A stretch of DNA of 63,580 nucleotides from an uncultured Faecalicatena sp. (GTDB taxonomy: Bacteria; Bacillota; Clostridia; Lachnospirales; Lachnospiraceae): contig CAOKHZ010000026.1 in the NCBI GenBank assembly GCA_948468385.1, positions 1 to 63,580 of the forward strand, read 5' to 3'. Shown here in pieces: positions 1-63,580 of the stretch. Under the pieces are notes generated by a model. It was not told the DNA's origin and ran no database searches. It worked only from the letters and a program-made list of their open reading frames with translations. The translations under genes were made by a program, and so were the position numbers. The first letter of the stretch is position 1. Each line of letters opens with the position of its first letter.

Positions 1-155
1 ATGGAGTCTGCGACGTGGCTCTTCATGCGCTCCTCGCTGGCGCAGATGGAGTCTGTGATGTGAACCTTCATGCGCTCCTCGCTGGCGCAGATGGATGTGT
101 CCACAATGTGTTTCATCATGCTTTCCAGATTTGTCATGTCTTGTTGTTCTAACAT
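1..155 (-). CDS. Repeat-containing protein of unknown function (N-terminal part, cut by window edge)
   Basis: Reading leftward, an ATG at 155-153 follows a good AGGAGGAA ribosome binding site (about 160-168) and the frame stays open to the window edge, giving 51 residues. After about 20 residues the protein enters a repeat of 15 residues: the DNA units 46-90 and 1-45 are near-identical 45-mers, and the peptide core DSICASEERMK recurs. A degenerate third unit (DTSI) sits before them. The composition (charged, no Pro or Gly) suggests a helical or coiled-coil repeat. I do not recognise the family. The C-terminus and full repeat number lie outside the window. Confidence 0.6.
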   Translation of the reverse strand, partial: MLEQQDMTNLESMMKHIVDTSICASEERMKVHITDSICASEERMKSHVADS

Positions 156-476
156 AAGCGTTCCTCCTCGTATGGTTTGGATTTTTGAATGTGTTTTGTA
201 TACTACAAAGCAATCGTAGCATAGGTTTTTTGAGTTGTAAATACGGGTGAGGGCAGGGAACGAATGTTTGGGCGGCCACCCCGCAAAAAGTAACATACTA
301 TGCGGATTTTACACATCTTTTATAAAATAGAAGAACTTTCTTAACAAATATCTTGTATACTTGTTTTTGGCATTTGTGGTTGCGTGACGAAATGGTTTTG
401 ACAATGGGGAGAATCAAAGGTGCACGCTTTTGTTACAGATGACGACATTTATTATGAGGATACGAGGTAATGAAAC
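156..476. other. Divergent intergenic region
   Basis: This 321-base A+T-rich gap separates the leftward repeat-protein gene from relQ and must hold promoters for both. I see several T-rich and TATA-like stretches, but no -35/-10 pair with good spacing and no ORF or stem-loop that I can defend. Confidence 0.4.
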
Positions 477-1184
477 GTGAGAAACACAGTTGACGTGACA
501 ATTCGGGAAACGGTGGGCGAGTTGGCTTATGAGGAAATCGCGGAGGAGGATGACAGGCTTTTGCCACAGCTTCATGATTATCTGGATACGGAAAGACAGT
601 TTCGCAAGGCGTTGTTCTTTTATGAGGCCGGATTGCAGCAGATTATGGCGAAGCTGGAGATATTGAACCGTGAGTTCCAGTATGGCAATGATCGAAACCC
701 GATTGAAAATGTGAAAAGCAGGGTGAAGTCGGAACGGAGCATCGTCGAGAAGATGAAGAAGAAGGGGCTGCCAATGACGATTAGCGCCATGATGGGCAAT
801 ATATACGACATCGCGGGAATACGGGTGGTCTGCCCGTTCATTTCCGACGTGTACCAGGTGGCCCGGATGATCTTGTCGCAGAAAGACATCAATCTGGTGA
901 CGATGAAGGATTACATAAAGGAACCTAAGCCAAACGGTTATCGAAGCCTTCACCTGATTGTTCTGGTGGACGTGTTCTTTTCCGAGCAGATGCAACAAAT
1001 TCCGGTGGAAATCCAGTTGCGCTCCATTGCCATGAACTGTTGGGCGAGTACCGAGCACCAGCTCCGTTACAAAAAGGATCGTGTATTGACGAAGGAGATG
1101 CAGCAGGAATTGAAGAAATGTGCCGACTTGATGGCGGAGGCTGACCAGAAGATGCAGGCGTTGGCGACGGAACTGAAATTTTAG
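477..1184 (+). CDS. relQ: Small alarmone synthetase, RelQ/YjbM type ((p)ppGpp synthase)
   Basis: The 235-residue protein has only the RelA/SpoT synthetase domain, with no hydrolase, TGS or ACT domain, and is close to the usual 210-250 residues of RelQ-type enzymes. Visible family motifs are DIAGIRVVCPF (111-121), the G-YRSLH segment (154-159) and the VEIQLRS...NCWASTEH block (177-194). Such enzymes transfer pyrophosphate from ATP to GDP or GTP in the stringent response. The start is GTG at 477 with a GAGG box at 464-467; the ATG at 471 is out of frame and meets a stop after seven codons. It is transcribed alone, and the metal pump downstream has its own promoter. Confidence 0.9.
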   Translation: MRNTVDVTIRETVGELAYEEIAEEDDRLLPQLHDYLDTERQFRKALFFYEAGLQQIMAKLEILNREFQYGNDRNPIENVKSRVKSERSIVEKMKKKGLPMTISAMMGNIYDIAGIRVVCPFISDVYQVARMILSQKDINLVTMKDYIKEPKPNGYRSLHLIVLVDVFFSEQMQQIPVEIQLRSIAMNCWASTEHQLRYKKDRVLTKEMQQELKKCADLMAEADQKMQALATELKF

Positions 1185-1186
1185 TA

Positions 1187-1245
1187 TTGACATTTCCGAT
1201 TTGCGTGTTATAATTTGTTTAAACATATGAATAATTGTTCATATG
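1187..1245 (+). promoter_or_regulatory. Promoter and ArsR/SmtB-type operator of the metal-efflux gene
   Basis: TTGACA (1187-1192) and TATAAT (1209-1214) are separated by 16 bases. Just downstream lies a perfect inverted repeat, CATATGAA (1224-1231), six bases, TTCATATG (1238-1245). This matches the ATATGAA...TTCATAT operator type bound by CadC/CzrA/SmtB repressors, and an ArsR-family gene follows the pump at 3354. Position over the transcription start fits metal-relieved repression. The operator assignment is inferred from sequence likeness and context. Confidence 0.8.
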
Positions 1246-1274
1246 AAATAATGAAGCGGAGAGGAAATGAGACG

Positions 1275-3224
1275 ATGAATAAAAAGCAGAAAAAGGTTTT
1301 GATTCGAATATTTATTGCGGCGGTGCTGATGGTCGGATTCAGCTTGCTGCCGGTGGAAGGGGTTCTTCGGTTCGCATTGTTCATGATACCATACTTGGTG
1401 ATTGGTTATGACATTTTGAAAAAGGCCGGGAAGGGCATTCTAAACCGCCAGGTGTTTGACGAGAATTTCCTGATGGCGGTGGCGACGGTGGGAGCCATCA
1501 TTTTGGGTGAGTACACGGAGGGCGTGGCCGTGATGCTGTTCTACCAGATTGGCGAGTTGTTCCAAAGCTATGCGGTTGGAAAGAGCAGGCGCAACATCAG
1601 CGATTTGATGGACATTCGCCCGGATTATGCCAACGTGGAGCAGGACGGCAAGTTAGAAAGACGAGATCCCGACGAGGTGGAGGTTGGCACGGTAATCGTC
1701 GTGCAACCTGGTGAAAAGGTGCCGATTGACGGAATTATTGTAGAAGGAAATACGACTCTTAACACCAGCGCGCTGACCGGTGAGAGTGTACCGCGAAGTG
1801 TCAAGAGTGGTGACGAGGTGGTCAGCGGCTGCATTAATTTGAATGGCGTCATCAAGGTGCGAACGACGAAGGAATTCGGGGAGTCCACGGTGTCGAAGAT
1901 TTTGGAACTGGTGGAAAATGCGAGTTCCAGAAAATCCCGGTCTGAAAATTTTATCAGCAGGTTTGCCAAATACTATACCCCGACGGTGTGCTATGGCGCG
2001 TTGGCATTGGCGGTTTTGCCGCCCGTCGTGCGGCTGTTGTTTTTAGGCGTGGACGCGCAGTGGGGCGTATGGATTTACCGGGCGCTTACGTTCCTCGTCA
2101 TCAGTTGCCCGTGTGCGCTGGTCATCAGTATCCCCTTGAGCTTTTTCGCCGGGATTGGCGGAGCCAGCAGCCAGGGCGTGCTGGTCAAGGGGTCGAATTA
2201 TCTGGAGGCCCTTGCGTCCGCGAAGTATGTGGTGTTTGATAAGACGGGGACAATGACGCGGGGCGTGTTCGAGGTAAGCGGGGTGCACCATAACGAACTG
2301 GAAGAGAGGAAGCTCTTGGAATATGCGGCGTTGGCGGAAAGCTATTCCACTCATCCGATTAGCAAGAGTCTGCAGAGGGCTTACGCAAGTGCAAGTCAGG
2401 AGGAGAACAAGGCCGTGACTGCAAAGACGAAGCATGAGGCGGGCAAGATTTCAGACAAGGCCATAAATGTGGTGTTGGATCAGTCGAGGGTTTCCGACGT
2501 GGAGGAAATCGGTGGGGAAGGCGTGTTGGCGACGGTCGACGGGATTCGGGTGGCGGCAGGCAATGGGAAGCTGATGCGGCGGTTAGGCGTTGCGTATCAT
2601 GAGTGCCACCATGTGGGAACCGTCGTGCACATGGCTTTGGAGGGCGAATATGCCGGACACATTTTGATTTCGGACATGATTAAGCCGCATGCAAAGGAGG
2701 CAATCACGAAATTGAAACAGACCGGTGTGAAAAAGACCGTGATGTTGACTGGTGACTCCGCGCGGGTGGCCGAACAAGTGGCAAAGGAGCTGGGGATTGA
2801 CGAGGTGCGTGCCGAGTTGCTCCCGGGTGACAAAGTATCCATGGTTGAGAAATTGCTCGACGAGAAGGCGGCAAACGAAAAGCTGGCATTCGTGGGAGAC
2901 GGAATTAACGATGCGCCCGTCTTGTCCCGCGCCGACATTGGAATCGCCATGGGGGCGCTGGGTTCCGACGCGGCTATCGAGGCGGCCGACATCGTGCTGA
3001 TGGACGACGATCCGGTAAAGATTGCCAAGGCAATTGGCATCGCCAGAAAATGCATTCGCATCGTATACGAAAATATTTATTTTGCGATTGGCATCAAGAT
3101 AATATGCCTGATTTTGGGTGCCGTCGGCATTGCAAACATGTGGCTTGCCATTTTTGCCGACGTGGGCGTGATGGTAATCGCCGTGCTCAATGCCGTGCGG
3201 GCGTTGTTCGTGAAGAAGCTTTAA
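1275..3224 (+). CDS. cadA: Heavy-metal P1B-type ATPase (CadA/ZntA-like exporter)
   Basis: The 649-residue membrane pump uses ATP to export soft divalent metals, probably Zn, Cd or Pb. TGES lies at 168-171 (actuator), CPC at 278-280 in the metal-binding membrane helix, DKTGT from D322 (phosphorylation site) and GDGINDAP from G541 (hinge). The N-terminal heavy-metal-associated domain found in many CadA proteins is absent; the chain begins with basic residues and the first membrane pair. I chose ATG 1275 (MNKKQKK), preceded by GAGAGGAA; the 20 codons upstream overlap the operator. The exact metal is not decided by the sequence. Confidence 0.88.
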   Translation: MNKKQKKVLIRIFIAAVLMVGFSLLPVEGVLRFALFMIPYLVIGYDILKKAGKGILNRQVFDENFLMAVATVGAIILGEYTEGVAVMLFYQIGELFQSYAVGKSRRNISDLMDIRPDYANVEQDGKLERRDPDEVEVGTVIVVQPGEKVPIDGIIVEGNTTLNTSALTGESVPRSVKSGDEVVSGCINLNGVIKVRTTKEFGESTVSKILELVENASSRKSRSENFISRFAKYYTPTVCYGALALAVLPPVVRLLFLGVDAQWGVWIYRALTFLVISCPCALVISIPLSFFAGIGGASSQGVLVKGSNYLEALASAKYVVFDKTGTMTRGVFEVSGVHHNELEERKLLEYAALAESYSTHPISKSLQRAYASASQEENKAVTAKTKHEAGKISDKAINVVLDQSRVSDVEEIGGEGVLATVDGIRVAAGNGKLMRRLGVAYHECHHVGTVVHMALEGEYAGHILISDMIKPHAKEAITKLKQTGVKKTVMLTGDSARVAEQVAKELGIDEVRAELLPGDKVSMVEKLLDEKAANEKLAFVGDGINDAPVLSRADIGIAMGALGSDAAIEAADIVLMDDDPVKIAKAIGIARKCIRIVYENIYFAIGIKIICLILGAVGIANMWLAIFADVGVMVIAVLNAVRALFVKKL

Positions 3225-3226
3225 AA

Positions 3227-3310
3227 TTGTGTGTGGCGAAGACGGATGGGGTAACAGTTCAGACTTGTCTGAACTGTTACGGATGCGGTGCAGATTGCGA
3301 ATTCATGTGA
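3227..3310 (+). CDS. Possible cysteine-rich micropeptide between pump and regulator
   Basis: A short frame opening at TTG 3227 (or GTG 3233) and ending at 3310 encodes about 25-27 residues finishing in CLNCYGCGADCEFM, a dense run of cysteines that could bind soft metals. It lies between the metal pump and its regulator. No convincing ribosome binding site precedes either start, and the frame overlaps the 3251-3280 palindrome, so it may be chance. Confidence 0.2.
   Translation: MCVAKTDGVTVQTCLNCYGCGADCEFM
3251..3280. repeat. Perfect 30-base palindrome between cadA and its regulator
   Basis: Arms GTAACAGTTCAGAC and GTCTGAACTGTTAC (14 bases each) flank a central TT. There is no T-run after it, so it is not a typical terminator. 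It could be a second regulator-binding site in front of the ArsR gene, or an mRNA hairpin that adjusts expression between the two genes. Confidence 0.6.
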
Positions 3311-3353
3311 AGAATAAAATATAGAAAAGGTCTAAGAAAGGTGGAAAAGGTTC

Positions 3354-3716
3354 ATGTATCAGGAAGAGATGGAAGTGTGCGAGACAACGGAAGTCCATGA
3401 GGATCTGGTAAGGCTCGTGAATGAGACGATGCCGGCGGAAAACGAATTGTATGATTTGGCGGAATTGTTCAAGGTGTTTGGGGATTCCACGCGGATTCGT
3501 ATTTTGTTCGTGCTGTTCGAGGCGGAAGTGTGCGTGTGTGATTTGGCGGAAGCACTTAATATGACGCAGTCGGCGATTTCGCACCAGCTTCGCATCCTCA
3601 AACAAAGCAAGCTGGTCAAGAGCAGGAGAGAGGGAAAATCGATATTCTATTCGTTGGCGGACGACCATGTGAAGACGATTATCGCGCAGGGGATGGAGCA
3701 TGTCGGGGAGGATTGA
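3354..3716 (+). CDS. ArsR/SmtB-family metal-sensing repressor (CadC/CzrA-like)
   Basis: This 120-residue winged-helix repressor follows the metal pump on the same strand, after GAAAGGTGG. It has the CadC-type metal box E-V-C-V-C-D (C60, C62), an extra N-terminal cysteine (C9), and at the C-terminus the alpha-5 zinc pattern D103-x-H105-x10-H116-x2-E119. The helix-turn-helix is roughly 63-85 (TQSAISHQLRILK). Metal binding normally releases these dimers from DNA; the likely target is the inverted repeat at 1224-1245. Both known metal-site classes appear intact, so it may answer to Cd/Pb and Zn. Confidence 0.9.
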   Translation: MYQEEMEVCETTEVHEDLVRLVNETMPAENELYDLAELFKVFGDSTRIRILFVLFEAEVCVCDLAEALNMTQSAISHQLRILKQSKLVKSRREGKSIFYSLADDHVKTIIAQGMEHVGED

Positions 3717-3849
3717 ATGATGGAAAAGTAACCTTAACACAGATAATAACTTGAGTTTTTTTATGAAGAGGGTTGAGGAAAAAGGATGCAAGGTATATAA
3801 TGGTATTTAAACAAAAGGTTATCTGGGATAATGAAGAAAGGATTTCATC

Positions 3850-4578
3850 ATGATAGACGTACACGATATCAAGTCCATTTCCATGGACTGTTCCATGGCG
3901 GAGTTTGTCGGGACGACGGTTCTTGACACCATCGGACTGGTGATTCCGGGAGTCACCGAGGCTCTCTTGAAGCAAATGAACCTGCCACGTGCATGTAAAA
4001 GTCTTGGGCTTTTAAGCTCGCGCACCGGCGCGGCCGGGCAGATTAATGCGGTGGACGAGGCCGTGAAGTCCACGAACACGGAGGTGCTTTCCATCGAGCT
4101 TCCCCGTGACACCAAGGGATGGGGCGGCCATGGCAATTTCATCATCATCGGTGGTGATAACGTGTCCGACGTGCGAAGGGCGGTGGAAATTGCCTTGGAA
4201 TATACTGAAAAATATGCCGGCGAACTTTATATCAGCGAGGCCGGCCATTTGGAATTTACGTATTCCGCAAATGCGGATCATGCGTTGCAGATGGCTTTTG
4301 GCGCGCCCTTGGGCAAGCCGTTTGGGTTTTTCTGCGGCTCGCCTGCGGCCATCGGGCTTGTGATGGCGGATTTGGCCGTGAAGTCGTCCCCGGTGGAGAT
4401 TATCAAATATATGACTCCCACGCGCGAAACCAGTCACTCGAACGAGGTCATCGTGACCGTGACCGGCGATGCCAGTGCGGTGAAAAACGCCGTGCTGACC
4501 GCGCGGGATGCGGGATTACGACTGCTCGTGTCCATGGGGAGTTATCCTGAGACACCATCCAGGCCGTATCTGGAGTAA
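3850..4578 (+). CDS. PduB-like bacterial microcompartment shell protein (orphan)
   Basis: The 242-residue protein matches the tandem-BMC shell protein PduB: FVGTTVLDTIGLVIPGV near the N-terminus, the SSRTGAAGQINAVDEAVK...STNTEVLSIELPRDTKG block (about 57-89), EAGHLEF and the FGAPLGKPFG..GSPAAIGLVMAD segment in the second half. PduB forms trimeric pseudohexamers in propanediol or ethanolamine-type shells. No microcompartment enzymes, other shell proteins or vitamin-B12 genes are near; it sits between the metal-resistance genes and coat proteins, with its own ribosome binding site (AAAGGA) and a terminator after it. Its role outside a full shell locus is unknown. Confidence 0.88.
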   Translation: MIDVHDIKSISMDCSMAEFVGTTVLDTIGLVIPGVTEALLKQMNLPRACKSLGLLSSRTGAAGQINAVDEAVKSTNTEVLSIELPRDTKGWGGHGNFIIIGGDNVSDVRRAVEIALEYTEKYAGELYISEAGHLEFTYSANADHALQMAFGAPLGKPFGFFCGSPAAIGLVMADLAVKSSPVEIIKYMTPTRETSHSNEVIVTVTGDASAVKNAVLTARDAGLRLLVSMGSYPETPSRPYLE

Positions 4579-4674
4579 GTAGGAGAAAGAACGGTGCAGG
4601 CATCTCTGCCGGTTGACAGGCGTTTCCGAAAACGTTGGAACGATTGCCAAAGGTTTGGTTGTGTATCTTGCAGG

Positions 4675-4715
4675 CGCTATGCCACCCTGCCGGGAGCATA
4701 GCGTCGTTTGTTGTC
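4675..4715 (+). terminator. Terminator after the PduB-like gene
   Basis: CGCTATGC (4675-4682) pairs with GCATAGCG (4696-4703) across a 13-base loop and is followed by the T-rich TCGTTTGTTGT. It separates the shell-protein gene from the convergent coat operon. Confidence 0.6.
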
Positions 4716-4771
4716 AGCAGCCCGTTTCATGGTCTGCGCGTAGTCCCTTGTAAACGGACTTGTCGTGCCCT

Positions 4772-5029
4772 TTAGAACATTTTCGGCTGGCTTAAGATGG
4801 ATTTCACGTGGTTGATTTCCTCTTGTGTGGCCTTTTGCGCCGGGGTGTAGTATTGTTTTTCCTTGGCAATCTGGTAGATGCGTTCTTGTGCCGACTCGCA
4901 CTTGGTGCGCATTTGTTTCAGGCATTGCTTCAGTTCCGAGTTCTCCGTCTGGGGAATCATGTCCCCGAACATTTTTAATTCTCCGTTCACGCCGTTCAAG
5001 GCGTCAGATACCATCGTCTTCTCAGTCAT
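4772..5029 (-). CDS. Spore coat protein, CotF-like
   Basis: The 85-residue helical protein (MIPQTENSELKQCLKQMRTKCESAQERIYQIAKE) has the look of the CotF/YhcQ spore-coat group common in clostridia: alternating charged helices, a LKQCLKQ..R segment and a YY(T)PA motif near the C-terminus. A strong AGGAGGCGG box precedes the ATG at 5029. It is the second gene of a two-gene coat unit, 12 bases after its neighbour. It probably acts in the mother-cell-made coat; the exact layer is unknown. Confidence 0.75.
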   Translation of the reverse strand: MTEKTMVSDALNGVNGELKMFGDMIPQTENSELKQCLKQMRTKCESAQERIYQIAKEKQYYTPAQKATQEEINHVKSILSQPKMF

Positions 5030-5041
5030 TGTGGCCGCCTC

Positions 5042-5224
5042 CTATAAAAATTTCATCAAGTCTTGTTTGTTTTTCATGGCGGAGTCCGCCGCCTCTTGGA
5101 AGAATTTTTTGACTTCCGGGTCTTCCGCCTGGGACGCGTATTCCGTCATCTTGCAGTGTGACGTGTTGTAGCCTCCGATTAGGTGGCGCAGGTTTTGTAA
5201 GTCCAGCATAGATAAATCAGCCAT
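5042..5224 (-). CDS. Small spore coat protein (CotF family)
   Basis: I start this 60-residue protein at ATG 5224-5222 because AAGGAGGCAAC lies just upstream and the product then begins MADLSMLDLQNLRHLI, as in short CotF-type coat proteins. The longer open frame to 5332 has no such signal. It shares the helical, Gln/Lys/Glu-rich composition of its downstream partner, and together they look like two halves of the longer CotF fold. I could not identify a convincing sigma-E or sigma-K promoter. Confidence 0.75.
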   Translation of the reverse strand: MADLSMLDLQNLRHLIGGYNTSHCKMTEYASQAEDPEVKKFFQEAADSAMKNKQDLMKFL

Positions 5225-5544
5225 GGTTTGTTGCCTCCTTTTTTGTCCGTATGGCGTTTCTGGGAAGGTAGCGTTTGGAACCGGAGCTACCAAAATGTCG
5301 TTGTAAAAAGTCATTTTTGAAACGCGATACATGTTTTGTGTTGTTTACAAGGCAATAGTATGTCCGAAAAGCCGGAAAATATCTGAATAGTGGAAGAAAT
5401 GGTGCGACATTTAACATTTCGCTAACAATTCTGTGTTATGATATCCCAAAAATCAAAGATGTGGTGGTTAAAAAGCAGCATGAAACGTAAGACCTTTTGA
5501 CCCTGGAATCATCAAAAATATAAAAATTTTAAGAGAGGTGCGGC
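5225..5544. other. Divergent region between coat operon and two-component operon
   Basis: This 320-base stretch carries the start signals of both neighbours. A TATGAT box near 5435 could be a -10 for the response regulator but lacks a well-spaced -35. No hairpin or further gene is evident. Confidence 0.4.
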
Positions 5545-6219
5545 ATGATTAAAATTTTAGTGGTTGAGGATGAGGAAAAGTTAAACAAATCGGTTTGCCG
5601 TTTTTTGCGGGACAATGGCTATGACCCAGTTCCCTGCCTGAAGGCAGACGAGGCGCTGGACGTGATGTCCGAACAGATGATTGACATGATTATTTCCGAC
5701 GTCATGATGCCGGGGATGGACGGCTTTGAATTTGCGGATGCGGTGCGCAAGCTGGATGAAAAGATTCCGATTCTTTTTATGACGGCGTTGGATGACATTT
5801 CTTCCAAGAAGAAGGGATTTCGGATTGGAATTGATGATTATATGGTCAAGCCGATTGAGTTTGACGAGCTTTTGATGCGGGTGCAGGCTCTTCTGCGGCG
5901 GGCGAACATTCTAAGTGAGCGGAAGCTGACGATTGGAAACGTAGTGCTGGATTCGGACGAGCTGGCGGCTTATGTGGACGGAGAGCAGGTGCCTATGACC
6001 GTTCGGGAATTCCATGTACTGCACAAGCTGCTTTCCTATCCGAAGAAGACGTTTACGAGGATTGCCTTGATGGACGAGTTCTGGGGATATGACAGCGAGT
6101 CCGACCCGCGAACCGTGGACGTGTACATTACCAAACTGCGCAGCAAATTCAAAACTTGTGATGCATTTGAAATCGTGACCGTGCATGGGCTCGGATACAA
6201 GGCCATCGTGCATGAGTAG
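5545..6219 (+). CDS. OmpR/PhoB-family response regulator
   Basis: The 224-residue protein has a receiver domain (1-120) with phospho-acceptor D52 in IISDVMMPGMDG, acidic pocket VEDEE at 7-11, a conserved TAL near 84 and K near 105 (YMVKP), followed by an OmpR-type winged helix (FHVLHKLLSYPKKTFTRIALMDEFWG...RTVDVYITKLRSK). AGAGAGGTG precedes the ATG. It is followed at once by its presumed histidine kinase. The regulated genes cannot be read from the sequence. Confidence 0.92.
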   Translation: MIKILVVEDEEKLNKSVCRFLRDNGYDPVPCLKADEALDVMSEQMIDMIISDVMMPGMDGFEFADAVRKLDEKIPILFMTALDDISSKKKGFRIGIDDYMVKPIEFDELLMRVQALLRRANILSERKLTIGNVVLDSDELAAYVDGEQVPMTVREFHVLHKLLSYPKKTFTRIALMDEFWGYDSESDPRTVDVYITKLRSKFKTCDAFEIVTVHGLGYKAIVHE

Positions 6220-6308
6220 GTGGCCTGGGAAAAGAATCATCGTGTATGAGCAGGCGGCCTGAAAAGAAGGGCAGGAGGTTGAAGGCGGAGTACGAAAAGG
6301 AGAGGGGC

Positions 6309-7442
6309 ATGGAGGATAAAAAGAAGGAAAAACTCGGTAGGGGAGAGGGCTCTGAAGTGAAGCCCGGCAAAGTGATTTCGTTTAGCAGTTATTTTATTTT
6401 TTTCTTGTCCGTGTGCTTTTTGAGCGGGGTGAATCTTTTGCTGTATGGACGGGTCGTGTACGCGTTTGGAAATGATTTGTATGACTGGCGAGCCATTCTG
6501 GCGGTTGCGGCCAACGTGGTGTTTGTCAGTGCGGTGGTCTGTATCATTGACGGTACGCGCCGGCGATTTACGATAGAGGCTCCGCTTGTGCGTATCATGG
6601 AAGGACTTTCCCATATTTCGCGCGGAGAGTATGGTTATCAGATTGAGCCGCCCTATACGAGGCGAGTCAATGAATTTGACGACATTATAGACAGCATCAA
6701 TGAATTGTCGAGGGAGTTGGCCAATACGGAGACGCTAAAGACGGACTTTGTGGCAAATGTGACGCATGAGATGAAAACGCCGCTGGCGATTATTTTAAAC
6801 CATGCCAGCTTGTTACAAAATGCGAAGCTGACGGACGAGGAGCGGAAAGAATATCTAGATACTCTGGTAAACGCGTCCAAACGCCTGAACGGTCTTGTCG
6901 TAAACATGCTTAAGTTAAACAAGCTGGAAAAGCAAAACATTTATCCGGAGCGGGAGCATTTTAACGTCGGGGAGCAGTTGCGAAACGTGTTTCTGGCATT
7001 TGAAGGGGCGTGGAGTGAAAAGGAGCTGGACATCGACATTGACGTGGATGACGTTATGATGGAGGGAGACGAAGGGTTGTTGGAAATCGTATGGAGCAAT
7101 CTGATTTCCAATGCCATTAAGTTTACGCCGAGCGAGGGGATGCTTCGGATTGTATTAAAAGAAGAGGAAGGAAAGATGGTAACGGTGATGGTGCAAGATA
7201 GTGGTTGTGGCATGGACAGTGCGACGGGAAAGCATATTTTTGACAAGTTCTATCAGGGAGATACATCCCACGCGAAGGAAGGAAACGGACTTGGCCTGGC
7301 AATGGTAAAGCGGGTCATTGACATTGTGGAAGGGGAAATTTGCGTGGACAGCAAAGTGGGGGAGGGTACGACGTTTACGGTGAAGGTGCCAAATGGCTCG
7401 GACAGATACGAGGGCATGCATAGAGGAGGCAAGCGGCAATGA
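6309..7442 (+). CDS. Sensor histidine kinase
   Basis: Two membrane helices (about residues 20-45 and 58-80) are joined by a very short external loop, then a HAMP-like linker, the dimerisation/phospho-acceptor helix with H153 (NVTHEMKTPLAII), and an ATPase domain with N, G1 (DSGCGMD), F and G2 (GNGLGLAMV) boxes. I prefer ATG 6309 (AAGGAGAGGGG upstream), giving 377 residues; an in-frame ATG at 6246 has no clear ribosome binding site. The lack of an extracellular domain fits the intramembrane-sensing kinases that watch cell-envelope stress or a membrane partner, possibly the small protein encoded next. Confidence 0.9.
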   Translation: MEDKKKEKLGRGEGSEVKPGKVISFSSYFIFFLSVCFLSGVNLLLYGRVVYAFGNDLYDWRAILAVAANVVFVSAVVCIIDGTRRRFTIEAPLVRIMEGLSHISRGEYGYQIEPPYTRRVNEFDDIIDSINELSRELANTETLKTDFVANVTHEMKTPLAIILNHASLLQNAKLTDEERKEYLDTLVNASKRLNGLVVNMLKLNKLEKQNIYPEREHFNVGEQLRNVFLAFEGAWSEKELDIDIDVDDVMMEGDEGLLEIVWSNLISNAIKFTPSEGMLRIVLKEEEGKMVTVMVQDSGCGMDSATGKHIFDKFYQGDTSHAKEGNGLGLAMVKRVIDIVEGEICVDSKVGEGTTFTVKVPNGSDRYEGMHRGGKRQ

Positions 7443-7870
7443 TGGAACAAAACATGGATGGACAAAACGGTACGTCAGAAGGATTCCAGATGCGTTATAA
7501 TGCGAGCGAGCATAAGACGCGTAGCCAGGAAATCGAGCGTATCCGCAGCCAGTATGCGGCGCATGAGCAGAAAAAAGATGGAAAAGAAGTAGACGAACTG
7601 GAACAGTTGCGAAAACTGGATGAAAGAGCCAAGACACCGGCGCTCGTCGTTTCTCTGTCATTGGGAGTGGGAGGGACGTTGATACTTGGACTCGGCATGA
7701 GCATGTGTCTTGCCATGGATCTTATGATTCTAGGAATTATAATCGGCGTGCTGGGGATGGTGATTTTGTCGTTGGCCTTTCCTGCGCACCAGTATTTGCT
7801 AAAGAAAGGAAAAGAAAAGTACGGGGAGGAAATTTGCAGGCTGTGTGAAGTGCTGGAGGAAGAGGAGTAA
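7439..7870 (+). CDS. Two-helix membrane protein co-transcribed with the two-component system
   Basis: The ATG overlaps the kinase stop codon (ATGA), so the two are translationally coupled. The 143-residue product has a charged, helical N-terminal half (ASEHKTRSQEIERIRSQYAA..., probably coiled coil), then two adjacent hydrophobic helices (about 72-115) and a charged tail ending EEEE. I do not recognise a functional family. Its position suggests a modulator or output of the sensor kinase. Confidence 0.75.
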   Translation: MMEQNMDGQNGTSEGFQMRYNASEHKTRSQEIERIRSQYAAHEQKKDGKEVDELEQLRKLDERAKTPALVVSLSLGVGGTLILGLGMSMCLAMDLMILGIIIGVLGMVILSLAFPAHQYLLKKGKEKYGEEICRLCEVLEEEE

Positions 7871-7884
7871 ATAGGGTAAAAGGA

Positions 7885-7916
7885 AAAAGGCCGGTGATTG
7901 GATTCCACGGCCTTTT
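7885..7916. terminator. Bidirectional terminator
   Basis: AAAAGGCCG (7885-7893) pairs with CGGCCTTTT (7908-7916). The A-run and T-run on either side let it work for both converging transcripts. Confidence 0.85.
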
Positions 7917-7943
7917 GAAAACGTCATAGGTTTTTACTTTGAA

Positions 7944-9026
7944 TCAGGAAAAGGATACCTCCAGGTGTCTTGTGCCCGTTCCCCTTTTGGGGACGTTGAC
8001 GTACCCGCCCGCCACCAGCCATTCGGCTTCATCCTTTAGCGTCTCGGCGTACGGCCTTGTATGGTAGCCGAGTTCCTTTTCCGCCTTGGAGTAATCGAAC
8101 TGGTTGTTTCTGTCCAGGTTATACACGGCAAAATTGGTCATCATTGGTTTTTCCCCGTTTTTTTCGGCTTTCTTCTCCATTTGTGCCGCCAGTTTGTAAG
8201 CCATCTTGATTGGCACGTAAAAGAAAGGCATCTTACAGCCGCTGGCATCGTGCAGCATTTGGCATACTTCTTTTAACGTCACTTCTTTGTTTCCGAGAAT
8301 GTAACATTCTCCGATACGGCCCTTGTCGGCGGCTTTTACGCACCCGTCCGCCAAATCGCGCACGTCGCACAAGTTAAAAGATCCGCCCATGCCGACTGGC
8401 ATCTGCCCGTTCATGATTTTAATGACGGTACCGGTCGTCTCACCGATGGCATAATCCTTTGGACCCAGGATGCCGCTGGGATGTACGACGCAGGCTTTCA
8501 GCCCCCGTGTCTGGCAGGCATCCAATACTTCCTGGGTCGCGATGGCCTTGGATTGGCTGTAGCATCCCCTCTGTACGATGTCGTTGACCGGGGTGAAACG
8601 AGGCGCTTCCTTGATGGCTATGCCTTTTGGCTGTTCCGGGATGGCTCCCGTGGAGCTTACATAGACCATCTTTTCACATTCCTTGTGTTCTAAGCATTTG
8701 TCAATCATGTTTTTCGTGCCGCCGACGTTGACATCCATCAGTTTCTGGTTGAATTCTGCGTTGGTCGTTACCATGCTCGCACAATGGATGACGATGGACG
8801 TCTTTCCGTCGGGAATGGTGAAAAAGGTTTCCAGAGAGTCTACGTCGCATAAGTTGCCTTCCACGACTTCCACTTCTTTTGGAATGTATTTTACGGATTT
8901 GTCTCCCGGTAGCACGAGTGCCCGCACGCTGTCGCCCCTTTCAAGAAGCGTGTCACAGATATGGCTCCCCAAAAATCCTGCCGCTCCGGTTAATAAGTAA
9001 ATGGTGTTGTTTGTGTTATTTTTCAT
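7944..9026 (-). CDS. NAD(P)-dependent epimerase/dehydratase-like extended SDR
   Basis: The 360-residue protein has the N-terminal nucleotide motif TGAAGFLGSHI, a catalytic YSQSK (Y-x3-K) and VSSTGA serine segment, as in dihydroflavonol-reductase-like extended SDRs. ATG 9026 (MKNNTNNTIYLLTG) follows GGAAGGA; the 32 codons upstream do not resemble the family. It is the last gene of a reverse-strand cluster with a sugar symporter and a zinc dehydrogenase, so it may act on a sugar or polyol derivative. The substrate is not evident. Confidence 0.82.
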   Translation of the reverse strand: MKNNTNNTIYLLTGAAGFLGSHICDTLLERGDSVRALVLPGDKSVKYIPKEVEVVEGNLCDVDSLETFFTIPDGKTSIVIHCASMVTTNAEFNQKLMDVNVGGTKNMIDKCLEHKECEKMVYVSSTGAIPEQPKGIAIKEAPRFTPVNDIVQRGCYSQSKAIATQEVLDACQTRGLKACVVHPSGILGPKDYAIGETTGTVIKIMNGQMPVGMGGSFNLCDVRDLADGCVKAADKGRIGECYILGNKEVTLKEVCQMLHDASGCKMPFFYVPIKMAYKLAAQMEKKAEKNGEKPMMTNFAVYNLDRNNQFDYSKAEKELGYHTRPYAETLKDEAEWLVAGGYVNVPKRGTGTRHLEVSFS

Positions 9027-9192
9027 GATTGTTCCATCCTTCCTAATGTGTACTTTGTGAATGTGTTGCCGCGCGAGGCATAAAAGACCGGGCGGCAACG
9101 ATTGGCTGTTTGCTCTTTCCATGCATTAGGATAGGATGGAACTATTTTTTTAATGTTGAAGAAGTGTTAGAGAAATATGAAATGATAATATT

Positions 9193-10557
9193 TCATCCTC
9201 TTTTTCCATTTTTTAAGTCTTCCACGATTTCATTGTACCGCTTTTTGTTCAGGCGGTAGAAAAATAATACGATGGCCGTCACGATCCACAAAATCCCGGG
9301 AATCGTGGTAAAGGAATGCCTCATGACACTAAGCACCGCAGGATTTTGTACCTGATTGGCGACATACCCGTATTTTCCGAGTAATGCCGCGAGGAGGGCG
9401 GTGCCGATCGCCATCCCGACTTTGTTCCCGAGGGAAACAAATGCATATTGGAATCCGTCATTTCGCAATCCCGTCTTCCATTCCCCATATTCTACACAAT
9501 CGGGGATAATCGCATAAATCGCGGTGTTAAAACCGGAAAAGAAAAATTGCGTGATTCCGGATAACGCATAAAATTCGATGGGAGCTTCCCTCACGTTAAA
9601 GAAGAAAAGGCAAAGCATGGAAATCCCCGTAAGTAGCGCGAAGACGGACGCGGTACGTCCCTTGTTGTTCAGCTTGCGAAATACCGGCTGAAAACATGCG
9701 GCTCCGATGATGGACGGAATGATGATGCACATGGAATAGGTCGTGTAATAAGACGCGTCTCCTTCCACGTAGGTGAAATAGTACAAAATGTCCGCGTTCC
9801 TTCCATATAAGGTAAAGCCGAACAGTACCTGCCCAATCAGTGCCAATATGTAGGGCCTGTTTTGTAATACCGCCTTTAATTGTACCTTGAGTGATATCTT
9901 TTCCTTTTCCGGCGTAATCACGGATTCCTTCGTCTTGGCAAAACAGAAGAAATGGCAGGCGGCAAAAATGCATCCATATATGATTGCCACGTACAAATAG
10001 CCGTCTTTCGCACCATGGCTGCCCAGCTTACTGATAAGCGGAACCGTTATGATGTTGATGATTCCGATGGCGATCATTGCGGCGACGGAACGGGATGTAT
10101 TGATTTTTGCGCGTTCATCGATATCCTGCGTCATTGCCCCGCAAAGTGTTCCATAAGGAATGTTTACACACGTATATCCAAGAACCAATAGGCAATAGGT
10201 AATGACCATGTATATGATTTTGGCGGTGCCCGGCCAATCCGGGTGAGCCCAAAAGGTGAGGGCCAGAATGAGCGCGGTGATTGGTGCCGCGATGAGCAAC
10301 CATGGGCGATAGCGTCCCCAACGTGTATTTGTTTTGTCCGTCAAACTGCCGACAATCGGATCGTTGATGGCATCCCAGAATCGGGAGAAGAGCATTAATG
10401 CGGATACTGCCGCCATGCTGATTCCGAAAACATCCGTATAAAATATCATCAGAAAGTTACTGACGAACATCCAGCTAAAATTGCATCCGACATCTCCGAA
10501 ACCGTATGCCAGCTTGCTGATGAATGGTACTTTTCCATTTGTTTCATTGTTTTTCAT
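9193..10557 (-). CDS. GPH-family sugar:cation symporter
   Basis: The 454-residue protein has about 12 membrane helices and signatures of the glycoside-pentoside-hexuronide family: KLAYGFGDVGCNF at the start, DAINDPIVGSLTDKTNTRWGRYRPW (helix 2-3 loop) and PDCVEYGEWKTGLRNDG in the second half. Such carriers import glycosides, pentoses or hexuronates with Na+ or H+. AAGGAGGGTGTC precedes the ATG. It sits between the dehydrogenase (57 bases upstream) and the epimerase-like gene, so the three probably handle one imported sugar. Confidence 0.9.
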   Translation of the reverse strand: MKNNETNGKVPFISKLAYGFGDVGCNFSWMFVSNFLMIFYTDVFGISMAAVSALMLFSRFWDAINDPIVGSLTDKTNTRWGRYRPWLLIAAPITALILALTFWAHPDWPGTAKIIYMVITYCLLVLGYTCVNIPYGTLCGAMTQDIDERAKINTSRSVAAMIAIGIINIITVPLISKLGSHGAKDGYLYVAIIYGCIFAACHFFCFAKTKESVITPEKEKISLKVQLKAVLQNRPYILALIGQVLFGFTLYGRNADILYYFTYVEGDASYYTTYSMCIIIPSIIGAACFQPVFRKLNNKGRTASVFALLTGISMLCLFFFNVREAPIEFYALSGITQFFFSGFNTAIYAIIPDCVEYGEWKTGLRNDGFQYAFVSLGNKVGMAIGTALLAALLGKYGYVANQVQNPAVLSVMRHSFTTIPGILWIVTAIVLFFYRLNKKRYNEIVEDLKNGKRG

Positions 10558-10577
10558 GACACCCTCCTTGAATACCA

Positions 10578-10600
10578 GAATTTTCGCAAGCGAAACTCTT
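10578..10600. repeat. Small hairpin between dehydrogenase and symporter genes
   Basis: TTTCGC (10582-10587) and GCGAAA (10590-10595) form a tight hairpin in the short intergenic gap. On the plus strand it reads CGCAAGCGAAACTCTTT, very like the right-hand end of the repeat element at 54205-54229. It may be a solo remnant of that element or an mRNA processing hairpin. Confidence 0.45.
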
Positions 10601-10613
10601 TATCTCAAAACCG

Positions 10614-11642
10614 TCAGTGTTCCTGGACGCGAATGAGTACTTTCATGGTCGTTTCACGGTTGTCGTCAATATACTGGTAAGCTTTCAAATAATCTTGAAA
10701 TGCAAATGTTTTTGAAATCAATGGTTTCAAATGGACTTTTCCATCGTTTGTCAGTTGGATGGCATCCACATAATCATCATGTCGATACATCATCGTGCTT
10801 TTGATATCCAGTTCGTGGTCATTTGCCACCGCCAGGTCAATCTCGGCCATGCCCGCGAAAACGGCCACGAGGACGATCGTGCTTCCTTTTCGTGCATATT
10901 TGATTGCCTGCCCCATCGTAATGTTGTTTCCGGCACAATCGTAAATGACATCTGCCTTGTCTGGTCCGAAGGCCTTCAGCATCGCTTCCCCAAAATCCTC
11001 GTTTCTGGTGTTTACGCATATGTCGATTCCGCATTCTTTGGCCTTTTCAAGGCGCAGGTCGCTGACATCCGTAATCATGACCTTTGCCGCGCCCATTCCC
11101 TTTGCCGTCTGTGCGACAAGGTTGCCGATTGGCCCCGCGCCGAGCACCGCGATGTTCATTCCGCTTACGTCGCCGACCTGCTTTACACCGTGAACCGCGA
11201 CGGCCAAGGGTTCAATCATCGCCCCTTCCTCGTAGGACATCTCCTGGGGGAGCGGTGTTACTTTCGACGCGTCTACCGCGAAGTATTCGGAAGCCGTACC
11301 AGTCGTCTGGAAGCCCATGACTTTTAATTCCTCGCAGAGATTGTATTTCCCATGGCGGCAGGGATGGCAATGTCCGCAATATACTTGGGGTTCGATGGTC
11401 ACTTTCTGGCCGATGCAAAGTCCGGCGACGTCCGTTCCGACTTTCGTGATTTCGCCGGATACTTCATGTCCCTGGGTTACTGGATATTTTGTAAAAGGAT
11501 GCTTTCCGTGATATACATGAATATCAGAGCCGCAGAGGCCGATATTCATGATTTTGACTAAGACCTGATTTGCGGTTATTTCTGGAATTGGCACTTCCTT
11601 AAAAATGATTTCTCCCGGATTTGTCATTATTTGTTGTAGCAT
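10614..11642 (-). CDS. Zinc-dependent medium-chain alcohol/polyol dehydrogenase
   Basis: The 342-residue enzyme has catalytic zinc ligands C37 (GLCGSDIH) and H59-E60 (GHE), four structural-zinc cysteines C89, C92, C95 and C103, and the nucleotide motif GAGPIG. This is the sorbitol/threonine dehydrogenase branch, oxidising a secondary alcohol with NAD(P). AAAGGAGGGAT precedes the ATG. It is first in the reverse-strand unit and has its own promoter with a ROK-type operator over the start, so it is probably induced by the sugar that the symporter imports. Confidence 0.9.
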   Translation of the reverse strand: MLQQIMTNPGEIIFKEVPIPEITANQVLVKIMNIGLCGSDIHVYHGKHPFTKYPVTQGHEVSGEITKVGTDVAGLCIGQKVTIEPQVYCGHCHPCRHGKYNLCEELKVMGFQTTGTASEYFAVDASKVTPLPQEMSYEEGAMIEPLAVAVHGVKQVGDVSGMNIAVLGAGPIGNLVAQTAKGMGAAKVMITDVSDLRLEKAKECGIDICVNTRNEDFGEAMLKAFGPDKADVIYDCAGNNITMGQAIKYARKGSTIVLVAVFAGMAEIDLAVANDHELDIKSTMMYRHDDYVDAIQLTNDGKVHLKPLISKTFAFQDYLKAYQYIDDNRETTMKVLIRVQEH

Positions 11643-11668
11643 GATTTTATCCCTCCTTTTGGATTGAG

Positions 11669-11727
11669 TTTTATAAAATGTTTTATTAAAGTGATTGCAT
11701 TATTGCGCAAGTCAGGACATTTGTCAA
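11669..11727 (-). promoter_or_regulatory. Promoter and candidate ROK operator of the dehydrogenase operon
   Basis: On the minus strand TTGACA (11727-11722) and AATAAT (11704-11699) are 17 bases apart. Directly downstream, at 11669-11691, lies an A+T-rich imperfect inverted repeat of two TTTTATAAAA-like halves. Nearly the same sequence sits in the same place relative to the promoter of the adjacent ROK regulator gene (13039-13060). The shared site is very likely the operator. Confidence 0.78.
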
Positions 11728-11874
11728 TGACATATGTGGAGATTCTACTTATTGCACAATGATTTTGACAATTTTCTGGGCTAGAAAGAATGTTTTTTGT
11801 GCATGTTTTATAGCATTGGTGGATAGATGAAAACGTATCTGTATGCTGACATCATAAATGGGGATATATGCAAA

Positions 11875-11915
11875 ATCCCGGAATGGTTTCGCGTTGTGCG
11901 TTTCCGTTCCGGGAT
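11875..11915 (-). terminator. Terminator of the ROK regulator gene
   Basis: ATCCCGGAA (11875-11883) pairs with TTCCGGGAT (11907-11915). On the minus strand the hairpin is followed by TTTTGC, just after the ROK stop codon. Confidence 0.75.
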
Positions 11916-11918
11916 GTC

Positions 11919-13025
11919 TCACGAGATATTCTTTATGAATTCATAGAGGAAATGCTTTGCCGCCCCTACCGCGGACGCTTCTTTTTTGTAAGAACAATTT
12001 TTTAAATACCGGATGTCATGGTCAAAGCCGTTGTAAGACAGTACCTTTTCGCCCAACGGAATCATGTAGTCCGAGAGGTATCCTCCCACTTCGCCGCCGA
12101 GTATCATGTCCATGTCGTAGGCCATTCGCAAATTTGATATGAGAATGGCAAGGTCATTCAAGTATTTCTCCCATTTGTTCATGGCGGCAGGATCGTTTTG
12201 TTCCACTTGTTTCATGAATTGTTCCAAAGTATATTGCGTTCCATCCGTAAGGACGCTCGCCGCACAATAGGCATCCGCGCATCCGTGTTTGCCGCAGTAG
12301 CACGTTTTCCCGTTGGGAACCAATATCATATGGCCAAATTCTCCCGCTTTTTGGTTTTGGCCGGGGAATAGGTGGCCGTCAATGCAGAATGCGCCTCCCA
12401 GCGTGTTATTTAATGAAAGGTAGATTGCGTTCTGATATTGATGCAGGTCTTCGGCCAACATGGCGGCATTCGCGTCATTTTCAAAATAAACGGGAAATGG
12501 GAAGGCTTGTTCTAAAAAGCTCAGGCTAAAATTTTCAACTTGCAGGGCATGGGACTTTATAATCAAATTTTCTTTTTGATTGATGATTCCTGGAATCGAG
12601 ATGCCGATTCCGAGGAGCCTGCCCTGGTTTTTCATGTTTTTTAAAAAATGCTTTGTCATTTGGGATAGTTTGGTGCAGTATGACATGTCCGTGGAGAACT
12701 TAAGGCGTGTTCGTTCTACTTTTTCGATTTCACATTTCAAATTGACCAGGACCATTCCGACATGGTTGGCCGTAATCACGATTCCCATTGCGTAACGGTG
12801 GGAGGGGTTGATTTCCAGGCTCTTCGCCTTTCGTCCGCCCGTGGACTCATATTCTCCGGTTTCAACAAGGACTCCTTTGTCCATTAATTCGTTTACGTTT
12901 GTGAGAACCGTGGGCATGCTCAAGCCCAGTTCCTTTGCAAGCTCGGTTTTCGAAGTGATCTTGTTGTTGATGACGTAGTTTAGGATTTTGGATTTTGTGA
13001 TGCTCTTTTTTTCAAGTTTGTCCAC
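11919..13025 (-). CDS. ROK-family transcriptional repressor (NagC/XylR-like)
   Basis: The 368-residue protein has an N-terminal winged helix (about 18-55, SKTELAKELGLSMPTVLTNV) and a ROK sugar-binding domain with the zinc signature GHM...CYCGKHGCADAYC. The start is GTG 13025, preceded by AAAAGGAG. In this family sugar binding lowers DNA affinity. It lies directly upstream of the dehydrogenase-symporter-epimerase unit on the same strand, and both share a candidate operator placed over the transcription start, so autoregulation together with control of the catabolic genes is the natural reading. Confidence 0.9.
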   Translation of the reverse strand: MDKLEKKSITKSKILNYVINNKITSKTELAKELGLSMPTVLTNVNELMDKGVLVETGEYESTGGRKAKSLEINPSHRYAMGIVITANHVGMVLVNLKCEIEKVERTRLKFSTDMSYCTKLSQMTKHFLKNMKNQGRLLGIGISIPGIINQKENLIIKSHALQVENFSLSFLEQAFPFPVYFENDANAAMLAEDLHQYQNAIYLSLNNTLGGAFCIDGHLFPGQNQKAGEFGHMILVPNGKTCYCGKHGCADAYCAASVLTDGTQYTLEQFMKQVEQNDPAAMNKWEKYLNDLAILISNLRMAYDMDMILGGEVGGYLSDYMIPLGEKVLSYNGFDHDIRYLKNCSYKKEASAVGAAKHFLYEFIKNIS

Positions 13026-13038
13026 TATGCAATCTCCT

Positions 13039-13090
13039 TTTATAAAATGTTTTGTAAAAGTATCATATGCCTTTTTGGGGGATTTGTAAA
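13039..13090 (-). promoter_or_regulatory. Promoter and operator of the ROK regulator gene
   Basis: On the minus strand TTTACA (13090-13085), 17 bases, TATGAT (13067-13062). The site at 13039-13060 consists of TTTTATAAAA and TTTTGTAAAA-like halves and matches the dehydrogenase operator at 11669-11691, in the same position downstream of the -10 box. It also abuts the ribosome binding site. Confidence 0.78.
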
Positions 13091-13141
13091 GAGTTCTTTT
13101 CGATTTTTAAAGATTGACATTGAAATGATAAGATTTTGCCC

Positions 13142-13237
13142 CATGATGTCCATGGATTGCTACGCACTTCGTGTTCCCGCAATCCTGGCATCATCATGAT
13201 AAGGGGGCGCATGGTTTATCTTGCTATTCCATGCGCC
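13142..13237. repeat. Two consecutive intergenic stem-loops
   Basis: The first stem joins CATGATG...GGATTGC (13142-13160) to GCAATCC...CATCATCATG (13179-13198), with the loop TACGCACTTCGTGTTCCC. The second is a perfect GGCGCATGG (13206-13214) / CCATGCGCC (13229-13237). The second is followed by TTTACC on the plus strand but by no T-run on the minus strand, so neither is a clean terminator for the flanking reverse-strand genes. Confidence 0.6.
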
Positions 13238-13271
13238 TTTACCTTCTTACTTTAGTTAATTTGTTTGTCGA

Positions 13272-14132
13272 TTATGCAAATTGCATGACTTCTGCTTCGA
13301 TTTCCTTCAATTCTTCCATTGACAGAGACGGTATATAACGTGCGATTTTTTCAAGTGACATTTCTCCGTCCTTGATCATTCTTTCGGCAGTTTCCCTATC
13401 TGCGTCATGCCGTTCACTTTTGACATACATTTTTAGTATCTCTTTTTCGTTAAACAAGCTCATCATAATCGTCACGACCTCCTTTTCTCGTTGTGCCAAA
13501 TATTCTTTTAAAATGTTCCTGCTTTTGCATATACGAATCGTTTCCATAACCGCTTTTTGTGTCATTCCATGTTGCCTTGTTTGTTCATTAAAAACCTTGC
13601 AGAAAATAATGTATTGGTTTATGATATCGTCTTTGTCATTTTCATAGATAACCGTGGCTTTTATTTCAAGGTCGATGTCTGCGTCTTTAAAAAATTCTTT
13701 GGACAAGGATATCTTATCGGGCTTTCGTCCTTTGTTTCCTATGAAAATCACATAAAGTTCTGGTCTCGGCATTTTCACCTTTTTGCTTTTGTAGTAGTTT
13801 TGGCTGGTGCGCTGAAAATACTCATGATAACTTTGTGCCAAATACAGCAAAATTCTTACCAAAATATTCATCGTCCATGTGGACTGTGCTTCTATAAGTA
13901 TCATCAACTTATTATTAATAATGAAACCTAAATCATTATAAAGATTGTCAGTCAATATATTTTCTATTGTAACATTAGTCAGTGAATCTTCTGTTGCGTC
14001 GTTATCTTCTGGATGGAGTGTTTTGTACAATTCCAATAAATAGCGTTTGTTCTGAAAAAGATCTAGGAACACGCTGTTTTTTGCAGTACGCTTTGCCATG
14101 ATTTCTTGTGTTTGTGTTGTATCGTTTTGCAC
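13272..14132 (-). CDS. Rpn-like PD-(D/E)XK nuclease / transposase-family protein
   Basis: The 286-residue protein begins KRTAKNSVFLDLFQNKRYLLELYKTLHPED, has LMILIEAQSTW (the E-x-Q catalytic segment of this PD-(D/E)XK group), RPELYVIFIGNKG, and a C-terminal part ending in short helical segments (AERMIKDGEMSLEKIARYIPSLSMEELKEIE). This is the widespread Rpn/PD-(D/E)XK family of recombination-promoting nucleases, often multicopy in Lachnospiraceae. The start is GTG 14132 after GAGAGGTGAT. It is clearly A+T-richer than its neighbours, consistent with lateral acquisition. Its function here is uncertain. Confidence 0.8.
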   Translation of the reverse strand: MQNDTTQTQEIMAKRTAKNSVFLDLFQNKRYLLELYKTLHPEDNDATEDSLTNVTIENILTDNLYNDLGFIINNKLMILIEAQSTWTMNILVRILLYLAQSYHEYFQRTSQNYYKSKKVKMPRPELYVIFIGNKGRKPDKISLSKEFFKDADIDLEIKATVIYENDKDDIINQYIIFCKVFNEQTRQHGMTQKAVMETIRICKSRNILKEYLAQREKEVVTIMMSLFNEKEILKMYVKSERHDADRETAERMIKDGEMSLEKIARYIPSLSMEELKEIEAEVMQFA

Positions 14133-14235
14133 ACTATCACCTCTCTTTTTTTATTTGGTAGAGGGTAGAGTATAGGTTACTTCTACTACATTTCAATTAT
14201 ACAAAAAAATACGCTTCTTTACAATAAATTTTTTG

Positions 14236-14286
14236 TTGACTTATTACAAAAGCAGTAGTACAATTTAGAAAGGTTCAAAATTGAAC
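14236..14286 (+). promoter_or_regulatory. Promoter and MarR operator
   Basis: TTGACT (14236-14241), 17 bases, TACAAT (14259-14264). The inverted repeat GTTCAA-AA-TTGAAC (14273-14286) covers the expected transcription start, a typical arrangement for an autoregulated MarR-family gene, which begins at 14319. Confidence 0.78.
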
Positions 14287-14318
14287 TATACAAAAATAGA
14301 TAAAAAGGAGGAGGGTGA

Positions 14319-14780
14319 ATGGAGATTCAGGAATTTTCCAATATTTTGGAATTGGCTGAAAATTCCATGTCTGCATATGAAAAGCTATGCAGACCCGTAT
14401 GCCGGGAGTTGGGAATAAATCAGACGGCTTTTGACATTTTGATGTTTTTGGCGAATAACCCACAGTACCAGACGGCGAGGGACATCGTAAAGGTGCGGCA
14501 CTTGAAACCGAACCTCGTGTCCTTTCATGTGGAGCGGCTGGTGCAAGAGGGGTATCTTGTGCGCGAGGGCGTGCCGGGCGACCGCCGGAAGGTGCGGCTT
14601 TTGTGCACGGAGAAGGTGAAGCCCGTGGTCAAGCAAGGGCGTGAGGCGCAGAGACGTTTTTTTATGCGCATGACGCAGGGAATCGGCGAGGAGGCGTTGC
14701 GGCAGCAGCGGGAAGTGATGGCGGCGATTTGTAAAAACGTGGAAAGCATGTTGGACGAGGAGCAAACGTCAGATACGTGA
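14319..14780 (+). CDS. MarR-family transcriptional regulator
   Basis: This 153-residue winged-helix protein has the MarR layout: dimerisation helices at both ends and a central DNA-binding part (TARDIVKVRHLKPNLVSFHVERLVQEGYLVREGVPGDRRKVRLLCTEK, about 47-92). AAAAGGAGGAGGG precedes the ATG. It is followed 39 bases later by a TSUP-type membrane protein that it probably controls from the palindrome at 14273-14286. The ligand is unknown. Confidence 0.88.
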   Translation: MEIQEFSNILELAENSMSAYEKLCRPVCRELGINQTAFDILMFLANNPQYQTARDIVKVRHLKPNLVSFHVERLVQEGYLVREGVPGDRRKVRLLCTEKVKPVVKQGREAQRRFFMRMTQGIGEEALRQQREVMAAICKNVESMLDEEQTSDT

Positions 14781-14819
14781 AAGACGTGACGCGGGTATGC
14801 GAAAAGGAGGTTGTTTGAA

Positions 14820-15596
14820 ATGGAAATTTTGGTGATGGTTTTGGTGACGTTTTTTGCCGGGATGGGCGCGGGGCTTGGCACCGGTTTTGCCGGGATGAGC
14901 GCGGCGGCGGTGATTTCACCGATGCTGATTACGTTTTTGGGGATGGAGCCGTATGCAGCGGTGGGCATCGCGTTGTCCTCGGACGTGCTGGCGAGCGCGG
15001 TTTCGGCCTATACCTATGGAAAAAATAAAAACCTGGACATAAAAAATGGACTGGTGATGATGGCCAGCGTGCTTGTCTTTACCGTGGTGGGAAGCTATGT
15101 TTCGAGCCTGGTTCCAGCACAGACGATGGGCGGGTTCTCGGTGTTCATGACGTTTATTTTGGGAATCAAGTTTATCGTCAAGCCCGTGATGACGACGAAG
15201 GAGGCCATGCAGGCGGTCGATGCGAAAAAGCGGATTGTCCAGTCCATCCTGTGCGGTGTCATGATTGGATTTATCTGTGGATTTGTCGGTGCGGGAGGCG
15301 GCATGATGATGCTGATGATTTTGACAACGGTGCTTGGCTACGAGTTAAAGACGGCGGTCGGGACGAGCGTGTTTATCATGACGTTTACGGCATTTACCGG
15401 GGCGGCATCCCATTTTGCCATTGACGGGGTGCCGAATTGGCCGGTATTTATACTTTGTGTCATCTTTACGCTGCTGTGGGCGAGAATCGCGGCGCGGTTT
15501 GCCAATAAAGCGACCCCGAAGACATTGAACCGGGCAACGGGCGTGGTACTGGTGGTATTGGGCATCGTGATTTTTACATTTCAGGCTTTGACGTGA
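14820..15596 (+). CDS. TSUP-family anion exporter (TauE/SafE-like)
   Basis: The 258-residue membrane protein has about eight helices and the two-half architecture of the TauE/SafE family, with the glycine-rich FFAGMGAGLGTGFAGMSAA near the start and the paired CGFVGAGGGMMMLMIL in the second half. Members export sulfite, sulfoacetate or similar organic anions. I chose ATG 14820, nine bases after AGGAGG; a TTG at 14811 lies too close to that box. It is the second gene of a MarR-controlled pair, so the substrate may be the MarR ligand. Confidence 0.85.
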   Translation: MEILVMVLVTFFAGMGAGLGTGFAGMSAAAVISPMLITFLGMEPYAAVGIALSSDVLASAVSAYTYGKNKNLDIKNGLVMMASVLVFTVVGSYVSSLVPAQTMGGFSVFMTFILGIKFIVKPVMTTKEAMQAVDAKKRIVQSILCGVMIGFICGFVGAGGGMMMLMILTTVLGYELKTAVGTSVFIMTFTAFTGAASHFAIDGVPNWPVFILCVIFTLLWARIAARFANKATPKTLNRATGVVLVVLGIVIFTFQALT

Positions 15597-15603
15597 AAGA
15601 AAT

Positions 15604-15628
15604 GGGGCTGTCGGAAAATGACAGCCCC
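15604..15628. terminator. Terminator between convergent genes
   Basis: GGGGCTGTC (15604-15612) pairs with GACAGCCCC (15620-15628). GTTATT follows on the plus strand. It separates the TSUP gene from the convergent SDR gene. Confidence 0.75.
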
Positions 15629-15656
15629 GTTATTGATTTGAATATCGCTTTTTGCT

Positions 15657-16664
15657 CTACATGTTGTCCAATTCGTTTAGCATTTCGTTTAACGTTCCTT
15701 CCGGCAGGCCGAACATGGGCGCGATTTGCTTGAGCGTCATTCCGTATGCCTGCTTTAGCTGGGCGTTGGACGAGAAGCCGGGAAGGTATTTTTCCACGAT
15801 GGCCCTGCTTGCTTCATTTTCCACCAGTGCGGCAATCGTGCTGTTGGAACCAAGCGAGGCACCCGTCACGATTTCAGGATGCCGCCAGGTGCTTACATTT
15901 TGGTGTCCGGCACTTAAGGCACCGTCAACCGGAATGGCCGCCCCCGTTATGTACCTTGCCATGCCGCTGGCTAAAAACAAGGCCAGATAGGCGCATTCAT
16001 TGGGATTTCCCATGCGTCCTGCCGGGCAGTCTTTGGCAAACATGTCCAAAGCGGCGTCAGGCGCGTCGCCGAAAATGCTGGTCTGGGTATAACCCGGACA
16101 GATGGCGTTGACCGTGATGTTGTACGGGGCGTAATCCAGTGCGGCCGATTTTGTCATTCCCACGATGCCGTGCTTGGTGGCCGTGTAAAGTGCTTGTCCC
16201 CGTTGAGCCATGATTCCCGCCACGGAAGCGACGTTGATGATGAAGCCGCCCTCAGAGTGGGATTTTAAAATTGCTTCTGCGGCATATTTCATACCGATGA
16301 AGACGCCTTTGCTGTTAATGTCAAAAATTTTATCATAGTCTTCGTCCTCATATTCATGAAGAGGGATTCCGCCCATCCCTATGCCTGCGTTGTTGACGAT
16401 TCCGTCGAGACGGCCAAAGGTTTCGAGTGTTTTTGCAATCAGGCTCTTTATGTCCTCTTTTTTGCCGCAGTCGGCTTTTACGAAGATGGCTTCGCCTCCG
16501 TTTTCCACGATTGATTTTGCAACGGCCTCTCCTTGTGCTTCACTTCTTGCCGCACACACGACTTTCATGCCATGCTCCCCATAAATTTTGGCGGTAGCCT
16601 CGCCGATTCCGCGCGTTGCGCCGGTTACAATCACCACTTTGCCCTTTACGCTTGAAAAATCCAT
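15657..16664 (-). CDS. Short-chain dehydrogenase with a C-terminal extension
   Basis: The first 250 residues are a classical SDR: TGATRGIGEATA nucleotide motif, NNAG, the catalytic serine segment NVASVAG, and YTATK (Y-x3-K). The chain continues for about 80 residues beyond the usual length (HQNVSTWRHPEIVTGAS...), ending in a helical module with TLKQIAPMFGLPEGTLNEMLNEL that looks helix-turn-helix-like. AGAAAGGAG precedes the ATG. It diverges from a TetR-type gene that may regulate it. Substrate unknown; bile-acid or steroid and other hydroxyacyl substrates are possible for this subfamily. Confidence 0.85.
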   Translation of the reverse strand: MDFSSVKGKVVIVTGATRGIGEATAKIYGEHGMKVVCAARSEAQGEAVAKSIVENGGEAIFVKADCGKKEDIKSLIAKTLETFGRLDGIVNNAGIGMGGIPLHEYEDEDYDKIFDINSKGVFIGMKYAAEAILKSHSEGGFIINVASVAGIMAQRGQALYTATKHGIVGMTKSAALDYAPYNITVNAICPGYTQTSIFGDAPDAALDMFAKDCPAGRMGNPNECAYLALFLASGMARYITGAAIPVDGALSAGHQNVSTWRHPEIVTGASLGSNSTIAALVENEASRAIVEKYLPGFSSNAQLKQAYGMTLKQIAPMFGLPEGTLNEMLNELDNM

Positions 16665-16686
16665 GTCATACTCCTTTCTGGTTTAG

Positions 16687-16732
16687 GTTGCTATGATATA
16701 GTAACGGTTATATGTTTACCTTGTTATGGTAA
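16687..16732. promoter_or_regulatory. Candidate regulator-binding palindromes upstream of the SDR gene
   Basis: Two inverted repeats lie in the gap between the divergent SDR and TetR genes: GTTGCTAT-GAT-ATAGTAAC (16687-16705, one mismatch) and TTACC-N7-GGTAA (16716-16732). Position and symmetry fit TetR-type operators, but nothing else supports the assignment. Confidence 0.4.
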
Positions 16733-16892
16733 TCCTTTACAATTAGACAAACAAGTGATAGAATCAATAATATGTAAAATAACTTTACATATTTTTGATA
16801 ATGTAAAGAAACGTGAGTGCTTGTGACCGGTTGAACAAGGGAGAATATCGAGTTTGTTTTTTGTGTTGACACATGTGGCAGGAGGGGATAAG

Positions 16893-17474
16893 ATGGATAA
16901 GGACATACGTGGCCGGGTAACGGAAAGGATGCTGAAAGAAGCCTTATATCAGCTGATGAAGCGAAAGCCTTTGCACAAGATTACGGTGCGGGAGCTATGC
17001 AAGGAAGCCCGAGTTTCGAGGCCGACTTTTTATTCCCATTATCACGACATTTATGAACTGGTGACGGAGTATGAGTGGGAAAAGATGTTGGAACTGGGGC
17101 TGGCGGACTATGTCGGCGAGATGTCGGATTCGGTTTCCCGGTGTCAGCTGGGCGAGAAGGTCATGCTGGCACTCATAAAGCACGTGGATGAGAATGGCGA
17201 CATTTATAAAAATTTTTTTGAAAATGACAATCGTTATTACCTGGAAATCGCGTTGCGGGATATTTTAAAGAAAGTGACCGAGAGTCCCATGGCCAATCAG
17301 CTTTGGCCTACGCCTCTTGAGGCGAACTGCTTTGTTTCTTATCATTGTGCCGGAGTTTTCAATGCATTGCAGAATTGGATGAAAATGGGTGCGGAGAAGG
17401 AGTGCGCTGCAGAAGAGTATGCCAGGATTGTCGGCAGGTTCATGATAAGAAATGATACCTTGACGGATTCATAG
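16893..17474 (+). CDS. TetR/AcrR-family transcriptional regulator
   Basis: ATG 16893 after AGGAGGGG gives 193 residues. The N-terminal helix-turn-helix reads KRKPLHKITVRELCKEARVSRPTFYSHYHDIYELV, the hallmark of the TetR family, followed by a divergent all-helical ligand domain of the type seen in DhaS-like clostridial members. It diverges from the SDR gene and precedes the GH42 gene by 65 bases on the same strand. Either could be its target. Confidence 0.88.
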   Translation: MDKDIRGRVTERMLKEALYQLMKRKPLHKITVRELCKEARVSRPTFYSHYHDIYELVTEYEWEKMLELGLADYVGEMSDSVSRCQLGEKVMLALIKHVDENGDIYKNFFENDNRYYLEIALRDILKKVTESPMANQLWPTPLEANCFVSYHCAGVFNALQNWMKMGAEKECAAEEYARIVGRFMIRNDTLTDS

Positions 17475-17539
17475 GGGACGTTGCGCGAAGCGTGTTTGAT
17501 ACGGGGACGTACGGATATGGTTTTATGGAGGAGTAAGTG

Positions 17540-19609
17540 ATGGAACAAACGAAAAAAATATTACCGAAAAAATTGTTGCACGGCGGAGATTATAATCCAG
17601 ATCAGTGGCTATCCTACCCGGAGGTTTTGGAAGAAGACGTGGAATTGATGAAAAAGGCTAATGTCAATTGTGTGACGCTGGGCGTGTTTGCCTGGAGCCG
17701 GTTGGAGCCGGAAGAGGGAAGGTTTGACTTTGAGTGGCTGGAAAAGACCATTGACCGGTTGTACGCGCAGGGGATTTATACGATATTGGCGACTCCCACG
17801 GGGGCGATGCCGCATTGGCTGACGCAAAAATATGAGGAAGTGCGCAAGGTGGAGCCAAACGGGCAGCGCAGATTTCACGGGCAGCGACATAATTTCTGTC
17901 CGTCTTCCCCCATCATGCGGCAAAAGATGGGAGAGATAGACCGTGCGCTTTCCGCAAGGTTTGGCCGCCATCCAGGCGTGATTGCGTGGCATCTTTCCAA
18001 TGAATATGGAGGGGACGGGCGAGCCTCGGACTGCCATTGTCCCTATTGCCAGGCGGCCTTTCGGGAGTGGTTAAAGAATCGTTATCAGACATTAGATGCG
18101 TTGAACCATGCGTGGTGGACTTCCTTTTGGAGCAATATTTACACGGATTGGGAGCAGATTCATAGTCCGTCCGAGCTGGGTGAACATACGATGCATGGAT
18201 TGAAGTTGGATTGGAGGCGGTTTTCGAGTGAGCGGCTTTTAGATTTTTGCAAGGCGGAAGTGGAGGCGGTTCGAACAAATAGCGAGATTCCGGCATTGAC
18301 CAACATGATGGGAGCGTTCCCGACGCTGGATTATTTTAAGTGGGCAAAGGAACTCGACGTGGTGTCATTGGACAATTATCCGTGCTGGCACATGCAGGAA
18401 AGCGACGTGGACATGGCGATCGCATCTTCTTTTAATCATACATTGACCCGCAGTTTGAAAAAGCAGCCATACCTTTTGATGGAAAGCGCGCCCTCGATGG
18501 TCAACTGGATGCCGAGAAACACGCTGAAACGTCCGGGCATGCATGAATTGTCCTCGTTGCAGGCCATTGCTCATGGCTCGAACAGCGTGCAGTATTTCCA
18601 GTGGCGGAAGAGCAGGGGAAGCAGTGAAAAGTACCACGGGGCGGTCGTGGATCATAAAAACGGCGGGGACACACGGGTGTTTCGGGATGTCAGCCGCCTG
18701 GGTGAACGATTATCCCAGATTTCGGACAAGGTTGTGAAGACCTGCAACCAGCCGAAGGTTGCCATCGTTTTCGACTGGGAGAACCGGTGGGCGGTGGATG
18801 ACGCGCAGGCCGTCGTGATACCATTTGATTACCGGAGTCGTTGGATGGATTATTACAAGGTGTTCTGGGAAATGGGAATCGATGTCGACATCATTGACAT
18901 GGAAGATGATTTAAGCGATTATCGGCTCGTGGTAGCGCCGGTGAATTACATGTACCGCGGAGATTATATTAAAAACGTGAAGCGGTTTGTAGAGCGGGGC
19001 GGAACTTATGTGACGACTTACTGGAGCGGGGAAGTGGATGATACGGATTTGTGCTTCTTGGGAAGTCATCCGCTTCGGGAGGTTTTGGGTATTCGCACGG
19101 AGGAGATTGACGTAAAGCCCGCCCATGTGAAAAACACGGTGTCTTATGACGGGGAAAATTATGTCATCAAGGGTCTTTGCGCCTTGGTTCACGCAGAAAG
19201 CGCGGAAGTGCTTTCCGTTTATGAAAATGACTTTTATGCGGGATATCCGGCATTGACAAAAAATAAGTATGGAGAGGGATGTGCGTATTTTATCGCTTCG
19301 GAAAATGAAATTGCGTTTTTGTGGGCATTTTGTCAGGACGTGGCGGAGGAGGCGCAGGTAACGTGCAGTTTGAAAGCCAGGTTGCCCTACGGAGTCACGG
19401 TGTCGGAGCGAAAGCCATTGGGTTCGGATGAGAGTTTGGCGAAAAAGGCGGAGGCCGGCGGTTCGCTCTGGTTTGTACAAAATTTTAATGCCTATGAGGT
19501 GGAAATTGAATTGGAGGAAGAGTATCGGGACATAGAGACGAGAGAGGTCTGGAGCGGAAAGCGGACGCTGGCTGCATACCAATGTCTGATATTGGAGGAA
19601 ATGCTATAA
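17540..19609 (+). CDS. GH42 beta-galactosidase
   Basis: The 689-residue enzyme begins LLHGGDYNPDQW and has the GH42 catalytic barrel with acid/base E155 (LSNEYGG) and a likely nucleophile E315 (YLLMESAPS). The cysteines in DCHCPYCQAAF form the metal site near the active site seen in this family. A trimerisation domain (about 390-600) and a small C-terminal beta domain follow. No signal peptide is present, so it acts on imported galactosides. GGAGGAGTAAGTG precedes ATG 17540; the GTG at 17537 is too close to the box. Confidence 0.9.
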   Translation: MEQTKKILPKKLLHGGDYNPDQWLSYPEVLEEDVELMKKANVNCVTLGVFAWSRLEPEEGRFDFEWLEKTIDRLYAQGIYTILATPTGAMPHWLTQKYEEVRKVEPNGQRRFHGQRHNFCPSSPIMRQKMGEIDRALSARFGRHPGVIAWHLSNEYGGDGRASDCHCPYCQAAFREWLKNRYQTLDALNHAWWTSFWSNIYTDWEQIHSPSELGEHTMHGLKLDWRRFSSERLLDFCKAEVEAVRTNSEIPALTNMMGAFPTLDYFKWAKELDVVSLDNYPCWHMQESDVDMAIASSFNHTLTRSLKKQPYLLMESAPSMVNWMPRNTLKRPGMHELSSLQAIAHGSNSVQYFQWRKSRGSSEKYHGAVVDHKNGGDTRVFRDVSRLGERLSQISDKVVKTCNQPKVAIVFDWENRWAVDDAQAVVIPFDYRSRWMDYYKVFWEMGIDVDIIDMEDDLSDYRLVVAPVNYMYRGDYIKNVKRFVERGGTYVTTYWSGEVDDTDLCFLGSHPLREVLGIRTEEIDVKPAHVKNTVSYDGENYVIKGLCALVHAESAEVLSVYENDFYAGYPALTKNKYGEGCAYFIASENEIAFLWAFCQDVAEEAQVTCSLKARLPYGVTVSERKPLGSDESLAKKAEAGGSLWFVQNFNAYEVEIELEEEYRDIETREVWSGKRTLAAYQCLILEEML

Positions 19610-19686
19610 TTTATGATTTATTTGACCGGCTGGTGAGCCATGGGCAGGGACAAAAGCTTGGTAAACGGCCGAGAAACCGTTGTTAG

Positions 19687-19728
19687 ATTAAAGATTTAAA
19701 ATTAAAGATTTAAAATTAAAGATTAAAA
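19687..19728 (+). repeat. 14-base tandem repeat in the degV leader
   Basis: ATTAAAGATTTAAA is repeated exactly at 19687-19700 and 19701-19714, with a third near copy at 19715-19728. It lies just upstream of the degV ribosome binding site. Confidence 0.85.
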
Positions 19729-19752
19729 GATTTAAGAATTAAGAAGAGAGGC

Positions 19753-20616
19753 ATGAAAATGGAGAAGGGAAAGGTAAGGATTATATCAGACAGCACTTGT
19801 GATTTGTCGGACGACTTGTTGGAGAGATATGGGATTACGTTGGCACCACTTTGTATCGTGTTGGATGATGAAAGTTATCTGGATCGGGAAGAATTGAGCC
19901 CTGAGCAGATTTTTACATGGGCAGACGAACATAAAAAGACACCAAAGACGGCCGCGGTTCCGTTTGAAAAATTACAAGAAATTTTGACCCCTTTCATGGA
20001 AGACGACGAGGATGTCATTTTCTTTGGTATCTCGGAGGATATGAGCTCGACCTGCAATGTGGCACGTCTTGTAGGGGAAGCGTTTGACAAGGGGCGGCTG
20101 TTCGTGATAGATTCGCAGAATTTGTCCACCGGAATCGGCTTGCAAGTCATACGTGCGGCCGAACTGGCTGGTCAAGGGCTGGAAGCGGAGAAAATCGTGC
20201 AGGAAATCGAGGCGGCAAGAACAAAGGTGAGGGCGAGCTTCGTGGTTGACACATTGACGTATTTGGCACGAGGAGGGCGGTGTAGTGGGGCGACGGCATT
20301 GCTGGCCAATACGCTAAAGCTTCATCCCTGCATCAAAGTGATTGACGGCAAGATGGAAGTGGGGAAGAAGTATCGGGGGCGCCTGGAACATGCGTTGAAG
20401 AATTATGTGAAGGATTTAGAGGAAGAACTGCGTACGGCAGATGCAAAGCGGGTATTCATTACGCATTCCGGAGTGGGTGTACAAATCGTGGAAGAGATAC
20501 GGAGTGATCTGGAGTCCCTCGGGAGATTTGAAGAAATATTGGAGACGAGGGCCGGGGGAGTGATATCAAGCCATTGCGGACCCGGTACGTTGGGCGTATT
20601 GTATTATATTGAATAA
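19753..20616 (+). CDS. DegV-family fatty-acid-binding protein
   Basis: The 287-residue protein starts with the family hallmark ISDSTCDL, has SSTCNVA and FVIDSQNLSTGIGLQV in the fatty-acid pocket, and TLTYLARGGRCSG. Members (FakB) bind fatty acids and present them to the kinase FakA for phosphorylation and phospholipid synthesis. No fakA-like gene is nearby. GAGAGG precedes two in-frame ATGs (19753, 19759); the second has the better spacing. A second DegV protein is encoded at 32053. Confidence 0.9.
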   Translation: MKMEKGKVRIISDSTCDLSDDLLERYGITLAPLCIVLDDESYLDREELSPEQIFTWADEHKKTPKTAAVPFEKLQEILTPFMEDDEDVIFFGISEDMSSTCNVARLVGEAFDKGRLFVIDSQNLSTGIGLQVIRAAELAGQGLEAEKIVQEIEAARTKVRASFVVDTLTYLARGGRCSGATALLANTLKLHPCIKVIDGKMEVGKKYRGRLEHALKNYVKDLEEELRTADAKRVFITHSGVGVQIVEEIRSDLESLGRFEEILETRAGGVISSHCGPGTLGVLYYIE

Positions 20617-20722
20617 GTAATAAAAATATTTAAGTGCGACTTGTGTTTCCGTTTTTTATTTCCGCGAGCAACGAGCTAAGCCGCCATGCATGGACATTAA
20701 AGAATGGTTGGTGTAAAGGCAT

Positions 20723-20759
20723 GGTTCCCCTTCCCTTTTTATGGGAGGGGGACTTTTTT
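20723..20759 (+). terminator. Terminator after degV
   Basis: TTCCCCTTCCC pairs with GGGAGGGGGA across TTTTTAT, followed by a six-T run (20754-20759). A structured repeat element begins directly after it. The stretch 20617-20722 holds no gene that I can support. Confidence 0.75.
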
Positions 20760-20760
20760 C

Positions 20761-20866
20761 GTGTCATAGGAAACTTCGTTCCCTATGACACAAAACCCTC
20801 CGGGGGATGCGCACTTCGCGCCTAAGGAAAATGGCTGCTAACGTAGCCGCGCTCCGGCGCGAGAGG
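20761..20866 (+). repeat. Dispersed structured element, copy 1 (right end missing)
   Basis: This copy is nearly identical to 35986-36093 until the last hairpin. The left hairpin joins GTGTCATAGG (20761-20770) to CCCTATGACAC (20781-20791) around AAACTTCGTT. GGCTGC/GTAGCC (20833-20838, 20843-20848) is a further stem, with a G-T pair where copy 2 has G-C. After GCGCGAGAG the element stops, and the sequence continues directly as the middle of an SDR gene. Confidence 0.85.
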
Positions 20867-21327
20867 GCGGCTGTATTTTGGACGTGTCTTCCATGTCCGC
20901 TTACATGGCACCGGAAGCCGTTATGCCAAAAGGAGCCTATAAGTACGCGGTGGAGAATAAGGACAAGTTTTACAAGAAAATGATGGCGCGGGTGAATCTT
21001 TTCCCGAAAAAATTACGTTCGAGCATGGCGTACGTGACTTCGAAAAATTTTGTCGTCTGGTACGCAAAGAAATGTGCGAATTTGTATGGCTCAAAGGGGA
21101 TTCGCGTCTTGTCCGTTTCTCCCGGGAATTTTAACACGCCGATGGGAGATGCGGAAAAGGAGGAGGCGGTTGCCTATTTGAAATATGCGGCCATCAACCG
21201 TCTGGGAGACCCGGATGAGATTGCCTATTTGTTTCAAACCTGCGTGGATGAACGTAACTCGTATCTGACGGGCGAGGACATTCTTTGTGACCGGGGAATC
21301 GTGTCTGGGAAGAAATTCCATCATTGA
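20866..21327 (+). pseudogene. Decapitated short-chain dehydrogenase
   Basis: The frame encodes only the C-terminal half of an SDR, from the catalytic serine strand (GGCILDVSSMSAYM) through the catalytic Y-x3-K (AYVTSK) to the end (GEDILCDRGIVSGKKF). The nucleotide-binding N-terminus is absent, and there is no ribosome binding site or credible start. The join to the truncated repeat element lies at about 20866. I infer one deletion or rearrangement that removed both the right end of the element and the front of this gene. Confidence 0.8.
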
Positions 21328-21442
21328 CGAACATGATTCAATCATGTATACTTTTTATAGAAAGTTTTAGGAACATACATGAATGGTTGTTAGTAAAAGC
21401 GGGGGATGATGAAATTTGATTCATATTGAAACTATAAGGCGG

Positions 21443-21730
21443 ATGAATAAGCCCGAGAACATAGCTTTGACGAAACATGCATAAGAGCGATTGGTGGAGC
21501 GAGGTATAACCATTGATGATGTGGTGCGAGGTATAGAAACTGGCGAAATTATTAAGCAATATGAGGATGACAAACCACTTCCAAGTTGTTTGATTCTTGG
21601 GCATGTAGTAAATGATGGTTATATTCATATTGTCGTTAGTAATGACGAAGAGCATATTTATCTGATAACTGCGTATTATCCAGACCCTAATAAGTGGGAA
21701 GAAGATTTTAAAACAAGGAAGGGGCGTTAG
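21443..21730 (+). pseudogene. DUF4258 (RelE-like) toxin with an in-frame stop codon
   Basis: The downstream frame (VERGITIDDVVRGIETGEIIKQYEDDKPLPSCLILGHVVNDGYIHIVVSND) is a DUF4258 protein, the toxin-like partner of YgiT-type zinc-finger antitoxins. The family usually begins with an LTKHAxxRLxERGI segment. Here ATG 21443 gives MNKPENIALTKHA, then TAA at 21482-21484, then ERLVERGIT in the same frame. One change (for example AAA to TAA) explains it. A restart at TTG 21491 would lack the conserved histidine region. The antitoxin downstream is intact. Confidence 0.7.
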
Positions 21731-21732
21731 TC

Positions 21733-21960
21733 ATGCTGTGTATGGAATGTGGTGCAACTGCTGAAAAAGGATATACGACGGATGTCACAGATTTGGGAGA
21801 TTGTCTTGTCATCGTACGAAACGTGCCTTGTTATAAGTGTGCGGAGTGTAATGAGATTATTTATACGGGCGACGTGGTGCAGCGTCTGGAAAGGATTGTT
21901 GAAATGGCGAAGAGGCTCATGCAAGAAATTTCCATCATTGACTATTCGAAGGTCGCGTGA
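21733..21960 (+). CDS. YgiT-type zinc-finger antitoxin (MqsA-like N-domain)
   Basis: The 75-residue protein has two CxxC pairs, MLCMECGA and CYKCAEC, that form the zinc finger found in MqsA-type antitoxins, followed by a short helix (DVVQRLERIVEMAKRL) that in relatives leads into a DNA-binding part, here absent or very short. It begins two bases after the toxin-frame stop. It probably neutralised the neighbouring DUF4258 protein and is now left with an interrupted partner. Confidence 0.8.
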   Translation: MLCMECGATAEKGYTTDVTDLGDCLVIVRNVPCYKCAECNEIIYTGDVVQRLERIVEMAKRLMQEISIIDYSKVA

Positions 21961-21966
21961 GGAATG

Positions 21967-22002
21967 GCCGCTTGATTTTTGAACTCAAGAAAATCAGGCG
22001 GC
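21967..22002 (+). terminator. Terminator after the antitoxin gene
   Basis: GCCGCTTGATTTT (21967-21979) pairs with AAAATCAGGCGGC (21990-22002), with one G-T pair, followed by TACTTCATTTTC. Confidence 0.7.
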
Positions 22003-22134
22003 TACTTCATTTTCACAAACATAACAAAAAAAGTAACATTATGGCAAAAAATTGACTACCAAAGTCATGTGAATGTGGTATGATTATATTAAATCGGAGT
22101 TTAATATATATTGGAAAGTGAGGATGTATGGGTA

Positions 22135-24408
22135 ATGCGAAAGGTTACGAGTTTTAATGACGATTGGAAATTTTTGCGTAAGGACGAGGGAATTTCCGCC
22201 GTGCTTAAGAAGGGCAAGGCGGTGACGCTGCCGCACACCTGGAACGCGAAGGACGGGCAGGATGGCGGAAATGACTATTATCGTGGTACTTGTTGGTATG
22301 TGAAGAAGTTTTCCAAGGCGGACTTGCCGCAGGCGGACGAGCAATGGTTGGAGTTCGAGGGCGTGGCGATGACGGCGGAAGTGTATGTAAACGATCAGAA
22401 ATTGGCGCGCCATGAGGGCGGCTATTCGACGTTTCGAGTGAATATCACGGATGTCTTGCAAAAGGAAAACGTGTTGGCGGTCTCCGTGGACAACAGCAAG
22501 AATGAGACGGTTTATCCGCAGAAGGCTGATTTTACGTTCTATGGCGGCATTTACCGTGACGTGAAAGTGATTTCCGTGCCCAAGGCGCATTTTGCCCTGG
22601 ATTACCATGGCGGACCGGCCTTCAAGGTGACTCCGAAAATGCATGGCATCGGGTGGGGAGCCGATTTGGCGGTGAAGGAGCACGCGGCGGAAGTGACCGT
22701 GGAAGCATGGGTGAGCGGCGCGGCGGACGCGGTTGTGTTTACCATTTTAGACGCGGAGGGAAACGTGTGCCTGACACAGAAAGCGGACGTAAATGACGCT
22801 GCGGCGAGGGCGGTATTTACATTGGAGAACCCGCATTTGTGGGATGGAGTGAACGACCCGTACCTTTATACGGCGAAAGCGGAAATCGTAAGCGCAAAAG
22901 AGGCGGCGAATGGCGACGCGGTGGAGGCGGCGTTTGGCTGCCGTTTCCTTGGATTTGACGCGGAGCAGGGATTCTACTTGAACGGCAGGCCGTACCGGCT
23001 GTGCGGCGCCGCGCGTCATCAGGACAGACAAGGCGTGGGTTATGCGATTACGAAGGAAATGCATGAGGAAGACCTTGCCATCATGCGGGAGATGGGCGCG
23101 AACACGATTCGTCTGGCACATTACCAGCACGCGCAGTACTTCTATGATTTATGCGACAAGGCCGGCATGATCGTGTGGGCGGAGATTCCCTATATCACTG
23201 CGCACATGGAAGGCGGGCGTGAGAATACCGTCAGCCAGATGACGGAACTGGTCATCCAGAATTATAATCATCCGTCCATCATCTGCTGGGGGCTTTCCAA
23301 CGAGATTACCGCGGGCAGCGGGGTGACGGATGAAATTATCGAAAATCACAAGATTTTGAACGACCTTTGCCATAAGTTGGACGAGACAAGGCCGACCACG
23401 ATGGCGCACGCGTTCATGCTGGATGCGAACAATCCGTTTGTGATGGCGTCGGATATTCGCAGTTACAACTTATATTATGGATGGTACATGGGAGAGAAGG
23501 AGCAAAACGACGAATGGTTTGACGATTTTCACGCCGCGCATCCGCAGGCCGTGATGGGCTTGTCCGAGTACGGCGCGGATGCAAATCCGGCATATCAGAG
23601 CGGGAAACCGGAGAAGGGTGACTGGACGGAAAATTATCAGGCCGTTTATCACGAGCATTTGCTGAGGATGTGGAGCGAACGTCCGTATATATGGGCGATG
23701 CATTGCTGGAACATGTATGATTTTGGCGCGGACGGGCGTGACGAGGGCGGCAAGCCGGGTCAGAATCAGAAGGGCCTAGTGACGTTCGACCGGAAGACGA
23801 GGAAGGACGCGTTCTACATTTACAAGGCGTACCTGTCGGATGACCCGTTCGTGCATGTGTGCGGCAGGCGTTACGCGGATCGCGCGGAGGAAGTGACGGA
23901 TGTCACGGTATATTCCAACCAGACGCAGGTGACATTGTACGTGGATGGCATGGAGACGGAGACGAAAGCATGTGACAAGGCGTGCCATTTTGAGGTGAAG
24001 ATTTCCGGCGAGCATGAGATTACGGCAAAGAGCGGGGAACTTTCGGACTCTATTCGTATTCGTAAGGTGGACAAGGCGAACCCGGATTATGTCAAGGAAG
24101 GCGGCGAGGTCGTCAACTGGTTCGATAAGCCGGAGGAATTGATTCGGGAAGGGTATTATTCCATCATGGACACCATGGAGGATTTGAAGAAGAATCCGCA
24201 GGCGGCGGAACTGCTTGGCAAAATCATGGCGAAGGCCAGAAGTTCTTACGGCGAGGTAGCGCAGAGCGTGGAGCTGCCTGAGTCCATACAAAGGCAGATG
24301 GACAAGAAGCCGTTAAACATGATGTTGAAGCAAGTGGCAAAAGCAATCGGGCCGGAGATGGTGAAGGAACTAAACGGCGCGTTGAACAAGATAAAGAAAG
24401 AAGGGTAA
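22135..24408 (+). CDS. Glycoside hydrolase family 2 protein (beta-galactosidase/glucuronidase-like)
   Basis: Domain order is the GH2 sugar-binding sandwich (about 1-170: DDWKFL, LPHTWNAKDGQDG, YYRGTCWYVKKF), an Ig-like domain, then the catalytic barrel with acid/base E390 (GLSNEITAG) and nucleophile E478 (GLSEYGADA). C-terminal beta and helical extensions complete about 757 residues. No signal peptide is visible. ATG 22135 is 11 bases after GTGAGG; TTG 22111 is an alternative. With the GH42 enzyme it suggests growth on plant- or host-derived galactosides, although the precise sugar cannot be read off. Confidence 0.87.
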   Translation: MRKVTSFNDDWKFLRKDEGISAVLKKGKAVTLPHTWNAKDGQDGGNDYYRGTCWYVKKFSKADLPQADEQWLEFEGVAMTAEVYVNDQKLARHEGGYSTFRVNITDVLQKENVLAVSVDNSKNETVYPQKADFTFYGGIYRDVKVISVPKAHFALDYHGGPAFKVTPKMHGIGWGADLAVKEHAAEVTVEAWVSGAADAVVFTILDAEGNVCLTQKADVNDAAARAVFTLENPHLWDGVNDPYLYTAKAEIVSAKEAANGDAVEAAFGCRFLGFDAEQGFYLNGRPYRLCGAARHQDRQGVGYAITKEMHEEDLAIMREMGANTIRLAHYQHAQYFYDLCDKAGMIVWAEIPYITAHMEGGRENTVSQMTELVIQNYNHPSIICWGLSNEITAGSGVTDEIIENHKILNDLCHKLDETRPTTMAHAFMLDANNPFVMASDIRSYNLYYGWYMGEKEQNDEWFDDFHAAHPQAVMGLSEYGADANPAYQSGKPEKGDWTENYQAVYHEHLLRMWSERPYIWAMHCWNMYDFGADGRDEGGKPGQNQKGLVTFDRKTRKDAFYIYKAYLSDDPFVHVCGRRYADRAEEVTDVTVYSNQTQVTLYVDGMETETKACDKACHFEVKISGEHEITAKSGELSDSIRIRKVDKANPDYVKEGGEVVNWFDKPEELIREGYYSIMDTMEDLKKNPQAAELLGKIMAKARSSYGEVAQSVELPESIQRQMDKKPLNMMLKQVAKAIGPEMVKELNGALNKIKKEG

Positions 24409-24457
24409 AGGACTTCGGGGAATCAGGGCGAGAAAAATCAGAATCGCTACTTGAAGG

Positions 24458-24483
24458 GGACGGCAAAGGCCGTCCTCTTTTTG
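24458..24483. terminator. Terminator between convergent GH2 and YitT genes
   Basis: GGACGGC (24458-24464) pairs with GCCGTCC (24469-24475), followed by TCTTTTT. Confidence 0.85.
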
Positions 24484-24493
24484 GGAAATCGTT

Positions 24494-25354
24494 TCACATC
24501 GTCAGCGGGAATCCTTTGCCGATGGTCTCGTTGCTTTTGGTCACCATGATGAAGGCGGTGGGCTGTGTATTCTGAATGTAGCGTTCCAAAATGACCGACT
24601 GCCTGGGATCGAGCGCGCATAAGATGATGGTCTTTCCTTCGTGGGTATAAATGCCTTGTGCGTTGTAAATCGTGGCACTGCGGTTTAGCGTGTCCCGGAT
24701 AAAGGCACAGATGGGATCCGGATTGTCACAGATAATCGTAAAATATTTGCTAAGCTTCATCTGGTCGAGCGCGTGGTCGACGAAAATGGACTTAGTGACC
24801 AGCCCGCAGACGGAAAACAAGCCGGTGCGTATGTCGAAAACCCAGAATGACATGACGACAAAAATGGCGTCGGTCAAAAGGAGCGTCGTGCCAATGTCGA
24901 ACGTGGAGTATTTTTTAAAGATCATGGCGATGATGTCCGTGCCGCCGCTCGACGCGCTCACGTAAAACAGCATGGCGGAGGCGACGGCGGGGAGCGCGAT
25001 GGCGTATAATAATTCGAGAAGAGGCTGGTTGGTGAGCGGCGAGGGGAGCGGATAGACGGACTCCATCATGCTTAGGATGACGGAGGAGAGTATCGTGGCG
25101 TAAGTGGTCTTGATGCCAAAGCCCCTGCCGAGCACGAAAAAACCAATCACCAGAAGAACCATGTTGATGACGAGGTTGATAAGGCTTGGCGAGATGCCCG
25201 AAAGCTTGTTTAGGATGACGGCCAGGCCGGACACGCCGCCGAAGGAAAAATGATTGGGAAATTTGAATATATAAATGCCGACATCCAGCAAAAGGATGGC
25301 GAAGGAGATGAAGGCATATTCAAAAATGGTTTTGTAAATCGTTTTGCGGTTCAT
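24494..25354 (-). CDS. YitT-family membrane protein (DUF161/DUF2179)
   Basis: The 286-residue protein has five or six membrane helices in the first 200 residues (FGGVSGLAVILNKLSGISPSL, SASSGGTDIIAMIFKKYST) and a C-terminal DUF2179 cytoplasmic domain (TLNRSATIYNAQGIYTHEGKTIILCALDPRQ). GAGGATT precedes the ATG. The family is widespread in Firmicutes; the transported molecule, if any, is not established. Confidence 0.9.
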   Translation of the reverse strand: MNRKTIYKTIFEYAFISFAILLLDVGIYIFKFPNHFSFGGVSGLAVILNKLSGISPSLINLVINMVLLVIGFFVLGRGFGIKTTYATILSSVILSMMESVYPLPSPLTNQPLLELLYAIALPAVASAMLFYVSASSGGTDIIAMIFKKYSTFDIGTTLLLTDAIFVVMSFWVFDIRTGLFSVCGLVTKSIFVDHALDQMKLSKYFTIICDNPDPICAFIRDTLNRSATIYNAQGIYTHEGKTIILCALDPRQSVILERYIQNTQPTAFIMVTKSNETIGKGFPLTM

Positions 25355-25386
25355 GGTGTAAATCCTCTCTCGTGTTTTTATTCTGT

Positions 25387-25992
25387 TTACAATTCCGTGA
25401 TGGAATCAATGCTCCATTTTGCATCCGGAACGTTTCCAAATCCGTAGGAAACGAAAACAAAGGGAATCCCGGCTTCCTTGCAGGCGTCGGCATCGCCTTG
25501 CGTGTCCCCGACGTAAAACACGTCCTTTAAGTGGTTCTTCTCCATCAAGGTGCGAATCGTTTTCCCCTTGGAGGTTTGCGTCTGCCCGAAGCAAAGCGTG
25601 TCCGTCACGTATTTGCCAAGCCCGGTGGTCTTAAGCATCACTTCGACATAACCGCACTGGCAGTTGCTGACGATATAAAGCCTGGTCTTTTGGGACAGTC
25701 GTTCAAAGGTTTCCCTGACCCCGGGATAGAGCCTCCCGGGCTTCGTCTCCAAATATTTGTTCTCATATTCGAAACAGAGCGCGCCCAGACGCAGGCGTTC
25801 TTCCTTTTCCAACGAGGGAAAAAGAAGGTTGCAGATTTCATCCATCGTTTTCCCGAAGAGGGAGGATAAAAATTCATCCGTTACCACGAAATCCAGGTCT
25901 GAATTTTCACGGATGGCGAGATTCCATGATTCGACCACGGAGTCCGTCGAGTCCCACAGTGTTCCATCCACGTCAAAAATAATTCCGTCCAT
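25387..25992 (-). CDS. HAD-superfamily phosphatase (phosphoglycolate phosphatase-like)
   Basis: ATG 25992 gives MDGIIFDVDGTLWDS, with motif I DVDGT at the N-terminus; the alternative start 12 codons upstream lacks a box, whereas GAGGTG precedes this one. Motif II is YIVSNCQ, motif III a lysine in TSKGKT, motif IV GDTQGDADACKEAG. About 201 residues with a helical cap after motif I, as in the Gph/PpaX group. It follows the YitT gene's upstream side on the reverse strand, 32 bases apart, so the two may be co-transcribed. Confidence 0.87.
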   Translation of the reverse strand: MDGIIFDVDGTLWDSTDSVVESWNLAIRENSDLDFVVTDEFLSSLFGKTMDEICNLLFPSLEKEERLRLGALCFEYENKYLETKPGRLYPGVRETFERLSQKTRLYIVSNCQCGYVEVMLKTTGLGKYVTDTLCFGQTQTSKGKTIRTLMEKNHLKDVFYVGDTQGDADACKEAGIPFVFVSYGFGNVPDAKWSIDSITEL

Positions 25993-26127
25993 ATAAATGC
26001 ACCTCGAATCTTTATTCTTATTTTTCAATGATCCCTTTTACAATAACACAAAAAAGTTCTTTTAAAAAGCCCTTTTTTAGTGTATACTCTTTAAGTGATG
26101 TAAAATCATGGCAGGAGAGACAAAGGT

Positions 26128-28743
26128 ATGCGTGAAAAGATTGTATTGATAGATGGACACAGTATTTTGAATCGGGCGTTTTACGGCGTTCCCGACTTGA
26201 CGAACGCGGAAGGGCTGCACACCAACGCCATTTTCGGTTTTTTGAACATTTTGTTTAAAATACTGGACGAGGAGAAGCCGCAGTACTTGACGGTGACGTT
26301 TGACGTGCACGCGCCGACATTTCGGCACGAGATGTACGCCGAGTACAAGGGAACCAGGAAACCGATGGCGGAGGAATTACGTCAGCAAGTGCCCGTCATC
26401 AAGGAAGTATTGCAGGCGATGGACATTGCCATTATTGAGAAAGCGGGCTTGGAGGCGGACGACTTGCTAGGGACGATTTCCCGCTTGTGCGAGGAGAAAG
26501 GAATGGACGTGGCCATTATCTCCGGCGACCGTGACACGCTGCAGTTGGCCACGGAGCACGTCAAGATTCGGATTCCGAAAACGAAACAAGGGCGTACCGA
26601 GGTGGAAGATTATCTGGCGGCGGACGTGAAGGAGAAGTTGGGAGTCACCCCGACGGAGTTCATCGACGTGAAAGCCTTGATGGGCGATTCCTCGGACAAT
26701 ATTCCGGGCGTTCCCGGCGTGGGGGAGAAGACCGCCACCAAGATTATCCAGGAGTACGGTTCGATTGAAAACGCGCACGATCATGCGGCGGAAATCAAAC
26801 CGCCCAGGGCCAGCAAGAACTTGCAGGAGTTTTGGGAGCAGGCGAAGTTAAGCAAGGTGCTGGCGACGATTGACATCCATGCGGATGTCGACTTTGACTT
26901 GGAGAAATCCCGTCATGGGAACATGTATACAAAAGAGGCGCACGATTATTTCCAACGGCTGCAGTTTAAAAACCTCCTAAGCCGTTTTGACGTGGAAGCG
27001 ACGGCCAACGCGGTGGAGGAGCATTTTACCGAAGTGATGGACAAAAAAGAGATAGAAAAAGTGTTTGCGGGGGCGGGGAAGGCTGCCGTCGTGGGGGTGG
27101 CCATCTGCAAGGAGGCGGGAAACGTCTTACCGTTGTTTGCCCACCCGTCCGGTTACGGGCGCATTTGTATTGCGTATGAGAAGGATAAGATTTATTCGAT
27201 TCCGTGCGACATGGACATGGATATGGATGCATTGTTTGAACAGATACGCAAGCTGGCGAACGAGGCATCCCGGTTCGTGATGTTTGATTTGAAAACCTAT
27301 TTGCCGGTGCTTGGGGAGGTGGAGAAAGGGCATTGTTTTGATGCCACGGTGGCAGCCTACCTTTTGAATCCCCTGAAGAATGATTATACGTTCGAGGACG
27401 TGGCGAGGGAATATTTGGGGCTCGTGATCGATGAAAAGGCTGACGAGCATATGCGGGGCTGTTACGAGGCGTATACCGCGTTCGCGGCGGCGGGCATACT
27501 GGAGAAGAAGTTGGAAGAGAGTGGCATGGGGCGGCTCTTTACGGAGATTGAGATGCCTCTTCTTTTCGTTCTCCATGACATGGAAAAAGAGGGCGTGATG
27601 GTTGAGGGCGAGGCCCTTAAAATATATGGCGAACAGCTTGGCGGGCGAATTGGAGAATTGGAGAAGGAGATTTACGAGTTGGCGGGGGAGACGTTCAACA
27701 TCAATTCCCCGAAACAGCTCGGGGTCGTCTTGTTCGAGCACATGGGTCTGAAAAACGGGAAGAAGACGAAGAGCGGGTATTCCACTGCGGCGGACGTGCT
27801 AGAAAAGCTGGCTCCGGATTACCCGGTGGTGGAGAAGATTTTGGAGTACCGGCAACTGGCCAAGTTAAAGTCGACCTATGCGGACGGGCTGGCGAATTTT
27901 ATCGGCAGGGATGGGCGCATCCATGGGAAGTTCCATCAGACGATTACGGCGACCGGGCGCATCAGCAGTACGGAGCCGAACTTGCAGAATATTCCGGTGC
28001 GCATGGAGCTGGGGCGGCTGATTCGCAAGGTGTTCGTGGCAAAGGAAGGGTGCGTGTTCGTGGATGCGGATTATTCTCAGATTGAACTGCGGATATTGGC
28101 GCATTGTTCGGGTGACGAGCAATTGATTTCGGCGTACAAGAATGCGCAGGACATTCACCGCATGACGGCCTCACAAGTGTTCGACACGCCGTTTGACGAA
28201 GTGACGGACTTGCAGCGTAGAAATGCCAAGGCGGTCAATTTTGGTATCGTGTATGGAATCAGCTCGTTTGGCTTAAGCCAGGACTTGAGCATCACGCGCA
28301 AGGAGGCCGCCCAGTATATTGAGAATTATTTTCAGACGTATCCGGGCATCAAGGAATTTTTGGAGAATTCGGTCGCGCAGGCGAAAGAAAAGGGGTACGT
28401 GTCAACGCTTTACGGACGCAGGCGGCCGGTGCCGGAGTTGAAGTCCAGCAATTTCATGCAACGCAGCTTTGGCGAGCGGGTGGCGATGAACGCGCCGATC
28501 CAGGGGACGGCGGCGGACGTCATCAAGATTGCCATGATCGGGGTGGACGAAGAATTGGCCAGGCGAAATCTGCGGTCGAAGCTGATTTTGCAAGTGCATG
28601 ACGAACTGCTGATTGAGGCGTATGAGGAGGAGCTGGAGGAAGTCAAAAGCATTTTGAAGGAACAGATGGAAAAGGCGGCCGACTTGAAGGTGCCGCTCAT
28701 CGTGGACATGCACGTGGGAAATACGTGGTACGAGGCAAAGTGA
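26128..28743 (+). CDS. polA: DNA polymerase I
   Basis: The 871-residue enzyme has the 5'-3' exonuclease (1-290; IDGHSILNRAFYG, AGLEADDLLGT, GDSSDNIPGVPGVGEKTA), a central proofreading-like domain (about 310-480) and the family A polymerase (motif A DADYSQIELR, motif B RRNAKAVNFGIVYG, motif C QVHDELLIE). The central domain lacks the carboxylates of an active 3'-5' exonuclease, as in many Firmicute Pol I enzymes. It removes RNA primers and repairs gaps. It heads a run polA-coaE-walJ. Confidence 0.97.
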   Translation: MREKIVLIDGHSILNRAFYGVPDLTNAEGLHTNAIFGFLNILFKILDEEKPQYLTVTFDVHAPTFRHEMYAEYKGTRKPMAEELRQQVPVIKEVLQAMDIAIIEKAGLEADDLLGTISRLCEEKGMDVAIISGDRDTLQLATEHVKIRIPKTKQGRTEVEDYLAADVKEKLGVTPTEFIDVKALMGDSSDNIPGVPGVGEKTATKIIQEYGSIENAHDHAAEIKPPRASKNLQEFWEQAKLSKVLATIDIHADVDFDLEKSRHGNMYTKEAHDYFQRLQFKNLLSRFDVEATANAVEEHFTEVMDKKEIEKVFAGAGKAAVVGVAICKEAGNVLPLFAHPSGYGRICIAYEKDKIYSIPCDMDMDMDALFEQIRKLANEASRFVMFDLKTYLPVLGEVEKGHCFDATVAAYLLNPLKNDYTFEDVAREYLGLVIDEKADEHMRGCYEAYTAFAAAGILEKKLEESGMGRLFTEIEMPLLFVLHDMEKEGVMVEGEALKIYGEQLGGRIGELEKEIYELAGETFNINSPKQLGVVLFEHMGLKNGKKTKSGYSTAADVLEKLAPDYPVVEKILEYRQLAKLKSTYADGLANFIGRDGRIHGKFHQTITATGRISSTEPNLQNIPVRMELGRLIRKVFVAKEGCVFVDADYSQIELRILAHCSGDEQLISAYKNAQDIHRMTASQVFDTPFDEVTDLQRRNAKAVNFGIVYGISSFGLSQDLSITRKEAAQYIENYFQTYPGIKEFLENSVAQAKEKGYVSTLYGRRRPVPELKSSNFMQRSFGERVAMNAPIQGTAADVIKIAMIGVDEELARRNLRSKLILQVHDELLIEAYEEELEEVKSILKEQMEKAADLKVPLIVDMHVGNTWYEAK

Positions 28744-28808
28744 CATGGAGCGATGCATGGCGTGTGCGTTCGGCACGGCGCGATTAGGGCGTAAGGCGGG
28801 ATGTTGGG

Positions 28809-29414
28809 ATGAAGGTTTTGGGAATCACCGGTGGGGTCGGCAGCGGGAAAAGCCGGGTGTTGAAGCTTTTGGAAGAGGGATATGGCGCGGTGGTCGTCCA
28901 GCTTGACGAGGTGGCGAGGCGGCTTGAGCAAAGCGGTCAGCCATGTTTTTGGCGAATCGTGGAGTGTTTTGGCGAGGAAGTGATTGGCGCGGACGGCGAG
29001 CTTGACCGGGTGAAATTGGGGGCGGCAGTATTTGCGGATGAGGAAAAACTGCGGACGCTCAACGCCATCGTCCACCCGGAAGTGAAACGGTGGGTGGAGG
29101 CGGACATTGCCTCAAAAAGGCAGGCGGAAGCGGCGTTGTACGTTATCGAGGCAGCGTTGTTGCCGGGGAATGGATATGAACAAATCTGTGACGAGATGTG
29201 GTACATTTATGCGAAAGAAGCGGTGCGGCGCGAACGTCTGACATCCTCGCGCGGATATACGCGGGAGCGGATTGACCGAATGATGGCATCGCAGCCGGAC
29301 GAGGGAACGTTTCACCAGGCTTGCCAGGTTGTGATTGACAACGGCGGGACGTTCGAGGAGACGAGGCGGCAGGTTGCCGCTATATTACAAAGAAGTGAGG
29401 AAGAAAGGTTATGA
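28809..29414 (+). CDS. coaE: Dephospho-CoA kinase
   Basis: The 201-residue P-loop kinase (GITGGVGSGKSRV, 6-18) has the family DEVARRLEQ segment, HPEVK, and a lid (KEAVRRERLTSSRGYTRERIDRMMASQ). It phosphorylates dephospho-CoA to CoA, the last step of CoA synthesis. polA-coaE adjacency is common in Gram-positive bacteria. Its stop overlaps the start of the next gene by four bases. Confidence 0.95.
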   Translation: MKVLGITGGVGSGKSRVLKLLEEGYGAVVVQLDEVARRLEQSGQPCFWRIVECFGEEVIGADGELDRVKLGAAVFADEEKLRTLNAIVHPEVKRWVEADIASKRQAEAALYVIEAALLPGNGYEQICDEMWYIYAKEAVRRERLTSSRGYTRERIDRMMASQPDEGTFHQACQVVIDNGGTFEETRRQVAAILQRSEEERL

Positions 29415-30208
29415 GAATGTGCAGTATTGCCAGCGGGAGCAGCGGCAATTGTATTTACGTGGGTGATGGCCACACGCATCTTCTGGTGGACACGGGAATC
29501 AGCCGGAAGCGGGTTGAGGAGGGGCTTCATGCCCTGGAAATCAAGGGGGAGGAGCTCGACGGCATTTTAGTGACGCACGAGCATTCCGACCACATTCAGG
29601 GGCTGGGCGTGTTTAGCAGAAAATACGAGGTTCCCATTTATGCCACGGCGGGCACGATAGAGGGGATTGAGAATTGCCGCACACTGGGAAAGCTGCCGTC
29701 GGGGCTTTTGCACCCGATTGAGACGGACAAGCCGTTCAATCTCGGGGAAATCGAGGTCTTGCCGTTTGCCATTTCCCATGACGCGAACGAACCGTGCGGT
29801 TATCGGTTTGAAAGCAATCGGCGGGCGGTGGCCGTGGCGACGGATTTGGGCATGTATGACGATTACATCGTGGAGCACTTGAAAAATTTGGACGCGTTGC
29901 TTTTGGAAGCAAATCATGACGTACATATGCTGGAGGTCGGTTCTTACCCGTATCCGCTCAAGCAGCGGATTTTGGGAAATCAAGGACATTTGTCAAATGA
30001 ATTGTCAGGACGGCTACTTTGTGATATACTGCATGATGGTTTAAAACATATCGTCCTCGGACATTTGAGTAAGGAGAATAATTATGCCCGTCTGGCTTAT
30101 GAGACGGTGAAACTTGAGGTGACATTGGGAGATAATGAGTTCAGGGGCGAGGATTTACATATGTTCGTGGCCAGTCGCGACGAGGTGTCGGAAATTTTAG
30201 AGGTATGA
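29411..30208 (+). CDS. walJ: Metallo-beta-lactamase-fold hydrolase, WalJ/YycJ type
   Basis: The 265-residue protein begins CSIASGSSGNCIYVGDG and carries the metal motif THEHSDHIQGLG (HxHxDH) plus SHDANEPCGY and a late histidine (HLSKENNYARLA). This is the YycJ family, thought to be a nuclease or exonuclease-like protein linked to cell-wall control in bacilli. Here it is translationally coupled to coaE rather than to walRK. Confidence 0.88.
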   Translation: MRMCSIASGSSGNCIYVGDGHTHLLVDTGISRKRVEEGLHALEIKGEELDGILVTHEHSDHIQGLGVFSRKYEVPIYATAGTIEGIENCRTLGKLPSGLLHPIETDKPFNLGEIEVLPFAISHDANEPCGYRFESNRRAVAVATDLGMYDDYIVEHLKNLDALLLEANHDVHMLEVGSYPYPLKQRILGNQGHLSNELSGRLLCDILHDGLKHIVLGHLSKENNYARLAYETVKLEVTLGDNEFRGEDLHMFVASRDEVSEILEV

Positions 30209-30228
30209 AATCGTAGGAGGATGAGGCA

Positions 30229-30501
30229 ATGAAGAAATGTATTGTGACCGTGTTGGGAAAGGACACCGTGGGAATTATTGCCAGGGTGTGTACATATTTG
30301 GCGGAGAATGAGATAAACATCCTGGACATTTCCCAGACGATTATCCAAGGTTATTTTAACATGATGATGATCGTGGACGTGTCAGGAATGGAGAAGGATT
30401 TTCGCGTGATTTGCGACGAGATGGACGTGTTGGGGGCGGAAATCGGCGTGACCATCCGTTGCCAACGGGAAGAGATTTTTGAAAAAATGCATCGCCTGTG
30501 A
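30229..30501 (+). CDS. ACT-domain protein (UPF0237)
   Basis: A single 90-residue ACT domain ([33 protein letters not shown]). Such stand-alone modules resemble GcvR and bind small ligands, probably amino acids. AGGAGGATGAG precedes the ATG. It is usually paired, as here, with a UPF0210 protein encoded directly downstream, suggesting joint function. Confidence 0.9.
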
Positions 30502-30614
30502 CCGAAAGCCGAATTTGGCGAAAAGAACGTTCGACGAGCTTGGTTGAGTGGATGTTACAATGTCGAGTGGAAGCGAAAAGAACTTCCTTAAAAATGAGTG
30601 AAAGGAAAAGAATC

Positions 30615-31979
30615 ATGATTAATTTATATGAAGTATCAGAGACGAACGAGATGATTGCGCATGAAAATTTGGACGTGCGTACGATTACGCTTGGCATCAG
30701 TCTCTTGGATTGCATGGATTCGGATTTGAACAAGCTGAATCAAAACGTATATGAGAAAATCGTGACGACGGCCAAGGACTTGGTATCCACCGGGCAGGAC
30801 ATCGAGAGGGAATTTGGCATTCCAATTGTCAATAAGCGGATTTCCGTGACTCCGGTGGCGTTAATTGGCGCGGCGGCGTGTAAACGTCCGGAGGATTACG
30901 TGACGATTGCCCGTACGCTTGACAAGGCGGCGAAGGAGGTCGGGGTCAATTTTATCGGCGGTTACTCCGCGCTGGTCTCGAAGTCCATGACGAAAAGCGA
31001 CGAAAACCTGATTCGTTCCATTCCGCAGGCACTCTCTGAGACGGAGCGTATCTGTAGTTCCGTCAACGTGGGTTCCACGAGGACGGGCATCAACATGGAT
31101 GCCGTGCGGCTGTGCGGCGAGATGGTCAAGGCGACGGCGGAGGCGACGGCCGACAAGGACTCGCTGGGCTGCGCGAAGCTGGTCATCTTTTGCAACGCGC
31201 CGGATGACAACCCGTTTATGGCGGGGGCGTTCTTGGGCGTGACGGAGGCGGACGCTGTCATCAACGTCGGGGTCAGCGGTCCGGGCGTGGTCAAGAAAGC
31301 GTTGGAACAAGTGCGCGGACAAGGATTTGAGGAGTTATGCGAGACGATTAAGAAGACTGCGTTCAAGGTCACTCGCGTGGGACAGCTTGTGGCGGGCGAA
31401 GCCTCGAAGCGTCTTAACATACCGTTTGGCATCGTGGATTTGTCCTTGGCCCCGACACCGGCCGTGGGCGACAGCGTGGCCGAGATTTTGGAGGAAATCG
31501 GCCTTGAACGCGTGGGCGCGCCGGGCACGACGGCGGCGTTGGCACTTTTGAATGACCAGGTGAAAAAAGGCGGCGTGATGGCCTCATCCTACGTTGGAGG
31601 ACTTAGCGGCGCGTTCATTCCGGTCAGCGAGGATCAAGGTATGATTGACGCGGTGAAACTTGGGGCGTTGACGTTGGAAAAATTAGAGGCGATGACGTGC
31701 GTATGTTCCGTGGGACTGGACATGATCGCGATTCCGGGGAGGACGAGCGCGAGCACGATTTCCGGCATCATCGCCGATGAGATGGCGATTGGCATGGTGA
31801 ACCAGAAGACGACGGCGGTGCGCCTGATTCCGGTGATTGGTAAGGACGTCGGCGAGACGGCGGAGTTTGGCGGTCTTTTGGGGTACGCGCCGATTATTCC
31901 GGTCAATGAATTCGGGTGCGAGGCGTTTGTGAATCGAAAAGGGAGAATCCCCGCACCGATTCATAGCTTTAAAAACTAG
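30615..31979 (+). CDS. PFL-like UPF0210 (DUF711) protein
   Basis: I start at ATG 30615 ([33 protein letters not shown]), which is how family members begin and which follows AAAGGAAAAG; the 39 codons upstream are unrelated. The 454-residue product contains [30 protein letters not shown] and [23 protein letters not shown]. The structure is known to resemble pyruvate formate-lyase, but the reaction is unknown. The UPF0237 gene upstream is its standard partner. Confidence 0.9.
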
Positions 31980-32052
31980 GGATGCCGTTCAGGCTCATGG
32001 GGCAGGAACAATATACGAACATTTGAGAATGGAGATAGGAGTGTAAGAAGAG

Positions 32053-32922
32053 ATGAGCAAAGTAGCGATTGTGACGGACAGTAACAGTGGTATCACGCAG
32101 GCGAAGGCGAAGGAGATGGGCATCACGGTTCTTCCGATGCCGTTTTACATTAACGAGGAATTGTTTTTTGAGGATATCACGTTGACGCAGGAGAAATTTT
32201 ACGAGCGTTTGCAGGAGGACGCGGACATTTCCACCTCGCAGCCGTCCCCGGGCGACGTACTTGACTTGTGGAACAAGCTTTTGGAGGAATATGACGAAAT
32301 CGTGCATATTCCGATGTCAAGCGGGCTGAGCAGTTCCTGCGAGACCGCGATGTCTTTGTCGGAGGATTTTGACGGGAAGGTATGCGTGGTCAACAACCAG
32401 CGGATTTCCGTGACGCAGGAACAGTCCGTCGTGGATGCCATGGTGTTGCGCGACGCGGGCAAGTCGGCGGCAGAAATCAAGGAAGTGTTGGAGGCCGAGA
32501 AATTTGAGTCCACGATTTACATTACGGTGGACACGTTGAAATATTTGAAAAAGGGCGGCAGGATTACCCCGGCCGCGGCCGCCTTGGGAACGGTCTTGAA
32601 TCTGAAGCCGGTGTTGCAAATCCAGGGCGAAAAGCTGGACGCGTTTGCCAAGGTGCGTGGTTGGAAGGCGGCTAAAAAGACCATGCTAAATGCCATCGAG
32701 GCGGATTTGAAAGGTCGTTTTGTTAATTTGCGGCCAGAGGACATGGTGCTTGGCCTGGCGTATACGGGAAACGAAGAGGAAGCGGCAGAATGGCGCAAGG
32801 AAGTACACGAGAAATTCCCGGAATTTGAAATCATGGCGGCACCGTTGTCATTGAGCGTGGCATGCCATATCGGACAAGGCGCGTTGGCGGTTACTTGTTC
32901 AAAAAGAGTTAGGAATTGTTAA
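32053..32922 (+). CDS. DegV-family fatty-acid-binding protein (second copy)
   Basis: The 289-residue protein shows VTDSNSGI at the N-terminus, a TSQPSPGDVLD substrate segment, SGLSSSCETA and TLKYLKKGGRITPAAAALG. It has no close sequence relation to the DegV protein at 19753, so the strain probably has two fatty-acid binders with different chain preference. GGAGTGTAAGAAG precedes the ATG. Confidence 0.9.
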   Translation: MSKVAIVTDSNSGITQAKAKEMGITVLPMPFYINEELFFEDITLTQEKFYERLQEDADISTSQPSPGDVLDLWNKLLEEYDEIVHIPMSSGLSSSCETAMSLSEDFDGKVCVVNNQRISVTQEQSVVDAMVLRDAGKSAAEIKEVLEAEKFESTIYITVDTLKYLKKGGRITPAAAALGTVLNLKPVLQIQGEKLDAFAKVRGWKAAKKTMLNAIEADLKGRFVNLRPEDMVLGLAYTGNEEEAAEWRKEVHEKFPEFEIMAAPLSLSVACHIGQGALAVTCSKRVRNC

Positions 32923-33022
32923 AGAATTAATCTTTACATTTGACTTGTCTGCGCCGGCAAAGGCTGCGTTGTCATCAGTCGTCAATGCCCGGCGTAAGAG
33001 AAATGGGAATGGATGATAAATT

Positions 33023-33235
33023 ATGGGACTGGCCTATTTTATTTTGTTTGGCATGATACTTGGCGCGGTTGCGTTGGCAATCATTTCACTGAAAGCGGCA
33101 TGGGAAATCTGGAAAGGGTCGCAATGGAAGGTGATGGCGGTTTTTCCGGTGCTGTTAGCGGTGCTGTGTTTCGGCGTTGCATTTTATTTGATCGCAATTA
33201 TCTGGAAAGAACCGCCTTGGGGGTTTCATTTTTGA
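33023..33235 (+). CDS. Small two-helix membrane protein
   Basis: The 70-residue product is almost entirely two hydrophobic segments (AYFILFGMILGAVALAII and VMAVFPVLLAVLCFGVAFYLIAII) joined by KAAWEIWKGSQWK. The ribosome binding site is weak (GGAATGGATGA). I do not recognise it. It ends 12 bases from the convergent tmcAL gene. Confidence 0.6.
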   Translation: MGLAYFILFGMILGAVALAIISLKAAWEIWKGSQWKVMAVFPVLLAVLCFGVAFYLIAIIWKEPPWGFHF

Positions 33236-33247
33236 GTGATTTATTTC

Positions 33248-34510
33248 CTATACTTTCAATATTCCTTGTGATAATTCATTACGATACAGTATTTTGTATT
33301 TGTCCGTGACAACGGAATGATACAAATTGGAGGCAAAAATGTCCGTATCCAGCATTTGGCGGGCATTTTTTTTAAGTTGCCCATCAAATTGTGACGAGCC
33401 GCATTTTCCGGGACTTGTGAGCAGGGGAAGCGTTGTCCGCCTGGCAATCTCCGAGACAACGTCATTGCAATCGTTACGAAATCCCAGCAATCGCGCATAA
33501 TAATGTCCACCCTTTGCCAGATAATGTTCTATGTCTGCTTTTTTCACGTCTAGAAGAACATGCAGAAGCGCGCGGCTAACCCTTGTCCGTGTGAGCTGGC
33601 GCGTCATGAGCAGTTCGCGAAACTGCGTGTAGCTGCTAAAATCGTTTTGCATTTTGCAGATGCGGTTTGTAAGTTCTTGTGAGACATCCTGATAGAGAAC
33701 GAGGTCTTCGTCCATCGTATTTAAAAGCTTATATTTTAGCAAAAGTGAAAAATCGTCAACAACGACTGGACAGTCGCGACGATAAGACGCTTTTAAAAGT
33801 TTCAGGCAGGTAGATGGTACCTGGGTTTCCAACTGAGTGAAGGCGGGCACTTCGCCGCACTCCAATGTCCGGCGGATGGCCGAGGCGGAGCTGTATTCGG
33901 GGCGCAAGGCGTCATCATGGTAAGCGGAAGAAACCCGCCGTATCGTATAGGGCACGATGCGGCTGTTTGTTTTTTTCAGTGCTTTTAAGTACTCGATTGC
34001 CAATATATTGTTTGGCTCGCTTAATAAGGAAGAGTCTTGCCGGGGGCGGTCCATGGCCGTCAAATAATCAGAAACGGCGCGCTGTCTGGCGGCGGGAAAA
34101 GAAATCCCCTCTTTCATGTGCGTTTTTAAAAGCTGCTTATATTCTTCCGGCTCTTCATACAAAATATCAGAAAGCCGTTGCAAGTCCGATAGATTCCCAC
34201 ATTCACTGCCGAAGCAGAGCATATCCGTGCCCAGCGCGTCCAAGAGCGAGACGGCACCAAGGGCAAAAAGCTCGGCACTGCCCGTGGCATAGCAGACGGG
34301 CAGTTCAAACACTGCCGCCACGCCGCACTCCAGAGCCATCCGGGCACGCAGACGTTTGGACATGACGGCCGGTGCGCCGCGCTGCACAAAGTCACCGCTC
34401 ATGGCGACCACGGCCGCATCCGCGCCCGTCACGTTTAATGCCTCCTGGACATGGTATAGGTGGCCGTTGTGGAACGGATTATATTCTGTAATCAATCCGA
34501 CAATTTTCAT
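33248..34510 (-). CDS. tmcAL: tRNA(Met) cytidine acetate ligase
   Basis: ATG 34510 (MKIVGLITEYNPFHNGHLYH) follows AAGGAG; the open frame upstream lacks a start signal. The 420-residue protein has the nucleotidyltransferase-like HNGH motif, AMSGDFVQRGAPA, LPVCYATGSAELFALGAV and SNILA-like (EPNNILAIEYLKAL) segments of YlbM/TmcAL, which uses ATP and acetate to acetylate the wobble cytidine of elongator tRNA-Met. It diverges from mgtE across 94 bases. Confidence 0.93.
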   Translation of the reverse strand: MKIVGLITEYNPFHNGHLYHVQEALNVTGADAAVVAMSGDFVQRGAPAVMSKRLRARMALECGVAAVFELPVCYATGSAELFALGAVSLLDALGTDMLCFGSECGNLSDLQRLSDILYEEPEEYKQLLKTHMKEGISFPAARQRAVSDYLTAMDRPRQDSSLLSEPNNILAIEYLKALKKTNSRIVPYTIRRVSSAYHDDALRPEYSSASAIRRTLECGEVPAFTQLETQVPSTCLKLLKASYRRDCPVVVDDFSLLLKYKLLNTMDEDLVLYQDVSQELTNRICKMQNDFSSYTQFRELLMTRQLTRTRVSRALLHVLLDVKKADIEHYLAKGGHYYARLLGFRNDCNDVVSEIARRTTLPLLTSPGKCGSSQFDGQLKKNARQMLDTDIFASNLYHSVVTDKYKILYRNELSQGILKV

Positions 34511-34604
34511 AAAAATCTCCTTGTATATCTTTTTGGAAAACATTATACTATAAAAGGGCGGTAAGGTCAAAAGCCCGAATCAAAAAAAGAAAGGGGTGCA
34601 TGTC

Positions 34605-35945
34605 ATGGAAACGGAAAAAATCATTGGACTGCTCGAAGAGAGAAAGTTTAAAGAACTAAAAGAGAAATTAGAGAATATGCACCCTGTCGATATCGTGGAC
34701 TTGCTGGAGGAACCCGAGGTCGAAAAAAAGCAAATCGTGCTTTTGTTTCGGCTGCTTGCCAAGGAAGAGGCGGCGGACGTGTTCACCGACTTAAACAGCG
34801 ACATGAGGGAATACCTGATTAACGCCCTGACGGATTCCGAGTTGGAAGAGGTCATGGACGAGATGTACCTTGACGATGCCGTGGACGTTTTGGAGGAGAT
34901 GCCGGCCAACGTGGTCGACCGTCTCCTTAGCGCCACCGACGAGGATACGAGGCGCAAGATTAACGTGCTTTTGCAGTATCCGGAGGACAGCGCGGGCAGC
35001 ATCATGAACGTGGAATACATCAGCCTGCGCAAGGAGATGACGGTGGAGGATGCCATTTTGAAAATCCGCCAGGTCGGCATTAACCGGGAGACGATTTATA
35101 CTTGCTACGTGACGGAAAAGCGGCGGCTGATAGGCATCGTTGACGTGAAGGATTTACTGACGGCGGGCGAGTCGAGGTTGATTGAGGAAATCATGGAAGA
35201 GAACGTGGTATCGGCCAAGACGCTTGACGATCAAGAAACGGTGGCAAAGATGATTCGCAAGTACGGGCTGGTGGCGATTCCTATCATTGATTATGAGAAT
35301 TGTCTGGTCGGCATTGTCACGGTGGATGACGCCATGTACGTCTTGCAGGACGAGGTGACCGAGGATATCCAAATCATGGCCGGCGTCAGTCCCAATGAGG
35401 AGTCTTATTTTGGCACTTCGGTCTTTCAGCATGCGAAGAACCGTATTTTCTGGCTTCTGTTTTTGATGCTCTCGGCGACCGTCAGCGGGGTGTTGCTCGC
35501 GCATTATGAGGACGCGATGGCGGTGATGCCCGTGCTCACCACTTTCATTCCGATGCTGATGGGCGTGGGCGGCAACAGCGGTTCCCAGAGTTCTACATTG
35601 ATTATTCGCGGACTGGCGGTCGGCGAGGTCGAGATGAAAGACATCTTACGCGTCATTTTTAAGGAGGTTCGCATCGGCCTGGTGGTGGGAACCTTGCTGG
35701 CCGTGGTAAATGGTATCCGTGTCTGGCTGATGTACGGGCATAATTTGTTGCTTTGTGTGGCACTTGGCATCACGATTATCGCGATTGTCTGCATTGCCAA
35801 AAGCATCGGCTGCACGCTGCCGCTGATTGCCAAGCGGTTGGGGATGGATCCGGCCATTATGGCGGCTCCGCTGATTTCCACCATACTTGACACTTGTTCG
35901 TTGCTCGTGTATTTTCGGGTGGTGACGCTGTTCTTTCACTTGTGA
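34605..35945 (+). CDS. mgtE: Magnesium transporter MgtE
   Basis: Starting at ATG 34605 (AAGAAAGGGG upstream; GTG 34596 is too close) the protein has about 446 residues: the MgtE N-domain (LEERKFKELKEKLENMHPVDIVDLLEE), two CBS domains (about 130-255) that sense cytoplasmic Mg2+, a plug helix, and five membrane helices with PMLMGVGGNSGSQSSTLIIRGLAVGE. It forms a dimeric Mg2+ channel. The 94-base upstream gap is too short for an M-box riboswitch. Confidence 0.95.
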   Translation: METEKIIGLLEERKFKELKEKLENMHPVDIVDLLEEPEVEKKQIVLLFRLLAKEEAADVFTDLNSDMREYLINALTDSELEEVMDEMYLDDAVDVLEEMPANVVDRLLSATDEDTRRKINVLLQYPEDSAGSIMNVEYISLRKEMTVEDAILKIRQVGINRETIYTCYVTEKRRLIGIVDVKDLLTAGESRLIEEIMEENVVSAKTLDDQETVAKMIRKYGLVAIPIIDYENCLVGIVTVDDAMYVLQDEVTEDIQIMAGVSPNEESYFGTSVFQHAKNRIFWLLFLMLSATVSGVLLAHYEDAMAVMPVLTTFIPMLMGVGGNSGSQSSTLIIRGLAVGEVEMKDILRVIFKEVRIGLVVGTLLAVVNGIRVWLMYGHNLLLCVALGITIIAIVCIAKSIGCTLPLIAKRLGMDPAIMAAPLISTILDTCSLLVYFRVVTLFFHL

Positions 35946-35985
35946 GGAGGGTGTTTCTTGGAGGCTCCCAAGATGGAAGATTATT

Positions 35986-36113
35986 TGTGTCATAGGAAAC
36001 TTCGTTCCCTATGACACAAAACCCTCCGGGGGATGCGCACTTCGCGCCTAAGGAAAATGGCTGCTAACGCAGCCGCGCTCCGGCGCGAGAGTCCGGCAAG
36101 CCGGACTCTTTGT
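35986..36113 (+). repeat. Dispersed structured element, copy 2 (complete)
   Basis: Hairpins in order: TGTGTCATAGG/CCTATGACACA (35986-35996 with 36008-36018) around AAACTTCGTT; CCC/GGG at 36022-36030; GCGC/GCGC (36035-36038, 36044-36047); GGCTGC/GCAGCC (36059-36064, 36069-36074); a short CCG/CGG; and a perfect GAGTCCGGC-AA-GCCGGACTC (36089-36108) followed by TTTGTTC. Spacing is identical to copy 3 (123 bases to the end of the last hairpin), although most stems differ in sequence. It lies 40 bases after mgtE. Confidence 0.9.
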
Positions 36114-36175
36114 TCTATCAATATTTGCGATGGTGGACGCAAAGGAGAGGGCGGCCAAACCGGAAAAATGGCAGG

Positions 36176-36204
36176 AGGTAGACGAGAAATCGTCTGCCTT
36201 TTTT
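36176..36204 (+). terminator. Terminator upstream of the LytTR operon
   Basis: GGTAGACGA-GAAA-TCGTCTGCC with one G-T pair, followed by a T6 run. It probably ends any transcript leaving mgtE and the repeat element. The rest of 35946-36310 shows no gene. Confidence 0.75.
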
Positions 36205-36310
36205 GCATCTTATGTGTGGAAACCGGCATCCTATGTTTAGGGTGATTGCCAGGCGGCGAACGGTTATGCTATCATAGCGTTATCACCAACAAGGGAAGGG
36301 CGGTGGAATA

Positions 36311-36751
36311 TTGAAGATTGAAATCGTGGTTGACGAGGCGGCAAGAGATTTGGAAATTGCCGTTACTTGTAAAAAGCTGACACCCGAGGTGGAGAAAATT
36401 CTGGCAACGTTGCGGATGATGAACCAACAGTTAACCGTGAAAAAGGATGGCGAAACGTATTTGCTGGACATCGCGCGGATTATTTATATCGAGAGCGTGG
36501 ATAGGACGTGTTTTGTCTATACTTCCGATGAGGTTTACGAGTCCGGGTTTCCGCTTTACGAGCTGGAACGGCAATTGGAGGAATATGGCTTTTTTCGGGT
36601 GAGCAAGTCATTTTTGATTCATCTGCAAGATATCTTGTCCTTGCGGGCGGACGTCAATCGGAAAATCCGCGTCACGATGTCGAACGGGGAACAAATCATG
36701 GCGTCAAGGCAGTATGCGGACGCGCTGAAGAAAAGATTGGGGGTGCGATAA
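36311..36751 (+). CDS. LytTR-domain DNA-binding regulator
   Basis: The 146-residue protein has an N-terminal stretch of about 45 residues (MKIEIVVDEAARDLEIAV) and a C-terminal LytTR domain (LLDIARIIYIESVDRTCFVYTSDEVYESGFPLYELERQL..FFRVSKSFLIHLQDILSLR). It lacks a receiver domain. The start is TTG 36311, preceded by GGGCGGTGG. LytTR-DUF3021 pairs next to ABC exporters are a recurring clostridial module in which the membrane protein controls the regulator. Confidence 0.9.
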   Translation: MKIEIVVDEAARDLEIAVTCKKLTPEVEKILATLRMMNQQLTVKKDGETYLLDIARIIYIESVDRTCFVYTSDEVYESGFPLYELERQLEEYGFFRVSKSFLIHLQDILSLRADVNRKIRVTMSNGEQIMASRQYADALKKRLGVR

Positions 36752-37237
36752 ATGGAAGAGAGGGGAACTGTTTTTGATTATCTGGCACAGGTGCTGATTA
36801 TATTCGGGTTTGCAATGTTGATGTTAAACGTCTTTTGTATCTTGTTCGGGGATTCGGCCAGGGAGGTTTCTACCATGTACGCGTTGGGGGGGGACGGAGT
36901 TCCGACGGAGGTGGCTTTTCAGTTTTTAGCCGTTTCGTTTTTTGTCGTGGGGGCAAGGTTTCTGTTTTTCACGGATTGGCTGATAAAGGAAATGGCGATT
37001 TGGCTTAGGACGGTATGCATGCTGAGCACGGTGATTGTCATTATAGCAATTTTTGCTACCTTGTTTGGCTGGATTCCGAAAAATATGTGGCAGGCGTGGG
37101 CGATGTTTTTGGTTTGTTTCGGAGTCTCGTTTGTCGGAAGCTGTTTCGTGATGACGGTGAAGGAAAAGGTGGAAAACAAGCGGATGGAAGAAGCTTTAAG
37201 GAGGTTAAAGGAAGGGGAGGAGAAGCAAGATGGATGA
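36752..37237 (+). CDS. DUF3021 four-helix membrane protein
   Basis: The 161-residue protein has four hydrophobic helices (LIIFGFAMLMLNVFCILF, FLAVSFFVVGARFLFF, VCMLSTVIVIIAIFATLF, AWAMFLVCFGVSFVGSCFVM) and a charged helical tail (KVENKRMEEALRRLKEGEE). DUF3021 proteins are encoded beside LytTR regulators and are believed to restrain them at the membrane. It starts immediately after the LytTR stop codon and overlaps the next gene by eight bases. Confidence 0.85.
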   Translation: MEERGTVFDYLAQVLIIFGFAMLMLNVFCILFGDSAREVSTMYALGGDGVPTEVAFQFLAVSFFVVGARFLFFTDWLIKEMAIWLRTVCMLSTVIVIIAIFATLFGWIPKNMWQAWAMFLVCFGVSFVGSCFVMTVKEKVENKRMEEALRRLKEGEEKQDG

Positions 37238-38147
37238 AGGTAGGATAAGCCCTGCAATCAGGGTGGAGCATGTTTCCCATAAATTTGCAAAGAGGCAAGT
37301 GCTGGAAACTATTAATTTCCAAGTGGAGGAGGGAGAAATCTTTGGCCTCTTGGGGCCGTCCGGGGCGGGGAAGACCACGCTGATCAAGATTTTGACGGGA
37401 CAGCTTCGGCAAGATGCGGGAAATGCAAGGATTTTGGGGCGGGACACGAGAGAATTAAGCGCGAGGGAGCGTCGGGAAATTGGCGCGATGATGGACGATT
37501 TCGGCTTATATGACCGTTTGTCCGTGTACGACAATTTGTCGTTTTATGCTGACATCTACCGCGTCCCGCGCGGCGAGATTGCCGACATGTTGAAAGAAAT
37601 CGGGTTATATGATGCAAAAAACACGGCGGTTTGCAAGCTTTCCAAGGGAATGAAAAACAGGCTTTCCCTGGCGAGGGCGTTGATGAATCATGCCAGAATC
37701 TTGTTCCTTGACGAGCCGACCTCCGGGCTTGACCCGGTCACGACGCAGGAAATTCACCGCGTTTTGATGGGGCAGAAGCGAAAAGGAACCACCATCTTCC
37801 TGACGACGCACGACATGTTCGAGGCGGAAAGCCTTTGTGACCGCGTGGCATTGCTTGGGAAGGGCAGTATATTGGAACTGGGAAGTCCGAAAGACATTTG
37901 CCGGAAATACAATCATCAGAACAAGCTTCGCGTTACGCTGAATGACGGGGCGGAGGTTTTGCTGGAAAACGGAGGCGGATCCGCGCTATTGGTAAAGGAA
38001 TATCTGGAGAATGATAAAATCGTGTCCATCCATTCCACCGAGCCGACGCTGGAAAGTGTTTTTGTCGAACTTACGGGAAGGTCGCTTAAGGATCCGTATG
38101 GTTTGGCGCATGAAACATTTGATTATGCCTTGCGACAAGCACGTTGA
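37230..38147 (+). CDS. ABC transporter ATP-binding protein
   Basis: Walker A is GPSGAGKTT (about 41-49), signature LSKGMKNRLSLARA, Walker B ILFLDEPTSGLDP, and H-loop TTHD. The length (305 residues) and a C-terminal DUF4162-like tail are typical of drug or antibiotic-peptide exporters of the CcmA type. GGGGAGGAG precedes the ATG, which overlaps the DUF3021 gene, so LytTR, DUF3021 and transporter are one operon. Confidence 0.92.
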   Translation: MDEGRISPAIRVEHVSHKFAKRQVLETINFQVEEGEIFGLLGPSGAGKTTLIKILTGQLRQDAGNARILGRDTRELSARERREIGAMMDDFGLYDRLSVYDNLSFYADIYRVPRGEIADMLKEIGLYDAKNTAVCKLSKGMKNRLSLARALMNHARILFLDEPTSGLDPVTTQEIHRVLMGQKRKGTTIFLTTHDMFEAESLCDRVALLGKGSILELGSPKDICRKYNHQNKLRVTLNDGAEVLLENGGGSALLVKEYLENDKIVSIHSTEPTLESVFVELTGRSLKDPYGLAHETFDYALRQAR

Positions 38148-38193
38148 CTCGACTCGTCGTTCGCGAGAATAACTGGAAAGGAATTGAATTTAT

Positions 38194-38952
38194 ATGCATA
38201 ATATCGTTGCGATTTTTAAGAAACAGATAAAGGACACGCTGAAAAACAAGACCGTTTTGATTCAGTTTGTCATGTTCCCCGTGTTCACGGTGATTATGAA
38301 TCATGCGATGAAAATCGAGGGGATGCCAAAGAATTATTTTGTGATTTTGTTTGGCACGATGTACATGGGAATGGCGCCGCTTACGAGCATGACCGCCATC
38401 ATGTCCGAGGAGCGGGAGAAACACACGCTTCGCGTGCTGATGATGTCAAACGTGAAGCCGTACGAATATTTTGTGGGAATCGGAGGCTATGTCTGGTTCG
38501 CCTGCATGATTGGGATGATGGTGATTTGTGGCGCCGGTGACTATGAGTTTCAGGAACGTGCCGTTTTTCTGGTAATTATGGCAAGTGGGATTTTTACGTC
38601 GCTTGTAATCGGGGCGGTTATCGGAACGTTTAGCAGGACGCAGATGATGGCCACGTCCGTTTCCGTACCTGCCATGATGCTGGTTTCGTTTTTGCCCATG
38701 TTGTCAATGTTTAACGAGACGATTGCGAAAGCGGCGCGGCTTATTTATTCCGAGCAAATCAGCAGGATGTTGGGACAAATCGGAACTTCGGGGTTCGCGG
38801 GCGACATGCCGTTTGACGGAGGCTCGCCATTCGGCGGTGGCTTGACGTTCGCGAACGGCTTTCCCATCGAGGGCGTGTGCGTGATTGTGGCAAACATCAT
38901 AATCGCGGCGGCGTTGTTTGTCGCGGCGTATAAAAAATGCGGGCTGGATTAA
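38194..38952 (+). CDS. ABC-2 type transporter permease
   Basis: The 252-residue protein has six predicted membrane helices and the ABC-2 layout (KKQIKDTLKNKTVLIQFVMFPVFTVIM, the MSEEREKHTLRVLMMSNVKPYEY coupling segment, and a G/F-rich stretch near 205-225). AAAGGAATTG precedes the ATG. With the ATPase at 37230 it should form an exporter whose expression is set by the LytTR regulator. The cargo is unknown. Confidence 0.88.
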   Translation: MHNIVAIFKKQIKDTLKNKTVLIQFVMFPVFTVIMNHAMKIEGMPKNYFVILFGTMYMGMAPLTSMTAIMSEEREKHTLRVLMMSNVKPYEYFVGIGGYVWFACMIGMMVICGAGDYEFQERAVFLVIMASGIFTSLVIGAVIGTFSRTQMMATSVSVPAMMLVSFLPMLSMFNETIAKAARLIYSEQISRMLGQIGTSGFAGDMPFDGGSPFGGGLTFANGFPIEGVCVIVANIIIAAALFVAAYKKCGLD

Positions 38953-39028
38953 AACGAGGCGATTCTTTGTTCACGACCATGGAAATCACATTGTATTGAA
39001 AAATATACCAAAAATGAAAATCTATTCC

Positions 39029-39057
39029 TTGTATCCACATTTTCTTTGCGTTATAAT
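39029..39057 (+). promoter_or_regulatory. Promoter of pta-ackA
   Basis: TTGTAT (39029-39034), 17 bases, TATAAT (39052-39057). It would give an untranslated leader of about 125 bases before pta. Confidence 0.7.
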
Positions 39058-39096
39058 AGAAGCAGTTTGGCAAGGTTCTTGGGAGCCTGACGAAAC

Positions 39097-39128
39097 GATG
39101 TCAGGGGGGCATATGCTTCCCTGATGTC
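39097..39128 (+). promoter_or_regulatory. Leader hairpin upstream of pta
   Basis: GATGTCAGGG (39097-39106) pairs with CCCTGATGTC (39119-39128), with two G-T pairs, inside the leader. AAAAGC rather than a T-run follows, so it is more likely a stabilising or regulatory hairpin than a terminator. Confidence 0.5.
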
Positions 39129-39190
39129 AAAAGCTTTATAGTATTCATATTTAAAGTCTTACAAGAAAAAGAAAGGTGGATTTTCAAGTC

Positions 39191-40186
39191 ATGGGATTTA
39201 TTGATGAAATCAAGGCAAGGGCAAAAGCAAATGTCAAGACAATCGTGCTTCCGGAGACGGAGGACGAGCGTACGTACAAGGCGGCCGAGGCCGTTCTCAA
39301 AGAGGGAACCGCGAAGCTGATTCTGGTAGGCAGCAAAGAGGAAATTGAAAAGAAGGGCGCGGGATATGACATTTCCGGCGCCACGGTCGTAGATCCGGCC
39401 ACCAGCGAGAAGACGGACGGGTATATCGCGAAGTTGGTGGAGCTTCGTCAGAAAAAAGGCATGACCGAGGAGCAGGCGAGAGAACTCCTTTTAAACAATT
39501 ACTTGTATTATGGCGTGATGATGGTGAAGATGGGTGACGCGGACGGCATGGTGTCCGGCGCGTGCCATTCCACGGCGGACACGCTTCGCCCGTGTCTGCA
39601 GATTTTGAAGACGAAGCCCGGCACGAAGCTGGTTTCCGCGTTTTTCGTGATGGTCGTACCAGATTGTGACATGGGGGCGGACGGCACGTTCATCTTTGGA
39701 GATTCAGGATTGGAGCAGAACCCGGATCCGGAGAAACTGGCCAATATCGCGATTTCCTCCGCAGATTCCTTCCGCGCGTTGACCGGCAAGGAGCCGATCG
39801 TGGCGATGCTTTCCCATTCGACGAAGGGCAGCGCGAAGCACGCAGACGTGGACAAGGTGGTCGAGGCGACGAGGATTGCCAAGGAGATGGCGCCGGAGCT
39901 TAAATTGGACGGAGAGCTGCAGCTTGACGCGGCCATCGTTCCTTCCGTTGGTGAATCCAAGGCACCGGGCAGCCCGGTGGCGGGACATGCCAACGTATTG
40001 ATCTTCCCGGACTTGGATGCGGGAAACATCGGCTACAAGTTGGTGCAGAGACTGGCCAAGGCAGAAGCCTACGGCCCGCTTACGCAGGGCATCGCGGCGC
40101 CGGTCAACGACCTTTCCCGTGGATGCAGCGCGGAGGATATTGAGGGCGTGATTGCCATCACGGCGGTGCAGGCGGCGAACGCATAA
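39191..40186 (+). CDS. pta: Phosphate acetyltransferase
   Basis: ATG 39191 ([28 protein letters not shown]) after GAAAGGTGG gives 331 residues, the short single-domain Pta form. Family segments include [24 protein letters not shown] and [10 protein letters not shown]. It converts acetyl-CoA and phosphate to acetyl phosphate. ackA follows 67 bases later, giving ATP production from acetyl-CoA in fermentation. Confidence 0.96.
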
Positions 40187-40253
40187 ATGTAGCAGGGCAG
40201 GAGACAAGGCCAAAGTTGGAACGCCTTGTATAATTTTTCAGGAGGATATTATA

Positions 40254-41444
40254 ATGAATGTATTAGTAATCAACTGCGGAAGTTCTTCTTTGAAGTTCCA
40301 GTTAATCAATTCTGACAGCGAGGCCGTTTTGGCAAAAGGCCTTTGCGAGCGTATCGGAATCGACGGGCGGCTTACCTATCAGCCGGCAGGCGGCGAGAAG
40401 GAAGTGTCCGACAAGGCCATGCCGACCCACACGGAGGCCATCCAGTTCGTCATCGACGCGTTGACGAACGAGAAGACCGGCGTGGTGAAGAGTCTGGATG
40501 AAATCGGCGCGGTCGGACATCGTGTCGTACATGGCGGCGAAAAGTTCGCGTCTTCCGTAGTCATCACGGACGAGGTGAAGAAAGCGGTAGAAGAGTGCAA
40601 TGACTTGGCGCCGCTTCATAATCCGGCGAACCTGATTGGCGTGGCGGCATGCGAAAAGCTGATGCCGGGGACGCCGATGGTGGCGGTATTTGACACGGCG
40701 TTCCACCAGACGATGCCGGAGAAAGCTTATATGTACGGACTTCCGTATGAGTATTATGAGAAGTATAAAGTAAGACGTTATGGCTTCCACGGAACCAGCC
40801 ACAGCTACGTGTCAAAGAGGGCGGCGGAGATTCTCGGCGTTCCGTATGACCAGACGAAGACGATTGTCTGCCACTTGGGCAACGGATCCAGTATTTCCGC
40901 AGTATTGAACGGAAAGTCCGTTGACACTTCCATGGGACTGACCCCGCTCGAAGGTCTGGTGATGGGAACCCGTTCCGGTGACATTGACCCGGCGATTTTG
41001 GAATTCATTGCCAAGAAGGAAAATCTGGATATTGCAGGCCTTATGAACATGCTGAACAAGAAGTCCGGCGTGTATGGATTGTCAAACAATCTCTCGAGCG
41101 ACTTCCGTGACCTGGATGCCGCTGCAGAAGAGGGAAACGTACCGGCCAAGATTGCGCTGGAGGTATTTGCCTATCGCGTGGCAAAATATGTCGGCTCCTA
41201 TGTGGCTGCCATGAACGGCGTGGACAATATCGTGTTCACGGCGGGCATCGGGGAGAATTCCGGCCCGGTTCGCGCGGACGTGTTAAGCTATCTCGGTTAC
41301 TTGGGAATCGAAGTGGACGCGGAAGCGAACAAGAAGAGGGGCGAGGAAGTGATGATTTCCACGCCGGATTCCAAGGTGAAGGTACTTGTCGTGCCGACGA
41401 ACGAAGAATTGGCGATTGCCAGGGAGACGGTCGCGTTATTGTGA
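40254..41444 (+). CDS. ackA: Acetate kinase
   Basis: ATG 40254 ([18 protein letters not shown]) has an excellent TCAGGAGGATATT box. The 396-residue enzyme carries [44 protein letters not shown] and [10 protein letters not shown], the ASKHA-fold phosphate and substrate segments. It makes ATP and acetate from acetyl phosphate and forms an operon with pta. Confidence 0.97.
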
Positions 41445-41506
41445 TGAAATGGTTGCATTTCCATGAGTGATGAGCCAAACGGCCATGCTTGCTTACAATA
41501 GGAGTT

Positions 41507-41554
41507 CCCCGCTATTTGCTTTGGCCTTTTTAGGTTCCAAAGCGGGTGGCGGGG
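41507..41554 (+). terminator. Nested stem-loop after ackA
   Basis: An outer stem CCCCGC/GCGGGG (41507-41512, 41549-41554) encloses an inner GCTTTGG/CCAAAGC (41518-41524, 41537-41543) with loop CCTTTTTAGGTT. The outer stem is not followed by a T-run, so termination is possible but unproven. Confidence 0.5.
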
Positions 41555-41594
41555 ATGTTGCTATACGGAATTAGGCATGAAGGAGGCCGAAGGG

Positions 41595-42851
41595 ATGAAT
41601 TATGAGCTGAGACATTTTGACACGCCGCTTCTTCGATTTTCTGCGACGGAGGACAGCAATACGCCGAAAGTTAAGATATTGTGGTGTAATGAAGAAAAAA
41701 AGAACCTGCTCCCACTCGACTTGGCGCCTATCCATGCAAAGGGGGCAGACGTCAAGTACAAAAGGGAGAAACTTGAAATTTCAGGCCTTGCAGGTCAGGG
41801 AGGGTCAGATGACAGATATGCGGACGAAGGTTTGTCCGTTGACGGACTTTCGGGAGAGCGTTTGGCCAGGTGGCTTATGCATAGGACGATTCCAAAGAAC
41901 CGCGCCTACGTGCACAATTTTTTAAGTAAATGTGGTTTGAACATTAATCGGCCGATGAACATTATCAAGGTGTCGAAGGGGCTGTCCTTAAATGATTGTT
42001 ACTGGGTAGTGGAGGAAGGATTCGGCGGTACTTTTGCGAAATATAATCTATATGAGAATCGTTTCAGCCAGGTGCTTGCGTTGATTGCCTTTACCGGTTA
42101 TGGAAGCAGTATTCGTGCGTCTCTTTCTTCCAGCCCGGAGTTTACGACGAACGGCATGCTCCCCAAATGTTGGAGGCGGCAAGGCGGCATAATCAAGTTG
42201 TACAAGGGCGGGACGAGCGGCGCGTCCAATGCGGGGAACGAGCCATATTCGGAGTATTATGCGGCCCAGGTGGCAGAGAGGCTTGGCGTGAATGCCATTG
42301 GCTATGGACTTTCCAAATGGAAGGGTGAGCTTTGTTCCACATGCGAGTTGTTTACAAGTAGAGAGTATTCTTTTGTACCCGCCGGCAGAATCGTGACGAC
42401 GGGCGGGATGGAGGCCGTGCATGCCTTTTATGAAACGCTTGGCGAAGAGTACGTGCGGGCGTTGCATGACATGATTGTTTTGGACGCGATGATTTGCAAC
42501 ACGGATCGGCATTTTGGAAACTTTGGTTTTCTCGTGGACAACATGACGAACGAGATTGCCGCTCCCGCGCCGTTATTCGACCATGGAAACGCACTGTTTA
42601 ATTATGCGGGGCGCGATGATTTGGAGTCCGAGGCGGCGTTTTCTTCTTACGTAGACACTTTACTGCCTTGCGTGTATGATGATTTTATCGGGACGGCAAA
42701 GAAGGTATTGACGATTCGGCATCGCGAGGGATTACGCCGTTTGTTGAACTTTAAGTTCAAGAAGCATCCACGTTATAATTTGCCGCGGGGCAGGCTTGCG
42801 CTCATAGAGAGGCAAGTTCAAAAGAGAGCAGGGATGTTGTTGGAGAAATAG
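41595..42851 (+). CDS. HipA-like protein kinase domain protein without HipB partner
   Basis: The C-terminal part has the HipA/CtkA catalytic signature MICNTDRHFGNFGFLVDN (N302-T-D304-R-H306...N309) and the metal-binding LFDHGNALF. The N-terminal about 130 residues (GLSGERLARWLMHRTIPKNRAYVH) replace the usual HipA N-subdomain. ATG 41595 is preceded by AAGGAGG, which lies inside a short upstream frame starting at 41577. No HipB-like DNA-binding antitoxin is encoded next to it; it sits alone between ackA and yceD. Target unknown. Confidence 0.8.
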   Translation: MNYELRHFDTPLLRFSATEDSNTPKVKILWCNEEKKNLLPLDLAPIHAKGADVKYKREKLEISGLAGQGGSDDRYADEGLSVDGLSGERLARWLMHRTIPKNRAYVHNFLSKCGLNINRPMNIIKVSKGLSLNDCYWVVEEGFGGTFAKYNLYENRFSQVLALIAFTGYGSSIRASLSSSPEFTTNGMLPKCWRRQGGIIKLYKGGTSGASNAGNEPYSEYYAAQVAERLGVNAIGYGLSKWKGELCSTCELFTSREYSFVPAGRIVTTGGMEAVHAFYETLGEEYVRALHDMIVLDAMICNTDRHFGNFGFLVDNMTNEIAAPAPLFDHGNALFNYAGRDDLESEAAFSSYVDTLLPCVYDDFIGTAKKVLTIRHREGLRRLLNFKFKKHPRYNLPRGRLALIERQVQKRAGMLLEK

Positions 42852-42888
42852 TCGGAAAAACAGTCGGAAAAATAGTCTGTGAAAATGC

Positions 42889-42916
42889 TTGACAAACCCA
42901 TTTTCCATGGTATAAT
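42889..42916 (+). promoter_or_regulatory. Promoter of yceD-rpmF
   Basis: TTGACA (42889-42894), 16 bases, TATAAT (42911-42916), with an extended TGG just before the -10. It is the strongest housekeeping promoter visible in the window, fitting a ribosomal-protein operon. Confidence 0.85.
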
Positions 42917-42944
42917 GGATAAAGTGTGAGTAGGAGTGAATGCG

Positions 42945-43472
42945 ATGTTAATCAACCTATCAGACGTGCTTTCAGAACGCCATACGATGGTGGACGAGAC
43001 CGTGCAGATGGAGATGGACGAGGTTCGCCTAAAGGCGGGGCGTTATCCCATCGTGCGAAAAGAGCCGGTGCATGTGACCGTTACCCACATCAAGGAGCGG
43101 GAGTTGGAGCTTCATGCGGATACGAGGTTTTCCGTCGTGATTCCATGTGACCGTTGTCTTGCAGACGTGGAGCGGGAGTTTGTGTTGGATTTTTCCAGGA
43201 TGGTCGATTTGGCGGCATCAGAGGGCGAGCTGAAAGAAGGATTCGATGAATCCGATTGTATTGACGGATATGATCTTGACGTGGACAAAATGCTCTATAG
43301 CGAGATACTTATAGGATGGCCGACGAAAGTTCTGTGCAGGGAAGACTGTAAGGGCATTTGTAACGTGTGTGGTCAAAATCTAAACGAGGGTACTTGCGAT
43401 TGCGAGGACACGCATCTTGACCCCAGAATGTCAGTTGTCCGTGATCTGTTTAAGAATTTTAAGGAGGTGTAA
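42945..43472 (+). CDS. yceD: YceD-family protein (DUF177), 23S rRNA accumulation protein
   Basis: The 175-residue protein has the DUF177 core with CDRCLADVEREF (C-x2-C) and a second cysteine pair LCREDCKGICNVCGQNLNEGTCDC, probably a zinc site. It is encoded directly before rpmF throughout bacteria and is linked to 23S rRNA processing. ATG 42945 is chosen over GTG 42936 because TAGGAG is nine bases upstream of it. Confidence 0.9.
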   Translation: MLINLSDVLSERHTMVDETVQMEMDEVRLKAGRYPIVRKEPVHVTVTHIKERELELHADTRFSVVIPCDRCLADVEREFVLDFSRMVDLAASEGELKEGFDESDCIDGYDLDVDKMLYSEILIGWPTKVLCREDCKGICNVCGQNLNEGTCDCEDTHLDPRMSVVRDLFKNFKEV

Positions 43473-43475
43473 CCT

Positions 43476-43655
43476 ATGTCAATCTGTCCAAAGAATAAAT
43501 CTTCCAAGGCGAGAAGAGACAAGAGAAGGGCGAACTGGAAAATGACTGCTCCGAATCTTGTAAAGTGCAGCAAGTGCGGAGAACTCATGATGCCGCACAG
43601 AGTGTGTAAGGCTTGCGGCTCTTACAACAAAAAAGAAATCATTGCTGTTGATTAA
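43476..43655 (+). CDS. rpmF: 50S ribosomal protein L32
   Basis: A 59-residue protein too short for most gene lists: MSICPKNKSSKARRDKRRANW, then a zinc finger C-SKC (C-x2-C) and CKAC (C-x2-C). AAGGAGGTGTAACC precedes the ATG. This is the zinc-containing (C+) form of L32, which does not need replacement by a zinc-free paralogue unless zinc is scarce. It follows yceD by three bases. Confidence 0.96.
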   Translation: MSICPKNKSSKARRDKRRANWKMTAPNLVKCSKCGELMMPHRVCKACGSYNKKEIIAVD

Positions 43656-43669
43656 TGAAAAGACGTAGA

Positions 43670-43711
43670 GAAATCAAGGGGCTGGTAAAATCAAGTTCCT
43701 TGGTTTCTTTG
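43670..43711 (+). terminator. Terminator after rpmF
   Basis: GAAATCAAGG (43670-43679) pairs with CCTTGGTTTC (43698-43707), with one mismatch, followed by TTTGAG. plsX is thus at least partly separate from yceD-rpmF. No FapR gene or FapR-like operator is seen in the 255-base gap. Confidence 0.65.
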
Positions 43712-43910
43712 AGTTTAGAACGATTTTGAGATTACCATGTGGTTTTGGTGACAGTGTGAAATATAAATGGGTGGAAAATGAAAGTTTGACCAATTGTTTG
43801 ACGGGGTGGATTGAAGGGGCAAACCGTCCAATGTCGGAACGAATGAATAGGGGGATTTGTTCATCGTTTTGCCGTTGCCCGGGATTTTTATAGTAAGTGG
43901 GAGGGATATC

Positions 43911-44930
43911 ATGTCCGAGATTACGAGGATTGCCCTAGACGGCATGGGCGGCGACAACGCGCCGTCCGAAATCGTCAAAGGGGCAGTAGAGGCGGTCAAG
44001 GCGCATAAGGAGATACGGATTTTGCTGACGGGAAAGGAAGAATTGTTAAACAAGGAATTGTCGGCATATGATTATCCAAAGGAGCAAATCGAGGTGGTAA
44101 ACGCGAGCGAGGTCGTCGAGATGGCGGAGCCGCCGGTTTACGCGATACGCCACAAGAAGGACTCGTCAATGGCGGTGGCGATGAAGCTGGTGCGCGAGGG
44201 AAGGGCGGACGCGGTGGTGTCCGCGGGAAATTCCGGCGCGGTCTTAGTAGGCGGCCAGGTCTTGATCGGGAAAATAAAAGGCGTGGAGAGAACCCCGCTG
44301 GCCCCGTTGATTCCGACGGCGAAGGGCGTTTCCCTGCTTGTGGACTGCGGGGCGAACGTGGACGCGAGGGCGTCCCACTTGGTGCAGTTCGCGCGGATGG
44401 GGTCAATATACATGGAACAGGTCGTCGGTAAAAAGAACCCGACGGTCGGCATCGTCAACATTGGCGCGGAGGAAGAAAAAGGAAACGCGCTTGTGAAGGA
44501 GACGTTTCCACGGTTGAAGGCATGTAAGGACATCCATTTTGTCGGTAGCGTCGAGGCGAGGGACATTCCGAAGGGCGAGGTGGACGTGGTGGTCTGTGAG
44601 GCGTTCGTCGGGAACGTGATTTTGAAGCTGTACGAGGGTGTCAGTTCGACCTTGGTGCATGAGCTTAAAAAAGGGATGCTGACGTCGCTTCGCAGCAAGG
44701 TTGGCGCGTTGTTGGTGAAGCCGGCCATGAAGGAGACGATGAAGGCGTTCGACGCCAGCGAGTATGGCGGAGCACCGATGCTGGGACTCAAAGGCCTCGT
44801 GGTCAAGATGCATGGGAATGCCACGGCGAAGGAAGTGCAAAACGCGATGGTGCAGTGCGCGACTTTCAACGAGCAGAAAATCTGCGGGCAAATCGGTGCG
44901 GCGATGCAGAGTGCGGAAGAGGAATCATAA
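43911..44930 (+). CDS. plsX: Phosphate acyltransferase PlsX
   Basis: ATG 43911 (MSEITRIALDGMGGDNAPSEIVKGAV) after GGGAGGG gives 339 residues. Typical segments are VSAGNSGAVL, RTPLAPLIPT, LLVDCGANVDARASHLVQFARMGSIYM and CEAFVGNVILKLYEG. It makes acyl phosphate from acyl-ACP for PlsY (encoded at 58392) in phospholipid synthesis. acpP follows 33 bases later. Confidence 0.96.
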   Translation: MSEITRIALDGMGGDNAPSEIVKGAVEAVKAHKEIRILLTGKEELLNKELSAYDYPKEQIEVVNASEVVEMAEPPVYAIRHKKDSSMAVAMKLVREGRADAVVSAGNSGAVLVGGQVLIGKIKGVERTPLAPLIPTAKGVSLLVDCGANVDARASHLVQFARMGSIYMEQVVGKKNPTVGIVNIGAEEEKGNALVKETFPRLKACKDIHFVGSVEARDIPKGEVDVVVCEAFVGNVILKLYEGVSSTLVHELKKGMLTSLRSKVGALLVKPAMKETMKAFDASEYGGAPMLGLKGLVVKMHGNATAKEVQNAMVQCATFNEQKICGQIGAAMQSAEEES

Positions 44931-44963
44931 GGTTACAAAGAAAAGAAGAAAGGAAGAAAGGTC

Positions 44964-45194
44964 ATGGAATTTGAACAATTGTTGAAAATCATTGCGGAAG
45001 TGAAAGAGGACGTGGACATTGAGGAAATCACGCCGGACACGAGGTTCGTGGAAGACTTGGGCGCGGATTCGCTCGACGTGCTTTCCATCGTGGAGATGAT
45101 TGAAAGCGAATTTCAGATTTCGATTGCCGATGACGAACTGATGAAGATTTCTACAGTCCAGGACGCATATGATGCAATCGAGAAATATCTGTAA
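44964..45194 (+). CDS. acpP: Acyl carrier protein
   Basis: The 76-residue acidic protein has the phosphopantetheine site GADSLDVLSIVEMIE with the modified serine in DSLD. AGAAAGGAAGAAAGG precedes the ATG. It carries acyl chains for fatty-acid and phospholipid synthesis and sits between plsX and rnc, as in many Firmicutes. Confidence 0.96.
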   Translation: MEFEQLLKIIAEVKEDVDIEEITPDTRFVEDLGADSLDVLSIVEMIESEFQISIADDELMKISTVQDAYDAIEKYL

Positions 45195-45275
45195 AAGAGG
45201 ATTACCATTTACTCATGTATGGAAGTGACCGTGAATGGTAGTGAACGTCTGACAATCACAAAAGACGATTCGTGG

Positions 45276-45313
45276 AAAAAGCCCGCCAGTGCATAAGTAC
45301 GTCAGGGCTTTTT
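45276..45313 (+). terminator. Terminator between acpP and rnc
   Basis: AAAAAGCCC (45276-45284) pairs with GGGCTTTTT (45305-45313). It splits the classic plsX-acpP / rnc-smc-ftsY cluster into two transcription units. Confidence 0.85.
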
Positions 45314-45379
45314 CCTTTGATGGCGGGCGACGCGTGACGGAAGGTGCCGCGTGGCCTTGAAAATGAAAAGGAGGAAGCG

Positions 45380-46075
45380 ATGAATAGGGATTTACGTGAG
45401 CTGGAGCAGGAAATTGGCTACAAGTTCAAAGATTTTTCACTATTGATTCATGCGATGCGGCACAGTTCGTATATTAATGAAAAGCATTTGCCAAAATCGG
45501 AATGTAACGAGCGGTTGGAGTTTTTGGGGGACGCGGTGTTGGAGTTGGTGTCCAGCGAGTTTTTGTTTCGGGAAAACCCACAGATGCCGGAGGGCGAGCT
45601 GACGAAGACGAGGGCCAGCATGGTGTGCGAGCCGTCCCTGGCGCTTTGTGCACGCGACCTTCATCTGGGAGAATATTTAATCTTGGGCAGGGGAGAGGAC
45701 ACGAGCGGTGGCCGTGAGAGGGATTCCGTCATCTCGGACGCCTGCGAGGCGCTCATAGGGGCGATTTATCTGGACGGTGGTTTTACTAGTGCAAAAGAGT
45801 TCATCCATCGGCATATTTTGTTGGATTTGGAGGATAAGAAGCTCTTCTTCGATAGTAAGACCATTTTGCAGGAAATGGTGCAGGCAGGGGAAAACGAGGC
45901 AATTTCGTACCGATTGGTGAAGGAGGAAGGACCCGAGCACGAAAAAGCGTTTTATGTGGACGTCTTCGTGGGCGGGCGGCGCATGGGGAGCGGGCGCGGC
46001 AGGAGCAAGAAGACGGCGCAACAGCAGGCGGCCTATCACGCGATTTTGCAGATGAAGGAACGCGGGGAAAAGTAA
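45380..46075 (+). CDS. rnc: Ribonuclease III
   Basis: ATG 45380 after AAAAGGAGG gives 231 residues. The RNase III signature NERLEFLGDAVLEL lies near 44-57, the second acidic segment is DACEALIGAIYLDGG, and the C-terminal double-stranded RNA-binding domain spans about 158-228 (KTILQEMVQAGENEAISYRLV...GSGRGRSKKTAQQQAAYHAI). It processes rRNA and double-stranded RNA. smc follows 15 bases later. Confidence 0.96.
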   Translation: MNRDLRELEQEIGYKFKDFSLLIHAMRHSSYINEKHLPKSECNERLEFLGDAVLELVSSEFLFRENPQMPEGELTKTRASMVCEPSLALCARDLHLGEYLILGRGEDTSGGRERDSVISDACEALIGAIYLDGGFTSAKEFIHRHILLDLEDKKLFFDSKTILQEMVQAGENEAISYRLVKEEGPEHEKAFYVDVFVGGRRMGSGRGRSKKTAQQQAAYHAILQMKERGEK

Positions 46076-46090
46076 GACGAGGTTACGATT

Positions 46091-49000
46091 ATGTATTTAA
46101 AGAGCATAGAGGTGCAGGGGTTCAAGTCCTTTGCCAACAAGATAAAATTTGATTTTCACGAGGGCATTACCGGCATCGTCGGGCCAAACGGGAGTGGGAA
46201 GAGCAACGTCGCTGACGCGGTTCGCTGGGTTTTGGGGGAGCAGCGGGTCAAGCAGCTTCGGGGCGGCACCATGCAGGACGTCATTTTTTCCGGGACGGAG
46301 AATCGTAAGCCTTTAAGTTACGCGTCCGTGGCAATTACGCTGAATAACGCCGACCACCAGCTGGCGGTCGATTATGAGGAAGTGACGGTGACGAGGAAGC
46401 TGTATCGCTCAGGGGAAAGTGAATATTTGATCAATGGCGCGGCTTGTCGTTTGAAGGACATCAACGAAATGTTTTACGATACCGGTATCGGAAAAGAGGG
46501 GTACTCCATCATCGGGCAGGGGCAGATTGACAAAATCTTAAGCGGAAAACCCGAGGAGCGGCGCGAGCTTTTTGATGAGGCGGCCGGAATCGTCAAATTT
46601 AAGCGGCGCAAGAACATGTCGCTGAAGAAGTTGGAGGAAGAGCGGCAGAACCTGACCCGCGTCGATGACATTCTTGGCGAGTTGGAGAAGCAGATCGGGC
46701 CGTTGCAGACGCAGTCCGAAGTGGCACGCGAATTTTTGAAGAAGAAGGAAGAGCTAAAAACATATGACATAAACATGTTCTTGTTGGAGACGGAGCGCAT
46801 CAAGGATCAAATCCGGGAAATCGACGGACTTTTGGAAAATGCGACGAAGGAATTAGACGAGGCGAACGTTCGTTATGAGGACATGAAAAAGGAATACGAG
46901 GCCATCGAGGAGGAAGTGGACGGCATCGACTTTTCCATCGAGAAGGCGAAGAGCCAGTTGAACGAGACAACGCTTTTAAAGCAACAGTTGGAGGGACAGA
47001 TTAACGTACTGAAAGAGCAGATTAACACGGTGCGGATGAATGACGAGCATTATGACAACCGTCTAAATTCCATCCATGCCGAGCTGGAAATCAGGGAAAA
47101 CCAGCAAAAGAGCCTGAAAGAGGAGCAACAAGAGGTGCGGCAGAAGCTTTCCGCAGCCAGACAAAACGACCGTCAGGTAAATGAGGCGTTGGTTGAAATT
47201 CAGAGCCGTATCGCCACGCGAACCGCGCGGACGGAGGAGAGCAAGCAGGAGATCATGGACATTTTGAATAATAGGGTGTCCATGAAGGAAAAGATTTCTC
47301 ATTTTACGACTTCAAAGGAGCAGTTTGGAACCCGTCAGGCGGAGCTTGGCAAATTAATCCTGGAAATCGCCAGCGAGGGCGAGCAACAGAACCGCGCGCT
47401 CTCCTCTTACGAGGAGGATTTGCGGAAGATTACGGAAGAGATTGATGGCTATTTGCGCCAGATTAAGGAGACGGAGTCACGGATTGCCGTTTATCAGCAG
47501 GAGATCGCGGCAAAGCAGGAGAACTTGCGGATTGGACAGACCGCATACCACCGCGAGGAATCCCGTTTGGAATCCCTGAAAAACATCACGGAGCGTTATG
47601 ATGGCTACGGGAACAGCATTCGCAAGGTGATGGCTAAAAAGGATAGGGAACCGGGACTTTTGGGCGTGGTGGCCGACATCATCAAGGTGGAAAAGGAGTA
47701 CGAGGTCGCCGTGGAGACGGCACTTGGCGGCAGCATTCAAAACATCGTCACCGACAACGAGGAGACGGCCAAGCACATGATTGGCTATTTGAAACAAAAC
47801 AAGTTGGGGCGGGCGACGTTTTTGCCGCTGACCGCCATGCGGGCAAGCGTGCTGCGTGACGAGGGGGCGCTGCGTGAGCCGGGCGTGATCGGGCTGGCGA
47901 ACAAGCTCGTGCGTGTGGAACCCAGATTCCAGGGGCTTGCCGACCAATTGCTGGGGCGTACCATCGTGGTAGACCACATTGACCACGGGATTGCCATTTC
48001 CAGAAAATATAGGCAGTCGTTGCGTCTGGTCACGTTGGAGGGTGATTTGTTAAGCCCTGGTGGGTCGATGACCGGAGGTGCGTTCAAAAATTCCAGCAAT
48101 TTGTTGAGCCGGCGCAGGGAAATCGAGGAATTGGAAAAGACCACGTTGCAGCTGAAGTCCGAGATGGAGGCGATGGAGGCCGAGGTCAACGAGGCCAAGC
48201 AGCGCAGGGCAGAAGGATATGCAAGGATTGACCAGATTCAACAAGAATTGCGAAAGGCTTCCGTGGTGGAAAATACCGCCAAGATGAACGTGGAACAGAT
48301 TCAGTCCAGGCAGAAGGAACTTTTACTTCGCCAGCAACGTTATAAAAATGAAGAGGCGGATTTGGGAATCCGCATCAAGGAGATTCAGGACAACGAGGAG
48401 TCCATTCAGATGGAACTGGAGACTTCCGAGCGATTGGAGCAAAAGCTGAACGAGGACATTGAACGTCTGCAGACGGAACTTGAGGCCGAGCGCGGGCAGG
48501 AAGCGATTCAGATGAAGCGTTCGGAGGAGGCGCACCTTTCCTGCGCGAGCCTTGAGCAACAAGACGCGTTCATTTTGGAGAACGTGAACCGAATCGCGGA
48601 GGAAATCGCCCGTTTCGAGAGCGAATTGGAAGAACTGGATGAAAGCAAGGGGAACGCTTCCGGGGAGATTCAGGCGAAGGAGCGGGAAATCCAGGAACTG
48701 CGTGACACGATTGAGAACTCGAAGGAATTGTTTGCAGAGATTCAGCAGGAGATTAAAAATCAGGTTGCCAAGCGGGAAGAATTGAACCAGAAACACAAGT
48801 CCTTCCTTGGGAAGCGAGAGGAATTGTCGAAGCACATGTCAGATTTGGACAAGGAATGTTTCCGTTTGAACAGCCGTAAGGAATCTTATGAGGAAGCTTC
48901 GGACAAGCAGATCAATTACATGTGGGAAGAGTACGAATTGACCTACAGCCGGGCAATGGAACTGCGCAATGTGAATTTGACGGATCTTTCTTACATGAAG

Positions 49001-49648
49001 CGGCAGATTCAGGCTTTGAAAGCAGAGATTAAAAAACTGGGCGCGGTCAACGTCAACGCCATTGAGGAATTCAAGAGCGTTTCGGAACGATATGAGTTTT
49101 TGAAGACCCAGCATGACGATTTGGTGGAGGCCGAGGCGACTTTGATTAAGATTATCGAGGAACTCGACGCGGCGATGCGCAAGCAGTTTACCGAGCAGTT
49201 CGCCTTGATTTCCAAGGAATATGACAACGTGTTCCGCCAACTGTTCGGGGGCGGGAAGGGAACCCTTGAGCTGATGGAGGACGAGGACGTTTTGGAGGCG
49301 GGAATCCGCATTATTGCCCAGCCGCCGGGAAAGAAGCTGCAGAACATGATGCAGCTTTCCGGAGGAGAGAAGGCATTGACCGCGATTTCCTTGTTGTTCG
49401 CCATTCAGAACTTGAAGCCGTCGCCGTTCTGCCTGCTTGACGAGATCGAGGCGGCATTGGACGACAGTAACGTGACGCGGTTTGCACAGTATTTACATAA
49501 GCTGACGGCGCACACGCAGTTCATCGTCATTACGCACCGGCGTGGGACGATGACGGCGGCCGACCGGCTATATGGCATCACCATGCAGGAGAAAGGGGTT
49601 TCGACGATGGTGTCGGTCGACCTTTTGGAGGACGAGTTGGAAAAGTGA
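46091..49648 (+). CDS. smc: Chromosome segregation protein SMC
   Basis: The 1185-residue protein has Walker A GPNGSGKSN (32-40), long coiled coils either side of a hinge (about 500-680; YDGYGNSIRKVMAKKDREPGLLGVVADII, GGSMTGGAF), and the C-terminal signature LSGGEKALTAISLLFAIQNLKPSPFCLLDEIEAALDD. It forms the core of the condensin complex with ScpA and ScpB. Its place between rnc and ftsY is standard. Confidence 0.98.
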   Translation: MYLKSIEVQGFKSFANKIKFDFHEGITGIVGPNGSGKSNVADAVRWVLGEQRVKQLRGGTMQDVIFSGTENRKPLSYASVAITLNNADHQLAVDYEEVTVTRKLYRSGESEYLINGAACRLKDINEMFYDTGIGKEGYSIIGQGQIDKILSGKPEERRELFDEAAGIVKFKRRKNMSLKKLEEERQNLTRVDDILGELEKQIGPLQTQSEVAREFLKKKEELKTYDINMFLLETERIKDQIREIDGLLENATKELDEANVRYEDMKKEYEAIEEEVDGIDFSIEKAKSQLNETTLLKQQLEGQINVLKEQINTVRMNDEHYDNRLNSIHAELEIRENQQKSLKEEQQEVRQKLSAARQNDRQVNEALVEIQSRIATRTARTEESKQEIMDILNNRVSMKEKISHFTTSKEQFGTRQAELGKLILEIASEGEQQNRALSSYEEDLRKITEEIDGYLRQIKETESRIAVYQQEIAAKQENLRIGQTAYHREESRLESLKNITERYDGYGNSIRKVMAKKDREPGLLGVVADIIKVEKEYEVAVETALGGSIQNIVTDNEETAKHMIGYLKQNKLGRATFLPLTAMRASVLRDEGALREPGVIGLANKLVRVEPRFQGLADQLLGRTIVVDHIDHGIAISRKYRQSLRLVTLEGDLLSPGGSMTGGAFKNSSNLLSRRREIEELEKTTLQLKSEMEAMEAEVNEAKQRRAEGYARIDQIQQELRKASVVENTAKMNVEQIQSRQKELLLRQQRYKNEEADLGIRIKEIQDNEESIQMELETSERLEQKLNEDIERLQTELEAERGQEAIQMKRSEEAHLSCASLEQQDAFILENVNRIAEEIARFESELEELDESKGNASGEIQAKEREIQELRDTIENSKELFAEIQQEIKNQVAKREELNQKHKSFLGKREELSKHMSDLDKECFRLNSRKESYEEASDKQINYMWEEYELTYSRAMELRNVNLTDLSYMKRQIQALKAEIKKLGAVNVNAIEEFKSVSERYEFLKTQHDDLVEAEATLIKIIEELDAAMRKQFTEQFALISKEYDNVFRQLFGGGKGTLELMEDEDVLEAGIRIIAQPPGKKLQNMMQLSGGEKALTAISLLFAIQNLKPSPFCLLDEIEAALDDSNVTRFAQYLHKLTAHTQFIVITHRRGTMTAADRLYGITMQEKGVSTMVSVDLLEDELEK

Positions 49649-49730
49649 ATTACCCCGCAGCAAGCAGCGGGGCATATGTGCGGCGAAGCAGTCGCGAATA
49701 GTAAGGGAACGCTGAAAGTGATGGAGGTGA

Positions 49731-50867
49731 ATGACGTTGGGAGAAGAAAAACAAGGCTTTTTTAAACGTTTGGTATCAGGCCTGACGAAGACGAGGGATA
49801 ACATCGTGTCCGGCATGGACGGGATTTTCTTCGGGTTTTCCGAGATTGACGAGGACTTTTATGATGAATTGGAGGAAGTCCTTATCATGGGCGACTTGGG
49901 AGTGCACACGACGGAGGAAATTCTGGATGATTTAAGAGAGAAGGTAAAGGCGGAGCACATTAAGAAGCCGTCGGACTGCCGTCAGGTTCTGATTGACAGC
50001 ATCCGGGAACAGATGGACGTGGGAGAGACGGCCTATGAATTCGAGGATAGGCAGTCGGTCGTCTTTGTGATCGGGGTCAACGGGGTCGGCAAGACGACCA
50101 CGATTGGCAAGCTGGCCGGAAAATTTCGGGCGCGGCATAAAAAGGTGCTTTTGGCCGCAGCAGACACGTTTCGCGCGGCGGCCGGGGAGCAGTTGAAGGA
50201 GTGGGCGAACCGGGCGCAGGTGGACATGATTGGCGGTCAGGAGGGCGCAGACCCGGCCGCGGTGGTGTTTGACGCGGTTGCCGCCGCCAAGGCGAGGCAT
50301 GTGGACATTTTGCTCTGTGATACGGCGGGCCGTCTGCACAATAAAAAGAATCTGATGGAAGAATTGAAGAAAATCAACCGTGTCATCGAGCGGGAATACC
50401 CGGAAGCTTATCGGGAGACGTTGGTCGTTTTGGACGCGACGACCGGACAGAATGCATTGGCGCAGGCCAGGGAATTTAACGAGGTGGCGGAGATTACCGG
50501 CGTGATTTTGACGAAGATGGACGGGACGGCCAAGGGCGGCATCGCGGTGGCGATTCAGGCGGAACTTGGAATCCCGGTGAAATATATCGGGGTCGGCGAG
50601 AAACTCGAGGATTTGCAGAAGTTTGACGCGGACGAATTCGTAAACGCCCTCTTTTATCGGGAAGAGGATGCGGAAGAAGATGATCCGGATGACGATGGCT
50701 GGGAGGAGGATGAGCCGGGTGCGGACGAGACGGAAGACGAATGGGATAACGATGCGGATGGCGAGTGGGACGAAGAGGACTCGGATGACGACATGGATGT
50801 GGACGAGTGGGATGACGAGTTCGACGAGCTGGACTTGGATGATTCCGAAGACTGGGAAGAAGTATGA
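49731..50867 (+). CDS. ftsY: Signal recognition particle receptor FtsY with an acidic C-terminal tail
   Basis: The N-domain and GTPase occupy residues 1-309: P-loop GVNGVGKTT (115-123), DTFRAAAGEQL, DTAGRLHNKKNLMEELKK, TKMDGTAKGG and the family ending GVGEKLEDLQKFDADEFVNALF. The usual protein would stop there. Instead 69 residues follow (310-378), with 45 Asp/Glu, five Trp, only one basic residue, and no predicted fold. The ATG at 49731 is only three bases from GGAGG, whereas TTG 49737 has ideal spacing and may be the true start. It targets ribosome-SRP complexes to the membrane. The stop overlaps the next gene by four bases. Confidence 0.93.
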   Translation: MTLGEEKQGFFKRLVSGLTKTRDNIVSGMDGIFFGFSEIDEDFYDELEEVLIMGDLGVHTTEEILDDLREKVKAEHIKKPSDCRQVLIDSIREQMDVGETAYEFEDRQSVVFVIGVNGVGKTTTIGKLAGKFRARHKKVLLAAADTFRAAAGEQLKEWANRAQVDMIGGQEGADPAAVVFDAVAAAKARHVDILLCDTAGRLHNKKNLMEELKKINRVIEREYPEAYRETLVVLDATTGQNALAQAREFNEVAEITGVILTKMDGTAKGGIAVAIQAELGIPVKYIGVGEKLEDLQKFDADEFVNALFYREEDAEEDDPDDDGWEEDEPGADETEDEWDNDADGEWDEEDSDDDMDVDEWDDEFDELDLDDSEDWEEV

Positions 50868-51532
50868 ATGATAATATTACGCCTTTGGCGGCGAACGAAT
50901 ATGACAAAAAGATAAATAATACGATTCCTTATTATCAGGAGTTTTATAATCAAACCTTGGATATCGTTGAACAGTGTGATTTCGGTCATGTGAAATGGTT
51001 AGATTTGGGATGTGGAACGGGAAATCTGGAAGAATTGGCTCTTCAAAGATTTCCCAATATCCATTTTACACTTGTTGACCCGTCCGAAAGAATGCTTGAA
51101 CAGGCAAAAGAAAAATTGAAGGATAATTCCATACAATATCTTTGTGCGGATTCCGCTTCAATTCCATTTACGAATTGCTTTGACGTAGTTACTGCAATCT
51201 TGTCTCACCATTATATGCGGGAAGAGGAACGAAGAAAAGCAACAAAATGCGTGTACCGGGCCTTAAAGGACGGAGGGATTTATATTTGCTTTGAAAATGT
51301 AATCCCGGAAGATGAAGAAATCAAAAGGTTCGAACTTTTAAGGTGGGAAAACTATCAGCAAATACATGGTAAAACGAAAGAAGAAGCAAAAGCGCATACT
51401 GCCAGATGCGGGGTTCATTATTTTCCGTTGACGGTGAATCAGCATATGGAATTGCTGAAAGAGATGGAATTCCGTAAAATCCATGTATTTTGGTATAGTT
51501 ATATGCAGATGGGGATTTACGGGATAAAGTAG
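50864..51532 (+). CDS. Class I SAM-dependent methyltransferase
   Basis: The 222-residue protein has motif I WLDLGCGTGNLEE (about 45-57), an acidic residue in FTLVDPSERML, the post-motif CADSASIPF and DVVTAILSHHYM. ATG overlaps the ftsY stop (ATGA), giving translational coupling. Its A+T content is higher than that of ftsY, so it may be a later addition to the operon. Substrate unknown. Confidence 0.88.
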   Translation: MNDNITPLAANEYDKKINNTIPYYQEFYNQTLDIVEQCDFGHVKWLDLGCGTGNLEELALQRFPNIHFTLVDPSERMLEQAKEKLKDNSIQYLCADSASIPFTNCFDVVTAILSHHYMREEERRKATKCVYRALKDGGIYICFENVIPEDEEIKRFELLRWENYQQIHGKTKEEAKAHTARCGVHYFPLTVNQHMELLKEMEFRKIHVFWYSYMQMGIYGIK

Positions 51533-51619
51533 ATATTTTGTTTTGCATTTGTTTATAATTCGGCACCGCGTCGCGTCAGCGTGGGCTGGACAGTAGCTGC
51601 ATTTGTGGATATAAAGAAG

Positions 51620-51662
51620 CTGTAAAATATTAAGTTGAATTTTACAGTTTTTTACGTATAAT
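51620..51662 (+). promoter_or_regulatory. Terminator with an overlapping promoter
   Basis: CTGTAAAAT (51620-51628) pairs with ATTTTACAG (51639-51647), followed by T6: a terminator for the ftsY-methyltransferase unit. The -35 box TTGAAT (51635-51640) lies in the hairpin loop, 16 bases from TATAAT (51657-51662), the promoter of the antitoxin-like gene. Confidence 0.75.
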
Positions 51663-51697
51663 ATATGGTAGATAAGAAATTGCAGAGGAGGATGAAT

Positions 51698-51952
51698 ATG
51701 CCTAATATTTTACCTATATCCGATTTGAGAAATTATAATGAAGTATTGAAAAATTGTCAGGTAGGAGAGCCAGTGTTTTTGACTAAGAATGGCAGGGGAA
51801 GATTTGTTGTGCTTGATATCGAAGATTATGAAAAAGATAGGGCGGAGAGAAAACTTTTAATGAAATTGCAGGAAGCGGAGGATGCTGTCAAGGAAGGGAA
51901 AGGCTGGCTTAGCCTGGATGAGCTGAAAGTGGCCATGGGGGATTTTGATTGA
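51698..51952 (+). CDS. Phd/YefM-type antitoxin (no toxin gene adjacent)
   Basis: ATG 51698 (MPNILPISDLRNYNEVL) after GAGGAGGAT gives 84 residues with the Phd/YefM N-terminal DNA-binding fold (PISDLRNYNEVLKNCQVGEPVFLTKNGRGRFVVLDIEDYEK). Such proteins normally precede a RelE/ParE-like toxin gene; here the next gene, 30 bases on, is ilvA. It may be a solitary antitoxin acting in trans, or a repressor of its own unit, which could include ilvA. Confidence 0.85.
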   Translation: MPNILPISDLRNYNEVLKNCQVGEPVFLTKNGRGRFVVLDIEDYEKDRAERKLLMKLQEAEDAVKEGKGWLSLDELKVAMGDFD

Positions 51953-51982
51953 TTGGATAAAGCGGAAGAGGAGGAATGGAAG

Positions 51983-53200
51983 ATGGAAACGTTGACGTTG
52001 GAAAAGTTTGAAGAGGCGAGTGAAGTCGTAAAGAAAGTGACGAACGAGACGAAGTTGATTCGTAGTAATTACCTCAGCGAGCAGACCGGGGCGAAGGTCT
52101 ATTTGAAGCCGGAGAATATGCAGCATACGGGCGCGTACAAGCTAAGGGGTGCCTATTATAAAATCAGTACGCTTACTGAGGAGGAACGTGCACGCGGGCT
52201 GGTGGCGGCATCAGCCGGCAACCATGCGCAGGGTGTGGCTTACGCGGCAAGGGCGTTTGGCTGCAAGGCAACGGTGGTGATGCCGGAAGGCACGCCGCTT
52301 ATCAAGGTGAACCGTACCAAGAATTACGGCGCGGAGGTCATTTTGTATGGCGAAGGCTATGACGAGGCTTGCAGGTACGCCTTGCAGCTGGCAGAAGAAA
52401 GAGGTTGTACGTTTATTCATCCGTTCAATGATTTGGATGTCGTGACGGGACAAGGAACCATTGCCATGGAAATCATCCAGGAATTGCCGACGGTGGATTA
52501 TATATTCGTGCCGGTCGGAGGCGGCGGATTGTTGACCGGCGTGGCAACGCTGGCCAAGATGCTGAATCCCAAAATCAAAGTCGTCGGCGTGGAGCCGATA
52601 GAGGCCGCGAGCATGTCCGCCGCCCTAGCCGCCGGGGAAGTGGTGGAACTGGAATCTGCCAACACGATTGCCGATGGCACGGCAGTGCGGGCCGTGGGCG
52701 ACAAGTTGCTCCCATATGTGCAGCAGAACGTGGACAGCGTGCTGTTGGTGGACGATGACGAGTTGATCGGGGTCTTTCTGGACTTGGTGGAAAATCACAA
52801 GATGGTGGTGGAAAATTCGGGAATGCTGACGGTGGCGGCGTTAAAGCAGATGGACTTGAGGGGCAAAAAGGTGGTCTGCGTCTTAAGCGGCGGAAACATG
52901 GACGTGATTACGATGTCCTCCGTGGTGCAACATGGATTGATTCGTCGAGACCGCATTTTCTCCGTGTCGGTGCTTTTGCCGGACAAGCCGGGCGAATTGC
53001 AACGGGTGGCGGCCTGCATCGCGGAGGAAAAGGGAAACGTCATCAAGCTGGAGCATAATCAGTTTGTCAGCACCAACCGAAATGCGGCGGTGGAATTGAA
53101 AATCACGATGGAGGCGTTCGGGACGGAGCACAAGAACCGGATACTGGACGAGTTGGAAAAGGCGGGATTTCGACCGAAACAGATCAGCACGATGCTGTGA
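51983..53200 (+). CDS. ilvA: Threonine ammonia-lyase (threonine dehydratase)
   Basis: ATG 51983 after GAGGAGGAAT gives 405 residues. The PLP-binding lysine is in NMQHTGAYKLRGA, the phosphate-binding glycine loop is PVGGGGLLTG, and a C-terminal ACT-like domain begins near 325 (FSVSVLLPDKPGELQRVAACIAEEKGNVI). It deaminates threonine to 2-oxobutyrate. The short single ACT domain is the TdcB-like clostridial form, which may be catabolic or biosynthetic. Confidence 0.93.
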   Translation: METLTLEKFEEASEVVKKVTNETKLIRSNYLSEQTGAKVYLKPENMQHTGAYKLRGAYYKISTLTEEERARGLVAASAGNHAQGVAYAARAFGCKATVVMPEGTPLIKVNRTKNYGAEVILYGEGYDEACRYALQLAEERGCTFIHPFNDLDVVTGQGTIAMEIIQELPTVDYIFVPVGGGGLLTGVATLAKMLNPKIKVVGVEPIEAASMSAALAAGEVVELESANTIADGTAVRAVGDKLLPYVQQNVDSVLLVDDDELIGVFLDLVENHKMVVENSGMLTVAALKQMDLRGKKVVCVLSGGNMDVITMSSVVQHGLIRRDRIFSVSVLLPDKPGELQRVAACIAEEKGNVIKLEHNQFVSTNRNAAVELKITMEAFGTEHKNRILDELEKAGFRPKQISTML

Positions 53201-53219
53201 CGACGGATTTGTGAGGGGG

Positions 53220-53251
53220 CTTTGGATGAGCGGCGTGCCGCTTATCCAAAG
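53220..53251 (+). terminator. Strong hairpin after ilvA
   Basis: CTTTGGATGAGCGGC (53220-53234) pairs with GCCGCTTATCCAAAG (53237-53251) with one G-T pair and a two-base loop. No T-run follows, so it may end transcription weakly or protect the ilvA mRNA 3' end. Confidence 0.6.
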
Positions 53252-53269
53252 AAAAGACGAGGTGTGAAC

Positions 53270-54010
53270 ATGGGTGATTCTATGAATAATGGGTTTTTAG
53301 ATTTTCTACTGGAGAGATTCAAAATAGAAAGAGAAAAGTTTGATCGATCTGGAGTATATGCATATACACAGCGTTTGCTTGCGTATAACTCAAACAGGAT
53401 TGAAGGGAGCACGCTCACAGAAGAGCAAACAGCCTCATTGTTTGATCATGGAACACTTCCCAAGTCTGATGATTATTATAGGGCGAAAGACGTGGAGGAA
53501 ATGAACGGGCATTTTTTGATGTTTAATAAAATGCTCGATACAATACATGAACCGTTGACCGGGGAACTGATAAAAGAATTCCACTATGAATTAAAGTCAG
53601 GAGTATTTGAAGATCGTGCAAATGGGTATGCGATTGGTGATTATAAGCAACGTCCGAACATGATTGGAATGTATCAAACTGTAAGACCGGAAAATGTGAA
53701 ACAAGAGATGAATACACTCTTGGAATGGTATTTCGAACAGGAGCGAAGTCTTGGCGTCTTGGCGGAATTTCATGCGAGATACGAGAGCATTCATCCATTT
53801 CAAGACGGGAATGGTAGAACCGGTAGACTGATTCTTTTTAGAGAATGCCTGAAAAATGGAATGATACCGATTGTGATTGAGGACACAAATAGAAAGGCGT
53901 ATTTGGAGTCATTGAAAGAATATCGGGAGGAGAAGAAGCTGTTTCAGTTGATTCGACTTTTTGAGGAAGAACAAAGGTTTTATTTGGAAAAGTGTAGGTA
54001 TTTTATGTGA
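53270..54010 (+). CDS. Fic-domain AMP-transferase-like protein with built-in inhibitory motif
   Basis: ATG 53270 after GAGGTG gives 246 residues. The active-site loop HPFQDGNGRTGR matches the Fic consensus HxFx(D/E)GNGRxxR exactly. Near residue 40 the N-terminal helix has SNRIEG, the (S/T)xxxE(G/N) inhibitory motif whose glutamate blocks ATP binding, so this is a class II, self-inhibited Fic protein. It probably attaches AMP to a target protein. It is A+T-rich and stands alone, features of an acquired gene. Confidence 0.9.
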   Translation: MGDSMNNGFLDFLLERFKIEREKFDRSGVYAYTQRLLAYNSNRIEGSTLTEEQTASLFDHGTLPKSDDYYRAKDVEEMNGHFLMFNKMLDTIHEPLTGELIKEFHYELKSGVFEDRANGYAIGDYKQRPNMIGMYQTVRPENVKQEMNTLLEWYFEQERSLGVLAEFHARYESIHPFQDGNGRTGRLILFRECLKNGMIPIVIEDTNRKAYLESLKEYREEKKLFQLIRLFEEEQRFYLEKCRYFM

Positions 54011-54070
54011 GATTTCAAGAAAAAAGTGATTCATTCATTTCAATAAATGACATCGTAACGGAAAATAGGA

Positions 54071-54100
54071 GCCTTGGAGATTCATTCCCCAAGGCTTTTG
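54071..54100 (+). terminator. Terminator after fic
   Basis: GCCTTGG (54071-54077) pairs with CCAAGGC (54089-54095), followed by TTTTGTTT. The structured repeat element begins immediately after this T-rich stretch. Confidence 0.8.
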
Positions 54101-54101
54101 T

Positions 54102-54229
54102 TTATCATATAGGAAACTTCGTTCCCTATATGATAAAACCCTCCGGGTGGATGCGCACAAGTGCGAGATGAAACATGTCGCTAAAGCGACCACACTTGGC
54201 GCGAGAGTTTCGCAAACGAAACTCTTTGC
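54102..54229 (+). repeat. Dispersed structured element, copy 3 (complete, diverged stems)
   Basis: Stems: TTATCATATAGG/CCCTATATGATAA (54102-54113, 54124-54136) around the conserved AAACTTCGTT; CGCAC-AA-GTGCG (54154-54165); GTCGCT-AA-AGCGAC (54077+; 54177-54190); CCA/TGG; and GAGTTTCG-CAAA-CGAAACTC (54205-54224) followed by TTTGCTC. Conserved single-stranded blocks are AAACTTCGTT, AAAACCCTCCGGG, GGATGCGCAC and GGCGCGAGAG. The element ends two bases from the stop codon of the convergent prs gene, so its last hairpin may serve both sides as terminator. Confidence 0.9.
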
Positions 54230-54231
54230 TC

Positions 54232-55422
54232 TTATTCGTTTTGCAACGCGTTTTTCCTCAGATATTTCTCCAGCAGAGCGTGTATCTTGTCCGTCGGGTT
54301 TAGCACGGCTCCGATTGTCAGGTCGTGGTTCAAGGAATCAATAATCAGTGCCAGAAACTTGCTCATGTCGGCGGTGATGAAATAGGGCTTTTCGTTGACC
54401 ACGGCCGGCAAGTATGTCAAATTGGTCGTGATGACCTTGTTGATGTATCCTTTTTCATAATATTCGTCAAACTTGTCAAATCCATCCGTGAACAGTCCAA
54501 ACGTGGTACAGACGAAGACTCGGTTCGCGTGTCGTTCTTTCACTTGTCTGGCCACGTCGAGCATGCTTTCGCCGGATGAAATCATGTCGTCCACGATGAT
54601 GACGTCCTTGCCTGACACGTCGTCCCCTAAAAACTCATGCGCGACGATGGGATTTTTACCGTTCACGATGGTGGAGTAGTCGCGACGTTTATAAAACATG
54701 CCCATGTCCACGCCAAGAATGTTGGAAAAGTAAACGGCGCGGTTCATGGCTCCCTCGTCGGGACTGATAATCATCAGGTGCTCCTTGTCCACTTTCAGGT
54801 CGGGGACGGCGCGGAACAGTGCCTTCATGAACTGATAGGGGGGCTGGAAATTATCAAAGCCGCTCAAGGGAATCGCGTTTTGTACGCGTGGGTCGTGCGC
54901 GTCGAAGGTCATGATGTTGGCCACGCCCATGTCGTGCAGCTCTTCTAAGGCAAGCGCGCAGTCTAAGGATTCCCGCTTGCTTCTTTTATGTTGGCGGCTC
55001 TCATAAAGGAACGGCATGATGACGTTGATCCGTTTCGCCTTGCCGGTCGCCGCCGAGATGATTCGCTTCAAGTCCTGATAATGGTCGTCGGGCGACATGT
55101 GGTTTACGTGTCCGTTTACCGTGTAAGTCAGGCTGTAGTTGCAGACGTCGGTCATGATGAAGAGGTCGGTGCCTCGGATGCTTTCTTTTAGAATCCCCTT
55201 GGCCTCGCCGCTTCCGAAGCGCGGGCAACTGCAATCGACAAGGTAAGAGCCGGGACGATAATTGGAATATAAGGGGGAGTCTGTAATCTCGTTGTCGTTG
55301 TCCTTGCGGAAAGAAATGATGTAGTCGTCCACTTTGTGCCCAAGATCGATGCAGCTTTCCATGGCGGCAATCTTCAAAGGGGCGTATGGTAGCAGTTGTT
55401 CCATTAATTCGATGTTTGACAT
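54232..55422 (-). CDS. prs: Ribose-phosphate pyrophosphokinase (PRPP synthetase), long form
   Basis: The 396-residue protein has the PRPP-binding motif VIIVDDMISSGESM near 270 and the ATP-site segments FMTDVCNY-like (DLFIMTDV) and SRQHKRSKRESLD. It is about 80 residues longer than the classic enzyme, the extra length being mainly at the N-terminus and around IPLSGFDNFQPPYQF; this long form is usual in Lachnospiraceae. AGGAGAATCAAT precedes the ATG. It makes PRPP from ribose 5-phosphate and ATP. The upstream region carries a duplicated promoter-hairpin module. Confidence 0.92.
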   Translation of the reverse strand: MSNIELMEQLLPYAPLKIAAMESCIDLGHKVDDYIISFRKDNDNEITDSPLYSNYRPGSYLVDCSCPRFGSGEAKGILKESIRGTDLFIMTDVCNYSLTYTVNGHVNHMSPDDHYQDLKRIISAATGKAKRINVIMPFLYESRQHKRSKRESLDCALALEELHDMGVANIMTFDAHDPRVQNAIPLSGFDNFQPPYQFMKALFRAVPDLKVDKEHLMIISPDEGAMNRAVYFSNILGVDMGMFYKRRDYSTIVNGKNPIVAHEFLGDDVSGKDVIIVDDMISSGESMLDVARQVKERHANRVFVCTTFGLFTDGFDKFDEYYEKGYINKVITTNLTYLPAVVNEKPYFITADMSKFLALIIDSLNHDLTIGAVLNPTDKIHALLEKYLRKNALQNE

Positions 55423-55463
55423 ATTGATTCTCCTATGTTTCGATAGAACTATGTATCAAAGTG

Positions 55464-55562
55464 ATTATACCATGTCCACTAAGCTCGTGGAAAACCTCGC
55501 TAAGTGGCCAGGTATATATTCTCACTAGGCTCGAAAACACCTCGCCAAGTGTTCATATTATA
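55464..55562 (-). promoter_or_regulatory. Duplicated promoter-hairpin module upstream of prs
   Basis: On the minus strand GGACATGGTATAAT occurs twice (-10 boxes TATAAT at 55562-55557 and 55469-55464, each with extended TGG). The distal one has TTGTAT 17 bases upstream. Between them lie two related inverted repeats of about 29-30 bases (55477-55506 and 55523-55551), whose outer arms are CACTAAGC/GCTAAGTG and CACTAGGC/GCCAAGTG on the plus strand: the arms change together. They may be operators or RNA hairpins controlling prs. Confidence 0.65.
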
Positions 55563-55714
55563 CCATGTCCAATTTGGAAATACAAGGATGAACTGGTTGA
55601 ATAAAAACGGGAATCATGTTAAAATACAAGAACCGTTGGGGGACGGGAGGCGCCGGGCATGTCTGGCGCGGCAGATTTTTAAGAAGGCGGTAAGAATCAT
55701 AAGGTGACTTAACT

Positions 55715-57031
55715 ATGAACATGAAAAATCATATACACGTCATACAAAGCGTGGACGAGGGAAGTATCGCGCGGGAGATGGGCATTGAACCGGGGGACAG
55801 GCTTCTTTCCATCAATGGAAATGAAATTGAGGATATTTTTGATTATCGTTACTATATTGCGGACGAGCTGGTCGTGCTGCTTATTGAGAAAGCGAACGGG
55901 GAGCGGTGGGAGCTGGAAATCGAGAAGGAAGAATGGGAGGATCTGGGACTTGAGTTCGAGCAAGGCCTGATGGACGAGTACAAATCCTGCCATAATAAAT
56001 GTATTTTCTGCTTCATTGACCAGATGCCGCCGGGGATGCGCGATACCTTGTATTTCAAGGATGATGATTCGCGCCTTTCCTTTTTGCAGGGGAACTACGT
56101 GACGCTGACCAACATGGGCGACCATGACATACGGCGAATCGTCAAGTATCACATGGAGCCGATTAACATTTCGTTCCAGACGATGAACCCGGAACTTCGT
56201 TGCCGGATGCTTAACAATCGCTTTGCAGGGGAGGCGTTAAAAAAAGTGGACGTCCTCTACGAGGCGGGAATTGAGATGAATGGTCAGATTGTCCTTTGCA
56301 AGGGCATTAACGATAGGGCGGAGTTGGAATACAGCATTCGTGAACTGACTAAATATTTGCCGCATTTGCGCAGCGTGTCCGTGGTGCCGGTAGGACTTAG
56401 CAAGTACCGGGAAGGGCTTGAGAGGCTTGAACCGTTTACGAAGGAGGACGCGAAAGCGGTTCTTGAGACGATTCATTCCTGGCAGGAGAGATTGTATCCG
56501 CAATGCGGCCTGCATTTTATTCATGCCAGTGACGAGTGGTATGTCCTGGCGGGAGAAGAATTTCCGCCGGAGGAGACATATGACGGCTATTTGCAATTGG
56601 AAAACGGTGTGGGCATGTTGCGCCTTCTGTACGACGAGTTTGCGGAGGCACTTAAGGAGGTAGAAGGGGACACGTACGAGAGAGAACTGTCTTTGGCGAC
56701 GGGATTTCTGGCCTATCCGCACATCGAGCGGCTCTCGAAGCTCATGCGGGAGAAGTTTCCGCGAACGTGCGTGCACGTGTACCCGATTCGCAATGATTTT
56801 TTCGGGGAAATGATTACCGTGTCCGGCCTGATTACCGCGCGGGACTTGATGGCGCAGCTTAAGGGACGGTCTTTAGGGGAACGTTTGTTGATTCCCTGCA
56901 ACATGCTGAAGGCGGACGAGGACGTCTTTTTGGACGATTTTAGCGTCGCGGACGTGGAGAATGCTTTACAAATCGGCGTTCATGTTGTAAAATCAGGCGG
57001 ACGGGACTTGTTGGAAGCAATGGTTTCGTGA
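55715..57031 (+). CDS. Radical-SAM DUF512 protein with N-terminal PDZ-like domain
   Basis: Domain order in 438 residues: a PDZ-like segment (1-75; VDEGSIAREMGIEPGDRLLSINGNEI), a radical-SAM cluster motif CHNKCIFC (C-x3-C-x2-C, about 93-100), and the C-terminal DUF512 domain with a further conserved region (ATGFLAYPHIERLSKLM...FFGEMITVSGLITARDLM). The family is conserved in clostridia and cyanobacteria and is encoded next to der here; the reaction is unknown. AAGGTGA precedes the ATG. Confidence 0.88.
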   Translation: MNMKNHIHVIQSVDEGSIAREMGIEPGDRLLSINGNEIEDIFDYRYYIADELVVLLIEKANGERWELEIEKEEWEDLGLEFEQGLMDEYKSCHNKCIFCFIDQMPPGMRDTLYFKDDDSRLSFLQGNYVTLTNMGDHDIRRIVKYHMEPINISFQTMNPELRCRMLNNRFAGEALKKVDVLYEAGIEMNGQIVLCKGINDRAELEYSIRELTKYLPHLRSVSVVPVGLSKYREGLERLEPFTKEDAKAVLETIHSWQERLYPQCGLHFIHASDEWYVLAGEEFPPEETYDGYLQLENGVGMLRLLYDEFAEALKEVEGDTYERELSLATGFLAYPHIERLSKLMREKFPRTCVHVYPIRNDFFGEMITVSGLITARDLMAQLKGRSLGERLLIPCNMLKADEDVFLDDFSVADVENALQIGVHVVKSGGRDLLEAMVS

Positions 57032-57061
57032 AAAGCGAGTATGGGGAAAGAGGTAGGATAG

Positions 57062-58390
57062 ATGAGTAAACCAGTAGTAGCGATCGTGGGACGCCCGAAT
57101 GTCGGGAAATCCACGTTATTCAATGCATTGGCGGGCGAGCGAATCGCCATCGTCAAGGACACGCCGGGCGTGACCCGTGACCGCATTTATGCGGACGTGA
57201 CTTGGCTTGACAAGGAGTTTACCTTGATTGACACGGGGGGAATCGAGCCGGACAGCAAGGACGTGATTCTTTCGCAGATGCGTGATCAGGCGCAGATTGC
57301 CATTGACACGGCGGACGTGATTGTTTTTATCACCGACGTGCGGCAGGGACTTGTGGATGCGGATTCCAAGGTGGCGGATATGTTGCGGCGGTCTTGCAAG
57401 CCGGTCGTCTTGACGGTCAACAAGGTGGACAGCTTTGATAAATGGATGCCGGACGTGTACGAGTTTTATAATTTGGGAATCGGCGACCCGATTCCGATAT
57501 CGGCCTCCTCGCGTCTTGGAATGGGTGAGCTATTGGACGCGGTAATCGCGCATTTCCCGGAGGGAAGCGCGGGCGAGGAGGAGGACGAGCGGCCGCGGGT
57601 GGCCATTGTCGGCAAGCCGAACGTCGGCAAGTCGTCCATCATCAACAAGCTGGTGGGCGAGGAGCGGGTCATCGTTTCCGACATTGCCGGGACGACGCGG
57701 GACGCCATCGACACCAGCGTCATGCATGACGGCAGGGAATACGTGTTCATCGACACGGCGGGACTGCGCCGCAAGAGCAAGGTCAAAGAGGAACTGGAGC
57801 GTTACAGCATCATCCGCACGGTCACGGCCGTGGAGCGCGCCGACGTGGTACTGATGGTCATTGACGCGGTCGAGGGCGTGACCGAACAAGACGCGAAGAT
57901 TGCCGGCATCGCGCATGATCGTGGCAAGGGCGTTATCATCGTGGTCAACAAGTGGGACGCGATTGAGAAGGACGACCGCACGATGCGCGAGTACGAGGGC
58001 AACATTCGTCAGATTTTGTCCTTTATGCCATATGCAGAAATCATGTACGTGTCGGCGAAGACGGGGCAGCGGCTTAAGAAACTGTTCGACATGATTGACA
58101 TGGTGATTGCCAACCAGACGCTTCGCGTCGCCACGGGTGTTTTGAACGAAATCATGACGGAGGCGGTGGCGATGCAACAACCGCCATCGGACAAGGGCAG
58201 GCGGCTGAAGCTATATTATATCACGCAGGTGGCCGTGAAGCCGCCGACGTTTGTCATTTTTGTCAACGACAAGCGTTTGATGCATTTTTCCTACACGAGG
58301 TATCTGGAAAATAAAATCCGAGAGGCATTTGGTTTTCGGGGAACTTCGTTGAAATTTTTCATTAGGGAGCGAAAGGAGAAGGATCAGTAA
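57062..58390 (+). CDS. der: Ribosome assembly GTPase Der (EngA)
   Basis: The 442-residue protein has two GTPase domains in tandem: [12 protein letters not shown] (10-21), DTGGIE, NKVD, then [12 protein letters not shown] (about 182-193), DTAGLRR, NKWD, and a KH-like C-terminal domain ([16 protein letters not shown]...[26 protein letters not shown]). This double layout is unique to Der, which helps assemble the 50S subunit. Confidence 0.98.
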
Positions 58391-58391
58391 C

Positions 58392-59036
58392 ATGGTTTTG
58401 GAGCGAGTCATTTGTCTGGTGGTGGGATACGTCTTTGGCCTTTTCCAGACGGGGTACATTGTCGGAAAGTTGAATCATATAGACATCAGGAAGCAGGGAA
58501 GTGGGAACGCGGGTTCGACGAACGCCGTGCGCGTGATGGGGTGGAAGGCCGGAGCCGCCACGTTTGCCGGGGACGTGTTAAAATGTATCGTGGCGGTGCT
58601 TTTGATGCGTTTCCTATATCGGGACAGCGGATGTGGGCCGCTTTTGGGAATCTACACGGGAATGGGCGTGACATTGGGGCATAATTTTCCTTTCTATTTG
58701 AAATTCAAGGGCGGGAAGGGAATGGCGGTGATGGGGGCACTGGTATTGCTGACATCTCCGTGTCTTGTGCCGATTCCGTTATGCGCGTTTCTAATTGCGG
58801 TCATCTTTACCCGTTACGTGTCGCTGGGCTCTTTGCTGGCGGCAGCCTTGTACTTCCTTGAGACGGTTTTTTATGGCTGCATGGGAGGATTTGGCATGGC
58901 GTGGCATTATGAGGTGGAACTATATATTTTGGTGGGATTGATTGCCGTGCTCGCCTGGGCACGCCACAAGGAAAACATCAAGCGGCTTTTGGCCGGAACG
59001 GAGAACCCGGTAAGGGCGAAGAAAAAGGAAACGTGA
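58392..59036 (+). CDS. plsY: Glycerol-3-phosphate acyltransferase PlsY
   Basis: The 214-residue membrane enzyme has PlsY motifs GSGNAGSTNAVRVMGWKAG, LGHNFPFYLKFKGGKGMA and a third conserved segment near GSLLAAALYF, with about six helices. It acylates glycerol 3-phosphate using acyl phosphate made by PlsX (43911). der-plsY-gpsA is a common clostridial order; its end overlaps the open frame upstream of gpsA. Confidence 0.95.
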   Translation: MVLERVICLVVGYVFGLFQTGYIVGKLNHIDIRKQGSGNAGSTNAVRVMGWKAGAATFAGDVLKCIVAVLLMRFLYRDSGCGPLLGIYTGMGVTLGHNFPFYLKFKGGKGMAVMGALVLLTSPCLVPIPLCAFLIAVIFTRYVSLGSLLAAALYFLETVFYGCMGGFGMAWHYEVELYILVGLIAVLAWARHKENIKRLLAGTENPVRAKKKET

Positions 59037-59056
59037 CAAGGGTGAAGGAGGACGTT

Positions 59057-60070
59057 ATGGCGAAGGTAGGTATTATCGGGGCGGGGAGCTGGGGCACGGC
59101 CCTTTCCGTACTGCTTCATGACAATGGACACCAGGTGACGATTTGGTCGATTGACGCGGAGGAAGTGAGGATGCTTGACGAAAAGCGGGAGCATGAAAAA
59201 AAGCTTCCAAACGTCAGGCTTTCCGAGGATATGGTAATCACGGGCGACCTTGAGGCGGCGGTGACAGGAAAGGATTTTCTAGTGCTGGCGGTGCCGTCCG
59301 TCTTTACCCGCGCGACGGCAAGAAAAATGGCGCCTTACGTGGCAGAAGGCCAGATTATCGTCGACGTGGCCAAGGGTATCGAGGAGGACACGCTTATGAC
59401 GCTTTCACAGCAGATTGAGCAGGAAATCCCGCGTGCGACGGTGGCCGTGCTTTCAGGGCCAAGCCACGCGGAGGAGGTTGGGAGGAAGCTGCCGACCTCG
59501 GTTGTCATCGGCGCGCGGAAGAAGGCGACGGCCGAATATTTGCAGGAGATGTTTAACAGCGGGGTGTTTCGGGTATACACCAGCCCCGATGTGTTGGGAA
59601 TCGAGCTGGGAGGCTCTCTGAAAAATGTCATTGCGCTGGCGGCCGGCATCGCGGACGGCATGGGCTATGGTGATAACACGAAGGCGGCCTTGATTACGCG
59701 GGGAATTGCGGAGATTGCCCGGTTGGGCATGAAAATGGGCGGGAGCCTGCAGACGTTTTCCGGGCTGACCGGCATCGGGGACTTGATCGTGACTTGCGCC
59801 AGCGTGCACAGCCGTAACCGTAAGGCCGGATATCTGATGGGACAGGGAAAGAGCATGCAGGAGGCGATGGACGAGGTGCAGATGGTGGTGGAGGGCGTGT
59901 ATTCTGCCAGGGCGGCGTTTCGCTTGTCACAAAAGTATGGCGTTTCCATGCCAATCGTCGAAGCCGTCAACCAGGTCTTGTTTGAGGGAAAGCGCGCTTC
60001 CGAAGCCGTGGAGGAATTGATGATGCGGCAGACGCGCAGCGAGAACGCGTCCCTGCCGTGGGAGGAGTAA
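59057..60070 (+). CDS. gpsA: Glycerol-3-phosphate dehydrogenase [NAD(P)+]
   Basis: ATG 59057 (MAKVGIIGAGSWGTALS) follows GAAGGAGGACG and gives 337 residues. GAGSWG binds NAD(P), the catalytic lysine lies in LGGSLKNVIALAAGIADGMGYGDNTKAALITRG. It supplies glycerol 3-phosphate to PlsY, encoded just upstream. Confidence 0.97.
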   Translation: MAKVGIIGAGSWGTALSVLLHDNGHQVTIWSIDAEEVRMLDEKREHEKKLPNVRLSEDMVITGDLEAAVTGKDFLVLAVPSVFTRATARKMAPYVAEGQIIVDVAKGIEEDTLMTLSQQIEQEIPRATVAVLSGPSHAEEVGRKLPTSVVIGARKKATAEYLQEMFNSGVFRVYTSPDVLGIELGGSLKNVIALAAGIADGMGYGDNTKAALITRGIAEIARLGMKMGGSLQTFSGLTGIGDLIVTCASVHSRNRKAGYLMGQGKSMQEAMDEVQMVVEGVYSARAAFRLSQKYGVSMPIVEAVNQVLFEGKRASEAVEELMMRQTRSENASLPWEE

Positions 60071-60113
60071 AGAAATAGGTAACGGTAAACTTGTCATTTG
60101 TTCACAATTAAAA

Positions 60114-60143
60114 GTCATAACCCCCTCTTTTGCTGCATACATT
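60114..60143 (+). promoter_or_regulatory. Sigma-E-type sporulation promoter of spoIVA
   Basis: GTCATAA (60114-60120), 15 bases, CATACATT (60136-60143), close to the mother-cell sigma-E consensus (TCATATT / CATACAAT with 14-15 base spacing). Transcription should begin near 60150, 20 bases before the spoIVA ATG. spoIVA is a known sigma-E gene in Bacillus subtilis. Confidence 0.8.
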
Positions 60144-60165
60144 GGTATCAGCAGAACAAGGGGGT
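60120..60165 (+). promoter_or_regulatory. Hairpin that pairs with the spoIVA ribosome binding site
   Basis: ACCCCCT (60120-60126) pairs with AGGGGGT (60159-60165), and TGCTG (60131-60135) with CAGCA (60149-60153). The right arm is the spoIVA ribosome binding site; TCTTTTT follows, so it can also act as the gpsA terminator. The left arm lies upstream of the sigma-E start point. Confidence 0.75.
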
Positions 60166-60171
60166 CTTTTT

Positions 60172-61644
60172 ATGGATTCATTTGAACTATACAAGGATAT
60201 GCAGGCGCGGACCAACGGGGAAATTTACATAGGCGTGGTGGGACCGGTGCGGACAGGCAAGTCTACCTTTATCAAACGCTTCATGGATTTGCTCGTGCTG
60301 CCTGCGATGGAGGATGAAAACGCCCGGCAGAGAACGATGGATGAATTGCCGCAGTCGGCTTCCGGCACGACGATCATGACCACGGAGCCCAAGTTCGTGC
60401 CGAAGGATGCCGCCGAGATTATGCTGTCGGAGGATGTGAACGTGAAGATACGCCTGATTGACTGCGTCGGATTCATGGTGGAGGGGGCGAGCGGCCACAT
60501 TGAGAACGAGACCGAGCGTCAGGTGAAGACGCCGTGGTTCGAGTACGAGATTCCGTTTACAAAGGCCGCGGCGATTGGCACGCAGAAGGTCATACGCGAC
60601 CACGCGACGATTGGCATCGTGGTGACGACGGACGGAAGCATTGGCGATTTGCCGAGGGAGAACTACATAGAGGCAGAAGAGCGCACGGTACAAGAATTAA
60701 AGGCCATTGGGAAGCCTTACATCATCCTGCTCAATTGTAAGAAGCCGTACGGGGAGGAGGTCAAGAAGCTGAAGGAGTCGTTGGAGACGAAGTATGGGGT
60801 GTCGGTCTTGCCCGTCAATTGCGAGCAGCTTAAGGAGGAAGACATCCATACGATGATGCGGCAGATTTTGTACGAGTTCCCGATTTCCGAGGTGGAGTTT
60901 TATATTCCGAAATGGGTGGAGATGCTTTCCAGGGAGCACCGCATCAAGCAGGACTTGTTACAGACGGTGCGCACGTTGATGGACGGCTTCGCGGACGTTC
61001 GCAGCGTCCTCGGCGTCCAGCCGGAGACGGAAAGCCCCTACATCGAGAAGGTACAAGTGGAAAAAATCGGAATGGACAGCGGGCGGGTGCGTATTCGCAT
61101 CCAGTTCCATGAAAGTTTTTATTACGAAGTGTTAAGCGAGCTGACCGGAACTTCCATCCATGGGGAGTATGAACTTATCGCGGTCATGAAGGAGTTGTCC
61201 GCCATGAAAGTGGAGTACACGCAGGTGAAGGATGCCTTTGCCGACGTGAAAATGAAGGGGTACGGGGTGGTCAGCCCGAAGCGTGACGAGATTTCCCTCG
61301 AAGATCCCGTCATCATCAAGCAAGGCAACAAGTTCGGGGTGAAAATTCATTCGCAGGCACCCTCCATCCACATGATACGTGCCAACATCGAGACGGAAAT
61401 CGCGCCAATCGTTGGGAGCGAGCAGCAGGCTGCGGATCTGGTGGAATATATCAAGGCCGAGAGCGAGACGGAAGAGGGCGTGTGGGCGACCAACATTTTC
61501 GGGAAATCGGTGGAGGAACTGGTGATGGACGGCATGCGCGGAAAGATTACCAAGATTAACGAGGAAAGCCAGGTCAAACTGCAGGATACCATGCAGAAAA
61601 TCGTCAATGACAGCAACGGGGGGCTGGTGTGCATTATTATCTAA
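60172..61644 (+). CDS. spoIVA: Stage IV sporulation protein A (coat morphogenetic ATPase)
   Basis: ATG 60172 (MDSFELYKDMQARTNGEIYIGVVGPVRTGKSTFIKRFM) gives 490 residues, the usual length. The Walker A GPVRTGKST lies near 23-31 in a TRAFAC-type P-loop domain, followed by the long middle domain and the C-terminal region ending GGLVCIII, which in Bacillus anchors the protein to the forespore membrane through SpoVM. It polymerises with ATP hydrolysis into the coat basement layer. Its presence is firm evidence that the organism forms endospores. Confidence 0.96.
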   Translation: MDSFELYKDMQARTNGEIYIGVVGPVRTGKSTFIKRFMDLLVLPAMEDENARQRTMDELPQSASGTTIMTTEPKFVPKDAAEIMLSEDVNVKIRLIDCVGFMVEGASGHIENETERQVKTPWFEYEIPFTKAAAIGTQKVIRDHATIGIVVTTDGSIGDLPRENYIEAEERTVQELKAIGKPYIILLNCKKPYGEEVKKLKESLETKYGVSVLPVNCEQLKEEDIHTMMRQILYEFPISEVEFYIPKWVEMLSREHRIKQDLLQTVRTLMDGFADVRSVLGVQPETESPYIEKVQVEKIGMDSGRVRIRIQFHESFYYEVLSELTGTSIHGEYELIAVMKELSAMKVEYTQVKDAFADVKMKGYGVVSPKRDEISLEDPVIIKQGNKFGVKIHSQAPSIHMIRANIETEIAPIVGSEQQAADLVEYIKAESETEEGVWATNIFGKSVEELVMDGMRGKITKINEESQVKLQDTMQKIVNDSNGGLVCIII

Positions 61645-61655
61645 AGAAAATTTTA

Positions 61656-61703
61656 TTTACACGAGATGTAAAGGTTGTATTTTGTTTTTGCGAAAGGTAT
61701 AAT
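61656..61703 (+). promoter_or_regulatory. Promoter of the ATPase-nuclease pair
   Basis: TTGTAT (61675-61680), 17 bases, TATAAT (61698-61703). Just upstream is the inverted repeat TTTACA-CGAGA-TGTAAA (61656-61672), a possible regulator site. Confidence 0.75.
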
Positions 61704-61743
61704 GAAAGAAAATATCCAGTGAAGATGAAGAGAGGAAATATAG

Positions 61744-63081
61744 GTGCATAAGCTGACTATTAACGAGCTTGGCCCGATTGAATACTGCGAATTTGAATGT
61801 TCTCAGTTTATGACATTGACGGGATTTCAGGCTTCTGGAAAGAGTACGATTGCGAAAGCGATTTATTATTTTAGAACTATAAAAGAAGATGTTTTAGAGC
61901 TTGCAAAGGCGCAAGCTCTAAATGTCGTTCCGATTGAAGGGATGGAGGATGATTTTTCTTCTGGATTTGGAGTTGAATTAAAAAGGGGATTGGAAAATCA
62001 TTTGCAGGAGAAGTTTTTAAGGACGTTTGGTTCCTTGTGGGGAATACAAGATGAAATGTACATGGAGTATCACTTTACGGATACATGTTTTATAAAGATT
62101 TCTATGAATAAGAGCGTGAAATATGTGATTTCGAATGATATTCATGTAACATTTAGTGATGAGCTGATAAAATTTTTACAAGAGAAGAATCAATGTTTTT
62201 CAAGTACGCCATTGGGGATACCTGAAGTAGAGTTAAGTGCATTCAAGGCTGAGCTGTACAGAATGTTTGATGATGCTTGTGCAATCGTTTATATTCCGGC
62301 GGGACGTAGTATGATAACGTTGTTGTCACAACAGTTTAGTTATATTTATGCGACGATGGATGATTTCCAAAAGCGTTCGTTAGATAGTTGTACGAAAGAT
62401 TATTTAGAAAGGACGTTACGGTTAAAATCGGAATTTTCAGAAGGGCTTCTGGGGTTACCGTCATATTCGTCTAAAAAAACGATTTCGGATTGGGAACATA
62501 TAAAGCAAGCGTTGGATTTGATAGAAAAGATTTTGCGGGGCACTTATCGCTATAGTAATGGAGAGGAACAGATTCTACTTGATAATGGAAAATATGTAAA
62601 AATCAATTTTTCCTCTTCCGGGCAGCAGGAAAGTGTTTGGATTTTGAATTTGCTGTTTTATTATTTGCTACAACAAAAACAAATACTTTTTATTATAGAA
62701 GAACCGGAATCCCATTTGTTCCCGCAATCACAAAAATATATTACGGAACTGATTGCCTTGGTTTATAATAGTAAACATTCCATCGTGTTGACAACGCACA
62801 GTCCTTACGTGTTGGGGACGTTGAATAATTTATTATATGCCCATACAATTCAGAAGAAATATTCAAAAAAGGTGAATGAGATCATTCCTGAATCATTATG
62901 GCTGGATTATAATAAATTTGACGCATGGTTCGTCAAAAATGGAACGATGGAAAATTGTATGGATGTAGAGACGCATATGATTCAAAATGAAAGAATTGAT
63001 GAAATATCGGAAGTCATCAATCATGATTTTGACAAGATGTTGGAATTGCAGACGGAAGATGAGGAGGGTGTGACGGTATAA
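61744..63081 (+). CDS. ABC-type (AAA_15/OLD-like) ATPase, first gene of a putative defence pair
   Basis: The 445-residue protein has Walker A GFQASGKST (27-35), a signature-like SSSGQQES (290-297), Walker B IIEEPESH (317-324, with E319/E320) and H-loop H352 (TTHSPY). It is the compact SMC/OLD-type ATPase seen in many antiphage systems but lacks a TOPRIM nuclease domain at its C-terminus. The start is GTG 61744 after AGAGGAAATATAG. Codon use is A+T-richer than in spoIVA. The next gene begins on its stop codon, and that product carries a nuclease motif. Confidence 0.82.
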   Translation: MHKLTINELGPIEYCEFECSQFMTLTGFQASGKSTIAKAIYYFRTIKEDVLELAKAQALNVVPIEGMEDDFSSGFGVELKRGLENHLQEKFLRTFGSLWGIQDEMYMEYHFTDTCFIKISMNKSVKYVISNDIHVTFSDELIKFLQEKNQCFSSTPLGIPEVELSAFKAELYRMFDDACAIVYIPAGRSMITLLSQQFSYIYATMDDFQKRSLDSCTKDYLERTLRLKSEFSEGLLGLPSYSSKKTISDWEHIKQALDLIEKILRGTYRYSNGEEQILLDNGKYVKINFSSSGQQESVWILNLLFYYLLQQKQILFIIEEPESHLFPQSQKYITELIALVYNSKHSIVLTTHSPYVLGTLNNLLYAHTIQKKYSKKVNEIIPESLWLDYNKFDAWFVKNGTMENCMDVETHMIQNERIDEISEVINHDFDKMLELQTEDEEGVTV

Positions 63082-63503
63082 TGCCATTAATGGGTTTTCA
63101 GTCATTATGTGATAAAAATGCAGTCCAGATTATATCAAAGGACAAGGGGAATCCGCAGTTCCATAAGGGTAAAAATGTTAAGAGGGCACATGTGACACAT
63201 TATAAAATAGACGGGAACGTAATTAGGACGGGAAGCAGATGTGATTTTCTATTATTGAACGAGGATGCGCAAATGGCATATTTGATAGAGTTGAAGGGCT
63301 CGGATTTAGTAAAGGCGGCAGAGCAGTTGGAGGCTACAGAAAGAGTTTTGAACTCTGAGCTTTCTAAATATGATTTACAATATCGAATCGTGGCGAATAA
63401 ATGTAGAACGCAAGCAATTCATTCTTCCGCATATAGGAAATATCAAATGCGATGGAAAGGAAAACTTGTGCAAAAAACGGGATATATGGAAGAGAATATT
63501 TAA
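63081..63503 (+). CDS. Small PD-(D/E)XK-like nuclease, second gene of the putative defence pair
   Basis: The 140-residue product has D55 in RCDFLLLNED and E70-x-K72 in YLIELKGSD, the D...ExK arrangement of PD-(D/E)XK nucleases, followed by a helix with Q82 (AAEQLEATE). ATG overlaps the ATPase stop (TAATG), so translation is coupled and a fixed complex is likely. I do not recognise the family. Cleavage of phage or foreign DNA licensed by the ATPase is an inference. Confidence 0.7.
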   Translation: MPLMGFQSLCDKNAVQIISKDKGNPQFHKGKNVKRAHVTHYKIDGNVIRTGSRCDFLLLNEDAQMAYLIELKGSDLVKAAEQLEATERVLNSELSKYDLQYRIVANKCRTQAIHSSAYRKYQMRWKGKLVQKTGYMEENI

Positions 63504-63580
63504 TAAAATATGGAAAATTTTTTACAAAAATTTATGGTGAATTTAGATTATCTCTTTAGAAGTTCTTATATGTCGGTATA
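63504..63580. other. A+T-rich edge sequence
   Basis: The last 77 bases are A+T-rich, with no ORF or clear hairpin. Whether a third gene of the unit follows cannot be seen. Confidence 0.4.

Follow-up and report, generated by a model that had tools for sequence, protein, structure and literature searches.

The window analysed here, the whole stretch of 63,580 nucleotides, carries three copies of a structured intergenic element on its plus strand. The focal copy (copy 2, 35981..36112) is full-length, scoring 128.6 bits (E 6.6e-33) with model R2 and 167.6 bits with model R1. Copy 3 (54098..54228; R2, 120.8 bits) is full-length as well and belongs to a divergent subfamily, and copy 1 (20755..20866; R2, 96.7 bits) has, by alignment, lost the last hairpin at its right end. 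The genes upstream of the three copies are unrelated, encoding MgtE, DegV and a Fic family protein. Past GGCGCGAGAG, copy 1 runs into a short-chain dehydrogenase frame (20866-21327) whose match to Pfam profiles covers the C-terminal part of those profiles alone, from position 140; this frame is truncated N-terminally and fused to copy 1, and the sister genome G001 reads on (L400). Folding of copies 1, 2 and 3 beats 200 dinucleotide shuffles, with z-scores of -8.1, -5.9 and -4.6, respectively. At about 130 bases, the element is too short to hold a protein gene. The sequence-only reading of this DNA had reported three copies of one layout. All three are real and share the plan, in full in copies 2 and 3, each of which indeed measures 123 bases with the last hairpin included; but copy 1 is without that hairpin, and the family is far bigger: a pattern search of the host genome gave 46 matches.

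The focal copy starts with a long left hairpin, P1 (35983..36021), whose 5' arm begins in a T-rich stretch and whose 3' arm is closed by AAAA in the R2 alignment. It is followed by P2 (36022..36030), read by eye as a 3-bp hairpin with a UCC loop (CCC-UCC-GGG), and by the conserved linker GGATGCGCAC (36031..36040), which might form a further stem, P3, with GGCGC at 36082-36086. The two arms of P4 (36041..36047 and 36075..36081, read by eye) form just four pairs in this copy and flank the hairpin P5 (36059..36074), GGCTGC-TAAC-GCAGCC. The element ends with P6 (36088..36109), a terminator-like hairpin found by a terminator scan, and the tail TTTGTTC (36109..36115), which recurs after P6 in the own-genome copies. 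By pattern, P6 alone has the GC stem and subsequent T run expected of an intrinsic terminator, in line with the terminator-like character proposed earlier for the last hairpin. Copy 3 differs from copy 2 on both sides of P1, P4, P5 and P6, as had been noticed from the letters; the pair CCG/CGG versus CCA/TGG exists too, but it belongs to P4 and its assignment is corrected here. A start codon in the internal loop, AAGGAAAATG, was considered and rejected because the motif is not conserved (e.g. GTATTGTATTTTG in G062) and hairpin lengths move the frame, as judged by eye.

Searching the 4.25-Mb host genome (G000) with a loop pattern at up to two mismatches yielded the 46 matches, against 9 for the reversed-pattern control. 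A covariance model, R1, was built on an alignment (A2) of 30 of these 46, and it found 95 matches in the same genome at E<=0.01; 33 score above 90 bits, and several of the weak ones are P1 read on the other strand. Some contigs of metagenome-assembled genomes (MAGs) terminate within the element, e.g. G000:C52 and G000:C55. The covariance-model search suggested in the sequence-only reading thus recovered a family in the host and in related genomes. The same reading had named a match to a known Rfam family as a ground for refutation; at the gathering threshold, the window and 18 named loci from relatives gave 0 matches, including none to a group II ribozyme core, and at E<=5 the focal copy gave nothing credible, the top weak score being 17.1 bits versus a threshold of 40. 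A word search of the open-access literature, with subscription papers outside its reach, found no description of the family.

The plan is shared by 57 copies from many genera: P1, P2, GGATGCGCAC, P4 around a one-sided internal loop and P5, then GGCGCGAG, P6 and a T-rich tail. The loops and linkers ATAGGAAA, CUCC, GGATGCGCAC and GGCGCGAG are kept and the stems vary. Among relatives, the P2 arms read by eye are CCC/GGG, CGC/GCG, GCC/GGC, UGC/GCA and GGCAC/GUGCC, and the P4 arms include UCGCGCG/CGCGC, CUGCGGCG/CGCCGCAG, CAAGUG/CACUUG and GCCGCAC/GUGCGGC; the possible P3 (GCGC/GCGC) is almost invariant. These 57 copies, taken from 69 parsed ones with 12 divergent copies left out, constitute alignment A4, from which the pairing scheme tested on it was also drawn. 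In A4, 92.0% of cells are paired, compared with 78.7% after shuffling and 31%–55% with slid partners, and both-side changes number 293, compared with 98 and 23–72. Of five measures applied, the count of further pair types does not go beyond shuffling (52 versus 49.5). Both-side changes occur in 9 of 14 pairs of P1, 1 of 2 modelled pairs of P2, 3 of 5 of P4, 3 of 5 of P5 and 7 of 7 of P6; in P5, 77% of cells are paired, for which misalignment is partly to blame. Covariation of the element is strong once many copies are aligned, and it bears out the earlier claim that pairing is selected.

Further families share parts of this architecture. A sibling family in the host genome (12 matches, L254-L265) follows the P4-P6 plan without P1 and P2 and with other stems, reading TTTTTATGCACAC-GGGACA..UGUCCC-GGCGCG-CGAGTAGGGG..CCCCTACTCG, some units being followed by another unit. 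It occurs, for example, in the left flank of L005 in the host genome, and many of its members also occur in the sister species G001 and G008. In one chimera (L007/L264, G000:C5:48214-48352), the left half of the element passes at P5/P4 into a right half that comes from the sibling family. L303, L308, L312 and L314 of the host represent additional subfamilies of the same plan with different P1, P4 and P6, the P4 arms of L303 being GGGCAUCC/GGAUGCCC. The P1 loop is inverted in L316, in its orthologue L366 and in L371, which suggests a DNA process. In L316, L366, L371 and L373, where this loop is inverted or altered, GGAAACGAAGTTTCC replaces GGAAACTTCGTTCC.

The element is widespread in Lachnospiraceae and some relatives, including gut and rumen hosts with tens of copies. 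Among 41 relatives, 22 carry it: 22 of the 25 that share the host's family do so, and 0 of the 16 that belong to other families of the order. A sample of 146 genomes drawn evenly across the order contains 13 carriers, 7 of which fall in three other families; for one of these, the single-contig genome G062, the search gave 56 matches at E<=1e-5. A degenerate core pattern run against 84,980 species genomes found at least 120 stretches, and among the 120 matches listed, 98 have Lachnospiraceae-type titles, 19 broader clostridial ones, 1 the title 'uncultured bacterium' and 2 lie outside. For this count, Butyrivibrio, Blautia, Roseburia, Herbinix, Cuneatibacter, Eisenbergiella, Fusicatenibacter and others are genera that we take to belong to Lachnospiraceae. 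The two outside matches come from MAGs titled Anaerolineaceae (L121, confirmed by R1 at E 1e-12) and Ilumatobacteraceae (L220, a pattern match), for which transfer or misbinning is possible. Exact-pattern searches gave 0 matches in viral contigs, and plasmids likewise gave 0 matches. Copies of 75%–78% identity are present in five unannotated human-faecal records named 'Bacteriophage sp.' (MT838019, MT838262, MT836712, MT836374 and MT839494), which may be host DNA. The element is an abundant repeat, with no Rfam match, in bacteria that form a major group in gut and rumen.

Comparison of the host with G001 and G008, by chaining the flanks of each site, revealed that presence of the element differs between sister species; as these comparisons have no outgroup, gain versus loss is unpolarised. 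Nine of 16 G001 loci searched in the host genome could be aligned, giving four contiguous empty sites (L377-L380) and five sites unreadable as such. The four junctions, marked by a slash, are GGCGTCTT/TGATTT, TTCTCTTTTTT/CCTAAG, TTTTTCTTG/AAACAG and ATTTCTGT/CAAAGG, the last of which aligns poorly on its right side. Six host loci aligned with G001 or G008: L001 faces an empty site in G008 (CCGACTTTCTGT/CTCTAC), and L025 one in G001 that includes a short stretch without a match; at L022, G001 shows a deletion scar and hence a clear loss, and the other three face an element-less counterpart in diverged flanks. The right junctions of L371 and L025 gave no clean alignment. All six empty-site junctions fall in T-tracts, and none has a clear target-site duplication, a short one of which could be masked by the T-tract. 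Behind the gene that precedes the focal copy, the element is absent in both G001 and G008, and the DNA past the stop codon does not align. Orthologous filled sites exist as well. At the site of copy 3, also filled in G008, identity is 117/132 within the element and 163/176 in the flank, and P4 differs on both sides. Over eight orthologous filled pairs, identity of the element is above that of the flank in four (L014, L005b, L017 and L023), about equal in two (L316 and L024/G008) and lower in two (L020 and L024/G001).

Decayed, truncated and stacked copies also occur. The T-tract behind a tRNA-Glu gene (L013) holds the element in the host, the sibling family in G001 and an interrupted copy in G008; losses are seen at L001, reduced to P6 in G001, and at L024, where the host has a P1 remnant in the place of a second tandem copy of G008. 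Copies truncated on the right but with their T-tract junction intact (L004, L037, L039, L040 and L044) occur together with P1-only copies (L031, L035, L036 and L045) and left-truncated copies that keep P6 (L299-L301, L304, L309, L310 and L313). The core of the left-truncated L299 starts 2 bases past a gene's stop codon, and its P6 looks as if it had been taken over as the putative terminator of that gene. The motif GTGAATAGTAAC, possibly another repeat, occurs in 11 of 405 loci (L004, L040, L045, L126, L371 and others) and lies near the broken end of the truncated L004 and L040. Tandem neighbours are arranged head to tail and 120–173 nt apart, in 10 rows that represent 7 distinct pairs. Head-to-tail arrays of two or three elements at the same spacing were observed in G021 (L279, L293 and other places).

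At the sister-species sites, the left junction is a T-tract behind an intrinsic terminator, and the element takes the orientation of that terminator. Over 96 copies, a terminator-like stem, defined as at least 6 pairs ending at most 8 bases from the left T-tract, adjoins the T-tract in 64; the mirror side has such a stem in 12, and shuffles predict 6.7. The 64 are made up of 24 of 31 own-genome copies and 40 of 65 others, the latter chosen from 96 matches plus L067, with the rest cut by contig ends, truncated or not taken. Inspection by eye of the remaining 32 copies found several that do have stems, missed by the rule on account of large loops. In the window, copy 1 was received by the T-tract of a host terminator-like stem (stem 20723-20754, together 20723..20760, plus strand, L018), and another such stem precedes copy 3 (54069..54097, plus strand, L020), both from the stem scan. 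The focal copy is a weak case, its 6-pair stem stopping 7 bases short of the T-rich stretch. With genes predicted by a crude longest-ORF rule, the upstream gene is co-oriented with the element in 19 of 25 own-genome cases, 42 of the 56 others for which an upstream gene was called, out of 65 looked at, and 18 of 23 examined in G062, its stop codon lying mostly some tens to about 100 bases away. With dnaA of G062 placed at 1,912,981, 45 of 49 listed copies, from a total of 56, are co-oriented with replication. This does not establish a preference for a replication strand, given that 82 of 105 ORF counts in the regions extracted, a few of them entered more than once, are leading too and that copies mostly trail a co-oriented gene.

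Single-step departures from pairing can tell which molecule is folded. Selection on sense RNA leaves more G·U than A·C mismatches, neutrality or double-stranded DNA gives a 1:1 ratio, and folding of the opposite strand gives an A·C excess. In P1, P4 and P6 of A4, we counted 14 G·T and 38 A·C, with P4 contributing 2 and 6. The own-genome copies alone show the opposite trend in P1, P5 and P6 (13 G·T and 9 A·C). Symmetric automatic detection of distinct hairpins over 199 distinct copies, in which a few of the hairpins are neither P1 nor P6, gave 33 A·C and 15 G·T in the P1 and P6 stems, or 48 and 22 without position trimming. P6 has 16 A·C and 7 G·T, and P1 trimmed to its outer stem has 32 and 15; removing two T-tract-adjacent P1 positions (15 A·C and 7 G·T), a step decided after seeing the data, leaves 17 and 8. 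The fully untrimmed count of 108 A·C and 29 G·T is inflated by a single fixed A·C mismatch at the P1 loop. The host terminators before the elements, treated by the same kind of rule, show the reverse, with 44 G·T and 18 A·C in 101 hairpins from 180 loci (p 0.0013), and element stems differ from them with a Fisher p of 4.5e-5; both p-values are optimistic, as counts from related copies are non-independent. Since A·C exceeds G·T in element stems and the reverse holds in host terminators, folding as sense RNA is disfavoured. The hairpins are probably kept for something other than sense RNA, and DNA or the opposite strand is favoured.

Taken together, the empty and filled sites, the seat behind terminators, the co-orientation, the tandem copies, the covariation, the strand bias and the inverted P1 loops lead us to regard the element as probably a non-autonomous mobile one that is folded as DNA or as the opposite strand, homes to terminator T-tracts and brings a terminator of its own. 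A hairpin-ended mobile element was among the candidates of the sequence-only reading, and it is this candidate that the empty sites, the tandem copies, the many similar copies per genome and the covariation support. Weighed against mobility, pairing is maintained between orthologous copies, as in-place selection or gene conversion would have it. On the same side stand the Y1 search and the scan for autonomous copies, which revealed neither a mobilising gene nor such a copy, the unpolarised changes with clear losses among them, the unreadable site pairs (5 of 9 and 3 of 6), the G·T trend of the own-genome copies and the weak stem at the focal copy.

The other candidate of that reading, a small RNA or 3'-UTR regulatory element, sits poorly with presence and absence at the same place between sister species and with stems devoid of the G·U excess of adjoining host terminators. 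In its present form, a multi-copy structured RNA would arise where transcription passes the upstream terminator and would stop at P6, and the covariation would report an RNA function at each locus. Strong covariation and the terminator-like P6 agree with this explanation, as do the both-side P4 change between copy 3 and its G008 orthologue and the element identity above that of the flank in half of the eight orthologous filled pairs. Against it stand the A·C excess in P1 and P6, opposite to the adjoining terminators, the differing presence between sister species, the decayed and truncated copies, and the unrelated genes upstream of the window copies. We therefore regard it as unlikely. The element suggests that stem covariation by itself is no proof of RNA; G·T versus A·C departures, read against the adjoining terminators, separate the two here.

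Two narrower forms of mobility name a mover. In the first, the element would be REP-like or derived from IS200/IS605, and a Y1 (HUH) tyrosine transposase would move it by working on its hairpins in single-stranded form. Such an enzyme would suit a hairpin at both ends, insertion 3' of a short T-rich target, an A-tract able to pair with the target and a fixed orientation, and a Y1 match exists in 8 of 10 element-bearing genomes searched, some matches being fragments. Yet the Y1_Tnp profile has no match in G000, G013 and G022, genomes 86%–94% complete with 70, 11 and 28 element matches. When R2 was run on 12 Y1 regions, a single element stood out clearly, L353 (76.7 bits), which lies about 1.2 kb away from an IS200-type gene; three more matches were weak (L346, E 0.0004; L354, E 0.008; L355, E 0.07). 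The longer Y1 genes of G062, G021 and G160 (about 230–330 aa), which we presume to be RAYT-like, bear other repeats at their ends than the element, as judged by eye on a handful of genes: GGGGACGG / CCGTCCCC repeats at L346-L348 and a different terminal inverted repeat at L345. A Y1 or RAYT mover is not supported on these grounds, and this form is improbable. No autonomous copy with an internal gene was recognised among the 405 loci. By a strict pattern, 73 of 221 left ends in these loci have no right core within 110 nt, many of them being divergent full copies, and a right core lies within 4 kb in one of the 73 (L116). The second form, a retro-element made from antisense RNA whose T-tract 3' end would prime on the P1 A-tract for a reverse transcriptase such as the group IIC intron enzyme to copy the rest, is very improbable: the opposite-strand mismatch bias, the insertion of group IIC introns downstream of Rho-independent terminators (PMC3522654), and the right-truncated copies with a T-tract junction and P1-only copies favour it, but left-truncated copies with P6 are also present, and deletion accounts for some of the right truncations (L022 in G001 and the L024 tail versus G008).

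For the non-autonomous mobile element that we prefer, a putative cycle can be outlined. An enzyme supplied in trans would recognise the folded element as DNA, perhaps the strand opposite the gene, or as antisense RNA, and the A-tract at the 3' foot of P1 may pair with the target T-tract and thereby help site choice. After insertion, P6 and the tail would rebuild a hairpin followed by a T-tract and might so provide a fresh landing site. If spreading requires paired stems, stem sequence would be free to change while loops and linkers are kept. A seat behind a terminator would do little harm, and P6 could later serve as the terminator of the gene. It is conceivable, and we put it forward tentatively, that this protein-less element is of a new kind and finds terminators by recognising a 'hairpin + T-tract' through pairing of the P1-foot A-tract with the T-run, that the strand opposite the gene is active in its folded form, that each insertion makes the next site, that several subfamilies, unlike in all their stems but alike in their loops, contend for the same terminators, and that the enzyme is one not yet known. 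The element offers a testable case of terminator targeting combined with the supply of new terminators, and it can mislead both terminator prediction and covariation-based RNA discovery. A survey of human microbiomes lists 250 palindromic structured-RNA candidates, 230 of them terminator-like (PMC8040213).

Several known systems resemble the element in description. The bcr1 repeats of the Bacillus cereus group are intergenic, about 150 bp long and present in 39 copies per strain on average and up to 130; the accounts, as far as drawn on here, also give them mobile-element features, a predicted common structure, a T-rich motif TTTAT and a frequent place in UTRs (PMC6542083, PMC2267715, PMC3446304). 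The element is similarly intergenic, mobile, structured, high in copy number and tied to a T-rich site, a likeness at the level of description; it differs in host group and in its association with terminators, which those portions of the bcr1 descriptions do not contain. REPs are intergenic palindromes in many copies with the presence/absence pattern of mobile DNA, and single-stranded REP DNA is the RAYT substrate, according to the excerpts consulted (PMC3733652). The element shares with them the intergenic location, the many copies, the hairpins and the presence/absence pattern. However, REPs as described there are 20–40 bp long with a GTAG or CGTC end tag, whereas the element, at about 130 bp, comprises several hairpins and has, by eye, no such tag, and it does not lie at the ends of the RAYT-like genes inspected. 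Unlike those of MITEs, its ends are not mutual inverted repeats, as judged by eye. BOX and RUP of pneumococcus are likewise short intergenic repeats of a Gram-positive host capable of forming stem-loops (PMC2267715, PMC3049150), alike by description, and terminator targeting is not stated for them in the passages cited. Group IIC (bacterial class C) introns are described, in the portion of the source used, as specific in their insertion behind Rho-independent terminators (PMC3522654), and the element too is seated behind intrinsic terminators in the 64 of 96 copies; but at about 130 nt it has no room for an intron-encoded protein, and it ends in a terminator-like hairpin of its own. By analogy, bcr1, REPs and group IIC introns appear to be its nearest counterparts.
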